Shown here: positions 1 through 64,000 of the stretch, piece by piece
Position numbering within the stretch: the stretch's first letter is position 1
Layout: each line of letters opens with the position of its first letter
Assembly (NCBI GenBank): GCA_963971535.1
Contig: OZ020585.1
Span: forward strand, 153,018,103 to 153,082,102
Origin: Notolepis coatsorum
Taxonomy: Eukaryota > Chordata > Actinopteri > Aulopiformes > Paralepididae
Reading direction: 5' to 3'
Length of the DNA: 64,000 bases
The notes under the pieces: model-generated
Database searches by the model: none
What the model was told of the DNA's origin: nothing
Seen by the model: the letters and a program-made list of their open reading frames with translations, nothing else
Position numbers and translations under genes: made by a program

Positions 1-387
1 ATTTTTCTCATTTGCATTTCATTATAGTTTCATTATTGTTTGTTGTTCACCCATCATGCACTCTCTGTGCACGAACCCATACAATACAAACAACTAATTT
101 CAAACCCCCCCATCATATAAAACTATATCCCAGTGGATCACAACTTTATCCTAAGTGTTACTCGATTTTGCAGTTCGTTTTCTAATCAAACCCTCCTGAC
201 GTTAAATCACATGCATATTTGTTTCCCTGTAAAACCAGAGAAGCGAAACATTATCCGAATGCCATTTCATGTGGCCTTTAAACCTCCTCCACATAAATAC
301 TGTAGGTGTTGCTTACAGGCCTTCTGGTAGATGAGGTCAGGATGCTGGCCGGAGGGGAGGCTGTATATATCCATGTCAGTTTTTTTT

Positions 388-600
388 TTAAGACTGGATC
401 TCCCCTGCTTCACCTCCTGACCTATGTGCATGCTTAAAGACTGGATGGAAGGATACATATATCAGATGTTTGCTTCCCTGCGTAGACACACACTGAGCTT
501 CAAGAAGCTCTCTTCCACTTTGGATGTAGGGGGTTAGGGAATGTTCATCCTTCAGGTCGGTCACAAGCGCCATATCATCTGCATACTCAATGACATAAAT
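388..600 (-). pseudogene. Reverse transcriptase fragment (non-LTR type)
   Basis: Read on the minus strand, the stretch around 541-600 encodes IYVIEYADDMALVTDL, which contains the YADD catalytic core of a reverse transcriptase in its usual setting: hydrophobic residues before, and MALV after. The open frame runs on for about 60 residues to about 388 with no further motif I can name. It is far shorter than a LINE RT domain and has no start codon of its own, so it is a fossil fragment. The LINE clade cannot be judged from so little. A chance match is possible, but the spacing around the two aspartates favours a real remnant. Confidence 0.4.
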
Positions 601-1459
601 GTATTGTTATTGATTGTTATTTATTGGTTGTGTCATGGTCAAATCTTCAGGTCTAAAAACATTTTTGGAATAGCATTCTGAGGGGTGACTGAAGACAGTA
701 CGGAGACCCCCTTGCCTGTGGTGGTATAGGAAGAAAGTATTGGAGGTGGAAGCAGGGGTGCAGTCTTCGTGGAGGATAGTACTAGTGTGGCAGGAGTTCA
801 GCAAACAAAGCAAAACATTGGGGTCAGAGCACTGGATCTGAGATGTTGTGTTCTCCGCCGGTCACAGTATTGAGACCTTGCCTCCCTTGCATTGCATTTT
901 CCCAGTGGAATTTAGCCCTGGTCCTCTAGCTTGTTATTCAGCCTGCTTCAGTTACTACTTAAAAAATAAGTTGGTGGTTGGTAGGGCTGTTCCTCCACTA
1001 AACAAAATCTGAAACTTGAATTACCATATCTGATATCTGATCTATAGAATGATATTGGAGGATGCTGATGCTTCACTGTATAATGTGGTGTTATCTTTAC
1101 ATTCATTAACTTGACCTTCTCTCTGCAGTAACCTCCTTCCCTTCTCCTTATTACCCTGAATATTTACCCTCCAATCCCATTCAGTCTCGTCTCGCTACTT
1201 TGCCTTTCATGTTCTTGTCAGCATTAAAAAGCACAACAATCGACTGACAAAGTCCTTGGTCTACTAAAACCAAAGCAGAGCGATTAATCGACTAATGGAC
1301 TATGAGGGGGCAGCCCTGGTGGTTGCAAGGATTATAGAAAACATTCACTCTCATACAGCTGTTCAGACCTTTCTCTCCATGGGCTGAATTTTGCAAGCTG
1401 TCTACTGGTTGTGTATACTGTGTATATTGACCAGTGTCTAATCACAGGGAAAATGGGAC
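601..1459. other. Unassigned sequence
   Basis: No long open frame, terminal repeat or RNA gene is visible here. The interval is ordinary mixed-composition sequence with scattered stops in all frames. It may contain old, unrecognised repeat fragments. Confidence 0.4.
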
Positions 1460-2885
1460 TGTTACGAAGGATCAGATTAAACCGAATATATATATTTATT
1501 GATTGATATATATTGCATGGTATTTGTATATCGTCTGATATCCCTTGTGTATTCTTTGTACATATACACGGAATATCCCTTTAACCTAGTACAGACCATA
1601 ATATTTCGTTTTCCTATTGGACAGCGGTCCCTTAGGCGCCACTGCCATACCCCCAAGGTCTGGTTCAAAGTCACCGCCACAGACTTGCCTGGACATGAAC
1701 GGCTCTGCGCCAGAATACGAGACAGGAATAAGGCTGGTACTAGTTTGTTCACCTAACGTATAAATACGGCGCAGGTGAATACAGAAGTAGTTCGAGTTAC
1801 CCAAGTGAAGCCTCACCCACGATACAACGTGCGGTGAAGTATGGCCTGTTTGGCCCCAAATAGAGCATTGAGACTGCGTGCGAATTAATAACTAAAGTAT
1901 CAGAGTTTAACGCTGTACCGTCGAGTTCGACCTATTCTATTGATTCAGTAATAGTCTATTTATGTATAGTGTATCGTGCGGCTACCGTTCTACAGTGACC
2001 AGCATCACCAACGCTTCCTCGCACCAGCTAGTGTGCTTATCCAGGCTGGGCTGCTTACCCTGGCGCTTTCACCCGAGGAGCCCTAGACGAGGACCGTGTG
2101 GACATGTACACTGGATAATCTACCCGACGACTACATCGCCCTTTTCGGCTGGATTATATTTGCTTTTGGTCCTGTAATTGATGGAGCGGAGAATCGCCTA
2201 CACCCACAATTGTGTGGGATTTACCCTGTGAGGAGCCACGTCGAGCCCGCCTCTCAGAAGCCTGAGGCCGGCTAGCTTTCTTCCATGCGGAGCTGCATGC
2301 TACGGAGAACAGCTGTATTCGTCTGCGGATCAAGAGATTATTGCACCGTCTCCTGTACTTGGAGTCTCTTTATCATCGTTGACCCAGACTCTACTACCGA
2401 CAAATCCTCTCCCCTTGCTGGCTTACGACCGGAGGGACCCTACCAGTATCTCCCGCTATCTTACCAGAGTACCATAGATATAATTCCTAAGATTCAGGTT
2501 GTATTATTATCTCCTGCGTAATATGAGAATGGACATACGTTATTGATTTGCCTACGCACATTCCTTTGCCTTATAAGCGCATCCAAAGTAAAGTATATTA
2601 TGTACTATCATTGCTGCTAATAAATACTTAAACCCAGTTTTGTGTGGAACCGAGTCATTGTGGGAAGTGTTCATCATAAGATACCTGTGTACTGTATGGC
2701 CAGTAGTAATGTACATAAGACAGTAGTGGTTTAATGATACCATACTTATTAATACAGTCAGGGAATTGTACCCCTCAGTTACAGGGACCATACTCCATTT
2801 CAGCAGTTTATTGAAAGAATTGGTGGAAAAGCCACATTTATACAAATTATTATTCAATATAGATATTTGTAAGGGTTACGTTACA
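1460..2885 (+). mobile_element. Candidate solo LTR or LTR remnant (about 1.4 kb)
   Basis: The stretch starts TGTTACG and ends GTTACA, the TG...CA form of an LTR. A TATA-like box (TATAAATAC, about 1759) follows a CCTATTGG element near 1613, and an AATAAA signal lies near 2620, so it has the promoter and polyadenylation layout of an LTR. The bases just after the end (TGGAGGGGATC) would fit a primer binding site, but no gag or pol follows. No target duplication or second copy is seen in the window, so the limits are uncertain. It could instead be an unrelated promoter-like repeat. Confidence 0.33.
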
Positions 2886-3040
2886 TCTGGAGGGGATCTT
2901 TAACTCTGTTTATCATCTTGTAGGAATATATATATATTTTTTACATGTGAACCGTATGTGAGGTCTTATGGAGACACATGATCTGTTGTTTGGGCAGTCT
3001 GACCTGTTTGGTTGGAATAACAATATACATACACTATATT

Positions 3041-3450
3041 ACATTTGCATAGTCATTTAACTGACACAACAAGTCAGCAAGAGAGGTACCTCTCCGGCAG
3101 CTAAGGGTCAGTGGTATTGTTCGTCAAGTGCATAGTAGTATAGACATGTTAGCATGGTAAGTAGTTGTGCAAGTATAGTAGCATAGTAGTAAAAAGACAG
3201 TAAGACGGTTATTATTTATTTACATTTCATTTTTATTGTTTGAAGAGGTGTGTTTTTAGTCGACGGTGGAGGATTGGCTGTGTTTCAGCTGTCCTGACTG
3301 TGATGTGGAGTTCATTCCACCATTGTGGAGCGAGGACTGAGAATAACCTGCTTTGCTTTGATGATCCCAGAGGAGCTTGGATAGGAGTGGGTCTGAAGCA
3401 GCCAGCAGATTGTAGCAGAGTGGCCTATTGGTACTGCCCCTAAAAGACAA
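3041..3450 (-). pseudogene. L2-type LINE, 3' terminal fragment
   Basis: On the minus strand this carries the C-terminal coding end and 3' tail of the same LINE family as the long copy at 44480-47795. Read in one frame it gives LLAASDPLLSKL and HNGGMNS, matching LLAASDLLLSKL and HNGGMNY read in the same alternative frame of the long copy (47315-47548). The minus-strand end, GTCAGTTAAATGACTATG, matches the L2 tail at about 47750. It is 5'-truncated, as usual for LINE copies, and not functional. Confidence 0.75.
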
Positions 3451-3901
3451 GCAGTCTAATTGCCATATAGGGCCTCAGCTGAGATGATTGAGAGCAGAGA
3501 TAAGTGGGGAGTAAGAGCAAGACAAAGACACAGAGACAAAACCTGAATTTAGGAATCAAAGAAAGCAACATTCACAAGTCTGTTTGGAGGAATTGGTTCT
3601 TAAGTATCCAGTGGAACATGATTTGGCTGATCAGAGATCCCTGCATGGTTTTTGAAGAGAAGACACCAGTGCTGCTAAACAGATTCTGGAGGGTTCAAAA
3701 CTCAGTTCATTATCACCTTTCTTTTTCACTTAAACTGCTTCACTGAACTGTCTTCAAACTCTCAAATATCCTGGACATGACCACACTGCACTTTGACAAC
3801 CACCTGAATAACCTCAGTATCTCCTCAAGCTTCCCCTAAAAACAATCCCTCAATACAATATCTATAATTTCAACTAAACTACTCAGGAAGCATCTACATG
3901 T
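3451..3901. other. Unassigned sequence
   Basis: Between two LINE fragments. Short open frames only; no motif, terminal repeat or RNA gene recognised. Confidence 0.4.
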
Positions 3902-4261
3902 TCAAGAATCAAGAATCAAGAGGTTGATTTGTCACATACATACCAGGGCATACAGTGAAATGCGGGTGGTCTTGCCCGCATTGATTGTGCAAAATACAAT
4001 AATAAAATAGAATAAAATAGGCATAGAAAAAATTTAATAGATAATACACAAGATATGCATTGTAAAAAAAAAGACATGCTAGGTTCCTGACAACTGGTTC
4101 TTATATACACTACTATGCAATATACAATTTACAATGTTAACTCGTACTGCATCTAAACTATACAGTAGGCCTACCTCCTTCTTTTAAAGTGTTTCTAAAG
4201 ATTAAAATTTTTAAAGTGATATTTAGTTTAAAGTGATTTTTTTAGCGGTTGCCGCATGAGT

Positions 4262-4307
<46 letters not shown>

Positions 4308-4512
4308 TGTGTGTGCTCATGTTTATTTGTGAGTGGAGAGTTCAGTGTTCAGTGTTCTGATGGCCTGGGGGAAGAAGCTGAGTCGGAGTCTCTATGTTCT
4401 TGCAACGTGTGACTGTAGGCGCTTGCCTGACCGCAGCAGCTTAAACAGGCTGTTGTTGGGGTGGTGAGGGTCTTTCATAATTCTGCAGGCTCTGGATTTG
4501 CACCTCCTGTTG
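3902..4512 (-). pseudogene. Rex1-like LINE, 3' end with tail
   Basis: On the minus strand, 4512 to about 4325 encodes a C-terminal stretch with RIMKDPHHPNNSLFKLLRSGKR, in line with the conserved end of fish Rex1/CR1-like ORF2 proteins. A GT microsatellite (4262-4306) interrupts the 3' UTR. The element ends in the minus-strand tail repeat ATTCTTG (plus-strand CAAGAATCAAGAATCAAG near 3903), typical of short-tailed Jockey-superfamily LINEs. Naming it Rex1 is from memory of the family; the LINE 3'-end reading is firmer than the clade. It lacks the RT core and is dead. Confidence 0.6.
4262..4306. repeat. (GT)n microsatellite
   Basis: About 21 uninterrupted GT dinucleotides, inside the 3' UTR of the Rex1-like LINE fragment. 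Confidence 0.95.
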
Positions 4513-4543
4513 TGAGGGTTCGGTGTGGGATAGGAGAGGAGAT

Positions 4544-4801
4544 CCCAAGTGCAAGACACAAGAAGAGAGAGAAGAAGCTGAGATGACGGATGAAAGTGAA
4601 TAGGCTTTTACTGAGCAGTTTCGACAAGGATACATGTTACAAAACGGTAGCAAAACAAAAGCGAACTGTAAACCCAAGCGCAAGACAGGAGCAGAGAGAG
4701 AAGAAGCTGAGACGACGGATGAAAGTGAACGGGCTTTTACTGAGCAGTTTCGACAAGGATACACGTTATAAAACGGTAGCAAAACAAAAGCGAACTGTAA
4801 A
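4544..4801. repeat. Two tandem copies of a 129-bp unit
   Basis: The block beginning CCCAAGTGCAAGACA at 4544 repeats at 4673 with the same order of segments (GAAGAAGCTGAG, then GATGAAAGTGAA, then GCAGTTTCGACAAGG), and a third start is seen at 4802. The period is 129 bp and the copies differ at only a few bases, so the duplication is fairly recent. An open frame runs through it on each strand, a by-product of the repeat. Confidence 0.85.
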
Positions 4802-5109
4802 CCCAAAAACAAACAATACACAGCAGAGCTGGAAGGATAAGGAACGGACTCACAGGGAAATACAGGTGACAAAGTGAGTACGTGACCGAACACAACTGTG
4901 GTAAACAAATCAATGCCACGACAATTAATGTGAGGAACGGGCAGCTCTATATACTGCCCGTGATTACTAATAAGTGCCAGCTGGTATAAGGTCAGGCATG
5001 GCCAAGGCTGGAGAACACAAGGCATAGTAAAACAAAACTCACATCATTAATAAAAGCATGTGTAAAGGAATATCTAAAAGGAAAACATATGTAAAAGAAC
5101 ACCCCTTAA
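4786..5109. repeat. Dispersed repeat A, copy 1
   Basis: About 320 bp that is nearly identical to 12744-13073, in the same orientation, with only scattered substitutions. Both copies end at ...AACACCCCTTAA. Beyond that point the copies diverge completely: here CACAATGGGGACG, there ATGAAACATATG. The family is not recognised. The minus-strand frame in it (LALISNHGQYIELPVPHINC) is open in both copies but has no known domain. Confidence 0.85.
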
Positions 5110-5587
5110 CACAATGGGGACGAAGCACGGATATCTCCGTGTTTCGATTCCACCCGTTGTGGACAGGGCAAGTTGTTTTGGCTTTTATTCCATTTTAATA
5201 ACCTATTCAAGGTCACCGAGATGCACTGCAGATGTACCCTACTTTTTGAATTCGAGAAAGTGCAATACCGGCCAGATCCTCTTAGGGGCGCTATCGCGAT
5301 AATGCAGTGTGCCCTGTGGCTGAACGGAGCATTATTTTTTTTTTTACTTTCAATGGAGTTTTCAGTTAGCTGGATTCTAGATGTGCAGCATGTAGCTTGG
5401 ATTACGTTTTGGATTGTGGATTTCACTATGCAATAAGGGGATTTATCATCAGCCAATGGACATATCGATCAACCAGATGGCGATCGATAACGGGGAAATG
5501 CTCGGGGGGATCCAACCGGCTCATGGTAAGATCTTTTTCACGTAAATTACAGCCCGATCGAGCCTTGTTATGATACGATACGATCAC
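5110..5587. other. Unassigned, possible TTAA-bounded element start
   Basis: Repeat A copy 1 breaks at a TTAA (5106-5109), followed by CACAATGGGGACG. This resembles the way the two TTAA-flanked MITEs in this window begin (TTAACACTTTC). No matching right end is seen, so a piggyBac-type identity is only a guess. Short open frames on both strands have no recognisable domain. Confidence 0.3.
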
Positions 5588-6330
5588 GGTTATTGGTAAT
5601 CAATAATAAGAAACGAGAGCCACCATAACAGACAAAAAGCTGATCGGTAGCCCTGAGGTCCTGAGTCCGGCTGAGGTAAACCCCCAAAGCCCGGACCGGA
5701 CACGACAGGTGAAGGCTCGCCTCTAACTCACCAGCGTGAGGAGGCGGATGAAACGCCTGAACCACAATATCCCTGGAGCGAAAAGAGCTCCGGATATTTT
5801 TTGGCACGAAGACTGGATTAGGCCTCAGAGTTGCACCGCTATTGACATGAATAGACAGGCACCGAGAGAGCACAGAGCTCACCCACGCAGGTGATGGCCA
5901 GCAGGAACGCAGTCTTGAAGACAGCTGTTCCAAGGTGCCTGCTCAAGAGGCTCAAATGGGGCCTCGGACAACCGGCCGAGGACCAATTGAAGGTCCCAAC
6001 TCGGAGACAGAGAACGTTTCACCGGCTTAAGGCGCCGAGCGCCAAGCAGGAAACGCTTCACAAGAGGGTGGCCTTACACCACTCTTGGAAAATACGCCAC
6101 CTACCCGCGTAAACCGCGATAGTGGAGGGAGCATGCGCGTTCCAGATGGTGTCAACCACAGAAGGATCCATCCTCTCCACACTCACCCTCTCACCAGCCA
6201 AACCATCAGCGGCTGGCCCAGCACAGGGAACTAACACAGAGACCTGTGCGCTTGAGAGAGGGCCCGCGATGACCAAGGAACAGGCCATGACGGGGCTACC
6301 AAGAGCTGGATCAGGACCGGGAACCACACA
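5588..6330 (-). pseudogene. DIRS-type tyrosine recombinase, broken
   Basis: Minus-strand frames 6327-6058 and 6061-5568 carry pieces of the tyrosine recombinase of DIRS retrotransposons. The N-terminal part includes VVDTIWNAHAPSTIAVYAGRW and FQEWC. The catalytic part includes GATLRPNPVFVPKN, VVQAFHPPPHAGE and LHLSCPVRALGVYLSRT, then DQLFVCYGG. DIRS elements use this enzyme instead of an integrase, inserting a circular intermediate. The frames are offset by indels, and the sequence stops after the CYGG region, so the C-terminal part with the catalytic tyrosine is missing. The gene order RT, RNase H, recombinase on the minus strand fits fish DIRS1-like elements. It is not functional. Confidence 0.75.
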
Positions 6331-6375
6331 GCTGCGCCCCGGTCCGGCGCAATCAGGATCAAGGTCCTGCGCTCC

Positions 6376-6957
6376 TCAACGTACCCGCCCCAACAACTGA
6401 CCTAACAGATGTATGGGGGGAAAGAATCCCAGGCGGCCATAGCATCGGTCCCAGACCTGCCTGACTATGTCCGGACGTAATCCCCACTCGTCATGGTGAG
6501 GACCGGCCCGCGACATCACACCTGTACCCACATTCACTCTGCCGGGGATGTGGAGAGCCCTCAGGCTACGCAGATGGAGAACGCCCATAGCCAGCCGCCC
6601 GCCGCTCGGTGCAGACGGGGGGAGCGTACTCCTCCCTGTCTGTCGATATACAACGCTGACGTCGTATTGTCCGTCCTGATCAAACACCGTTTGAGGACCA
6701 GAAGGACCGCCTTCAATACCAACACATTGAACGTAGCGCTGACCGGGCAGCATGGCTTGCCAGCTGCCCCCTACTGCGTTGGCCCGCCGCATCTCCAGCG
6801 AGGGAGGCGTCGGAGAAAAACGTGACGTGTGACAGCCTACTGCCCATAGGGACCCCCCTGGTGAGGACCCCAGGCCCTCCCCAGGGGGTGAGGTCCCCCA
6901 GTACTGACACAGGAACCTTAGCCGCTTCCACTTGCCTCTCACCGGGTCTATTTCCAT
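6376..6957 (-). pseudogene. DIRS-type RNase H region, degraded
   Basis: A 193-residue minus-strand frame lies between the RT and recombinase pieces. Its later half (SLRALHIPGRVNVGTGVMSR, then GPHHDEWGLRPDIVRQVWDR) matches the RNase H end of DIRS polyproteins. The segment before it (DVSVVYRQTGR) corresponds to the DIRS 'VAYINRQGG' type motif with substitutions. Stops and frame changes separate it from the flanking domains, so it is a remnant of one polyprotein rather than its own gene. Confidence 0.7.
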
Positions 6958-7790
6958 ACTGGAAAAAAACCACCTCCGTAACCTCCTCCTGGGGTGAAGA
7001 AGAGGCCAAGAGGGACCACGGAATGAGCAGATGCCATCATACTGAGCAGGCGTATCACGGACAGCGCCGTAACCGTCCTAGGACGGAACATCCCGAGCGT
7101 GTCGATAACACGCTCTGAGAGGGATGCCCATAGCACTCCACCCGTTGACTGGGAAGAGGAGTACTCTACTTCCAGTCTACAGCAAACCCCAGGCTGGTAG
7201 GAATTCCACCACCTGCCTGGTATGAGACCTGACGATCCACCTTGACCGCCAAGGACCAGAACGTTGTCAGGGCAGAATACACTTCGTAACCCCTGACGAT
7301 GCAGAGGCCCCAGTGCGGCCTCCACGCACTTGGTGAAGATGCGGGGAGCCAGAGAAAAGCCGAACGGCAGCCTCTGGTACTCATACGCTAAACCCTGCAA
7401 AGGAAGCGTAGGTAAGCCCTAGGATGGAAGATCGGGGATGCGAATACGCATCCTGCAGGTCTATGGAGGAGAACCAGGCCCCCACCTGACAGTGTTCAAC
7501 AGGTAGGAGATGATCCAAAAAATGCTGAACCTTCCCATGGGACAGGTCCAGCATGGGTCTGACATCCCCCCCTCCCGATTTCTCGGGCACCAGAGAATAC
7601 TGGGAGGAAAACGCCACGACGATGGCTTGCTTCGTCCACAGAGATTGGATCTCGTTGACCAGAGCTGTCACTGCTGGTGACCCTGACAATAGGGTCTGTA
7701 CCAAACCTGAAAACGGGTGGGGTTGTGTAAATACAAGTCCCCGCCTCAGCGTTCTCTCCATCCACTTCGACATATGGCACTGCTGAAGCC
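6948..7790 (-). pseudogene. DIRS-type reverse transcriptase, broken
   Basis: Minus-strand frames 7773-7381 and 7400-6948 hold the RT of a DIRS element. In order: FSGLVQTLLSGSPAV, VNEIQSLWTKQAIVV, YSLVPEKSGGGDVRPMLDL, WFSSIDLQDAY (the first catalytic aspartate region), then YQRLPFGFSLAPRIFTKCVEAA. The expected YLDD box is degraded: the sequence after LRSVF reads CPDNVLVLG. The two frames are joined by a frameshift near 7390. Upstream, at about 7790, the homology ends abruptly. Confidence 0.75.
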
Positions 7791-8205
7791 ATATGTGTCA
7801 CCTCACAGCGCTTTGTGCCAGATCTCTACATTTCAATTTTTCAGATTATTCCAGATTGCTAAAGTACAGAATCTAAGCTTTCAAATGATGTGTCATATGT
7901 TGAAATCTGAGAATGTTTTGAACACGATGTGCTCAATTATAACTTCTAAAACTGGCTGTGTTCTAGAATACCTAAGAGGTGAAAAGGCGTCTCAAAGGAA
8001 GGCCACTTTTCACACTTCAGACAGTTTCAACTGGGCGTCAACAAAACCCCCTCCAGCAACGCCCCTCACCTGAATAACATTAACATAATTAAGTGCTGCC
8101 ATCAGAGTTCTCTCTCCTCAGGACCCCTGTCTCTCCAGGACCCCCTATCTGGACTGTATAGGACTGTGAAGCTATGTACCCCCCCCCCCATGCTGCTTTG
8201 ACACC
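7791..8205. other. Unassigned sequence between DIRS remnants
   Basis: AT-richer than the DIRS block on its left. One 118-codon plus-strand frame (7717-8073) crosses the boundary but shows no domain. A short C-run lies at 8179-8189. With 8206-9905 it may form an insertion that separates the two DIRS-like parts. Confidence 0.3.
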
Positions 8206-8400
8206 AGAATTATTGTTAAATCTATGTCACAACGAGAAAAAGCAACAACGTCCTCACTCAGTGGCATGGGCCATTCTCTGATGCATAAATAATAAAATAA
8301 TGTATGATTGAAGTGATGGATGTCAGTGTCACAGTTACACATACACACAGTCCTCATATCCCTCCTAGTTACACACACACAGTGCTCATATCCCTCCTAG

Positions 8401-8439
<39 letters not shown>

Positions 8440-8853
8440 GCTCATATCCCTCCTAGTTACACACACACACACACACACAGTTCTCATATCCCTCCTAGCC
8501 ACCACACCATAATGTTATGTAGCTCTGCAAGCTGCACACACACACTTACCTGATATGCTAAGAGTTAAAAAAGAAGAAGAGAGTATTTGATGAAGAAACT
8601 GTACATTGTATGAGGTGGGGTGGGGGGTAGTTACACATACACACATCAAGCTGCAAGCAGAATTATTGTTAAATCTATGTCACAATGAGAAAAAGCAACA
8701 AAGTCCTCACTCAGTGACATGGGCCATTCTCTGATGCATAAATAATAAAATAATGTATGATTGAAGTGATGGATGTCAGTGTCACAGTTACACATACACA
8801 CAGTCCTCATATCCCTCCTAGTTACACACACACAGTGCTCATATCCCTCCTAG

Positions 8854-8896
<43 letters not shown>

Positions 8897-9100
8897 GCTC
8901 ATATCCCTCCTAGTTACACACACACACAGTGCTCATATCCCTCCTAGTTACACACACACACAGTGCTCATATCCCTCCTTGTTACACACACACACAGTGC
9001 TCATATCCCTCCTAGTTACACACACACACAGTGCTCATATCCCTCCTAGTTACACACACACACACAGACACACAGTTCTCATATCCCTCCTAGCCACCAC
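8206..9100. repeat. Duplicated segment with CA minisatellite
   Basis: A block starting AGAATTATTGTTAAATC at 8206 repeats at 8659 (offset 453 bp) with few differences. Each copy runs into CA tracts broken by the unit GTGCTCATATCCCTCCTAGTT. In the second copy (about 8820-9090) this makes a minisatellite of roughly 34-bp units with six or more copies. The long THTHTH open frame over the second copy is a repeat artefact. Confidence 0.9.
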
Positions 9101-9905
9101 AACCTAAGAGATACAGATACAGTGCTGAGATTATAAACTTGTTGTTATTACACACACACACACACATGGACCCTGCATCCATACACTTTCGTCTTGTTTA
9201 CAGCTCTCCACCTTGCTATCTGAAACAATAGCTATCAATATAACGTTAGCAACTTTAACTTACATGGCTGTGTGGCTAGCTAGCTAGCTAACGCTAACGT
9301 TAATGTAGCTAACGTTAATGTAACGTTAATGGGCTCGTCGTAATAACACAATAAACGTGACATGGTTGGACTTGTGGTCGGCAGAAAAACTTGGTGTAGT
9401 TTTATCAAAGATGCGGAATTGTAAAGAGTTGGCTGCTACAGTGTAAACAAACATTCTTAAACTTACCCATGCAGACGCATCTCGACCGATCTCATAGTTA
9501 ATTCCGTTGAATACCGCGGTGTTTTCACCGGTGAGCAGAGACTGAATCAACTGGTTTAACAAAGTTCCTGTACTCGTTCATTAGATCCAATGCATTCATC
9601 TCTTTCTGATCCAGAGTGCAGCTGCTGCAACCTGATGATAATCCCATTGAAAGTGTAAACAGACAGCCAGTGCGTCGCTCTAACACTCCCCCAATGTAAA
9701 TCTCTGCGGGCTTGATTCACATGCAAATACAGTAATTACGCCCCCGTTTCATTGAAATAAAGTCCGTGAACAACCTAAATTTAAACACGGGATTGACACT
9801 ATTTTAGATATTCTAACTGTTCGTTTTTATAGTAAACAAGTACTTATACATTCAATTTATAATAATATGAAGAAAAGAAAAAAACACATAAAAAAAAAAA
9901 AAAAC
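9101..9905. other. Unassigned; GCTA/AACGTTA simple repeats
   Basis: 9277-9330 is a run of GCTA and AACGTTAATG units. On the minus strand, 9562-9430 is a short open frame followed by a consensus-like splice donor GGTAAGT, but there is no partner exon and the frame closes just upstream, so I do not call a gene. 9880-9905 is A-rich. Confidence 0.4.
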
Positions 9906-12330
9906 TCTAGAACGTCTAGACGAGAAGGGGGCGGGCCGAGTTGTGGTCACTAGCGCTGCGAGGTGACACATATGTGATGATACTCCCAGAGCGCACCCGC
10001 CGCCATTCGGTGCTGGTCCGCAAGGAACTGTAGATAGGCGGCCCGGTCCCTTTCGCTGTGCATAGCCAACTCTGAACCCGCCAACTGTGCAGGCAGGGCG
10101 TTCCGTGGAATCGGGACAACGGTCCCTGATACAACCCACGAGGCAATCGCACCCAAGGGGGGACCCCGACAGAAAGGGCCGGTTTGATACGGGGGAAGCT
10201 GACATCAAACTAGGTGACAAAAGCTCCCCCACTGAACACCCCTCCAGAACATGCTGAGGAGTTGTTCTGCAGCTGGACATGCAAGGTGTGAGGCCCCCAT
10301 GGGTTCCTACACACCGTAGCCCTGCAGTGATATTACTACCACCCAAATCACGTGCACCTGCGAGACCACTGCCAATCTTTCAGGAGTGGGAGGCACCAAC
10401 GTGATACCCGGCCTGGCGAAGGCGAGGTCGGGGAAGCCTGCACTGTTTGCCTCAAAAAGGTCTCGAGCTCCCCTGCTGACAACACTTGTAGTTGACAGAC
10501 GTAACACCAGGCTCAACCAAAAACAGCTTATGCTGTGGTAGCCGCTTGACAGCACAACATTCTCATGGACAGACCCAGGCTCAGCCATCAACTGGGTGTC
10601 AGCCCCTGTCCCCATGAGAAGCGAAACGTGGGGCCGCATGCGCTTCAACGAAGGCTTGCGGCTTGCAGCCAAAGGAAACAAATCAGAGCCCTTTTTCCGC
10701 TGGTGTTGGGGGAGGGAGTGATCGGAGAGCGGGCTGCTCGCGGCAGGACGGCGACGGTTTCTCAGGCCGTGCCCATCCAATATGGCCGATCCCTCGGCCG
10801 CCAAGGCTGTCGGCCTTGTGGACACCTGTTGACTCAACGCCCAGGGTACCTCTGGCGGGGGAAACATGGCCGCCTGTCGAGGGCCTCACCACAGCCGCTG
10901 GCGAGGCCGTGCTCTCACCTCTGGCTGCACGGCGTGAGGCGGTGTGGGGCCTAGGTCCAATACCACCCGCGCTCCAGCGTAAGACCAAAGATCCTCTGCG
11001 GAGAGGGGAGCCCTGAGGAGGGAACATTTCTTTTTAACTTCTCACCCCCTCAAAGGGAGACTAATCCAACCAAGATGTCTGTAAACAAGCGTTGACAGCA
11101 TCCTAGCCCTCCCTGCGGTTATAGCTTGCGGCTAGGTCAAAGCTAATAACGTCAACAACCTCGCGCGATGTTTCGACGTCGGCTGGCCCTCATGGCCCCG
11201 CTACCAGACACCATTTTTGACAGAAAAAAAAAATAACAGCAATGCGAACAAGATTACTAATCGCTGCTAATTCTATACCGTGGCGGTACAGGCTTAACAC
11301 AGCCCACCAGCCACCCGCCGGGCCGACCCACCTCATGGCGTCGGCCGGGCGCGGCACTGTTTCAACATGCCAGAGGCAAAGGACTGATGCCACCTGCTTC
11401 ATAAACACTGAGCACCAGCGGTGGTTGCAACCAGCAACCTCCACCGTGGTGTGCATCCATGAAGGGGTTAATGAATAAATGAACTAAAAACACCACCAAT
11501 ACACTGTAGAATGGGCTAGCCCATACACACAACGTTAAGGGGATGCGAACAAGAGAACCCAGTCCTGCATACCATTCATAATATTCACAACAAGCACACC
11601 AGCCCTTGACCTCAGCCCATTCACCCATGAACAGGTAAATAAGCCCGCGCAATACTCCCAACAGTAAACACAGATTGACCGTCAGCATGAATGGTTAAGA
11701 GGAGGGAAGACTTTAGACAGACATCCCTCAGCGGGGAAACAAACAGAAACAGTAGCCCAGCATATAGCATAGCGTTAGCCGTGCGCTCCAGGGTAACGGG
11801 GAAAACAACAACGTTTTTACCCAGATATCCTGCCCCTTGCGCCAATACACAACTCGGTTGTCTCACAGGACAACAAGCAGTATTATTAACACCAGCGTTA
11901 ATGCCTGATGGCACAGACCCTACATGAGTGCGAGTTAGCTCGATAGCTACACATCGCACGTCGTCCCTCGAAGTGCTGCCAAGACGAGGAAACACCAGGA
12001 TAGACCCGAAGCGGAGATGCATCGAAATGCATCCATCTGCAGGGCCGCAGAACCCATATGAGCGCCGTTGGAAACATGCCAAAGATTCCAGGGGCTAGCA
12101 AATCTCCGGCATTGTTCAATTTCTCTTTACACTACATACTCGCTATCACTAGTTACACAGGGTGCAAGCAGCCGCCATGATGGAAAACGAAAAAGAGGAA
12201 GGGTGAGTGGTGACCACGCCCGGTGTCTTATAGTAAGTCACTGGGGCGGGGCCTGGTCAAGTGCAAGGGTGTTTAGTTTTTTGTTATGTAGTACAGTAGG
12301 TACTAGGAGATGAGGTATATCTCGGTATGG
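9906..12330 (-). pseudogene. Possible upstream (gag-like) part of the DIRS element
   Basis: This block is clearly more GC-rich than its flanks, like the DIRS RT block at 5.6-7.8 kb. Minus-strand frames 11027-10683, 10867-10307 and 10346-9852 are rich in Pro, Ser, Gly and Arg, as DIRS ORF1 products are, but no diagnostic motif is visible. Its position upstream of the RT on the same strand, and the 5'-like segment near 12170-12260 (CCGCCATGATGG, GGGGCGGGGCCTGG), fit the 5' half of the same element. If so, about 2.1 kb (7791-9905) was inserted between them. It could equally be an unrelated GC-rich repeat. Confidence 0.33.
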
Positions 12331-12743
12331 CATAAGAGCGGGACACGATGCCAGTACGAGTATATAACGCTTATATTCATGGCGCTATAAAATGAGAATG
12401 TATTGCTGAAAAAATTATTTCTTTAATCCATTTTGAAGGGACGGTTTATGGTCCCAATTGACAATGAGAATGGACAGATAGCAATACTATAAAGTATAGA
12501 TTTAGCTCTACAAACAGCCTGGGCAGTGTTAACAGAGCGGGGGCTAGCAGTACTAGCTCTGGAAGCTAGGCTAACGGCTGGGCTAACAGCCTGGGCCGTA
12601 TTAACAGCGAGAGGACTCGCTGTACCTGTGGAGGAAGGCGTGCTGGTAATCAGAGCTTCGGGGGCAAGGGACAAGAGCTCCCGAATCAGCCAACGGATCA
12701 CACGGCCGTGCGCCTCCAGCTGACGCGCCTGCTCCACGCTGTG
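12331..12743. other. Unassigned; GCTAGC/AACAG-rich short repeats
   Basis: Contains diverged short repeats around AACAGCCTGGGC and CTAGGCTAACGGCTGGGCTAAC (about 12510-12610). The minus-strand frame across it joins the repeat A frame but has no known domain. Confidence 0.35.
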
Positions 12744-13073
12744 CAAAACAAAGGCGAACTGTAAACCCGAAAACAAACAATACACAGCAGAGCTGGATGG
12801 ATAAGGAACGGACTCACAGGGAAATACAGGTGACAAAGTGAGTACGTGACCGAACACAACTGTGGTAAACAAATCAATGGCACGACAATTAATGTGAGGA
12901 ACGGGCAGCTCTATATACTGCCTGTGATTACTAATGAGTGCCAGCTGGTATAAGGTTAGGCATGGCCAAGGCTGGAGAACACAAGGCATAGTAAAACAAA
13001 ACTCACATCATTAATAAAAGCATGTGTAAAGGAATATCTAAAAGGAAAACATATGTAAAAGAACACCCCTTAA
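12744..13073. repeat. Dispersed repeat A, copy 2
   Basis: Near-identical counterpart of 4786-5109 in the same orientation. Here the sequence continues past ...CCCCTTAA into an AT-rich minisatellite rather than switching to unrelated sequence, so this copy probably shows the natural continuation of the family. Confidence 0.85.
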
Positions 13074-13215
13074 ATGAAACATATGTAAAGATGTTAACAC
13101 TAATAAAAACATGTGTAAAGGGATGAGCCTTAAAGGAAACACATGTAAAGTATTAACACTTACAGAAAACATATGTAAAGATAAACCTTTTAAGGAAACA
13201 TATGTAACATAAAGA
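13015..13215. repeat. Minisatellite with ACATATGTAAAG core
   Basis: Imperfect units built on GGAAACATATGTAAAG and ATTAACACT...AACATGTGTAAAGG repeat about five times. The minus-strand reading gives repeated LHMF residues, which is only the repeat in translation. Confidence 0.75.
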
Positions 13216-13252
13216 CAACACAACGTGAACAGAGACAACAACAAAGCATTAA

Positions 13253-13746
13253 CACTTTCAGAGCCCAAGCTTAAGTTGATATCTCAGCGAATACAACGCT
13301 GATTATCCCAAGACTGGTAAAATAGATTCCTTATCTCAGATCAGATGTTCTCCAAAAAGATCATTCCAATTCCTGATCGCCATTCCAAAAATCGATCACT
13401 ACTGTCTACTATCGATTGGCTACTGTGAATATATGTTCCAGGCATTTTCCCGTCCCGCGATGACTTCCATGTTGAACAGACGGCTTGCCGGCTCAGGGAG
13501 CCAGCTGGCCCCGCCTTTACACATCACTGATCCCAGGTCAGTCTGACGTGGAGTTTTCAGGGATAGACGATAGGGGGCGCTTTTTTCCATTCTGAGCTGC
13601 TGATGGGGCTGGTTTACCAACGGGAGACTCGGTTGATGAAATATGAATTCAGATCGCTAATAAAAAAATTAAACGCTAATTGTCATGGTGGGCATTCAGG
13701 CATTGGGCTGATACAACGTCTTATCACGTGGTGGGCACTGAAAGTG
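13253..13746. mobile_element. TTAA-flanked MITE (piggyBac-type), copy 1
   Basis: 494 bp bounded on both sides by TTAA (13249-13252 and 13747-13750). The left end reads CACTTTCAGAGCCCA, and the right end in reverse complement reads CACTTTCAGTGCCCACC. TTAA target duplication is the hallmark of the piggyBac superfamily. Most of the interior is shared with the longer copy at 23500-24365, including CCAATTCCTGATCGCCATTCC and GAAATATGAATTCAGATCGC. There is no transposase, so it is non-autonomous. Confidence 0.82.
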
Positions 13747-15046
13747 TTAAAGGAATCCAGCAAACATAGACTAAAATGCCATAGAGTCCAGTATCTGGAG
13801 TTGCTGCGTTTGGCCACCAGAGAGCGGCAGAAAACCACTGTTCACATTGTTCGGCCAGGATCCCTGGCCGGAACCATGACATCTGTTATATAAGTCCTGC
13901 AGGGGTGGTAGTGCAATACCTGTAGTACGCTCAGCTGAGCGCACCACTCTCTGGAGTGCCTTCCTGTCCTGTGCCGTGCTGTTTCCAAACCAGGCAGTGA
14001 TGTTTCCAGTCAGAATGCTCTCTACAGCCCCGGAGTAGAAGGAGTGGAGTATCTTCCCCGATACTCTGAACTTCCTTAGCTGCCTCAGGTGATAGAGGTG
14101 CTGTTTCGCCTTTTTCACCACAGAATCTATGTGTGTAGACCATGTCAGGTCCTCTGTGATGTGGATTCCCAGGTACTTGAAACTGCTCACCCTGTCCACG
14201 ATAGCCCTGTTTATCCACAACGGCGTGTGTGTCCCCTGCTGTATTCTCCTAAAATCCACAATCAGCTCTTTGGTTTTACCAATGTTCAGGAGTAGGCTGT
14301 TCATCAACCTCCTCCCGATAGGCCTTCTTGTCATTGTTAGAGATCAGCCCCACCACCACTGTGTCGTCCGCAAACTTGGAGTTGGAGCTAAACCTGGCCA
14401 CACAGTCATGTGTGTACAGTGAGTACAGCAGGGGGCTCAATACGCAGCCCTGGGGGGACCCGATACTGTGATTTTGCTGGAGGTATGACCCCTCACCCTG
14501 ACCGCCTGGGGCCTGTCACTTAGAAAGTCCAGGATCCAGGCGCTCATGGCGGAGCTCAGACCCAGATCGATCAGCTTGTCAACCAGTCTGGTGGGGACTA
14601 TGGTGTTGAAAGCTGAACTATAGTCAATGAACAGCAATCTCACATAGCCCCCCTTTTTCTCCTTATTTTTCCATTTTTTCTCCCATCCCAATTTCATGTT
14701 TTAAATTCTCCCCTCCCCTGTCTTGGACGTTGCTTGCATATGCCCCCCACTGGTCGGTTGTAGGGAGGATAGAAGCCTTGCATCATGTGTCCCCTCCGGT
14801 ACATGAGGAGGCAGCCTGTCACATATTTTCACCTGCCAGCGTGGACTCTCATTGGCAAGGTGTAACGTGTGGGAGGCTCACACTACCCCCGCCATTTCCT
14901 GTCTCTGCTGTGCAGGCGTCCCCCAACCAACCTGTAGGTGTCGCTGTTCACAACGTCCAGATTACCACCCATCGACTTCCACCCGCTGACTCTGCCAATT
15001 GAGCCAGTATGACGGCCGGCCCAAGCCGGAGGCAACGTAGACAGCC

Positions 15047-15057
15047 GGATTCGAACC
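15047..15057 (-). promoter_or_regulatory. SINE Pol III B box
   Basis: Minus-strand GGTTCGAATCC is a perfect B box (GGTTCGANTCC). Confidence 0.9.
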
Positions 15058-15090
15058 CGGTGTCTCTTGCGTTGGTGACGAGCGCAATGT

Positions 15091-15101
15091 CCGCTGCGCC
15101 A
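15091..15101 (-). promoter_or_regulatory. SINE Pol III A box
   Basis: Minus-strand TGGCGCAGCGG fits the TRGYNNANNNG consensus. With the B box 33 bp further on, it forms an internal type 2 Pol III promoter. Confidence 0.85.
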
Positions 15102-15310
15102 CCCAGCCGCTACATAGCCCCCCTTCTGACTGTCAAGGTGAGATAGTGTGTTGTGCAGTACTTGGGAGACCGCATCGTCAGTGGACCTGTTTGCCCTGTA
15201 TGCAAACTGCAGTGGGTCCATGTTACTAGGGAGAGAGGCACAGATATAATCCTTGACCAGCCTCTCAAAGTATTTCATGACCACAGAGGTGAGTGTTCTG
15301 GTTGTTGAGG

Positions 15311-15640
15311 CGATGTGAGCAGAGAAGTTCAGGCTCCACTGTGTCCACTGTGATTGAAAGGTGATCTGTGATCTTACTATAATCCAGTGAGATCAGAAGG
15401 AATTGGCTCACTAACTCCAATACCCCAACCACCCCTCCCCAATCTCCACGTCCAATACATCAGACCAACATCACATCATGCACATTGATTTGTAATCGCC
15501 GCACATCTTTTTGGGGAAACCTGGGGAATAAATAGGGATTAGACAGCGTATTCATAAACAACAACTTTAGGACAAAACAAACATATAAATCATGCTGAAA
15601 ACTGTCAAAACCCAGAAATAGTAATTACCTCTTAGTTTTA
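15311..15640. other. Unassigned sequence
   Basis: Possibly the decayed 5' part of the Rex1-like LINE, but no motif is readable. Confidence 0.35.
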
Positions 15641-16138
15641 GGTCACCAGGCCCAGGAGTTCAACATTTTTAATCCCTATCTGATTGGATCAGATTTGGAT
15701 GTTGGGTAGTTCAGAACCAAAAAACAGGATTAGGATCACTTTGATATCCGATCAGATCAGGAAATCAAATCCAAGCTTTAATCTGGATCAAATCTTCAAA
15801 ACGGGTAGTTCAAACCGACAACACAGGATTGGGATCAATTTGATCCCAAAAAACTGGATTATCTTGATCCCACCAGATGGGTGGATTTCCAGTGGATTAA
15901 CAGAGCAAAATGTACTATACAATTTATTAAAAAATGTGTTTCAATATAAATAAGATGGCAAAGTTTGTTAACTGAAATAATACACAATTTTAGCCTTCAT
16001 GGCAAATCAATAAACATTTTTATCTTTTGGTCACATTTGTGGTGGCCTATTTTGTTTTCAACCAAATGCTGATGACATAAATGTTTATGCTCATAAAAGT
16101 ATCACAACAAAGATTGTCAATCACAAATGTAATTTGTA
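15641..16138. repeat. Dispersed repeat Z, copy 1
   Basis: About 500 bp aligned with 29190-29620: both contain GGGTAGTTC, GGATTAGGATCACTTTGAT, GATCAGATCAGGAAATCAAA, AACCGACAACACAGGATTG, and then TTTCAATATAAATAAGATGG and GGTGGCCTATTTTGTTTTC. No coding potential. The LTR element at 16148 starts 9 bp beyond its end. The family resembles a DNA-transposon MITE but I see no terminal inverted repeat. Confidence 0.8.
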
Positions 16139-16142
16139 AAAT

Positions 16143-16147
16143 ATCTT
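16143..16147. repeat. 5-bp target duplication (ATCTT), left
   Basis: ATCTT directly before the 5' LTR matches ATCTT at 28759-28763 after the 3' LTR. Confidence 0.8.
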
Positions 16148-16182
16148 TGTTATGTAATACTTTCACATGTGGAGGGATACTT
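16148..16182 (+). mobile_element. 5' LTR, first 35 bp
   Basis: TGTTATGTAATACTTTCACA and the following GGAGGGATACTT match the start of the 3' LTR at 28254. The LTR is then cut by the TIR element at 16183. On the far side it resumes at about 19391, but about 100 bp of LTR (matching 28292-28396) is missing there. Confidence 0.8.
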
Positions 16183-16578
16183 AGGCCATGTCCTCACGTA
16201 TCTGGATCTTTTGCCAAACGGATATTCTCAGGCTCTGTTTAAAATAAAATCCCTGTCCACACCACAGTGTTAAAAAAAGAAACTCCATCCAGACACAAAC
16301 ACATAAACGCATATGAATTGCTCCAACAAGCATGCGGGCCAGCAGGTGGCGATAAGCGATGTACGAGCGGTCAGGACGACTGAGAAACGATAGGAATTGT
16401 CCATTGGTTCACCCAGCCCACTTGACCATTCCTAGCATTTCCATTGGCTATATTGACATACAAGATGATAAATAGATAGATATAGCGGAGGATTATGCAG
16501 TCCAGAGGAAACAACCAATCTAGATATGTCACGATTCAATGCTTTACTTCTGCGTACTGGGCGACGGAGAGATACAGT

Positions 16579-18387
16579 GGGTCTCATTCCCGAAGATTTT
16601 TCAAAGATATATTCTGGAAGACTTATCTTGGAACCACTGAGACATAATCTATGACAAGTACACTCTGAGTCCTGAACGTGCTGGAGATATGTCTTAAGTG
16701 GCTGAAACGGTTGCAGAAATTATATGATCTGATATCTGCTTGGAGAATGGCATTCTGTCGTAAACAAAGCGCGTTCCCGTTCAGCTCATTTGCATACAAA
16801 CCACGCCCCCGACAGTCCTTATAAAGCAACTGGTGACGCAGCTGTGTGAAATGGAATGGGGGAAGTGCTTTGAGAGCCGCGTGATTACGAAACCTAGCGT
16901 CAGTCAGTGCCAATCAGAGAGTGTCTCCGAGAAATGCGGCTAGGTTTCATAATCACGCTTGTGCCCATCAAAACTAGATTAGATTAATGTATTGGCATCA
17001 TATACAGCTTGCGGTACACACCTGCCGCAGCGCGCGCACACACACACGTGCGCGCAGTACTGTATATGAATGAATGAATGACATATAATATATATAGCCT
17101 ACGGGCCGGCGGGCGTAATGAATGAACGCAGTATGGCTTATTATTCCATAATTAAGCCTATAGGCTACTGTTCATTCGTAGGCGCACACAAGACTTGTTA
17201 TGGAATATTAATGCAGTCTATTTCCACCGATTAGCTTTAGTTCTTATTTATTTATCCACTGTCATTTCAGTGTTGCTGTATAGGCTATATAGTGTATTTC
17301 AATATACGTTTAATTGATAATGATATATTCGAAGGAATGCAGGTTCATAGCTATATCAACCCCCTCCAATGTACAGTAAATTACCAAGTATGGTTTTGTC
17401 AATATTCCAATGTACAGTTTTGCTTGTACAGTGTAAGTCTACCACCCCTCCTACCCAACCTCCTCCAACAGTTTCTACGTCAAATGTACTCTCTTTTCTG
17501 GACTATTTTTGTATCACAAACAGTACTGTATTTGCAAATCTGGTATGTCATAAATGTATTGATGTAGCAGTACTGTCTATCTGTGTCGTGTGTGTCATAT
17601 ATTTTATGATGCATTGAAAATGGGGGACCCTGATGTAAACAAGATGAAATTCTTTCTCTGGTCTGCATCCCCTTATGTAATTGAGCTGTACTGTACTGTA
17701 CCCATTCTGCAATCTGTTAATAAAGTTTTCAATGAATCAATCAATCAATCAAACAAAGGTCTGTCCCATTGTATACCAATCAATGGGATACATTGCATGT
17801 TGACCTGCATTCTTTCAAATGTATATAATTAATCATTAAAACAGATGTGTAACAAATAAGAAATGCAAATTCCACAGAAGGCATTAAATTATTATTATTT
17901 TCAATCATTTCACAATAATTGCATAATTGTGTTTGAATATCTGAGAAATTAAAGTAATTATACATTTGTCCAAAATAGCTGGTTCAGATATGGTTAATCC
18001 AGCTGCCCTGTGATCAGATGAATCCATATTATTTATTTTTCCGACATCAAATGCGTAATTTCTTATCGTACAAATATTGTCATATTTATTTTAATTATGA
18101 TCAAGTAATTAATTCCAAGGAGGCCTGTAGCGTTAACATGAAGGAATCACTATGAGAACACAGTCTGTCAAATTATAATACAATTTTAAATTAGTCAATC
18201 AATCATGAGATTTGATCGTGGGCTGAGAGCCTATTTAAGTGTGCTCCTCAGCACTCTTAGATCTGCTCTCAAATAAGATCTCAGGAAAATTTGAGGACTC
18301 CCACTCCCAGCCCTAATATGTCTTAAATAGGCCGAAATCTGGCTAAGACGAAATATTTTGTCGCAACTTCGTTCGAGAATGAGACCC
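16579..18387. mobile_element. Harbinger-like TIR element, nested
   Basis: Ends GGGTCTCATTCCCGAAG and, in reverse complement, GGGTCTCATTCTCGAACG, flanked by the 3-bp direct repeat AGT (16576-16578 and 18388-18390). Three-base duplications and GGG-starting TIRs fit PIF/Harbinger, although the usual target is TWA. No transposase ORF. It has itself been invaded by a LINE tail at 17358-17757. A short internal inverted repeat lies at about 16879-16961 (TGATTACGAAACCTAGC and its near complement). Confidence 0.6.
17358..17757 (+). pseudogene. LINE-Y 3' end, 5'-truncated
   Basis: Non-coding 3' UTR matching 34735-35200 of the long LINE-Y copy, from CCCCCTCCAATGTACAGTAA to AATAAAGTTTTCAAT and a short ATCA tail. 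Typical 5'-truncated LINE insertion. Confidence 0.85.
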
Positions 18388-18414
18388 AGTGTCAATGTTG
18401 AGATCACAATCTCC

Positions 18415-18780
18415 TAGCCCCTTTCGTGACTGTGATGCACCAAGTGAATCCACAGTAACTTGCTCCTCAATAGGAAACCAACCTAGATTTACCATGAAGG
18501 ACTGGTTCTAACCGAACCGTTCGTTATACAAGTATCACAGAGACGTTTCAAAGGTACTCACAGTTGCACGAGGGTTTCGGACAGACATACGGAATGGTTT
18601 GAAATCTCGGCGTTGCTAATAAACATTTTAAATATTCTTTATAAACTGCTCAAAACGGCATTATTTCCGGCATTGGGTGCATGATACGCATGCGCTGTGA
18701 TCACACCAGGCAGCCAACGTCGGAAATAATGCCGTTTTGAGCAGTTTATAAAAAATATATCACAGTCACGAAAGGGGCTA
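18415..18780. mobile_element. 366-bp MITE with 9-bp target duplication
   Basis: Ends TAGCCCCTTTCGTGACTGTG and its near-perfect complement at 18755-18780. The 9-bp direct repeat ACAATCTCC flanks it exactly (18406-18414 and 18781-18789). Nine-base duplications point to the Mutator superfamily. A second internal inverted repeat (ATAAACTGCTCAAAACGGCA near 18640 and its complement near 18730) gives the inserted DNA a strong hairpin. No ORF. Confidence 0.8.
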
Positions 18781-18980
18781 ACAATCTCCGGATTCTGAAA
18801 CTAAATGGCGAGTCCTTATCACAAAGCAAACTATATATATATACTAATTACATCAAGACATTCATTAGTTGCATTGTACTGTTCACGTGTGGTGCCGTCG
18901 TCGCATAAGTAAGGATAGTTTGAATGACATTTCAGCACCAAGTCCACCGAAGTTATTATTACTTCAAAGCGCTACTGCCT

Positions 18981-21900
18981 ATATGGATAAAACAAGGTGT
19001 AATAAGGATGTTTTAGGTGGTGGTAGTTTCTCTGTTAGGACATTATAGCTGAAATATATAGCCTAGCTAGTCTATAGTCGGTCTGATATATATTAGAGAA
19101 ATAGTAAAGTAATATTCGCCAAACAATCTGACGGGCCAGATATTATTACGGCCCGCACAGTCTGAGCATGCGTAGTGAGCTGTGGCGTCATCGTTTATCT
19201 CTAGACTATGCGTTTACAGTGGCTGCACGGATCCACTGAACGGATATTTTGGAAAATCTTCACTTTAAAATGCGTTTAAGAAAGTCTCCGTTTATGTCTC
19301 TGAAAACACCCTTTACGTGTGGATGAGAGGCCCAATCGTGGAATAAAATGTGCGTTTGGCAAAAGATCCATATACATGAGGACATGGCCTCAAATGACCG
19401 TTCTTCTAATTGACACAGGTGTGGTGATGAGGCACCACGCCCTACAAAGCAGAGCAGAGTGCAGGCTGCAGTGTCTCCCACTTCACAAGAGATGTCAGCT
19501 CACCAGAGTCTCACCTGCTCTCACTGCTTACCTGTCTATTTTTGCTGTTTGTTCTCTTTTGTCCATGTGCATTCGTTTTTGTTATTGAACTTTGGAGTCT
19601 GGAACACCCAGCTCCCACTCTTTTTGTCCATTTAGGTAGCTGTTCAAATAAATATTGTTATTTTTTATGTGTCCTGTGTCCACCACTTTACATTCAAGGC
19701 CTACACAAGCCATATTTTAGGCTTGAATGTAACATGGGGGCTCTAGCTGGTCTTCAAACAGGTGAGTATGCACTTAATTTATAATTTGATTTGACTACTT
19801 ATATGCTGTTTAAATATTTAGTTTAGTGGACACCACAAGTAGGTAATTTCATTGTTTTCTGGCTGTGTTTAGCTTCCTGTGTACCACATAACCCTGGGGC
19901 AGTCATTGAAGGGATTAGTACCATATACTTGTCTTGTACTATACTATATACTTGACGGGTGTATGGTCGATATGATCTTTGGCTGGTAGCAGGTGTGGTT
20001 GAAGAAAGCTAGGTCTACAGTGCATTAGCTTTCAGTATAGGTAGGTTAGGGGGCCGGAGAATATAATTAGTGTGTTAGGACCTGATGTATTTATGTTAGA
20101 TTAGACATGTGGTGGGCCTAGCAGTCCTTCATTGACTAAAGTGTAGGTTTTAGAAGCTATTTGTGAGTCATATCAGATTGTAAGGAGCACCTGTTTGAAT
20201 TGTTTGAATTTGTTTGATGAATTTGTTTGTTGAAGTAACACAAGAGGTTTTGCCTCACTTTGTTTGTGTTACTGAAGAGCATTTGTTCCAGTATTTTGGG
20301 ATAAATGTCTATATGTATGACTCCACAGGGTTAGTCTTGTGGGTGGTTCATCTCAGCAGAGGCCTGTAGCTAGTGTCCAGTAACAGTGTCTGCTGTAATT
20401 CTCTAGTATAGGATCTGTGTGTGGTTAGTAGTGGTTCCTCTCAGCAGAGGCCTGTAGCTAGTGTCCGGTAGCAGTGTCTGCTGTGATTCTCTAGTATAGG
20501 ATCTGTATGCATTATTGAGCTTGACCTTTTGATCCAGTATATGTTATGCCGTGTGTCTTAAATACAGTGTGATTTAATTGCGTGCTGACATGAAATGCAG
20601 TGTTTTAAACTACTGCATGTGAGTTTAATTGCGTTCTATAGTTATGCCGTGTGTCTTAAATCACTGATTGAATTACGTGCTAACCTTTTTTGTGGATACA
20701 GGGAAAATTGGAGTTTGAACCCCAGGTCGTAGGAACGGTGGGTGAGTTGCTTGTGTTTAGAATATTGAACTATATCTCTTTTGTGCTACACCGTTTGAGT
20801 AGTGCACAGTTAATTGTTGTATCTCCTTGTTATTTACTGTGGATAGTAAGAATGACGTTGGACATTGATGATTTTGTTGCAGAGCCAACAATGGCGATAT
20901 GGATAAAACAAGGTGTAATAAGGATGTTTTAGGTGGTGGTAGTTTCTCTGTTAGGACATTATAGCTGAAATATATAGCCTAGCTAGTCTATAGTCGGTCT
21001 GATATATATTAGAGAAATAGTAAAGTAATATTCGCCAAACAATCTGACGGGCCAGATATTATTACGGCCCGCACAGTCTGAGCATGCGTAGTGAGCTGTG
21101 GCGTCATCGTTTATCTCTAGACTATGCGTTTACAGTGGCTGCACGGATCCACTGAACGGATATTTTGGAAAATCTTCACTTTAAAATGCGTTTAAGAAAG
21201 TCTCCGTTTATGTCTCTGAAAACACCCTTTACGTGTGGATGAGAGGCCCAATCGTGGAATAAAATGTGCGTTTGGCAAAAGATCCATATACATGAGGACA
21301 TGGCCTCAAATGACCGTTCTTCTAATTGACACAGGTGTGGTGATGAGGCACCACGCCCTACAAAGCAGAGCAGAGTGCAGGCTGCAGTGTCTCCCACTTC
21401 ACAAGAGATGTCAGCTCACCAGAGTCTCACCTGCTCTCACTGCTTACCTGTCTATTTTTGCTGTTTGTTCTCTTTTGTCCATGTGCATTCGTTTTTGTTA
21501 TTGAACTTTGGAGTCTGGAACACCCAGCTCCCACTCTTTTTGTCCATTTAGGTAGCTGTTCAAATAAATATTGTTATTTTTTATGTGTCCTGTGTCCACC
21601 ACTTTACATTCAAGGCCTACACAAGCCATATTTTAGGCTTGAATGTAACATGGGGGCTCTAGCTGGTCTTCAAACAGGTGAGTATGCTCTTAATTTATAA
21701 TTTGATTTGACTACTTATATGCTGTTTAAATATTTAGTTTAGTGGACACCACAAGTAGGTAATTTCATTGTTTTCTGGCTGTGTTTAGCTTCCTGTGTAC
21801 CACATAACCCTGGGGCAGTCATTGAAGGGATTAGTACCATATACTTGTCTTGTACTATACTATATACTTGACGGGTGTATGGTCGATATGATCTTTGGCT

Positions 21901-22807
21901 GGTAGCAGGTGTGGTTGAAGAAAGCTAGGTCTACAGTGCATTAGCTTTCAGTATAGGTAGGTTAGGGGGCCGGAGAATATAATTAGTGTGTTAGGACCTG
22001 ATGTATTTATGTTAGATTAGACATGTGGTGGGCCTAGCAGTCCTTCATTGACTAAAGTGTAGGTTTTAGAAGCTATTTGTGAGTCATATCAGATTGTAAG
22101 GAGCACCTGTTTGAATTGTTTGAATTTGTTTGATGAATTTGTTTGTTGAAGTAACACAAGAGGTTTTGCCTCACTTTGTTTGTGTTACTGAAGAGCATTT
22201 GTTCCAGTATTTTGGGATAAATGTCTATATGTATGACTCCACAGGGTTAGTCTTGTGGGTGGTTCATCTCAGCAGAGGCCTGTAGCTAGTGTCCAGTAAC
22301 AGTGTCTGCTGTAATTCTCTAGTATAGGATCTGTGTGTGGTTAGTAGTGGTTCCTCTCAGCAGAGGCCTGTAGCTAGTGTCCGGTAGCAGTGTCTGCTGT
22401 GATAGTATAGGATCTGTATGCATTATTGAGCTTGACCTTTTGATCCAGTATATGTTATGCCGTGTGTCTTAAATACAGTGTGATTTAATTGCGTGCTGAC
22501 ATGAAATGCAGTGTTTTAAACTACTGCATGTGAGTTTAATTGCGTTCTATAGTTATGCCGTGTGTCTTAAATCACTGATTGAATTACGTGCTAACCTTTT
22601 TTGTGGATACAGGGAAAATTGGAGTTTGAACCCCAGGTCGTAGGAACGGTGGGTGAGTTGCTTGTGTTTAGAATATTGAACTATATCTCTTTTGTGCTAC
22701 ACCGTTTGAGTAGTGCACAGTTAATTGTTGTATCTCCTTGTTATTTACTGTGGATAGTAAGAATGACGTTGGACATTGATGATTTTGTTGCAGAGCCAAC
22801 AATGGCG
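18981..22807 (+). repeat. 1.9-kb tandem duplication across LTR and leader
   Basis: 18981-20896 (1916 bp) is repeated head to tail as 20897-22807. The copies are nearly identical; I see a single A/T-type change near 21690 and a 5-bp deletion in copy 2 near 22401. Each copy holds the right end of the TIR element, the 3' part of the 5' LTR, the leader, and the region just before gag. The junction at 20896/20897 fuses the gag start ATGGCG to ATATGGATAAAAC, so copy 1 has a false gag start and copy 2 the true one. Confidence 0.95.
19391..19734 (+). mobile_element. 5' LTR, 3' part (first copy)
   Basis: Matches 28397-28758 of the 3' LTR: CCGTTCTTCTAATTGACACA through GAATGTAACA. An AATAAA signal lies near 19647. 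Directly after the CA end comes TGGGGGCTCTAGC (19735 on), the place where a primer binding site is expected; I cannot assign the tRNA. The same segment recurs at 21307-21650. Confidence 0.85.
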
Positions 22808-25594
22808 AAGGTACAAAAATGTACGAAGGAAGAGTTCATGCAGGTGGCTACTAGGTTTTCAATAGACCTCGATGCAGGCCAGAGAAAGGAGAGCTTGCAA
22901 GGTCAATTAATTGAGGAACTGGATAAGCAGGTTTTTTTTTGGTGTGGCTGCAGATAAATCTCTGGATGAGGGATATGTAGATGTCAGGGCGTATTAAAAG
23001 CTGCATGCATTGGAAGTGGAGAGCTATAACTTAAAATCGCGGGGGCGAGATGAGGAGCTTATGAAAGCGTGTGAGATGGCAGCTATTGAGGAAGCTAGTG
23101 AGGTGAGGAGAGCAGCTGCAGCCAGAGCTGAGCGTGAGGCTGGAGCAGCTGAACGTGAGGCCCAGGAAGCTGCTGATGTGGCACGTGAGGTTTGCATCCA
23201 GGCAGCGTATGGCCGGAAGATGGCGATACGTAACAATGGAGATGATGCTGGTGCTGTGCATGTGCAACGGGAGCCGGGTTTTGACATGGCTAGGCAGAAA
23301 AGTATGGTTCCGTTTTTTTTGGAAAGGGATGTTGATAGTTTTTTTTTTTATTGTTTGAAGACATAGCTGGCAGTTGCGGCTGGCCAGCAGATAAATGGAC
23401 TATCCTCATGCAGAGTGCTTTGCGCGGTAAGGCACATACCGTGTATGCGTCGATGTATCCTGATAAGGATTATAATTTGGTGAAACAGGCTATCCTTAAC
23501 ACTTTCAGTGCCCAGCAGGGGGCGCACATTTAGTGCTTGAATGCCCACCATCCACTTCAATGTTAGCATTAATATCGCCTAATCTATGTTTTAAATTATG
23601 GCTGTGTCTAATCTGCCCATCGCTTATCAATTACTCATTTCCAGTCAACATTGTCGAAGTGGATTGTTTTTTTATCGGTTCATTTCCGTTTGATAGCATT
23701 TTGAAAAGCCCTCGTTTTCAAGAAGAAAAAAAAAGATTCCATGATAATCGCCCTGTACTGTAATATTCTAGAACGTTGTCATTTTGCGGCCTATTTATGA
23801 ATTGTTTTCAAATAAATGCTAGATTATCGATAGTATATGTGCACGCTGGTGCCGCGAGCTGAACATCGATTCTCTCAGTTCCTGATGGCTCTTACAGTCA
23901 AACAGCCATATCAACATATAGGGGAAAAGCTTATATCTCCGTGAAAACAGGTCTGATTATCCTAAAACTGGTCAAATAGATTCCTTACCTGAGATCAGAT
24001 GGTATCCAAATGGATTATTCCAATTCCTGATCGCCATTCCAAAAATCGATCCTTTTATTGATCCAACGTGTATACTGTAAAACACATATTACACGCTGTG
24101 CTGAGGGTCCAGAATTAATCTGATCGGCTCCGGTTACATGCGTGAGAAGTAAAATGTGGATTCCGGGTTTTTTTTTCTCATCCATTTTCATTGAGTCCAA
24201 TCCAAAAGGGTGCATTGCCATCTGGGAGACATATGGGGCGCTTTTTTCACATCTGAGCGCCTGGCGGGGGAGGGTTACCAACGGTAGACTCGGTTGATGA
24301 AATATGAATTCAGATCGCTAATAAAAAAAATAAAACGAGGCTTCTCGTGATGGGCATTCAAAGTGTTAAGGCCTATGAGTTAGTCCCTGAGGCTTACCGC
24401 CAAAAATTTCGCAATTTAAGGAAACAAATCTCTCAGTCTTTTGTAGAGTTTGTGAGGGAAAAGCGGTTGCTTTTTGACCGGTGGTGTGCAGCGGAAAAGG
24501 TCACCACAGTGGAGGAGATTAGGGACCTAATCTTATTAGAAGAATTCAAGGTATATGGCGTCTCTGAGGATATTGCTATGTACTTAAATGAGAGGAAAGT
24601 CAGGACCTGTTCGGCAGCGGCGGTCCTGGCTGATGATTATGTTCTGACCCATAGGACATCTTTTGAGAGACAGCATTATCCTGTGTGTGATGGAGAGGGG
24701 AGGCAGAGATGGGGTACTACTAGGCCTACGGTCTCCAGTGCTGGGGGTAGTGGTAAGTTTAATGGGGCATGGGGAAGCGATGATACCCGGAAGTGCCGGA
24801 ATTGTGGGAGTGCAGGACATGTGATGGAGAATTGTTATCATTTGCACTCAGAAAAGTGCCCGTCTAACCCACCCAGGCCAGTGATGTTGATAAATACACC
24901 TGTACGTAACCCTGTTGTTCGGTCTCCACTAGATGGCAAAGGAGTGGATGACCTTTACACGCCTTTCAGGAGTAAAGGGTTTGTTTCATTGACAGAGGGA
25001 GGTCCTAAAGTACCAGTGACAATTCTCTGTGATACTGGCGCATCCAAATCTTTTGTTCACAGTAGTGTCCTGCCCTTTACGCACCACTCAGAGTTGGATG
25101 TAGGGGTTGTTATTGAGGCTTTTGGAATGCACACGATGAATGTGCCACTGCATAATGTCTTTCTTGATTGTGCCCTAGTGTCAGGACCGGTGGTGATCGG
25201 AGTGGCGGCTGGCAAACTCCCTAAGCAGGGGGTAACGTTGCTCTTGGGCAATGACTTGGCTGGAGGGAAAGTGCTAGTGAAACCGGAGGTGACATGTGTG
25301 CCAGATACTCAAGTGGCAGGTGATGGTCTGGCGAAGCAGTATCTCGAGGGCTTCCCAGCCTTTAAGGTGGCTGAGGCCTCAGACGAAGTGGAGGAGGAGA
25401 ATGAGACGGATGAGAGTGGGAAGGATGCTATGAGGAATGTTGCTACTTCATGTGGCACTGTTTCTGATATTTCATGTGGCACCATTCTGGTTGAAGAGGT
25501 ACAAGGTCAGAATTGGGCTGCCAGCCTTCCTATAGCTCTAATGTTCATGATGTCTCACTTGTCAGCAGTGATGATTAGGGTGACCATTAATTAA
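22802..25594 (+). pseudogene. gag-protease gene of the LTR element, broken
   Basis: The start ATG at 22802 gives MAKVQKCTKEEFMQVATRF. Two T-run frameshifts follow (about 22931-22940 and 23339-23350), separating a coiled-coil-like Ala/Glu/Arg-rich part (about 23010-23290). A TTAA-flanked MITE then splits the gene (23500-24365); because insert plus duplication is 870 bp, the frame on both sides is the same. Downstream come AYELVPEAYRQKFRNLRKQ (SCAN-like capsid fold), a CCHC knuckle (CRNCGSAGHVMENC, about 24793-24835), and a protease with the motif ILCDTGASKSFVHS (about 25021-25064). The frame ends at 25594 inside another insert. The product would have been the capsid precursor and aspartic protease. 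Confidence 0.82.
23500..24365. mobile_element. TTAA-flanked MITE (piggyBac-type), copy 2, in gag
   Basis: 866 bp bounded by TTAA at 23496-23499 and 24366-24369. TIRs: CACTTTCAGTGCCCA at the left, CACTTTGAATGCCCA in reverse complement at the right. The right half matches copy 1 (13253-13746). The left half (23515-23900) is additional. Open frames inside show no transposase. Removing the element and one TTAA would leave the gag reading frame in phase, which confirms the boundaries independently. Confidence 0.88.
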
Positions 25595-26441
25595 AATTAA
25601 AGAAATGTATTTATTATTTAAATGCCTTTATTTCATATTCGACGCAGACGGTAGGCTATATATAGCACATTTTGTTATTAATCTTATTAAACTGTATAGA
25701 TGCTTCACCTTCTCAGCCGCTACTGTCTATGTCACCAACATCTTTATTTAATCACACTTTCATCATTAAGCAGGTAACCATCAATCTTGGTATCCAAGCT
25801 GATAAAATCACTCCATTAATAGAAAGAGCAGGAGCTAAGTCTTTTCAACCATCTTTTCCTGAGCATTATTAGCAGTGAAGTGTAGAAGAGAGGAGACGGA
25901 ATGCGATGGTTGATCTTCACAATATTATAATGTTTTTATTGTGAATAGCGTATCACTCAGTTGCTCATATAACAAAAAGGGTGAGACCCAAAGTCTCCAC
26001 AAACCCTATATAACATAAAGAAAAGGTGAGACAGCACAGTCTCCGCAATATGTGTATGGTGAACCCACAACATTTTTTAAACAATGCAGAGTCCAGTTTG
26101 CTGCTGATATTAAGAGCTTCAGCTGCTTCGCGAAGCTCTTGGAAGCTGAATGCTCTCTTCTTGAGAGCCAAGCATGACACCTGTTTCAGGTAATTCTGAT
26201 GAGAGAAATCAAACCATTTGTCTAGGTAAGCGAGCGCTCTCTGATAGAAAATGTAAAAGTCCTGTTCGATCGCAGCAACCTGTGCGGTAGGAAACCTCTG
26301 CATGAGAGCACTGGTCTCGAATCCAAAATAACGGTCCTTTGATCGTTGTTCAAGTTTCAGTCTTAGACTGGTCATCTCACGGGACAGGTGGGCACCCACT
26401 GATGATCCCAGTGTGTCAGTTGTTAATTCTGATGTGTTCAC
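25587..26441 (-). mobile_element. 855-bp insert with minus-strand ORF and poly(A) signals
   Basis: Interrupts the LTR element; flanked by the direct repeat GTGACCA (25580-25586 and 26442-26448). On the minus strand a 158-residue frame (26441-25965) opens at the very edge and reads FGFETSALMQRF, YFIYQRALAYLDKWFDF-like residues and FSFQELREAAEALNIS, then decays. It has no recognised domain; the style resembles the C-terminal part of a host or hAT-type protein. Several AATAAA signals follow on the same strand (near 25940, 25750, 25640). This would suit a 5'-truncated processed pseudogene, but no poly(A) run remains and the short duplication would also fit a DNA element. Confidence 0.55.
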
Positions 26442-26554
26442 GTGACCACACTGACTCTCTGCCAGGCACTTGGTATGCTAGATATGCTAGTCAACCTAGT
26501 TACCTGTGTCCTGTACAACAACAACCTAATCTAATGAGTGGAGGCCATTTTGAT

Positions 26555-26765
26555 CGTGATGAGGTTGATGTGTGTGCCGCCATTTTGTGTCGTGACAATG
26601 TTGCTGTGTGTGCCACCATTTTGGCTCGTGACAGTAAGCATTTTTCTGACACCATTTTTGTCCGTGACGACCCTGTGTGTGCCACCATTTTAGAACATGC
26701 CGTTGTAGATGTGTGTGCCACCATTTTACAACATGACGTTGTTGATGTTTGACGCCATTTTGAGT
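26555..26765 (+). repeat. Imperfect repeats encoding CA(T)TIL units
   Basis: The unit GTGTGTGCCACCATTTT followed by CGTGAC occurs about five times with variable spacing. One frame reads VCAAILCRD, VCATILARD, VCATILEH, VCATILQHD in succession. It lies downstream of the protease in the LTR element and may be a decayed linker or a local expansion. Confidence 0.7.
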
Positions 26766-27323
26766 GGTGATCCAAATGCTTTTATGACTGATGAGATGTT
26801 ACTGTGTTCCAGAGACGGTGGTGACGTGCCGCTGGCGGTACATCCTGCTCTGGGAGATCATGGTTTAATGTCTGCTCCTGGGCCAGTGCCAGGAGGAGGG
26901 GGGGATGGGCTCTGTGGTGGTGCCAGGACTATTGGGAGTGTCTTGTGTTCCTGTTGGCTATCCTGAGTGCGATGAACCTGTCTCTCATATTGGTTCCGGT
27001 TTAATGCCTCTTTTAGACAGGTCGGTATCGGTGGAGCGGCCTGTTAGAATAAAGTTGTGGTGATCGGTTCGTGGGTGGTTTGGCTTTTAGGCCTTGCGCC
27101 TCAGTGGAACAGGTAGTGGGGGAACCGGGTTGGGTGTTTCCACCAGCTCCACTTCATCCAGGCCCAGCTGGATACATTTTGGAGAGGTCTCGCTTGAGCG
27201 GGTATCAGGACAGGGTTGTTTGTACTAAACAATGGTGTCAAATTTTCCTCAGTAGGGAGCATTCGACAGAGTTAAAGGTCGTGTTCGACAGGGGCCGACC
27301 CATTATCACTTTGTGGTAGTGAC
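26766..27323 (+). other. LTR-element internal sequence, no domain recognised
   Basis: Short frames only. The end of a plus-strand frame (STELKVVFDRGRPIITLW, 27267-27319) may be the tail of a lost polyprotein. RT, RNase H and integrase motifs were looked for and not found. Confidence 0.5.
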
Positions 27324-28013
27324 TAGGGCTGGGCAATATGGAAAAAAATCATATCGCGATAACGATATGATAATGTTATCATATTTCTCGATATCGATAA
27401 TAATCTAATTGTATTTAAAAAAAATATATATATATATATTTTTTTACAACAGATGTATGTTTATTTTGCAGCAATTCTTTGTCATTGCCGCCATATTTAG
27501 TGTTACATCCCCTCACACTCCAGTTATCAGGCTGCAGCTGGTTTAAAAGCGAAAGTAAACCGGCTTCTCTGCTGGCTGTGGCTCCAGGGGAGTTGAACAG
27601 TTCTGGCTCTGCTAGTTTATTTTCGATCTTTTGGCGCTTTTTTGGTGGACAAACCACCGCACATGTGCACCGTGACTCGTGACTGGAGTCTAGTTCTGCT
27701 AGCACACATAGCCTACTGTGTACAGACGGTTTCAAACTGTATTTTAAATTAGAAAGCAAACAAAATAAATGGACAAGAGAAAAATAAATCTCAATTTGGT
27801 CAGTATTGTCATTTGGACAAGCAAAGCCATTACTTTAAGTTGCAGGCAAGAAAGACAAGTCTGTCCACTGTCTCTGGTTTTAAAACTGCCCTGTTGCAGG
27901 TCACAAAAAAAATATAAAAAAAGATTTTTTTATTTTTATTTTTTTTGATATTCAATATCGATTATTAAAATATATCGCGATATTTATCGTTATCGTTATA
28001 TCGCCCAGCCCTA
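27324..28013. mobile_element. 690-bp hAT MITE
   Basis: Starts TAGGGCTGGGCAATATGG and ends with the complement of TAGGGCTGGGCGATATAACG. A perfect 8-bp target duplication GTAGTGAC flanks it (27316-27323 and 28014-28021), diagnostic of hAT. Both ends carry TATCGCGATA-type sub-repeats. No transposase. Confidence 0.9.
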
Positions 28014-28253
28014 GTAGTGACTCACAGTAATTCCAGATTTGTGGGTCATAGTTTTTTTTTGATGTACAGTTGAGTGACTCTTGACCGGGGCTCACACTCT
28101 ACACAGTACAGGCGCTGCACATGTTAGTGTGTGCGGTTGCATTTTTTATAGGTAAGGTTGGTAAGTATCCCCTTATTTATTTATGTTCATTCTCTTGGTG
28201 ATGGTTTCTTTGGGCTATAGTTGGGAGAAGAACATACATTTTCGGTGTGGGGG

Positions 28254-28758
28254 TGTTACGTATTACTTTCACATGGTGGAGGGATACTTACTGTCTGTGG
28301 TGCATATTCACATTGTGGTTGTAGTGTGCTGTCACTAATTGGTGGTTTAATTGACACACACTTCTGTTTTCTTTCTGTTATTTTCCATGTAATTAAAATG
28401 GCCGTTCTTCTAATTGACACAGGTGTGGTGATGAGGCACCATGCCCTACAAAGCAGAGCAGAGTGAAGGCTGCAGTGTCTCGCACTTCACAAGAGATGTC
28501 AGCTCACCAGAGTCTCACCTGCTCTCACTGCTTACCTGTCTATTTTTGCTGTTTGTTCTCTTTTGCCCATGTGCATTCGTTTTTGTTATTGAACTTTGGA
28601 GTCTGGAACATCCAGCTCCCACTCTTTTTGTCCATTTAGATAGCTGTTCAAATATATATTGTTATTTTTGATAAACTCTTGTCCAGTGTCCTGTGTCCAG
28701 TGTCCACCACTTTACATTCAAGGCCTACACGAGCCATATTTTAGGCTTGAATGTAACA
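28254..28758 (+). mobile_element. 3' LTR (505 bp)
   Basis: TGTTACGTATTAC...GAATGTAACA, preceded by a G-rich polypurine tract and followed by the ATCTT target duplication. It differs from the 5' LTR at several positions, has an extra stretch near 28671-28705 and an altered poly(A) signal (AAATATAT for AAATAAAT). The divergence makes the insertion old. Confidence 0.88.
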
Positions 28759-28763
28759 ATCTT

Positions 28764-29015
28764 CAACAAAAAAAAGTCTTGTCATCACTCATCACCTTCA
28801 GCAAACTGAAACTTCACTTAGAATTCAGCCCCTCAAACCATGCCTGATGATCAGCTGCCTTTGAATCAATGTTTTTTGTTGTTACCCTAGTGGGAGTATT
28901 TTTTTTATTACAATTCCATTGTGATTTTATGTCCTTTATATATTTAACAATATAATTAGACATTATAGATGTCTCTGCAATGTGGTCCTTGTCATTCTTT
29001 TTTTCATATCTAGGG
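28764..29015. other. Unassigned AT-rich sequence
   Basis: Nothing recognised between the LTR element and repeat Z copy 2. Confidence 0.4.
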
Positions 29016-29800
29016 TCGGTAGATAGAGATCGGTAGGATTAAAGCACTGATATTCAGGATCTAGTAATCTTAAAAAGTCTGAATCTGGATCAGGGTGATC
29101 CTATCCTGGATTGCTTTGAAATACCGGGACAAAATCTGGCTGAGTTGTCTGATCATGGATCACAAAAAATGGGATTTAAAAATCTGATCCGATCAGATAT
29201 GAATTTTGGGTAGTTCAAAACCAAAAATCTGGATTAGGATCACTTTGATAACTGATCAGATCAGGAAATCAAATCCAAGGTTTAATCTGGATAAAATCTT
29301 CAAAATGGGTAGTTTAAACCGACAACACAGGATTGTGATAAAAAAACTGGATTATCTTGATCCCATCAGAGGGGTGGATTATCAGAGCAAAAAGTACTAT
29401 ACAATTTATTTTAAAATATGTTTCAATATAAATAAGATGGCAAAGTTTGTTAACTGAAATAATACAAAAAAATTTGCCTTCATGGTAAATACATTTTATT
29501 AAAAAAAAAGTCATGTTTGTGGTGGCCTATTTTGTTTTCAACCAAATGTTGATGTCATAAATGTTTATGCTCATAAAAATATCACAACAAAGATTGTGAA
29601 TCACAAATGTAATTTAGATTAAAGAGAGATTATCTTAAAACACTAGATGGAGATGGGTAGGATTAAAGCACTGATATTCAGGATCTAGTAATCTTGAAAA
29701 ATCAGAATCTGGATGAGGGTGATCCTATCCTGAATTGCTTTGAAATACCAGGACAAAATCTGGCCGAGTTGTCTGATCCCGGATCACAAACAGATCTGAT
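29016..29800. repeat. Dispersed repeat Z, copy 2, with 160-bp direct end repeats
   Basis: The middle matches repeat Z copy 1 (15641-16138). The first about 160 bp (29031-29190, from GGTAGGATTAAAGCACTGAT to TTGTCTGATC) recur at about 29654-29800 in the same orientation. So this copy has a repeat-body-repeat structure like a tiny LTR unit, or it is a partial tandem copy. No coding potential. Confidence 0.75.
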
Positions 29801-30628
29801 TGACATTACTCTTATCACGCAACGGCCCGTATACGGGCCCTCTTGAGGATGATTTGCCCACCGGCCTGACACGCCACTTTGGTGACCTCTAGCGGCTCGG
29901 GTGTGCATATTTTGTGCATGTACAATATATATATATCGAATTAAGGCCCTATTTCTTGCCTGTCGATTGCCTGTCGATTGACAAAATCCGTTCAGCGGTT
30001 CTCGAGTTACATGCCGATATGTGAGGCGTGTGCCGAAGTAGACGGCAGACTTTTTCTTTTTTCAAATACCACTCCCGACTCCCGAGCCACCGTCAATCAT
30101 TTGGCGATCTCAATAGATATTGGACAGGGTTGTAACGAATGAGTGTGACTTTCCAATGGTACCCCATGTGGGAATAAGCAAATCAGGGATCTAGGTGAAA
30201 AGTCACAAGCGAAAACAGGAAGAGAATTCTCGGTCGAATGCATTGGAGTCAATGAGAAAATGGTTTTCTGAGCTGAACTCTTTTTTATTTTATTTTTAAC
30301 TTTTGACCAAAACCACTCCTAATCACTCATTTCTAAACGGATTGTTATGAAATTTGGACATGTACTACACAAGACTTCAGGCTATGGACCCAGTGTGTTT
30401 TTTCAGCATATCTAATTATTTTGGAAATACTACTTCTGGACTACTAACTACTACAGAAAAACGTGAGTTTTTCTACAACTCAAGTTCAGACCTATGTTAC
30501 TCTATTTCATTAGCAAGTGAATTTTGTGCTATACGTATAAAGTATAGTATTTTGGTTTGCAAAACATTATGCAGTCCTCAAGTTCAAGTTTAAAAATGGC
30601 CACGTTTGGGGGCGCCAGTTAAGAGGTT
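29801..30628 (-). repeat. Unclassified element ending at GGCGCCAGTTAAGAGGTTAA
   Basis: The segment ends at 30609-30628 in a sequence whose complement (TTAACCTCTTAACTGGCGCC) resembles the start of repeat X at 30808. That suggests two related elements pointing away from each other. No TSD or coding region could be fixed. Confidence 0.35.
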
Positions 30629-30807
30629 AAAGGTTTTGAACTACTGGGCCCTGGAAATTCACACTGTAAATATATTATTAAATGTACAGGTAGGAAAAAG
30701 GGGAAATATCCAGCAGCTGAATGAGGAAGACTGAAGGGGCATGCCTGAAAACAGCACGGACACTCAATGGCGACCAGTGTTGGAAAATAATAGCTTGACT
30801 TAATTAA

Positions 30808-31840
30808 CCTCTTAAGCCCGGCGCCTATTTTCTGAAGATCCGCCTAAAATACATACCTAGGTAAATGGAATATTGCTCCACTTCTACAAGGACCATTTGC
30901 ATATTCTTGGTATCTAGGGACATCTATGTATTCCCAGTGTCAGAAATATTGTGTCTATAACTAGGCTTGCTTAAATTGTGATGAAACAAAGGAGAATATG
31001 AATTATGATTTTTCTTTGCGTCTTTGACAGTGAATAACACCATGCTAATAATGACCAAACATTAAAAACGGCCACTGATCTCGTTCAGTACCTTCTTGAG
31101 ATCATGTGTACAGAAAATCTAAGGAAATTAATAAAGGGAAGATGATTAAACAGAAGGTTCTGTAGATACAGTACAGAATTCTCCCATCCGGACTAATGCA
31201 ATTTGAAATATTATTATAGAATATAGAATAGCAGGCTTATAAATTACCTTATTATAGCCAATTCACACATTTATATATATACATATATTATCTTTCAAAT
31301 TGCCAAGTTAAATTTGGATTTAGTATCACCAGGCGTGCATAAGAACAGATAATGAAATCTACTGTAATATACTGTACTTTTTTATTTTCACCAGGGTGCA
31401 ACCGTTTTGAAACAAAATTCAGATCTAATTGTTGCTGCATGCTAACTATAGGGAAGATAAACTAACTGCGTTTCAATATTTGTCAATAATGTTATGTTTT
31501 GTGGTACATTATCCCGAATAATAAGAGTTATTAAAAAAATGCATACAGAACTATGAACCTTGAACCCCATAGATCCTTTCACAAAGTGTAGTTTTGAAAA
31601 ATTCCAACGCAGATCCAGAGCTATGAATGTCCTCTACAAAATGGCTGCAAAAAACTACAATTCCCATGATTCAAGGTTTTCCAAAATGGTCTTGCGAAAT
31701 AAACAGACATTTCGAAAAGGAAAATCTATCTAATAACACATTAACCTATTCCTAAACTAACGTATTGATGATAATATACATTATAAATGCTGTTGTGACA
31801 TGGTTATGATGTTTACACTTGAATACGTTTGACAAAAAAA
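30808..31840 (+). repeat. Dispersed repeat X, copy 1
   Basis: About 1 kb aligned in inverted orientation with 48030-49080. Shared landmarks: ATGGAATATTGCTCCACTT, GTGAATAACACCATG, ATCTCGTTCAGTACC, GAGAATTCTCCCATCCGGAC-type sequence, GCACGCCTGGTGATAC in complement, ATGAATGTCCTCTACAAAATGG and ACTACAATTCCCATG. No coding frame is conserved. The family is not recognised. Confidence 0.8.
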
Positions 31841-33300
31841 ATTATACTTTTGTAGAACACTCTGGAGATATTGATTTATGACACAATGTCATTTCGGGAC
31901 CGGTACCGGTCCCGTCGGGTGGAAGAGGTTGGACACACTAACAAAACAAAACGTTTCAAATAATGTAAGCGTTCGCCCGACCCTTTTTTTTAGACAGGCC
32001 AAATACAATAGCAGTCTGTTTTCCACCAAAAGTTGTTGCAGCCGTGAAAAAAAGCCAAAGTAGCCTACCTTGTGATATACTTGTGACAGGTCACCCAATG
32101 AATAAGGTTTCAAATAAAATTAATGAAGGAGGATACACATAGTGAATCAAATGTTCCCTCCTTTCCTTCATCATAATACCCATTCCATACCAATGAGGGA
32201 GGGTAATTGTTTGTTTGAGTGCACTTTCGAAGAGATGAGCCAGGTGAAACCTCCATTGAACTCAATCCACGACTCCCAGGAAAAAAACACTATGTGCTTG
32301 GATTGCTGTCTTTTCAATTGTTTGGCTCTTCTGTTGGAACACACCAGAGGCAGTTTGTTTGACTCAACTGAACTGGATAAGAGCCTCTGTGCATGCCGGT
32401 GAGATAATTCCTTATTGTTTTGTTTTCTTGTGGATTACAAATATCAGCTGATTAGCGGCCCCTCTAGCGACCCAAAAAAAGAAAAAAAAGCAACTAGCAA
32501 CAAATCGAGCAACTTTTTCTGGTGTTATTGGAGACTTTTAGAGACTCTGACGTGAAATCATGTATCGCTCTTACTCTTCTCAACGAGCAGCGGGTGCTGC
32601 CGTGGACCCCTCCCCTGTCCCAAAGCACTCACAGGTGGCCCAGTCCTCGCACAGAAGTCCATCTTAGCTGCAGTCAGAGCAGGAGATGAATCTCCTGAAG
32701 CCGCCACTGGTTGATCCCAACCTGGCTTAATGTCAGGGCGGGATGTAAATGTAAAATGTTCTTCAAATTTGTAGTTCTAAACATATTTAGGGTGTTTTAT
32801 TTTTTTTACTCACTTTGTCTCTCCCACAGTGTTATTCCTCTCTCCTACAGCATCCATTGCAGTTACATTCACATGGCCAATTACGCAAATTAGGCGATGA
32901 TGTCATTTAGCAGCCAATAGCTGCTTTCCTTACTGAGGAGTTGGCAACTGACTGATTGAATGAGCAGAATCAATGAAAGTGGGAACTAATAGAAGAAGAA
33001 CGACTATCATTCACTTGGATCACATAAGACACTAAAAGACACTAATTATTCTGAGACTTATTATCGTTATTTTACAGTATTTTTCCATTTTCTACTGATC
33101 TTTATTATTATTTATTACATTTTTTGCCTTGGGTGATGTGTGTTTGCCAGCAATATTAATGATTTGGAAAGTTAATTCAGGTGCCACTGAAATCACACTG
33201 ACCATTCCAGTCGTATTCTTGCTGTAATTGACTCTTGCACAGAGGGTTAAGAGTGATTGTTACACACCGAAAGACATTTTTGCGTGCAACTTGTACCACA
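31841..33300. other. Unassigned sequence
   Basis: No conserved frame, TIR pair or RNA gene recognised. 32450-32720 is a somewhat GC-rich patch with a CTAGCGACCC segment that looks like a repeat fragment. The plus-strand frames here (60-86 codons) have no domain. Confidence 0.4.
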
Positions 33301-33364
33301 TCCACAACCAGTGGCGGCTGGTGAATTCCTCCTCGGGGGGGCGGAATTAATTAGAATCCCACTC

Positions 33365-35204
33365 TATCTCTCCTTCTCTCACTTTCTCTCTCTCTCTTCT
33401 ATCCTTACCTCCATCTCGAAAGTCATGGAAAAAATTGTATACGAACAGGTCGAAAAATACCTTGCGGAAAAAAATCTAATCTACGAATTCCAATCTGGCT
33501 TCAGAACATCCCACTCCACTGACACATGCCTTCTCTATTTAAACGACCACATCAAACAAGAGGTGGACGCGGGCAAATACTGCGGCATGGTCATGCTGGA
33601 CCTACAAAAGGCCTTCGACACTGTCAATCACACCATTCTGATTGACAAGCTAAAAGCAATTGGTTTTGATAGTCTATCAGTGAGCTGGATGCAATCCTAC
33701 CTGGAGGGGAGAGAGCAGATGGTGGAGGTAAACGGTACCCTATCCCCCCCCCTCACAGTAAGCTGTGGTGTTCCACAAGGAAGCATACTAGGTCCGCTAC
33801 TGTTCCTAATTTATGCAAATCACATGTCGTCAGCTTGTGACTGCAACTTGTTCCTGTTTGCGGACGACTCAGCCCTGCTGGTCTCTGACAAGAACAAGTA
33901 ACAGGTTGAAAAAACCCTCAGCTCAGAACTAGGCAAAATCTGCATATGGCTCGCTGATAACAAACTATCATTACACATGGGCAAAACAGAGTCCATTCTC
34001 TTCGGTTCAAATAACAAACTCAGCAAGACCGACGGCTTCTCAGTTACAGTGGGTGACAATATTGTCACAAGGAAAGAAGATATTACCTACCTGGGTTCCA
34101 TCCTAGAGGCAAATCTTTCCTGTGACAAAATGGCATCCAATGTAATAAAAAAAGTCAACCAACGAACTCGATTCTTGTACCGGATCTCCCCACTGGTAAA
34201 CAAGAATACCCTGAAGACTCTAGCAGGAGCACTCATTCAAGGGTACTACGACTATGCTTGCACCTCATGGTACCAAAGCACCTCAAAGGCGCTAAAAACA
34301 AAATTACAAACATCTCAAAACAAACTGGTCAGACTACTGCTTGACCTTACTCCTAGAACCCACCTCACCCCTGCCCACTTTGACAACCTAGGATGGCTTA
34401 GAGTAGACGACAGAGTACAGCAACTTGCAATGGGCCTGGTCTACAAGATACACTACACGACCAAGGTACCCATGTACATGACAAAATACTTCCCAAAGGT
34501 CAGTGAATACCACGATCACAACACCAGAGGGAGCTCCACAAATCATGTTAAACCCAGATTCGGCTCAAACAAGGGACTAAACACGTTTCGCAATTATGCC
34601 ACATCAATGTGGAACGCCCTACCCAAAGCTGTAAAGGAATGTGAATCACTACCCACTTTCAAAAACACTCTCAAAAAACACCTAAGGGAGACTGCAACTC
34701 GAAACCGGCCCCTGTAAATGTCCGAACACAACCCCCTCCAATGTACAGTAAATTACCAAGTATGGTCTTGTCAATAATCCAATGTACAGTGTTGTTTGTA
34801 CAGTTGTACAGTGTCCCCCACCCACCCCTCCTACCCCACCCCCCCCCCCCCCCCCACCCAACCACCTCCAATGTACAGTCCCCCCCCACCCCCACCTACC
34901 CAATCCAATGTACAGTTTCTACGTCTAATGTATATACTCTTTTCTTTCTGGACTCTTTTTGTATCACAAACAGTACTGTAATTGCAAATCTGGTATGTCA
35001 TAAATGTATAGATGTAGCAGTACTGTCTATCTGTATGTCATGTATGTCACATATGTTACGATGAATTGAAAATGGGGGACCCTGATGTAAACAAGACAAA
35101 AGTCTTTCTCTGGTCTGCATCCCCTTAACAATTGTATGTATTGAGCTGTACTGTACTGTACCCATTCTGCAATCTGTTAATAAAGTTTTCAATCAATCAA
35201 ACTC
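33365..35204 (+). pseudogene. LINE-Y: Jockey-superfamily RT and 3' UTR
   Basis: 5'-truncated LINE. The RT frame includes SKVMEKIVYEQVEKYLAEKN, FQSGFRTSHSTDTCLL, VMLDLQKAFDTVNH, VSCGVPQGSILGPLLF and FLFADDSALLVSD (FADD catalytic box), followed by a TAA stop at 33899-33901. The same frame reopens and runs to 34717 with KTESILFGSNNKLS, ITYLGSILEANLSCD, and the C-terminal FRNYATSMWNALPKAVKECE. A single nonsense codon therefore splits an otherwise open 440-codon stretch. The endonuclease part is missing. The 3' UTR holds a C-run (34835-34855) and ends AATAAAGTTTTCAATCAATCAA. At least five other tails of this family are in the window. Clade (L2/CR1-like) is inferred. Confidence 0.85.
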
Positions 35205-35207
35205 TCA

Positions 35208-36135
35208 AGGCCTCTACATGCTACAGCAACTTCAAAGCAACTGCACCACAACATCGACAAAGCAACGGTGTTGTAGACACTGCCTTTATGCTTCTGCAAC
35301 ATCGACGTGCAAAGTTAGTTTAACTAAAGTTAGTTTAGGTTCGTGTTAACGTTAGATAATGTACAAAATAAACGTATTTCCGGTGCTTTTAGACATCGCT
35401 CTTTTATTTTGAAATCCCCCGACCGGAAGTGTTATAGTGTCTGTTGCTAGCAGCTTAACTTCTGTCGCCCGTTTCTGTGCTTTTCGAGCTAACGTTACCG
35501 TAACGTCATTAGTTTCCAATGGAGAGGAGAGAAAGACCTCGGCAGCTCAAACTACCTGTTGGAATAAATTAATTGATTGATGTTTAACTTGTCCCTGTGT
35601 GTGTCCAGTAATTTCGACTAGCAAACATTGTATTTAACGTTACCTCAGGATACCATTGTATTTAGTTGGTTAGCTATGTAGCTAATGTGGATAGCATTTT
35701 GAATAGCACCAATGCTAGCTGGCTGGCTACAGCTTTATTTACTAAATTATGGAGGCTTTTTAATCATCATGGTAAGAGAGGATTTGTCATGATCAACTGA
35801 AGGCGTATGCTATGGAACAATATGTGCTTGGGTTTTCAGAAAAAGGCCAGCTATGTGACGCTAATTATTTAGCATCAACGCTGGCTGGCTACAACAATGG
35901 AGGTCATGGTATTCTCTGCGGGACCAATATTATTCTATGACAGCCCCGCCCCCATTCGCTAACCAACCAATCACTGCTACGCAACATCAGCGCAAGGTTC
36001 TTCAGATTAGATTTGAGAGAGATGTACGCAACATCCTCGCAACACAGTCTACAAGACCCTATGCAACTACCGCGTTGAAATCGCGCTGATGTTTTGTTGC
36101 AGTTGCTTTGAAGTTGCTGTAGCATGTAGAGGCCT
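35208..36135. mobile_element. 928-bp TIR MITE (Harbinger-like)
   Basis: Ends AGGCCTCTACATGCTACAGC at both sides (right in complement), with TIRs of over 40 bp (through CAACTTCAAAGCAACTGCA). Flanked by TCA on each side (35205-35207 and 36136-36138). The 3-bp duplication fits PIF/Harbinger, but a chance match cannot be excluded. It is placed right behind the LINE-Y tail. No transposase; CpG-rich patches and repeated AACGTTA motifs inside. Confidence 0.75.
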
Positions 36136-36292
36136 TCACTCACACACAGCGCAACGTGGAATCGATTCGTTACACAATCAGATCTAGTAGTATGTGTAGT
36201 ATATACCAATAATAACTTCAGTATGAGTACAGGGCTGTACACATAATTTGCATATTGTTAAACGAGCCAAGGCTAGCTATTAAACTATCGAT

Positions 36293-36447
36293 ATGAATTG
36301 AAAATGGGGGACCCTGATGTAAACAAGACAAACGTCTTTCTCTGGTCTGCATCCCCTTAACAATTGTATGTATTGAGCCGTACTGTATTGTACCCATTCT
36401 GCAATCTGTTAAATAAAGTTTTCATTCATTCATTCATTCAAACATAG
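36293..36447 (+). pseudogene. LINE-Y 3' tail
   Basis: Last about 150 bp of LINE-Y (ATGAATTGAAAATGGGGGAC to AATAAAGTTTTCATTC) with an ATTC tail instead of ATCA. Confidence 0.88.
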
Positions 36448-36631
36448 ACTGGGCGAGATATTGAACAAGCCATAATCCACTTCGTTTAAATCCAAAAGTA
36501 ACTCCACTCTCTCTCTGATCAATCCAATAATGAACATATATCTTGTCATTTTAAACAACTTACCATTCATTCATTCATCCATTATGCATCACCCGCGGCG
36601 AAATTAATTAGTTATAGTTCAATGCTGTGTT

Positions 36632-36665
36632 GAGAGAGCGAGAGAGAGCGAGAGAGAGAGAGAGA
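36632..36665. repeat. (GA)n-rich microsatellite
   Basis: GAGAGAGCGAGAGAGAGC-type repeat followed by pure GA. Confidence 0.85.
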
Positions 36666-36717
36666 CCGCAACTCACTTTGTTTAGTTGAAAAACGCGGTC
36701 CAGGAGGGCTTGATAAA

Positions 36718-36803
36718 GTGTATATCCACTGTCCCAGACTGTTGATGTATATATCCACTGTCCCAGACTGTTGATGTATATGTCCATTGTCCAGACTGCA
36801 TCC
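36718..36803. repeat. Three tandem 29-bp units
   Basis: TATATCCACTGTCCCAGACT plus GTTGATGTA repeated almost three times. Confidence 0.85.
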
Positions 36804-37379
36804 AGCTAGCCATAATAGCGTGTTGTTGTTTGTTGTCGAACCAGCTAAGACAGAGTAGCCTACCCTTCGAGAAGCTTTGTGGTCCAGACTCCAGGCTTGA
36901 ACTTTCCATAAAAGTGTCCATATAAATCTATTTAGTTAGATCCAACACTGTCTGAATGTACAGTATCTTGTGATTATTATCAATTTCCGACAGCTACTAT
37001 TTCCTAGTAGCCCCTCGAATAGCATAATATCTGCAGAGCCAGAGCCCAACGTCTGGGGACGCGACGTCACGTGCCACTCTCAGCCAATAGTGACTACATC
37101 GGGCACTCGAGCGAGCGCCCTCTGGTATCGTATTTGACAGCGCTATGTTGTACGTACGTATTTATTTATACATATTTGCATTTTGCCATGTGAGATGCGC
37201 AATTACGGCAGAGCAGAAATGAGCGCCCATGAAAACGGAGTGGAGGGGGCTAGGCGCCGGCCCGGCTGGGGGATGAATAGGCTGCTTCCTCCTCGCAAAT
37301 AATTCTTTCTTCTTCTTCTTTTAACCAGGGAGGGCGGCGCTCTAGCGCCCACTATCGGCCGGCCGCCACTGTCCACAAC

Positions 37380-38478
37380 ACGACAACAAGTCGCTACACC
37401 GGCTCCAAGCGTGCATAGTTGAACCATGAAGCGCACCGGAGTTGTTTATAGTCACAGCCACTGTCCCTCATTAAAGAAAAAAATGTAACTTTTCTAAATG
37501 GGTGGCCATTTGTCTTGAGATGCCTGATAGGACCTAATGGGGACTGGATGTTAATTAATAAACAGTATGTGCGAACAATTAATAGTACTTAACGAGGTAT
37601 AAGATGGATGACTGCAGGGCTGCGTGGTGATGGACCTGAGTTTAACAAAGTTGGGCGCTGGGGGAGCGGAGAAAAGTCGTTAATTTCAGCAGGATGAGAA
37701 ACACGTGACATAATGGAGGTGACTAAGTGGGGACAGATAGCTCTTAATCACACATGACAGGCACCGGTGGCGCTAGCTGAGCGGGTTACACAAGTCATTA
37801 CTCTTTCCATGCTAATGACATTGCCTCTCATCGTTGTGCTTTTCCTTAGAGCATGCAGGTTTATTGCTCTCCGCTCTACTTCACCCTTGTACACAGTCCT
37901 ATAAACTGTGAAGATGAAATTAAGAAGCAAAATGATCTCGACTGATTAGCAGATTTGGACTCCAATCCAACCGAATATGAAGGTATACCATTATGGATTG
38001 AGGCAAAGTTACAGATTTTTTATTAAAAAAATTAATAATAAAACATACTATTTACATACTGTTATCTACATCCTGTATATAAGTTCATTCAATTAAACTT
38101 CCTTCCAGCAGGATTAAAAAAGTAAAGACAATTTACCATTGGAATGGAAGAGAACCATGCCAATTGTATTACAAGATAAATACATACATGGATGTCATAT
38201 CACATTGTAATCTGTACTGGAAAATGAAATACCTTTTATATACAGTTATACTGTCAAAGAAAGATATGATATGTTGTCCATATCATCCAGTCCTATTATA
38301 TATTATTTTGTTGAGTTGAGAATATAGCTCAAAGAGGAGCACATCAACAATGATCTTGACCTGGAGTTCCCAAACGACTCCATGTCAAGTATACAATACT
38401 GCCCTGTCAAGGCAGACCGCAGTAACTTCCAAACAGTGAAACTGAGAAAAATGGCTTTAAAGTTTTTTGACTTGCCAT
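37380..38478. other. Unassigned sequence
   Basis: No conserved domain, TIR pair or RNA gene recognised. AT-rich after about 37960. Confidence 0.4.
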
Positions 38479-39004
38479 CCAAAATGTGTTATAGGTAGAT
38501 AGATGATAGTACCCAGATTTAACATGTATTAATGAAGTAATCTTTAGGCATACAAAAATATGATGTAATTATTTTAATTAACCCCCAAAAAGCAGATACT
38601 GCACTCTGCTGCACGATTTCCTTAAATAATTATACAGGTAATGTACAGGCAAAGAGCAGTAACTTCAAATACAATGTTGTTTTCCCTCCAGCTTTCATAA
38701 CTTAACCTAGCCATTTTATTTGGATCATCATCATTCCAATATATGCAGGTGTTAAATTTCATTTTCAAAATGGCTAGGTTAAGTTATGAAAGCTGGAGGG
38801 AAAACAACATTGTATTTGAAGTTACTACACTTTGCCTGTACATTACCTGTATAATTATTTAAGGAAATCGTGCAGCAGAGTGCAGTATCTGCTTTTTTGG
38901 GGTTAATTAAAATAGTTATGTCATATTTTTGTATGCCTAAAGATTACTTCATTAATACATGTTAAATCTGGGTACTATCATCTCTCTACCTATAACACAT
39001 TTGG
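38479..39004. repeat. Large palindrome: 240-bp arms, 48-bp loop
   Basis: 38479-38718 is complementary to 38767-39004 over its whole length with only a few mismatches and 1-2-bp gaps; the spacer is 38719-38766. Landmarks: CCAAAATGTGTTATAGGTAG at the outer left pairs with CTACCTATAACACATTTGG at the outer right, and CCTAGCCATTTT pairs with AAAATGGCTAGG at the loop. It has no ORF. No target duplication is visible (CCAT before, TAGT after). It could be a foldback transposon or a local inverted duplication. Confidence 0.93.
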
Positions 39005-39029
39005 TAGTGTGAGCATGCCTGGCAAAAAT

Positions 39030-39217
39030 CCTGGTATATTTGGCCTTTCTTTCAAGTCACTCTGTATTAAGTCCACACCAATATGGATTTAGTGCTAATC
39101 ACAGTACTATCTCAGCTCATACATTAGTTACAAATACATATAGTAGTTGCTTAAGACAATAAGAAACATTGTGCTGCCCTCTTTATGGATCTGTCAAAAG
39201 CATTTGAGACAGTTGAT
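39030..39217 (+). pseudogene. LINE RT fragment, cut by a hAT insertion
   Basis: Contains LSPHQYGFSANHSTISAHTL and, after a frame change, AALFMDLSKAFETVD, the RT segment with the first catalytic aspartate. The reading continues on the far side of the hAT element (CATCCTTTGCTCTTACAAAG, 40696 on). It is a different LINE from L2 and LINE-Y by its residues. Only this short RT segment survives. Confidence 0.65.
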
Positions 39218-39441
39218 CAGTGGCATCGCGTGGGTAAAATAACAGAGGATGCCAAAAAAAGAATTTATACATTTATTTTTTATTAATACATTTCTTTAAG
39301 CCAAATAATATATATAATATATTTCTCCCTCCCTCGCTCTCTCTCTCCCTCTCTTTCTGAATATTACACACACACACAACACAAATATATATACACACAC
39401 ACACACAGTGGTTGCCTGCAGGAGGTCTGGTTTGATTATGA

Positions 39442-39524
<83 letters not shown>

Positions 39525-40687
39525 AGAGAGGGACAGAGAGAGAGAGAGATCATTTAGGTTCTAGGTTAAAATTAATGAATGGCCTGATGTCGCTGTCGGA
39601 GCGTTTCAGCGTCTTGCAAGATATTGCTGACATGGCAGAACATACATGTATACAGTAGCCTATGGCTCGGCCCATCAAACACAAGCAGACCAGTACAGTA
39701 TGACTCGGCGAGTCGGCGCCGCCCCATCAAACAATAACACAGTATGCTATGACACGGCAGAACATATACAGTACCAGTAGTATGGCTCCATACAGTTATT
39801 AGGTTGTTGGGTACTCACCATTGTTGCAGCTGACGCGCCTTGGTCCAAATTAAGTAAAGTAAAGCAACTCGTCCACAAAGTTCTCCAAGTCCTGTGGGTA
39901 TTCAGGTATTCTCCTACACTTTTCTGCAGCTGAGCGAATTTCAGGTCTCCTCAATGAATTAATCCGAGAGAGGAATCCGAATTTCAATCAATCAAACAAT
40001 GCTGTTTGTTAAGACATTAAGACTCACATAACGTTAGCTAGCTATCTCCGGGGTTCCCTCGGAATTGTTGTTTTGATTCGAACATGGCCGCGAGGCGTGT
40101 ATATTTTCCCCAACGCAGTTTCACTTACGCGTTCGGCTTACGCGGACGCGAGGCCGAGGCGATGACGTCGTCACGTTTAGCTTTTAATGTGATTTGATTG
40201 GTCAATCGGTGGAAACGTTCTGGACTGGCCCGCCTCCAGAGCGGCAAATTTGAAGACGCTAGACTACTTGGCTGTCAGACTGCCCCGTGTTAAGGCGTGG
40301 GAACCCCTTTATTAAGCTTGAATCTTATTGGCTAATAATTGGTTGTGGATTCCACAACCAACCACAATGTTGACGCTAGAAAAATACTCCTCCCCCCTCT
40401 GCAAATGTTCTCTATTCTGCCTGAGCTGCAGTGACTGCCAGGCCCTGTCTCAGTGAGTCTGACAGAGTGTTAGAGAGTGAGAAGGAGAAGAGGGAGAAAA
40501 TTCAAAAAATGTATTATAACACAGAGATGAAAAATAATGATTTTTTAATTATTATTGTAAACTATATTAAAAAAAACATTATTTTAATTTTTTATTTTTT
40601 ATTTTTTGTTTTTTATTTTTTATTTTTTACTGTTCATATTTTTGGGGAAGCCTGGCTTCCCTTGGCTTCCATGAATATTTGCCACTG
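39218..40687. mobile_element. 1.47-kb hAT-type element
   Basis: Ends CAGTGGCATCGCGTGGG and, in complement, CAGTGGCAAATATTCATGG, flanked by the perfect 8-bp duplication CAGTTGAT (39210-39217 and 40688-40695). It splits the LINE RT fragment. A long GA tract lies inside. No transposase ORF was seen. Confidence 0.88.
39438..39549. repeat. (GA)n microsatellite
   Basis: About 40 uninterrupted GA dinucleotides, then a broken run. Confidence 0.95.
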
Positions 40688-40695
40688 CAGTTGAT

Positions 40696-40922
40696 CATCC
40701 TTTGCTCTTACAAAGGTTATGTGTGTAGTATCCTACTACTACTTTGTTAGGGTTATGTATGTATTTCAGTTAACAAATATACAGTATATCTTGAAATATG
40801 GGTAATAACCTTTTCATTAATATGGAGAAAATTATAGTTTGGTAAGCTGTTGAAATGTCAATAGTTTAGAGTAGTCCTTGAACCTTGCAGGTCTGTTTTC
40901 TTTTGTTTATTGGATAAACCAG
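40696..40922. other. Sequence between two hAT units
   Basis: Starts with the continuation of the LINE RT fragment (to about 40720); the rest is unassigned. Confidence 0.45.
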
Positions 40923-41387
40923 GTGTCAATCAGTGGAGGTTTCTCTATGACAACACGTGAAATACAAATTCACTCATAATTCATAATTATTATTAATTTA
41001 CATATATATATATATTTTTTTTGTTTTATTATTATTATTTTTATTTTTATTTTTTATTAGAAAAGTTGTCCTCTGTAAAAAAAATTACCAAAATTGACAG
41101 CTCTGAGCAGGCCTGCACTGCAGTAATGACTGCAGTAATATTCGTGCAGAATACTTCACAGGTTGACCCAATGTTAAATAAATAATAGCCAATCAAAATA
41201 GGCTATTAACTTCATCTAAGCACGGTCTGTGCAGTTAAACTCTTGCCATTGAATGGAGGATTTAATGATTGACAGCCCTTGACATCCAATACACAGAGGT
41301 TGAATGATTGGCAGCCTTGCAAATCCAATCAGAGTATGGCTCCTACGACTGCAGCTCTGTAGCTACACTGCTGTTTCTCCCCTCGCG

Positions 41388-41430
41388 GGATTGATTGATT
41401 GATTGAACATTTTATTAACAGAGCACTGAG
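41388..41430 (-). pseudogene. LINE-Y tail scrap
   Basis: ATTGATTGATTGATTGAACA then TTTTATTAACAG: complement of the LINE-Y terminal AATAAA region and tail. Confidence 0.6.
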
Positions 41431-42087
41431 AGCAGCCACGTTCGAAACCTCTATATTAGTGTATCTAACATTTAGCACTTTAATAGCGGGACATTTACTG
41501 AGGACCAGCACAACACACATGTGGATATTATGATTTAACAAGTCTATCTGTCCAGGAGGATGACAACATTATTGCAGGTACTGTAAGCATAAGCAGGCAG
41601 CCTAGCAGTTTCTAGCTTGGATGCTAATAACTACTAACGTTATCACGCTAGCTTGGATGTAATGTATCACGTTGGCTGCTGGCTGCTAATGCAGCCTGCA
41701 GATAATATGTGACTGGGCATGGGGGCGCGGGACTTGTTGAGGTAATTTTTTTTGTACATATTGTTCAGATTCATACCTTAAAAATAAGCCATCAGTTGAA
41801 CATTTTGGTGGGATATTTTGCAAGCTACATCCTATAAATCATGGTGATATCAGTAAACGCATTCAGAGATGAATGGTCTTCGAACTTGTGGAGAGGTTCA
41901 CACCTGTGATTTAATCAACTACAACCCTACCCAGAATGCATTGTATTCCATGGCCCCCCTCTCTCTGGGGACATTAACACCTTGCATCAGGCTCTTTTGT
42001 TATGGCAATGACTCTGTCTTGTGGCAAGTTGTCGTGGCAGTTGAAGTATTTGCCTTGTAAGTCTAAAAGCTAAATTACTGTATTATA

Positions 42088-42520
42088 AGGAAAGGTTAAC
42101 CTTCTGTAGTGTGGTAGTGAAAGGTTAACCTTCTGTAGTGTGGTAGTGAAAGGTTAACCTTCTGTAGTGTGGTAGTGAAAGGTTAACCTTCTGTGGTGTT
42201 GTAGTGAAAGGTTAACCTTCTGTAGTGTGGTAGTGAAAGGGTTAACCTTCTGTAGTGTGGTAGTGAAAGGTTAACCTTCTGTAGTGTGGTAGTGAAAGGT
42301 TAACCTTCTGTGGTGTTGTAGTGAAAGAGTTAACCTTCTGTAGTGTGGTAGTGAAAGGTTAACCTTCTGTAGTGTGGTAGTGAAAGGTTAACCTTCTGTA
42401 GTGTGGTAGTGAAAGGTTAACCTTCTGTAGTGTTGTAGTGAAAGGTTAACCTTCTGTAGTGTGGTAGTGAAAGGTTAACCTTCTGTAGTGTGGCAGTGAA
42501 AGGGTTAACCTTCTGTAGCT
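42088..42520. repeat. 29-bp minisatellite, first block
   Basis: About 15 units of AAGGTTAACCTTCTGTAGTG plus TGGTAGTGA, with some units carrying an extra G or A, or TGGTGTTG. The palindrome AAGGTTAACCTT recurs in each unit. Confidence 0.95.
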
Positions 42521-42613
42521 GTGAGAGAATTGTTGAACACAAATGTTCTAGAATGTTTGATTATGACATCATACTGTGACATCACAAATGTTTTCGGGCA
42601 TTCATAGCATTAT

Positions 42614-42748
42614 TTTCTACGATGAATTGAAAATGGGGGACCCTGATGTAAACAAGACGAAAGTCTTTCTCTGGTCTGCATCCCCTTAACAATTGTGTGT
42701 ATTGAGCTGTACTGTATTGTACCCATTCTGCAATCTGTTAATAAAGTT

Positions 42749-42797
<49 letters not shown>
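42614..42797 (+). pseudogene. LINE-Y 3' tail inside the minisatellite
   Basis: CGATGAATTGAAAATGGGGG to AATAAAGTTTTCAATCAATC with about ten ATCA units. Together with about 90 bp of unrelated sequence (42521-42613) it divides the 29-bp array. Confidence 0.9.
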
Positions 42798-42945
42798 GTT
42801 AACCTTCTGTAGTGTGGCAGTGAAAGGGTTAACCTTCTGTAGTGTGGTAGTGAAAGGTTAACCTTCCGTAGTGTTGTAGTGAAAGAGTTAACCTTCTGTA
42901 GTGTGGCAGTGAAAGGGTTAACCTTCTGTAGTGTGGTAGCGGCGT
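42798..42945. repeat. 29-bp minisatellite, second block
   Basis: About five further units of the same 29-bp repeat after the LINE tail. Confidence 0.93.
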
Positions 42946-43202
42946 TTCTGCCACTCTTCACAAGCAAAGAGACTGTTTCCATTCCCTGAAAACCCGCCCT
43001 ACTCTGCTCTGATTCGCAGACTGTGGGTGGGGGGGGAGAAACGCTGAATGTGATTGGATCAGAGTAGCCAGACAGACAGGCAGAGCAGCCAGCCGGACAG
43101 TGGAGCAGTGAGAGAGAGGAGACAGCGGAGGATTTAACGAGGCGCGTTAATACATTTGTTTATCTGGCTTACTGGCACTGCTGCGGATTCAAGCCAAGTT
43201 GC

Positions 43203-43276
43203 AATAATACAGTACAGCTCAATACACACAATTGTTAAGGGGATGCAGACCCAGAAAGACGTTTGTCTTGTCATCA
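43203..43276 (-). pseudogene. LINE-Y 3' UTR fragment
   Basis: Minus-strand match to the LINE-Y 3' UTR (complement of CAATACACACAATTGTTAAG and GGGGATGCAGACC). Truncated at both ends. Confidence 0.7.
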
Positions 43277-43992
43277 AATGAATTGCCAGCGTGCGTTCGT
43301 CCCGCGCGCCTCATCTCTCCTGCCTCGAGCAGCACCACCATGCAAGCAGCAGCAGCAGCAGCAGCATGCCCTGCGCGATTGTACAGTGTAACGTTAACAC
43401 AGCCCAGCTGTCAACTATGTTATTTAGATGTATTTAGCCATTAGGTTGCAAAAAATGCACCCTAACGAAATTCGTTCGCTCATAAAATTCTAACTGTGTT
43501 TTAATGGTTTTTAATTAAGTTAAAACACACGTTTTAATCTTTTTTATTTAGACTGCGTTTGTCACACGTTACGTTGCTTATAACTTATAACATTAAGATA
43601 GTGTATTAACATTGTTATTCTCTCTCTGAGAAAGGAGAGCTAAATAATGTGTCTGTGTGTTTTTTAACACCTCTTAATACCAGTACTTGATACCCCCTGT
43701 CCGCTCCCAGCCCGCACGTGTAGTTTTTCTCCTCATGAGAGAAAATCCTTGTGGAACTATATAACAATAATTACCTCATTTACAAGTTGTATTTAAGTTT
43801 GCAAATGAGGGCAAATAAGGGAACACATTAATGACAGTTCAAATATGTAAAAAAAATCAAGATTTCGATTTTTTGGATTTTCTGAACAGCAAGACATTTT
43901 CTTCATTTCCTGACACCTCCCCCTTGCGAATCAAATCGGGTTTGGTCACGTCGAGTCACATATTTGCATGTGCACTGTGTTAGTGGTGAATG
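43277..43992. other. Unassigned; CAG-rich patch
   Basis: A short CAGCAGCAGCAG run at about 43347-43365; otherwise nothing recognised. Confidence 0.4.
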
Positions 43993-44462
43993 AGCTCTGT
44001 TAAGGAAGGACAGGACACACTCACTGAGAAACATTGCTTTATACTGAAAACTGGGGTAAGCCATTTTAAGTTTATTAGTGAATCTTAAAAGTGAGGAACC
44101 AGCTGACTTGATTAAAGGGGCGTGTTTAAAACAGCCATTTTGTTTAGTTAAGTGCCCCCATTAAGGGACTGTTTCCTATTTACTAGCAGCAACTGATTTG
44201 ATAAGTGAGCCATTAAGAGCCTGCCCTGTTTAAAAGCAGAAGTCCAGACTGTGTTGAAATCACTCTGTACTGAGCTATGTTAAGGAAGGACAGGATACAC
44301 TCACTGAGAAACATTGCTTTATACTGAAAACTAGGGTAAGCCATTTTAAGTTTATTAGTGAATCTTAAAAGTGAGGAACCAGCTGACTTGATTAAAGGGG
44401 CGTGTTTAAAATGGCCATTTTGTTTTGTTAAGTGCCCCAATTAAGGGCCAGGTGTTAAGACA
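43993..44462 (+). repeat. Tandem 280-bp units upstream of the L2 ORF
   Basis: GTTAAGGAAGGACAGG at 43999 recurs at 44279; the following 180 bp match closely in both (TACTGAAAACT, GTGAGGAACCAGCTGACTTG, GGGGCGTGTTTAAAA). One full unit and one partial unit precede the L2 LINE directly. They could be 5' UTR promoter monomers of that LINE or an independent tandem repeat. Confidence 0.85.
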
Positions 44463-44479
44463 GCACTAATTAGTGATCG

Positions 44480-45930
44480 AGATTTAAAGGCTTGCTGGCT
44501 TAGCGTCAGCGAAGCGTCGAGAAACGAAGAGGGACAAACAGGAGGAGTTTTCCTGGAGTTCTCCGCAAGGGATCCACCGATCCACCCAGTGCTAAGTACA
44601 CCATAATCCTATATTTCCCTCCCACTCTGCTATTTCTATACTTCCTCCCTGCCACTCTTGACAAGACAATGTGTCTCATACCTATATCCACAATCTGCTC
44701 CTCTAGAACAGATTCAACCCACCCACGGCAGTTTGCTAGCAACCCGGCTAATCTCTCCTACCCTCCTACAGCCACTAATACACCTGTCACAGTACGGGGA
44801 GGCTTATGGAATTGTCAATCAGCAGTCAAGAAAGCTGACTTCATTACTGCCTACGCCCATAGTCTAAATCTGCAGCTCCTGGCTCTAACTGAGACCTGGA
44901 TAACCCCCAATAACTCATCAACACCTGCAGCATTATCTACAAACTATAACTTCACTCACACACCTCGACCCTCCAGACGGGGTGGAGGCACTGGCCTCAT
45001 GACATCTCCTTCATGGGCTACAAACGTAACACCACTCTCCTCTCTCGAATAGCATGCAGTATCTGTCTCTAATCCTTTCAATCTCACCATTGTTACACTC
45101 TACCGCCCTCCAGGTCCACTCGATCACTTCACAGATGAGCTGGATATGCTTCTAAGCTCCTTACCGGAAGATGGTACCCCTCTCCTTCTATTGGGCGACT
45201 TCAACCTGCCTGACTCATCTCAGTCAGTCATAGTAGTCTCCCTCCTACAATCGTTTGACCTGACTCCCACTGCCATGCCTCCCACCCACAAAGCAGGCAA
45301 CTCCTTGGATCTCATATTTTCCCATAACTCCAGCATCATTAACACCACGGTAACTCCCCTACATGTATCTGACCATTCCTTCATATCCTTCTCACTAACT
45401 CTCATGCTTAACCGAAAGGTCTTCACCCCAACTCAAACAGTCTCACTCAGACGCAACCTGCCCTCCCTATCCCCCTCCACCCTCTCCTCTGACATACTAT
45501 CCGCTCTACCTTTGAGTGACACCTTCTCTGCTCTCTCCACAGAGATGGCAACCTCCACCCTCATTTCAGCCCTTGCAACCTCCTTCAACAAGCTCTGTCC
45601 CCTCGTTGAGAAACCTGCCCGCCGTTCCCCACCCAGTCCATGGCTGACAGATCCAGTAAGAGAACAAAGACAGGTCCTGAGAGCAGCTGAAAGGAAGTAT
45701 AGAAAGTCACGCCTCACTGCTGACATCGACACATATCAGAACCTCTTGTTAACATTCTCCAAAACCATCACTAATGCCAAAGCTTCTTTCTTCCACCATA
45801 GGATCAAGGCCTCTGCCAAGAATCTTCGCAAACTGCATGCTACCATGTCCTCCCTCCTCACTCCCCCCCACCCCCCCCCCCTCCCTCATCTTTCTCTGCC
45901 GAAGACTTTGCAATCTTCTTTGAGGAAAAA
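44480..45930 (+). pseudogene. L2 LINE ORF2, endonuclease part
   Basis: Apurinic-type endonuclease domain of an L2-clade LINE. Frame 44669-45052 reads VRGGLWNCQSAVKKADFI, LQLLALTETWI (catalytic Glu region) and GGGTGLM, then meets a TAG at 45050-45052. The same frame resumes with NPFNLTIVTLYRPPG, LLLLGDFNLPDSSQS (GDFN motif), GNSLDLIFSHNSS and VSDHSFISFSLTL (terminal SDH motif). After a linker the frame is lost in a C-rich run (about 45868-45892), where the RT frame takes over. One nonsense codon and one frameshift therefore break an otherwise complete protein. The product would nick target DNA for target-primed reverse transcription. Confidence 0.85.
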
Positions 45931-47598
45931 GTGGAGAACATCCGCAGCTCCTTCTCCCAATCCCCACCCATTCCAAATGCTGAATCGAGAACCTCATCCT
46001 TCACTCTGTCATCTTTCTCTCCCATTACAGAAGCAGAGACCCTGACACTGGTAACGTCAAACCATCCGACGACTTGCCAGCTTGACCAGCTACCCTCCCC
46101 ACTCCTCCAGACCATAGCACCAGACATCCTCCCATTCCTAACGGCAACCATCAACTCCTCACTCAACTCGGGGGTGGTCCCCACCTCCCTAAATCAAGTC
46201 AGAGTCACGCCGCTCATAAAAAAAACAACCCTGAACCCTACCGGCATAGGCAACTACCGTCCTGTCTCTCTTCTCTCCTTCCTTTCTAAAACACTTGAAC
46301 GTGCTGTATCCAACCAACTTACTGCTTATCTCTTACAGAATGACCTCCTAGACCCTAATCAGTCAGGCTTCAGGACTGGTCACTCCACAGAGACGGCCCT
46401 CATTGCGGTCACAGATGCACTTCACTTAGCAAAAGCGAAAGGCCTCTCCTCTGTCCTGATTCTCCTAGATCTATCTGCAGCCTTCGACACAGTCAACCAC
46501 CAGATCCTCCTTGCGGCCCTCGCAGGAATTGGAGTGGCTGGCTCTGCGCTGACATGGCTGTCATCATACCTCAATGACCACTCCTACCAAGTGTCATGGA
46601 GAGGGACCCTGTCGGCCACCCGCCCCCTGCGGACGGGTGTCCCCCAGGGCTCGGTTTTAGGACCCCTTCTCTTCTCCCTCTACACTAAATCACTGGGTAA
46701 CATTATCACGTCTCATGGCTTCTCCTACCATTGTTATGCCGACGATACTCAACTCTTCCTCTCCTTCCCTCCCTCAGATATCCACGTCTCTGAGCGGATC
46801 TCGGCCTGTCTGTCCGACATCTCCGCCTGGATGACGACCAACCACCTCAAACTGAACCTAAGCAAAACAGAATTGCTCCACCTGCCGGCCAAATCCTCCA
46901 CCCTAACCGACCTTTCAATCACAGTCGAGAATGCAGCTGTGACTGCGTCCATGACCACCAAGAACCTTGGTGTTGTCCTCGACGACCAGCTGAACTTCTC
47001 TGCTCACATCGCAGCGACGACCAGAACCTGCCGATTCCTCCTGAGCAACGTCAGAAGGATCCGCCCCTTCCTGACAAAAGAAGCCACCCAACTCCTCGTC
47101 CAATCAACAGTCATCTCCCGCCTCGACTACTGCAACGCACTGCTCACTGGCCTCCCGGCCACTGCCACTAAGCCTCTTCAACTCATTCAGAACGCAGCGG
47201 CCCGCCTGATCTCAAACCTACCGAAGTCGGCCTATGTCACCCCACTTCTTAGGGACCTGCACTGGCTCCCCATTGCTGCACGAATCCGCTTCAAGGCCCT
47301 CGACCTAGCATACCGTGCGGCAAAGGGAACCGCTCCCGCCTACCTCCGGTCAATGGTCTCTAACTACACACCCTCAAGACCCCTACGCTCTGCATCTTCT
47401 GGCCGCCTCAGACCTACTCCTATCCAAGCTCCGGGAGGGTCATCAAAGAGAAGTTGCGTATTCTCAGTCCTTGCCCCACAATGGTGGAATGAACTACCCA
47501 CCCCAGTTAGGACAGCCGAATCACGTCCAATCTTTCGCCGTCAACTAAAGACGCACTTCTTCAACCATTATCTGAATAAAAAAGAAAAATATATCTAA
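45931..47598 (+). pseudogene. L2 LINE ORF2, reverse transcriptase part
   Basis: 555 open codons covering the whole L2 RT and C-terminal region: FFEEKVENI-type start just upstream, GNYRPVSLLSFLSKTLERAV, QSGFRTGHSTETALIAV, LILLDLSAAFDTVNHQILL, RTGVPQGSVLGPLLFSLY, YHCYADDTQLFLSF (YADD box), KTELLHLPAKSS, NLGVVLDDQLNFSAHI, SRLDYCNALLTGLP, NAAARLISNLPK, LHWLPIAARIRFK, and FSVLAPQWWNELPTPVR near the end. It stops at TAA 47596-47598. The 3' UTR carries the L2 hallmark CGCTTTGGATAAAAGCGTC and a short ATGTAAA tail (to about 47795). The domain itself is unbroken, so the copy is fairly recent. Confidence 0.92.
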
Positions 47599-47795
47599 CC
47601 CTAACTAACCGTACTGTCATGCACTTGTCCTAATAAACTAACCTACACTGTAGCACTCAACACTTTGATGAACATTGTTGCTCAGCTGTTAGAGTTGTGC
47701 CCTTCCTGATGGCTTGTCATACAGAACTTGTAAGTCGCTTTGGATAAAAGCGTCAGCTAAATGACTAAATGTAAAAATGTAAATGAATGAATGTT
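47599..47795 (+). other. L2 LINE 3' UTR and tail
   Basis: Ends AAATGACTAAATGTAAAAAT and GTAAATGAATGAATG. The hairpin-like AAGTCGCTTTGGATAAAAGC is conserved in L2 3' ends and recurs in outline in the minus-strand fragment at 3041. Confidence 0.85.
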
Positions 47796-48029
47796 GCCGC
47801 TAGCTTGTGGCTAGGCTAGCGTACATTGCTGATGCACGGCTGATCTAGTGCCTCTGTGGCTCTGCTGATTTGTCACGGTGAGATTCATGTGGTGGAACTT
47901 TGGTGTGCTCTTATGAATGAGAACTGCTATCTTGTCCGTTGTGTGTGGGTTTGTCTGAAACGACCGGTGGCTTGTGTGTGTTGCGTGAGATGCAGAAGTA
48001 AACATTGCCAGGCATTATAGTTCTCGGAC

Positions 48030-49080
48030 CGCTTTCAAGTATTAACATCACTAACATGTCACAAAAGCATGTAGAATGTAAAACGTTAGGTTGGCAATAG
48101 GTTAGCAACAGGTTCAAAGTGTCATTATATCGTTTTAAGTTTTCGATTTGCGATCGTCTATCCAAGCCGGAACCGGAAATGGATATTTTGAACCATGGGA
48201 ATTGTAGTTTTTTTGCGGCCATTTTGTAGAGGACATTCATAGCTGTCGGCCAGCGTTGTAATTTCTCCGATCTACACTTCCTGTCACATACTATGGTGGT
48301 TCAAAGTTCAGCGTTCTGAATTAATCATATCAATAATTGTTATGATTCGCGACAATAAGCCACAAAAGGTAACGTTTTGACAAATATTGAAACACAGTCA
48401 GTTTCTCCTCACTATTGTTAGCATGTAGGAACAATTAGATCTGAAATTAGTTTCAAAACGGTTACACTGTGGGGGAAATAAAAAAGTACAGTCGATTACA
48501 GTAGATATCAGTATCTGTTATTATGCACGCCTGGTGATACTAAATCCAAATTGAACTCGGGCATTTGAAAGATACTATATGTATATATATAAATGTGCGA
48601 ATTGGCTATAATAAGGTAATGTATAAGCATATATTCTATATTCTATAATAATATTTCAAATTGCATTGGTCCGGATGGGAGAATTCAGTACTGTATATAC
48701 AGAACCTTCGGTTTGATAATCTTCCCTTTATTAATTTCCTTAGATTTTTTGTACACATGATCTCAAGAGGGTACTGAACGAGGTCAGTGGTAGTCTTTTA
48801 AGTTTGGTCATTATTATCATGGTGTTATTCACTGTCAAAGATGCAAAGACAAATCATAATTCATATTTTACTTTGTTTCATCACAATTTAAGCAAGCCTA
48901 GTAATAGACACAATATTTCTGACACTGTGAATACATTCACTGAGGTCCATAGATGTACAGTACCTAGATACCAAGAATATGCAAATAGCCCTTGTAAAAG
49001 TGCAGCAATATTCCATTTACATAGGTATACATTTTATGCAGATTTTCACCTGGGGTGGAACAGGCTTTAGCATGTATATT
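48030..49080 (-). repeat. Dispersed repeat X, copy 2 (inverted)
   Basis: Complement matches 30808-31840. It lies near the right end of the 8.3-kb hAT-bounded unit. Frames on both strands are shadows of the repeat. Confidence 0.8.
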
Positions 49081-49279
49081 GATATTAATATTAATATTAA
49101 TTAATTGATTGGTGTTGGTATTAATATTAATATATAGTGTATATTAATATTATGTTTTCATCTGTGTCCACTGACCACTGACACACAGCTGGGGATGTTT
49201 TAAAAATATAATTTAATATATAATATAATAATTTGTGCTTCACCAAAAAATTTGGTCACCAGCCTCCACTGGTGTCAAT

Positions 49280-49603
49280 CCATTATTATCCATTATCAGG
49301 GCCAATCAGGGATGAACATAGTAACCTACCGGGTCCTGAGAGGGGGAATGAAAAATAGATGGAGCAATGAGAGACAGGTGAAAACAGAAAGACACTGGTT
49401 ATAAGTTCCTGTACAACCTGTTAAAAAACACTGTTTGTCCAAGTTAAGAACCAGGGTTTTTATATCAGCGTGTTTGGAGCTGCCATTCTACTGAACTACA
49501 CCGTCACTAGGAGGGAGGTCCAACATTCTGCCGTAATGTAATCAAATGGGAACTCCACCCACAATGCTATTCAGAACACAGTTTCGACCCTTACATTATA
49601 TTT
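49280..49603. other. Unassigned sequence before the L1
   Basis: May contain the 5' UTR of the L1 element; no landmark recognised. Confidence 0.4.
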
Positions 49604-50574
49604 TTGGGCCACTCCCTTCACAAAAAGCAGAAATCCCATCCGCTCAGGATCAGATGGCTGCTTGATTTTTTCGGGCTACGTGACTACTTCACATTAATAT
49701 TGATAACAACGTTAATTTTACACCATACGCTTACATTGTACATCATAGTTATGACTAGACAAATACAGAACAAGATTGGAATGTTAAATGAGGTGGACGG
49801 AGAATTTATTAGGACTCTGTTCCGTGCTGAACTTGAAGCTAGCATGCTGAAGCTAACTAGTAGACTGGACTCGCTCCAGGAGGAAGTAGCTAGCGCGACC
49901 ACGCGGCTCACTGGAGTGGAAGAGGAGATGACCACGGTGACAGCTATCGCTGAGACCAACTCCACCAAAATCTCGGCGATAGAAGACAAGTTGCTTGTTT
50001 ATGAACATAAGATGGCTGACCTAGAGGACCAGAATAGATGGTGCAACATCAGGATATACGGCTTGCCCGAAAACATCGAGGACGACGCGACGCGCCAATT
50101 CGGTACCTTGAAAGGATGATACCCCAATGGTTCCCGACCGTCATTCTACCGGAGATTGAGCGGGCGCATAGAATCTACAGGAACGGTTCCCCGGAGAAGG
50201 GCGAACGTCCACGCGCCTTTATATTCTGCTGCCTGCGGTTCACTATACGCCAGACTATTCTCCAAGAGGCCAGGAAACACCCTCCAATCATTGGTAATCA
50301 TACCCTTAGAATCGCAGCGGATTTCAGCAATTACACCACCAAACGTCGCAGAGCCTTCTCCAAGGCTATGGGAGTCACTCGCGAGAAGGGCATCAAGGTT
50401 TACCTACTATACCCTGCAACTTTGAAAGTCAAGTTGGGCCACAGAGTTGTTTCCTGCAACCGTCTGTTCACGTCGCCGTCCGAGGCAGAGTTTCCTTCGA
50501 CACAGCACGTGGCCCCCCCGGCCGAGGGTGGCAAGCCGGCCCCGGTGGAGCAGGCAACGGGCATCGGGGAATAA
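49604..50574 (+). pseudogene. L1 ORF1 (RNA-binding protein), frameshifted
   Basis: The first frame (49604-50119) has a coiled-coil region (LEASMLKLTSRLDSLQEEV, TNSTKISAIEDKLLVYEHKM) and then the start of the RRM-like domain, NRWCNIRIYGLPENIED. At about 50090 the reading shifts to a second frame (to 50574): MIPQWFPTVILPEIERAHRI, RAFIFCCLRFTIRQTIL, GNHTLRIAADFSNYTTKRRR and KVYLLYPATLKVKLGHRV, the usual L1 ORF1 C-terminal domain. L1 ORF1p binds the element RNA as a trimer. The hydrophobic stretch encoded before the coiled coil (about 49690-49750) is probably upstream leader, with the real start at MTRQIQNKIGMLNEVDGEF (49753). One indel disables it. Confidence 0.85.
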
Positions 50575-51245
50575 CAGGCCTCGGAGCATTGGTATGCTAA
50601 GTACGAGCCGTGCTTATTTTCTGGCTATCCAAGCTAACACTATCGCTACCACTCGCCTACCGCAGCTTTTCGGACAAACAGAACGGTAACATTCAAGGTT
50701 TATCTACGCTGTATTATTCCAGCAACGGGTATGCATACTGACTATTTTCAAGTATAATTCAGATGACCTGTGCTTTTTAACGCATTTGCCATTTTATTGT
50801 CTGAACATTGAACTCTGCACTGAACTTCGCATAGATTGTTATGCATAGTGTCTTTTTTCAAGTTGCACTTGGACAAACTGTGTTTCACAAGTTTCACTCA
50901 AACTAACTATGTTTTAACGTATCTGCCGGTCGAGGGGGATGGTCCTTTCTCGGCGGAGCTGCCTACGTGAATCAGGGTATAACAGGCCCTGAGCCTGATT
51001 AAGCTAAGCTCGGGGCATGCTGGTTGTCCAGCTCTCCTAGCTAACATTGCCGTTGCCACGTGCCTACTATGACTTTTTGCTCAAGCTGAACGATAACGCT
51101 CAAGGTTAGTCTCCAATGTATTATCTCAACAACGGGTACGCATGTTGTCCTTATTTCAAGTTTAACTCAGACGAGCTGTGTTTTAATGCACCTGTTTTTA
51201 TCGTCTGCACTTTGAACTTCGTATTGAACTCTACATAGATTTTAG
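50565..51245 (+). repeat. Diverged duplication in the L1 inter-ORF region
   Basis: GGGAATAACAGGCCTCGGAG (50567) and GGGTATAACAGGCCCTGAGC (50976) start two related blocks. Both continue with a GCTAAC...CGCTACC/CGTTGCCAC, AACGGTAACATTCAAGGTTT or CGATAACGCTCAAGGTTAGT, and CAACGGGTA(T/C)GCAT. Offset is about 405-410 bp; identity is moderate, so the duplication is old and may be part of the L1 family. Confidence 0.75.
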
Positions 51246-51495
51246 GGGCAACATGAGCCTCCCACACGTTACTCCTCGCCACTGAGAGTTCGAGCTCTTG
51301 CGGTGAAAAGATGCGACAGGCTGCCTCCTCGTGTACCGGAGGGGACACGTGATGCAAGGCTTCTATCCTCACTACAGCCGACCATTGGGAGGCATAGTCT
51401 TGCAACGTTCAAGACAGGGGAGGGTAGAATTGGAAATATGAAATTGGGATGGGAGAAAAATAGAAAATGGGGAGAAAAAGTGGATACATTTTTTT
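51246..51495 (+). mobile_element. 5'-truncated SINE in the L1
   Basis: Matches the 3' two thirds of the minus-strand SINE at 14656-15111, here in plus orientation: GAGCCTCCCACACGTTAC, CTGCCTCCTCGTGTACCGGA, CGACCATTGGGAGGC-type sequence, then AAATTGGGATGGGAGAAAAA and a T-run. The tRNA-like head is missing. It lies where the L1 endonuclease should begin. Confidence 0.8.
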
Positions 51496-51593
51496 TTTTG
51501 TAGTTGCTGTGCTCGGTCAAAGTGACCGACTTATGTTTGATCGATACCGGACAAGTATTCTGATGGGGGGGAGGGGGGAGGGAATGGGGGATT

Positions 51594-54290
51594 GTGAAAA
51601 AAGAGATTAACTCCATTTTAAGACAACAATCTGAATTTCAGATGCACAGAACAAGACAGCACTACTACTTTCACGGCTCCAGGCCTAGTCACCTACTAGC
51701 TATGAAGATACGTGCCAGTGAGCAATTTGCGGATATCCCTTCCATTAAGAACCAACAGGGGGAGGTAACCACCAACCCCAAAAAGATTAATGATACATTT
51801 CGCTCTTTTTATTCCAACCTGTACAAGTCAGAAGTGGTCTTTGATCATACCAAGCTGGAGGACTTTCTTAATCAAATCAACCTACCATAGATCTCGGAAG
51901 ATAAGCTGTTAGCTGCACCTATCACGCTAGTTGAACTTAGAGAGGCGATTGTGGATATGCAACGGGGCAAGGCTCCCGGATGGGATGGCATTCCACCGGA
52001 ACTCTATCTCGCATTCTGGGATGTACTCTGCCCCTTATTGCTCTCAATGATTTTACACTCAATCAAAGAGGGCAATTTTTCCAGAGATGTCAATATGGCG
52101 CTTATATCTGTTTTACTCAAGAAAGATACGGACCCCACCTAATCTGGCAGCTACAGGCCCCTAAGTCTCCTCTGAGCCGATCTTAAGCTATATGCCAAGG
52201 TTCTAGCCACCCGACTTCAAAAGCATATGACATCTCTAGTTCACCCTGATCAGACCAGCTTCATAAGAGGCCGCCTGGTTACTGACAACATCAGACGGTT
52301 ACTGCACGTGATTGATGCCAGCAAGGCTGTTGCAGTCCCTACAGCGGTCATGTCCTTGGACGCAATGAAGGCCTTTGACAGGTTGGAGTGGTCTTACTTG
52401 TGGGCAGTTCTTAGAAGGATGGGGTTGGGTGAGGGTTTCATTCATATGATCAAAGTTCTCTACACAAGGCCTTGGCCATGATCTTAACGGGGAAGTTCTG
52501 CACTCCACTCTTCTCTGTCTCACGCTCTTCTTGACAGGGTTGTCCTCTTAGTCCCGGACTTTTCGCCTTATCCCTCAAACCTCTAGCTCAATACATAAGA
52601 CAATCCCAAATGATATCTCCTGTTTCAATTCAGGGCACACATCACCATATCAGCTTATACGCAGATGATGTACTCCTGTTTATGCAGAATCCCTCCGTCT
52701 CTCTACCTCATCTTCTCAGCGTGATAGATGAGTTTCGCAGCCTGTCCGGCTTTAAGATCAACTGGCCAAAATCTGCTTTTCTTCAACTTAATGAGCCTGC
52801 GAAGGCTACCATCCTACCTGCAAACATACTTATGGTGGAGCACTTTAAATGTCTCGGGATTGAAATATTCCCCACTATTAGCCAGACGGTAAGGTATAAT
52901 TACTCGAGCTTGGGTGACAGGATTACGAATGACTTCAACAGATGGTACAAATAAAAAAATCCATTACAGGCCCGTGCGTCAATAATTAAAATGAATATTT
53001 TACCCAGAATTTACTTTATCAGCTCCATGCTTCCGTTACCTCCTCCTTTTGGTTACTGGCAGAAATTGCACTCTGCCTCATATAAATTCGTTTGGAACAA
53101 TAAACGCCCGTGCTTGAAGAGATCCACTGCCCAGAGGAGTAAACTCGATGGGGGCTTAGCATTTCCAGACTTTAAATATTATTTTCAAGCTTTCTCTCTG
53201 AGACCTCTGATCACTTGGTTTGACGCTCATGCAGTTGTGTCCTGGCAACCATTGGAGGAGAAGATGGTTTCCCCATATAGACTTCAGGATATTGTGTATA
53301 CCAACATATCAATTAAGCAATGCAAATTACAATTTGGCCCTCTTATCACACAACCCTAACCCTAACCCCATCCAGACTTGGCATGACACCCAGAAAGTGG
53401 GTACTAACCGCCATCAATGGCACACGCATTCCCCTCTATTTAATAACAATCTTCTCTTTATTGGACAACAACCTATTAGGTACCCTAGATGGGAAAAGAA
53501 AGGCATCCACACGTTGGGGGATATCTTCGATAACTCTGGTCTCCGCTCTTTCCAGGATCTATCCAACGGGTATGATCTTCCCGGAACCTCCTTTTTCTTT
53601 TCTTTACAAATAAGAGCAGCTCTGAAGGCTCATGGCGTTCCATGGGACGTTCCACTAGTGCATCACCGTTTTCACAAATTATTTTATGACAAAGAGACAT
53701 CGAGAGAATTCGTTTCTGACTTTTATCGCCATTTACTTATGTCCTCGTATAAAGACCTCCCCCTGGATACGATTTGGAGAAAGGATGTCCCGGAGTTGGA
53801 TGTAGATTTTGATTGGGATGCAGTCTGGGAAAATGTTCGGCTATCCTCACACAACCCAGATCACCAACAGATTCATCTAAATTTATTTCACAGGACTTAT
53901 TTGATTCCTAGACGATTGAATCTAATGGGTCTCAGACCTGACTCTCGATGTACCTTGTGTCCAAACGGTGCCACCGGAACATTTATGCATATGTACTGGG
54001 AATGTCCTCCTGTTGAGCTCTTTTGGGAAAATGTTACCTCTCAGCTCTCAGATATTTTCTCTTTGACCATACCTGTCTCTCCTTGTGTATTGTTATTGAA
54101 TGATGTCTCTCAATTACCGACCTCTACACATGTGAAAAGACTCATTTTAGCCGGCCTCACAGCCGCCAAAAAATGTATTGCCTCACGTTGGATTCACCCA
54201 GATAAACTCTGTCCGAAGGTATGGATTCTCACCTATCTTGATGTGATCGATCTGGAGATATCCACTGCACGTGTTATAGGGGTTAATTAA
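51594..54290 (+). pseudogene. L1 ORF2, RT and C-terminal region, decayed
   Basis: The endonuclease domain is absent. From 51594 the frames read RQHYYFHGSRPSHLLAMKI, FRSFYSNLYKSE, DMQRGKAPGWDGIPPELYLA, MALISVLLKKDTDPT (stop), [39 protein letters not shown] (first catalytic Asp), then a shift, HHISLYADDVLLFMQNPSV (YADD), FKINWPKSAFL, and INILPRIYF-type residues (KMNILPRIYFISSM). The last frame (53220-54290) has WKKGIHTLGDIFD-like residues and ends with the zinc-knuckle region CTLCPNGATGTFMHMYWECP. At least three stops (about 51888, 52139, 52952) and three frameshifts (near 52480, 52560-52610, 53360) break it. It is dead. The C-terminal order matches the L1/Tx1 group of fish. Confidence 0.88.
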
Positions 54291-54660
54291 TCTAATATCG
54301 CAATCTGGTTGGCTGCTGTTGAAAAGCTAAAAGAGCGCATATACATTTTGATTATTGAATAAGATATTATGTATGTAACTCACGTCGAGATCCTGGGGTG
54401 AGCGGGGGGGGGGGGGGGGGGCGGCGAGCGAGTGTCCGAGTGTCCATGTATATTGGTTTTTCTTTTTTTTTGTGTTTTTTTTTATATTTGGTTATGTATA
54501 TGTTTTGGGCCCCTCTGGCTGTGGGTGTGATGGTCGCGGGCTCGGGGTGGGGGGGGCCCTGGTTCGGGGCCTCGGCGAGTCGTGGTGTTAGAGAGGCATG
54601 ATGCTTTAACTCGCGGGGGCACCAGACTCGCAGAAAGAAAAAAGCCGAAATCCCAAACGA
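54291..54660 (+). other. L1 3' UTR with poly-G tract
   Basis: Follows ORF2 directly. A run of about 20 G lies at 54401-54421, then other G-rich patches to 54560. G-tracts are common in L1 3' UTRs. The exact end is not clear; no poly(A) tail is seen. Confidence 0.55.
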
Positions 54661-55330
54661 TATTTTAAATTGGTAGAACAAACAACCACTCAAATTATAG
54701 CCAAACCCTGTGCGCACACAATGGTGTTTGTCGGTTGATGATTTGTTGGAGAAAAGGTGTCTGTGTTTTTCATTCAAACAGCTATTCCCCTTAACTCAAT
54801 CAGTGCCAGACCCGAGGATAGTCGGGTTATCTCGCCGACCGTTTAGCGCCAGACCAGAGTATGGTCGGGTTTTCATCGTTATTTCTTTTATTCGATATTT
54901 CCATTCATTGCAGGCACACGGACTCGGGGTTAACATGGGGAATCATCCTGAGAATGCCAAAGTGCAATACCGGCCGCATCCTCCCCGGTGGCAGTATCGA
55001 GCACCCTTTGAAACCTTATATCTTGGTCTGTGCAATGATCAAATGTCTCCGGGCACACTTTTTTTTGTCAGGCGAGGTGAGTGGGTATCCCGATCGCATT
55101 GAGAAGCGTCAAATGCTCCCGATGCATCTGTTGTGGTGGATTATGTTGGCGACACAATGGAAACCAATACTTGGACTCACGATCAGACAATTGGAATATT
55201 CTTTTTGGGGTACCTCCTAGTGAAGGTAAGGACTAAATTATATCAATCCTGCTTTGATCCAACCATGATTTCACCTCGATCGCAACGTGTGTATGTAACG
55301 TTACTCCACAACATATGCCGTTGGTGATGA
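54661..55330. other. Unassigned; repeated AGACC...GTCGGGTT motif
   Basis: GTGCCAGACCCGAGGATAGT and GCGCCAGACCAGAGTATGGT, each followed by CGGGTT, lie 63 bp apart (54802 and 54845). The segment begins at CCCCTTAACTCAATC, TTAA-like as in the other MITEs. A short stretch AGTGCAATACCGGCC is shared with 5260-5274. The 118-130-codon frames here show no domain. Confidence 0.4.
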
Positions 55331-55907
55331 TCAAAGCATCAAAAAACGATCCCCCCCCCCTTTCATGCATTCATGATGAAACATAATACCTATTATATAC
55401 ATTTGATTTGGAAATAGTAGCGTGTCTAGGTGAGAAACGGCAACGCTTTTAGTGAAATTCACGTTTTGCTGCATATCATCGTTTTCTGGGATTATTATTA
55501 TTATTATTATATTAGACAGGATCACTCTAAAACTATACTTATATTCACCACGGTATAACACGCAAATGTATTGATGAAAAAATTTATTCGTTGTCACATA
55601 TTGAACGATAGATAGTTGATGTCAAATGGGCCATAGTATTGTATCCATAGCTATAATATAGAATATGGGGCATTCTACCGAATTAGTTCAAAGTGCTGTC
55701 CCACAACAAGAAAAACTATTTAACATAACAATTAAGTATTCAGACATAGATATTTACTAAGAATATGTTATGATCTATTTAAACCCAAGGCATTAAATTA
55801 TATTGTGATGAGCTAAATATATACAAAATCATCATTTATAGGGTACTTTCTATTGGGAAGTAGCTGTCCCAAACCCTGACATGTAAATTTCAATGTATGT
55901 AAATAAC
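55331..55907. other. Unassigned AT-rich sequence
   Basis: Short C-run (55350-55361) and ATT repeat (55493-55513). No gene seen. Confidence 0.4.
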
Positions 55908-55912
55908 ACTTA
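55908..55912. repeat. Copia target duplication (ACTTA), left
   Basis: ACTTA directly before the 5' LTR and again at 60735-60739 after the 3' LTR. Confidence 0.9.
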
Positions 55913-56154
55913 TGTTGACTATAATGAGTGTGCTCTCCTGTCATCCATTCAGAGTGATTGACTGATTGACACCAGCTGAGTGATGGACTCATTAATACCA
56001 GCTGAGTGTGTGTATATAAGAGCGACCTTCACAAATAAAAATGTTGCTTCCTTGATACACGAATCCTGTCTCACAGCGTTTTATTCCTTCTCTCTATATA
56101 CTGTATAGTCCAGGTTATGATGTCTAGCCAATACGCAATATCCGACATTCAACA
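55913..56154 (+). mobile_element. Copia 5' LTR
   Basis: 242 bp with a TATA box (TATATAAG, 56013-56020) and a poly(A) signal (AATAAA, 56034-56039) close together, so the repeated R segment must be short. It contains a doubled motif ACCAGCTGAGTG (about 55970 and 55998). Confidence 0.95.
56013..56020 (+). promoter_or_regulatory. TATA box of the Copia LTR
   Basis: TATATAAG in the right place for Pol II initiation about 25-30 bp downstream, inside the LTR and identical in the 3' LTR. Confidence 0.75.
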
Positions 56155-56168
56155 GGTTATGGGCCCAG
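56155..56168 (+). promoter_or_regulatory. Primer binding site, initiator tRNA-Met half-molecule type
   Basis: GGTTATGGGCCCAG directly follows the 5' LTR. It is complementary to the anticodon stem-loop region of vertebrate initiator tRNA-Met (contains CCCATAAC). Priming from an internally cut tRNA-iMet is known in Copia elements. Confidence 0.85.
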
Positions 56169-56180
56169 AGCGCTAGAATC

Positions 56181-58862
56181 ATGACGACCAGACAATCGGA
56201 AGGGAATTCGCGTTGGTCTCGTCTAGCGTTTGACGGAGATGAACAAAAGTATGAACTGTGGGAGACTAAGTTCATGGGCCATCTCCGGCTACAGAGACTA
56301 AAGGACACTCTCGAAACAGATCTCCCTGACGAGGCGTCTGCTGTCGAGTTGAGAGAAGATGGTGAGAAAAACGCATTGATATACGCAGAGCTCATCCAGT
56401 TTCTGGACGATAAGAGTTTATCGCTGGTAATGCGAGAAGCGTCTGATGATGGACGGAAAGCCATCGGAATATTGCGCAATTATTATGCGGGTTCAGGGAA
56501 GCCAAGGATTATCAGTCTCTATATAGAGCTGACTACACTGCACAAGTCTAGCAGTGAAACGGTGACTGACTATGTAATTCGGGCAGAAAGGGCAATAACT
56601 GCACTGAGAAACGCAAATGAGATTTTGAGTGATAGTCTACTCGTGGCTATGGTATTAAAAGGACTGCCCGAGGCATTTAAACCCTTTGCGATACATGTCA
56701 CACAGAGTGATGAGACTATAGTGTTTTCTGAGTTTAAGACTAAGCTCAGGAGTTTTGAGGACACTGAGAAAATGCACGTTACCACATCGGATGACAATGT
56801 TATGCGAGCCCAAGCCCTGTCTGACCGGGGTGCACAGAATGCCCAGAGCGCGCACATTCAGAGCGCACAGCGTACAGACATTATATGCTACAGATGTGGC
56901 CAAAGTGGGCATATGAGAAGGACCTGTCGACGCAAGCTGTGGTGTCACCACTGTAAAAGCTCCACACATCAAGGGGCGACCTGCAGACGGAGACCGGAGC
57001 AGAACGATGCGCGAGGCATGTCTGTGCAAGTGAGTTGTCATGACAACAACACATATGCGTTTCTGACGAGGGAAGGCGATCCAGGACGCGGTGTTAAGAA
57101 GAAGGGCCTGATGGTGGACACCGGTGCGACTGCGCATATAATCACCGACCTGGCCAAGTTCAAGGTATTCGATGACGGATTCCAGGCCGAGTCTCACTGT
57201 ATGGAGTTGGCTGACGGCACGAGGAGCAACGGGGTCGCAGAGCGCAGAGGGGACGCGGAGGTGTGCTTGATTGACAGCAGAGGCAGGCGACTGACTACAA
57301 CACTGAGAGGGGCGCTGTACATCCCCTCATTCCCGCAGAACATCTTCTCTGTGAGAGCAGCCACCACTGGTACTGGAGCCACTGTGATCTTCAGACAAGG
57401 AGAAGACATCCTACAGCACAGAGACAGTACTGAATTTCACATCCATGAGCATAATAGGCTGTATTATTTGCCCATGGTGGATGACCAATGTGATCAGAGC
57501 AAGGGCTGTTTTGATATACAGACATGGCATGAAATTCTAGGACACTGCAATTATGCTGATGTTGAGAAACTCCAGCCTATTGTTGATGGTATGACTATTA
57601 AAGGGAAAATTGACAAGTCTAAACTGAACTGTGAAGTGTGCACTCAGGGAAAGTTTGTACAAAGCTTCAACAGGAAGCCTGATGTGAGAGCCAAAAAGGT
57701 TCTAGAGTTGGTGCACACAGACCTAGCAGGTCCTATTGACCCAGTGTCCATAGATGGGCATAGATTTACACTTTTGTTTACTGACGACTACTCAAATACT
57801 GTGTTTATCTATCATCTGAAGCATAAGAGTGATACTGTGCAAGCAACAGAGCAGTTCATAGCTGACACCGCCTCATATGGGAGGATCAGACGCATCCGGT
57901 CTGATAATGGTACAGAATACACTGGTAAAGAGTACCAAGGGCTACTGAGGAAAAATGGTATAAAGCATGAGACGTCATCACCATATTCGCCACATCAGAA
58001 TGGTACTGCAGAACGCCAGTTTAGGACTCTTTTCGACATGGCTAGATGCATGCTATTAGAGAGCAAGCTCCCAAAAGCATTATGGCCTTATGCATTACAG
58101 ACTGCAGCTCAAGTAAGGAATAGATGTTTTAACAATCGCACTAAACAGACACCTCACATGCTGCTGACAGGGAAACGTCCTAATATGTCTAGGATGCAGA
58201 AGTTTGGAACTCTGTGTTATGCCTACAGACAGCACAAGAAAAAGTTAGACCCTAGGAGTGAGAAGGGCTTCTTTGTCGGGCATGACAAGAAGAGCCCAGC
58301 TTACCTGGTTTTCTACCCCGACAGTGGAAAGGTGAGGAAGCACAGGCTGGTCAAATTTATGCCAAAAACAGTAGGTGAGCAGCAGACACAGACTGAGATA
58401 TCCATAGATGATGAGGATTTTGGTGGGCCACTTAGGGCTAGCACAAGCAAACAAATGGATGCTAGTCCAGAGACTGCTAAACAGCAGATTCCTGTGACCA
58501 GGCCAGAGAACAGCCAGGATCAGGCTAGAGAGGAACAGGAGGTCAAACAGGAGTCTCCACGCTATCCTTCTAGGGACCGGAAGAAGCCAGATTATTTTGG
58601 TGATAGTGTATATGAAGTAAGTCAACCCCAGACACAGGTTAATGTTGATTATTGTTACAAAATGTTGTGTAACATACCTTTAACTTACAGTGATGCAGTG
58701 AAGTCACCCGAATCAAAGGAATGGGTCAGTGCCATGGAGGATGAAATGCAATCACTGAGAGAGAACGGTACATTTACTTTGACCAACTTGCCACAGGGCA
58801 AAGTTGCAGTGGGGGGGTCGATGGGTGTATGCTATCAAGAAAAATGCAGATGGTACAGATAA
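56181..58862 (+). CDS. Copia gag-protease-integrase polyprotein (5' part of gag-pol)
   Basis: 893 codons from ATG 56181, 27 bp after the 5' LTR. Residues 1-230 form the capsid-type Gag (LAFDGDEQKYELWETKFMGH near the start). A CCHC knuckle CYRCGQSGHMRRTC lies at about 236-249. The protease motif LMVDTGATAHII is at about 310. The integrase has the HHCC zinc site (WHEILGHCNYADVEKL, CEVCTQGK, about 448-490) and the DDE core: VHTDLAGP (about D514), RIRSDNGTEYTG (about D575), HQNGTAERQFRT (about E611). The tail carries an acidic linker and the start of RT (YSDAVKSPESKEWVSAMEDE). After a G7 run (58811-58817) the frame shifts and stops. Upstream of that, no stop or shift is seen. Confidence 0.94.
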   Translation: MTTRQSEGNSRWSRLAFDGDEQKYELWETKFMGHLRLQRLKDTLETDLPDEASAVELREDGEKNALIYAELIQFLDDKSLSLVMREASDDGRKAIGILRNYYAGSGKPRIISLYIELTTLHKSSSETVTDYVIRAERAITALRNANEILSDSLLVAMVLKGLPEAFKPFAIHVTQSDETIVFSEFKTKLRSFEDTEKMHVTTSDDNVMRAQALSDRGAQNAQSAHIQSAQRTDIICYRCGQSGHMRRTCRRKLWCHHCKSSTHQGATCRRRPEQNDARGMSVQVSCHDNNTYAFLTREGDPGRGVKKKGLMVDTGATAHIITDLAKFKVFDDGFQAESHCMELADGTRSNGVAERRGDAEVCLIDSRGRRLTTTLRGALYIPSFPQNIFSVRAATTGTGATVIFRQGEDILQHRDSTEFHIHEHNRLYYLPMVDDQCDQSKGCFDIQTWHEILGHCNYADVEKLQPIVDGMTIKGKIDKSKLNCEVCTQGKFVQSFNRKPDVRAKKVLELVHTDLAGPIDPVSIDGHRFTLLFTDDYSNTVFIYHLKHKSDTVQATEQFIADTASYGRIRRIRSDNGTEYTGKEYQGLLRKNGIKHETSSPYSPHQNGTAERQFRTLFDMARCMLLESKLPKALWPYALQTAAQVRNRCFNNRTKQTPHMLLTGKRPNMSRMQKFGTLCYAYRQHKKKLDPRSEKGFFVGHDKKSPAYLVFYPDSGKVRKHRLVKFMPKTVGEQQTQTEISIDDEDFGGPLRASTSKQMDASPETAKQQIPVTRPENSQDQAREEQEVKQESPRYPSRDRKKPDYFGDSVYEVSQPQTQVNVDYCYKMLCNIPLTYSDAVKSPESKEWVSAMEDEMQSLRENGTFTLTNLPQGKVAVGGSMGVCYQEKCRWYR

Positions 58863-60228
58863 ATACAAGGCACAATATGTTGCTAAAGGCTACAGTCAGA
58901 AAAGGGGTGTTGACTATGGAGAGACTTTTTCTCCCACAGCCGACCTGACAAGTATCAGAGTATTGATGCAGAAAGCTGCACAAGAAAATTTGATTTTAAA
59001 TCAGATGGACGTTAAAACTGCCTACCTACATGCACCGATAGATTATGAGATATACATGGAACAGCCAGAGGGTTATGAACAGACATCTGGCACAGAGACA
59101 TTGGTGTGTAAACTAGAGAAGTCACTGTATGGTCTAAAACAGTCTGGCCGGAATTGGAACAACATGTTACATGACTATCTAATTGTGAATGAATTTGTGC
59201 AAAACCCTGCTGATCACTGTGTATATACAAGAGAAGCTGAGCATGAGAAGGTAATCATGATTATATGGGTTGATGATTTGGTTCTTGCAGCCAGTAATGA
59301 GAATGCAATGAAGGCTGTAAAAGAGATGCTCACAAAGAAATTTCAGATGAAGGATATGGGCAGATTGACACACTTCCTAGGAATCGACTTTGAACAGTGC
59401 GATGGATGTGTGACAATGTCACAGAAACAATGTGTAAAGAACATGCTAGAGAGGTTTGACATGCAGGACTGTAAACCCAGATCAACACCATGTGAGCGGG
59501 CACTCGATTACACTGAAGGGGCAGGAATAATGAACAATGTCACCCGGTACAGAGAGGTGGTCGGTAGCCTAATCTATCTTACTATGTGTACTAGGCCAGA
59601 TCTGTGTTTCATAGTGAGTAAACTGTCTCAGTATTTTAACAAACCAACTGAGGAACATTGGGCTACTGTCAAACATGTATTGAGGTTCTTAAAGGGCACC
59701 AGTGATAAAATGTTGTGTTACAAGAAGTGTAATTCTGATTTGAGGTTACAGGCTTACAGTGATGCGGACTGGGCAGCAGATGTCACAGACCGACGCAGCA
59801 CAACAGGGTACTGTGTTAGTCTACATGAGACTGGTCCATTGGTCTCATGGAAGACCAAAAAGCAACAGACGGTGGCATTGTCCACATGTGAAGCAGAGTA
59901 CATGGCACTAGCTGCAACCACCCAAGAGTGTTTACACCTGGTACAACTGCTGACACATATGGATGCATGTAAGTATGCACCACCCATTGTCCATGAGGAC
60001 AATCAGGGAACCATAGCATTAGCTAAGAACCCAGTCCGCAGACAAAGATGCAAACACATAGACATAAAGTACCATTTTATCAGATCTACAGTACTAAATG
60101 GACAGATCTGTTTGCGATACTGTCCCACAGATCAAATGGTGGCTGATGTATTTACCAAACCAGCAACTAAGGACAAACTAAATAGGTTCTCAAAGGTTAT
60201 GTTTGGGAGAGAAACCACATCAGTGTGA
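58804..60228 (+). CDS. Copia reverse transcriptase-RNase H (3' part of gag-pol)
   Basis: 474 codons in the +1-shifted frame; it has no start of its own and would normally be joined to the upstream frame. RT motifs: KAQYVAKGYSQKRGVDYGET, FSPTADLTSIRVLM, QMDVKTAYLHAPIDYEIYM (first Asp), SLYGLKQSGRNWN, MIIWVDDLVLAAS (VDD box, here WVDD), and MKDMGRLTHFLGIDFE. Linker: VGSLIYLTMCTRPDLCFIVS. RNase H: AYSDADWAADVTDRRSTTGY, LSTCEAEYMALAATTQE (catalytic Glu), EDNQGTIALAKNP (Asp) and KHIDIKYHFIR (His). It ends at TGA 60226-60228. All catalytic residues are present. The single-base difference in the G-run could be a real mutation or an assembly error. Confidence 0.94.
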   Translation: MQWGGRWVYAIKKNADGTDKYKAQYVAKGYSQKRGVDYGETFSPTADLTSIRVLMQKAAQENLILNQMDVKTAYLHAPIDYEIYMEQPEGYEQTSGTETLVCKLEKSLYGLKQSGRNWNNMLHDYLIVNEFVQNPADHCVYTREAEHEKVIMIIWVDDLVLAASNENAMKAVKEMLTKKFQMKDMGRLTHFLGIDFEQCDGCVTMSQKQCVKNMLERFDMQDCKPRSTPCERALDYTEGAGIMNNVTRYREVVGSLIYLTMCTRPDLCFIVSKLSQYFNKPTEEHWATVKHVLRFLKGTSDKMLCYKKCNSDLRLQAYSDADWAADVTDRRSTTGYCVSLHETGPLVSWKTKKQQTVALSTCEAEYMALAATTQECLHLVQLLTHMDACKYAPPIVHEDNQGTIALAKNPVRRQRCKHIDIKYHFIRSTVLNGQICLRYCPTDQMVADVFTKPATKDKLNRFSKVMFGRETTSV

Positions 60229-60492
60229 GCAGTGACCAAGTGGTCACATTTTTTGTTTTTCTTGTTTATTTCAAAAGTTATAAAACAGTGCCAGTGAAAA
60301 AACGGACTGTGTAAATAATGAAATCTAATGATTTATGTTCTTGTTTCACTCAGGAGAGGAACCATATCAATGACAGCCTTCGTTTGTTTAATGGAATGTA
60401 AAAGTGTTACAATAACTGATTGTTATTAAATTGTTTTTGTTATTATTTTTCCTTCTCCAGTTTAGATAAGTCAGTAGGATAGCAAGTGGGGG
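60229..60492 (+). other. Copia 3' untranslated region with polypurine tract
   Basis: Non-coding; ends in AGGATAGCAAGTGGGGG at 60476-60492, the purine tract directly before the 3' LTR that primes plus-strand synthesis. Confidence 0.85.
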
Positions 60493-60734
60493 TGTTGACT
60501 ATAATGAGTGTGCTCTCCCGTCATCCATTCAGAGTGATTGACTGATTGACACCAGCTGAGTGATGGACTCATTAATACCAGCTGAGTGTGTGTATATAAG
60601 AGCGACCTTCACAAATAAAAATGTTGCTTCCTTGATACACGAATCCTGTCTCACAGCGTTTTATTCCTTCTCTCTATATACTGTATAGTCCAGGTTATGA
60701 TGTCTAGCCAATACGCAATATCCGACATTCAACA
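60493..60734 (+). mobile_element. Copia 3' LTR
   Basis: Identical to the 5' LTR except one T-to-C difference (CTCCTGTC against CTCCCGTC). Followed by ACTTA. Confidence 0.95.
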
Positions 60735-60951
60735 ACTTACATTTTTTTTTAGATTTAGTTCAATGGTGTAATTTCCAGTGTTGGGCAAGTTACTTTTAAA
60801 AAGTAACTAGTTACAGTTACTAGTTACTTCTTCCAAAAAGTTACTAAATTACTTACTCAGTTACAAATTATAAAAGTAACTAGTTACTTCAGAAAGTAAC
60901 TATTGCATTACTTTCAAGATGTATTTAAATTTTTTTTACATAAACAACATA

Positions 60952-61198
60952 CCGCTGCTGTCGGGACAAAACCTCATAACTCCAAAAACCCAACTTTTCA
61001 GCAGATGAAAAAAAACGAACACAGATTTGAGGGTGAATAGAGTTAGGAGGTTTAGACAGATGATCGGTTTAATGCTTTCCCATTGTTTAAACTTTGTAAA
61101 ACCCACACACACATATGGAGGATGATCTACGGAGTTGATTTATATAAAAAAAAATATAAAAAAAATGGAGTTATGAGGTTTTGTCCCGACAGCAGCGA
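60952..61198. mobile_element. 247-bp MITE with TA duplication (Tc1/mariner-like)
   Basis: Inverted ends of over 30 bp: CCGCTGCTGTCGGGACAAAA (with CCTCATAACTCC following) and its complement at about 61165-61198. TA on both sides (60950-60951 and 61199-61200). No ORF. A TA duplication is by itself weak evidence in AT-rich DNA, but the long TIRs are clear. Confidence 0.75.
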
Positions 61199-61430
61199 TA
61201 CACAAATCTAAACTATTTTAATGTTGCTGTGGGACAAAGTGAGACTAGCCTCCAATCAAATGCCATGTATGTAGATATTAGAACTATGTTTATATAGTGG
61301 ATCATACAAATACAAACACAATAGATGTTTTGGAACTTTTGATATGTATTGCCCCTCAACAGGCCACAACTGGGCAACATTAAATTATGCTTGTTAAGCA
61401 CTATACCAAAAATAAATAACAAATATATAC

Positions 61431-61600
61431 TGATTGATTGAACATTTTAATTAACAGATTGCAGAATGGGTACAATACAGTACGGCTTAATACACACAAT
61501 TGTTAAGGGGATGCAGACCAGAGAGACTTTCGTCTTGTTTACATCAGGGTCCCCCATTTTCAATTCATGACATTTATGACATACACAACATACAGATATA
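61431..61600 (-). pseudogene. LINE-Y 3' tail (minus)
   Basis: TGATTGATTGAACATTTTAA, then GATTGCAGAATGGGTACAAT and CCCCCATTTTCAATTCATGA: complement of the LINE-Y 3' end. Confidence 0.88.
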
Positions 61601-61662
61601 AGAATCTAATCTAATCATCTAAACTAATCTAATCATGACATTTAAGACATGCATGACATACA

Positions 61663-61989
<327 letters not shown>

Positions 61990-62599
61990 CACCTGAAGAC
62001 TGTTCTATTAAACCAGGAAGTGCAGCACTATGTTGATAAGGCTGTCAGCAGTAGAGCCACTACTGCAGTGCCCTGTGCTGCAACACAACAATAGTGGACA
62101 CGCTGTCTCACGCTGACTGCTAGCTTGTGTTGTTCGTTGGATTCGTTTTGGATTATTTGGGCTCAAAACGTAAACTACACGGACCCACGGTCTCACGCTG
62201 ACTGAGTCGCTCGTGTTGTGGCTGTGTGTCAGACTCTGGAGGCACCCGCCCACCTCTACCTCTGATTGGCTTACCATGACATTTTACTCAACCTCAGCCA
62301 ATCGTCAGCATGTATGCGCTTGTCTCGCGCACTGCCCACTAATCAGGAAGATCTGTCTGATGAAAGAAACAGGTTCAATCATAGTAACACGCCGCATTTT
62401 TTGGCAGTAACGGTAACGGCGTTATTAAGATTGGAAGAGTAATCTAAGCCGTTAGTAACGCCGTTACTTATAACACCGTTATTCCCATCACTGGTCATTT
62501 CAAAGATCTTCATGATTAAGTTTAAACAGAAGATTTATTGTGAGTTTAATTTTTTTATTAAAAAACTATACTCAAAAAACCTGTCAGGAAGCTACCACC

Positions 62600-62775
62600 T
62601 TATATCGCAATGATGCTGGATTGGAACTTTGGACCTTTCGCTCAAATGACTGGCTGATGCTTAAGATCCCCGAGCAGCACAGTCTGCATTTGGTAAGTCA
62701 GTCTTTAGTTTTAGTGTCCCAACTTCTTGGAATGATCTTCAACACACGCTAAAATCAGTTCTCTTCTGACCTATG
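62600..62775 (+). pseudogene. LINE ORF2 C-terminal fragment
   Basis: Encodes NDAGLELWTFRSNDWLMLKI and, after a small frame change, FGKSVFSFSVPTSWNDLQHT, the C-terminal signature (FxxSxPxxWNxLQ) of many fish LINE RT proteins. May belong to the same family as the RT scrap at 39030. No RT core here. Confidence 0.6.
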
Positions 62776-64000
62776 GACAATTAAAAAACCACGATCACAA
62801 ACCTCCCTGCTTCAATACATAATTATTTTAACTGATTTTCTTTATTTTTAATGTGTTCTACTGATTTGTTTGTATGTGTTTATATTCATCAACATAATTT
62901 TAAATTAGGGTAACCTCAATGATCCTTTGAGTGTAAAATTTTAAGGAAAATATTGTAATGAATTCCCCAGGGCTCCCCTTGAATCAGTAATGAGAATCTG
63001 GAAGTAGGGAATGTAGCCACCCATATTATGCGAAATGAATAGCAAGCGCATTTTTCCATTATGACAAAATGCCCCCTTCTTGATGCGGAGCGAGCAGTGC
63101 CTCTGTGATGAGTTGTTGCTTGTTCTTTGCTGCAACATGGGTTACTAAACAGGTGTTTACCATGATCGTGCGTAACTGAATTATTAATGGCGTTGGCAGA
63201 CATTGAGTATTGAGTATTATTATGGTACTGTTAGTTCATTTGTGTTGTAATACTAAATATGGATGCTGAAATTGTTTTTAAATAATAATTATAAATATAT
63301 ATATATATATTATATCCTCACTTTTATAATTTTTATTTTATACACGTTTACAAATTAAACATAGTTGTTAACACATTAACATTGATAGCCCTCATACATG
63401 ATGATACTATTTGATATGAGTGTATTATTTTGACACTCAAAAGTTTGTGTGCAACCCTGATTTATGCTGTCGTCGGTGCATAATGTTCAACAATACCTTT
63501 CTTAAAATCCAGCTGTAATTTCTGCCTTCTGGGTATCAGTACTCGTCAAACAATCCCTATTGCATACCTCTGTTCGGCTCTGACAGGGTTGAGCTTCACT
63601 ACTGGATACAATGGTCTACGTTTGGTGGCCATGTGTACAACAGAAAACAATATACCATCCAATAAGTTCCACTTGCACTCGTCATTAGATCTCCAGTGCT
63701 CCTTCCACCAAATCCCCTAATGGCTTCCTGCTTGGGACATGTGCTCCACAAATTGGTTCTTCTGAATGATTAACGAGCATACGATTGAATACGGGGGGCA
63801 TCCATGATGATGCAGACTGTGTGTTTGTGCACGTACACGTACAGTACACTACAAAACTTGAAGTCCTTAAAATGTCTTTAATTTCCCCTTAATTTGCCCC
63901 TGAAAACATGCAATACCCCTTAAAAAAAGAATAAGGCCACTTAATTTTTTAACTGGACCCCTTAATTTCACCTTAATTCCACCCCATGGGTATAGAATCC
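62776..64000. other. Unassigned sequence
   Basis: A short TA tract lies at 63295-63315. The minus-strand frame 62916-63203 (95 codons) has no recognisable domain or supporting signals. Nothing else stands out. Confidence 0.4.

Follow-up and report, generated by a model that had tools for sequence, protein, structure and literature searches.

An apparently recent Ty1/Copia insertion, non-autonomous as assembled, in a ray-finned fish genome with many other Copia candidates

A Copia LTR retrotransposon lies at positions 55913-60734 of the window, by which we mean the whole stretch of 64 kb that was analysed. The locus raises the question of how recently this copy was inserted, whether it could still encode its own enzymes, and what it indicates about the Copia elements of its host. 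The features on which the answers depend, together with their sources, are the following.

55663..55912, forward strand: host repeat, left part (genome match and empty sites)
55908..55912, forward strand: target site duplication ACTTA, left copy (sequence and empty sites)
55913..56154, forward strand: 5' LTR, TG...CA (comparison of the LTR pair)
56013-56020, forward strand: TATA-like box in the 5' LTR (motif scan)
56034-56039, forward strand: AATAAA in the 5' LTR (motif scan)
56155..56168, forward strand: primer binding site (PBS), complementary to nt 26-39 of the initiator tRNA-Met gene
56181..58862, forward strand: frame from gag to the start of the reverse transcriptase (RT), with a stop after the frame change
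56364-56774, forward strand: Gag (Pfam)
56886-56927 and 56943-56984, forward strand: zinc knuckles (motif scan)
57114-57128, forward strand: protease DTGA (motif scan)
57705-57992, forward strand: integrase, with motifs from 57714, 57900 and 57999 (Pfam and motif scan)
58783..60228, forward strand: open frame from RT to RNase H (ORF reading)
58811..58817, forward strand: G-run, point of the frame change in pol (ORF reading)
58813-59496, forward strand: RT, with VDD at 59266-59280 (Pfam and motif scan)
59758-60078, forward strand: RNase H motifs (motif scan)
60484..60492, forward strand: polypurine tract adjoining the 3' LTR (read from the sequence)
60493..60734, forward strand: 3' LTR, with one difference from the 5' LTR
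60735..60739, forward strand: target site duplication ACTTA, right copy (sequence and empty sites)
60735..60775, forward strand: host repeat, right part (empty-site comparison)

Anatomy of the element and its target site

The layout of the element is that of the Ty1/Copia type, with LTRs at both ends, a PBS directly after the 5' LTR (GGTTATGGGCCCAG) and a polypurine tract before the 3' LTR (AAGTGGGGG); LTRs, PBS and polypurine tract, together with a length of 4 to over 9 kb, define the Pseudoviridae (PMC8515867). The Pfam matches above cut-off are the Copia gag (PF14223, 6e-11), the integrase core (PF00665), the integrase SH3 domain (PF25597) and the Copia RT (PF07727, 2.4e-68), and their order places Copia gag first, then the integrase core and the Copia RT, with the integrase upstream of the RT. 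Two other families fell just under their cut-offs, namely the zinc knuckle (PF00098, 20.2 vs 20.8 bits) and gag_pre-integrs (PF13976, 25.9 vs 28.4), and neither protease nor RNase H had a Pfam match in the element. The motif scan located the protease DTGA, the integrase D/D/E, the RT VDD and the RNase H motifs, which we take to mark these enzymes here, and the pattern for the integrase zinc site had no match in the element. In the PDB, the integrase piece comes closest to 7z0h chain W (E 1.9e-15). This chain bears the name Integrase, and we take it to be the integrase of yeast Ty1; the piece from RT to RNase H had no PDB match.

The two LTRs of 242 bp each differ by a single mismatch (55939 T vs 60519 C) and the 5-bp duplication ACTTA is perfect, with both copies in place, exactly as a preliminary description of this DNA had reported. 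The target lies within an interspersed host repeat of about 290 bp, which occurs at 93-100% in at least 39 other genomic places (40 places were scored of 1792 candidates, and six of the 39 others were fetched). In all six fetched siblings the repeat continues across this site and has ACTTA once; when the two flanks of the element are joined, they align with these empty siblings over 186-187 bases at 96-99%. Given that the siblings are uninterrupted and hold a single ACTTA, the element was inserted into an older repeat and duplicated five bases of it, and the insertion is genuine; the search for empty sites proposed earlier was answered by paralogous ones, in six of the six sampled. Duplications of 5 bp also flank 10 of the 11 other two-LTR loci that were compared, three of these ten being one duplicated insertion, and L035 is the sole one of the 11 other LTR pairs without a target duplication.

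The divided Gag-Pol frame

The preliminary description had held gag, protease, integrase, RT and RNase H to be intact, and this stands as far as the presence of the motifs is concerned. No single Gag-Pol can be read, however, since the coding region is divided into two frames, 56181-58862 and 58783-60228, with the switch at the G-run 58811-58817 at the beginning of the RT, and both frames are otherwise open over the expected domains. We rejected, because of this split, the idea that the intact motifs amount to a functional Gag-Pol, and by the measure of a continuous Gag-Pol the window copy is not autonomous as assembled, although the split could come from an assembly error.

In a pattern count across the whole genome, the G-run length of the window copy is common to four of 60 copies and differs in the other 56; the count depended on exact flanks, which makes 60 a lower bound on the number of copies. 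Frames were inspected in 10 two-LTR loci, the window copy included, and three have an uninterrupted Gag-Pol frame of 1354-1355 aa. These three lie on one contig and are one duplicated insertion, because they share their target duplication and adjoining flank. The family therefore does include uninterrupted copies, to which the window copy as assembled does not belong.

The run length found in four of the 60 copies would reflect either repeated slippage, or copies mobilised in trans, or a recurrent assembly error. That the element is truly intact, and that its frame change was introduced by sequencing or assembly, is doubtful, if far from negligible. The break does fall in a homopolymer, at a length absent from 56 of the copies, and L062, a locus with the same run length that was viewed whole, is 0.88% divergent from the window copy, much like 11 other rows (0.79-1.08%), which fits recurrent slippage or error; on the other hand, slippage in G-runs is a real mutation process too, and both frames remain open across the domains that are expected of them. 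The coincidence of the break with a G-run might also be read as a programmed frameshift for the making of RT, a reading that is hardly credible, given that only four of the 60 copies have this length and that frames of 1354-1355 aa run uninterrupted elsewhere in the family. The preferred reading thus continues to be that of a copy which, as assembled, would depend on others for its enzymes. L062 was also considered as a sister of the window copy and was rejected, with its divergence of 0.88% and flank matches of just 12-15 bases.

Age, decay and relatives of the window copy

The divergence of the LTR pair is 0.41% (Poisson 95% 0.01-2.3%), which gives a point age of 0.26-2.1 million years at assumed rates of 1e-9 to 8e-9 substitutions per site per year, and an upper bound of 11.5 million years at the slowest of these. 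The earlier proposal of a recent insertion is supported. Within its family the window copy does not stand out as young, because the 11 other LTR pairs compared are all about as alike, with 0-1 substitutions, three of them also differing by one gap (the comparison covered the window copy and nine loci, then L036/L037 and L062, with the rearranged L049 and further pairs from the genome search left out). L049 is a family copy with its 3' part inverted and three LTRs in the stretch.

A genome search for further copies, as had been suggested, returned 60 exact matches for a spot in the RT and 109 for a 24-mer of the window LTR. The preliminary description had named heavy decay of all other copies as an outcome that would speak against recent activity, and the family does not present it: 17 compared rows, three of which represent one duplicated insertion, diverge from the window copy by 0.79-2.03% (12 by 0.79-1.08%, one by 1.27% and four by 1.56-2.03%), and none of the 11 other LTR pairs exceeds one substitution. 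Target duplications and the bases next to them are identical between several loci of the family, which hold solo LTRs and one full element (L013, L014 and L018; L029 and L030; L031-L033), and for this reason the copy counts of the family include duplicated segments.

When the window copy is set against 15 others, 15 of 4338 sites carry a substitution private to it (0.35%). Nine of these 15 are CpG transitions, in comparison with 37 of 231 private changes in the 15 others (Fisher p 2.8e-4), and the single LTR mismatch is itself a CpG change, at a CpG that is kept in 29 of 30 LTR loci, the 3' LTR of the window copy included. The rate of private changes outside CpG is the lowest of the 16 copies, at 1.38 per kb. 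This pattern suggests that the window copy has been methylated since its insertion and has been decaying through deamination at CpG sites. G-to-A hypermutation of the copy was considered, with 10 of its 15 private changes being G>A, and was rejected, since the skew of G>A vs C>T is not significant (p 0.08 in the window copy and p 1.0 over all copies) and CpG explains most of the changes. Purifying selection among the copies reached significance neither in private changes (68 of 226 synonymous vs 58.2 expected, p 0.08) nor in shared ones (17 of 48 vs 12.4, p 0.09). These counts of private changes, selection and CpG omit L032 and L033, two of the three duplicated loci, as well as the fragments L038, L039 and L041, which are below the length limit; L036 and L037 were counted as one, and the partial copies are L043, L045, L046, L047 and L050.

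The likeness of the two LTRs could be due to gene conversion instead of youth, a process that is possible in principle between short LTR pairs such as these. We hold this to be very unlikely, given that the private changes of the internal region, at 0.35%, agree with the 0.41% of the LTRs, that the 11 other pairs are about as similar, and that the target duplication and the empty sites are clean. Even less probability attaches to the window copy being a segmental duplicate of another insertion. Such duplication occurs in the family, as the three loci that share a target duplication and adjoining flank on one contig attest, but the target of the window copy lies in a repeat that is empty in all six sampled siblings, the left flank from 55560 has no full match elsewhere among the 40 places scored of 1792 candidates, and L062 has no flank in common with it beyond the short matches given above. 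In all, the locus very probably represents a recent insertion from a small Ty1/Copia (Pseudoviridae) family, in a copy that is non-autonomous as assembled.

Primer site and the other Copia families of the genome

The 14-nt PBS is the complement of part of an initiator tRNA-Met gene in the same genome; the segment in question is nt 26-39 when numbering begins at L083:1477, and nt 27-40 with the start that ARAGORN gives. With up to three mismatches allowed, an 18-mer taken from the start of the PBS has a single hit in the window, and no hit in any of 100 shuffles. Since the complementarity is to the middle of the initiator tRNA-Met, the 5' half of this tRNA is the most likely primer of reverse transcription. 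The 21-base pattern of the initiator tRNA-Met has 380 genomic occurrences, and from C30:17129165 onwards there is a long tandem array of this tRNA sequence, with a spacing often near 402 bases.

In the mechanism that we propose, the parent RNA would have been transcribed by Pol II from the LTR and reverse transcribed in a particle with half-tRNA-Met as the primer, and its product would have been integrated by the Copia integrase; the steps of priming, packaging and integration are here deduced from the sequence. If the parent already carried the frame change, the enzymes would have come from an uninterrupted copy. After the insertion, the copy would have decayed by deamination at CpG, the methylation being read from the substitution pattern.

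The window element is a further member of Ty1/Copia, a kind that is already known. The hemivirus type (Drosophila copia; ICTV genus Hemivirus) has the same domain order and a PBS on an internal segment of the initiator tRNA-Met, and the likeness rests on these two traits, the host of the window element being, in contrast, a ray-finned fish. The primer of Drosophila copia is a half-tRNA according to the available part of one source (PMC5371799), and in the ICTV scheme hemiviruses are distinguished from pseudoviruses by using a short segment of the tRNA (PMC8515867). Ty1 of yeast, which belongs to another kingdom, is a remote relative, with a bipartite PBS in the same partial source (PMC5371799).

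Copia elements in fish are likewise represented by the Hydra clade (zebrafish Hydra1-2 and CoNotoB of Antarctic fish, in the portions available of PMC5941688 and PMC2774666), which may be, of the named clades in fish, the one closest to one of the two RT groups in the comparison made here. The GalEa clade (Zeco1, Olco1, GalEa1 and CoRex), widespread in teleosts, includes elements of similar build, such as CoRex1 (4949 bp) and CoRex2 (4875 bp), with short LTRs, as far as the accessible part of the source describes them (PMC3587641). In that same part, the PBS of GalEa1 and CoRex1-3 pairs with the 3' end of tRNA-Met (PMC3587641), whereas that of the window element is of the internal type and does not pair with this end, and the LTR ends given there for CoRex1 and CoRex2 also differ from those of the window element. 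GalEa is placed on the Pseudovirus branch, with the hemiviruses on the other, in the excerpt available of PMC2774666.

Metazoan Copia elements are described in parts of the literature as scarce and limited to a few clades, GalEa and Hydra foremost (PMC3587641, PMC6238403), and 4, 1, 3 and no Copia families are given for four teleost genomes in the available portion of another study (PMC4746887). The word 'copia' is absent from the main text, in the portions available, of a fish survey (Shao 2019, PMC6817897) and of a bichir-genome paper (PMC11785729), and no paper on Copia abundance in polypterids was found among the open-access papers listed.

The preliminary description had likewise called Copia rare in vertebrates, and this seems not to hold in the present genome. 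A 17-mer that joins the LTR end (ACA) to the half-tRNA PBS occurs 2995 times in the 3.42-Gb genome and its reversed control not once, with Copia behind the junction confirmed in the family of the window element and in three others, each through a single copy. For a PBS matching the 3' end of tRNA-Met, the junction count is 63, a figure that required a longer PBS and is not strictly comparable with the 2995. A first look with the Copia RT profile gave 4063 candidates, and all 150 that were scored pass the cut-off. Among 10 sampled RT domains, six are 58-70% identical to that of the window element and four are at 42-44%, and the three other families examined, by one copy each, all carry the identical 14-base PBS.

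Within the first of these families (24-mer count 62; L056, L063-L072), 11 RT pieces of 729 bp differ by 0-2 bases, nine of them being identical; in the second (L057, L080-L082), all four RT pieces are identical over 732 bp; and in the third, eight pieces differ by 0-7. These 23 pieces, out of the 150 scored, were chosen because their profile scores were equal or nearly so, a choice that biases them towards likeness, and the numbers of near-identical pieces may be raised by duplicated contigs. With these bounds, the near-identical pieces point to very recent movement or duplication, and the first two families look younger than that of the window element, from which current activity is less well argued than from those two. 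We lean, with some reserve, towards the view that half-tRNA-primed Copia is undergoing a large expansion in this ray-finned host, with thousands of copies, at least two deep RT groups and some families that were very recently mobile. If this is true, it would be an expansion of hemivirus type in a lineage of vertebrates for which Copia is regarded as scarce, and the genome would be suited to asking what keeps Copia scarce in most vertebrates but perhaps not in this one. The window copy alone is a typical young and slightly decayed insertion, of value as a pointer to an apparently Copia-rich genome, and the surrounding abundance, although only sampled, is of more interest than the element itself.

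The genome contains an intronless rhodopsin, with 345 of 348 residues in a single frame, as well as a split paralogue. We take this combination to be a mark of ray-finned fish, and it supports the fish origin that the preliminary description assumed for the DNA. Other mobile elements are also present in the window. The 428-aa open frame at 24308-25594 combines a SCAN domain (5.2e-14) with a zinc knuckle and a protease-like motif, and is probably the gag-protease part of a Gmr1-kind Gypsy element, the kind in which the SCAN domain presumably originated. Frames for a LINE endonuclease and reverse transcriptase lie at 44504-47598 (RVT_1, 7.6e-39), a further RVT_1 lies at 33257-33901, and a zf-RVT match below the cut-off is found at 53211-54290.
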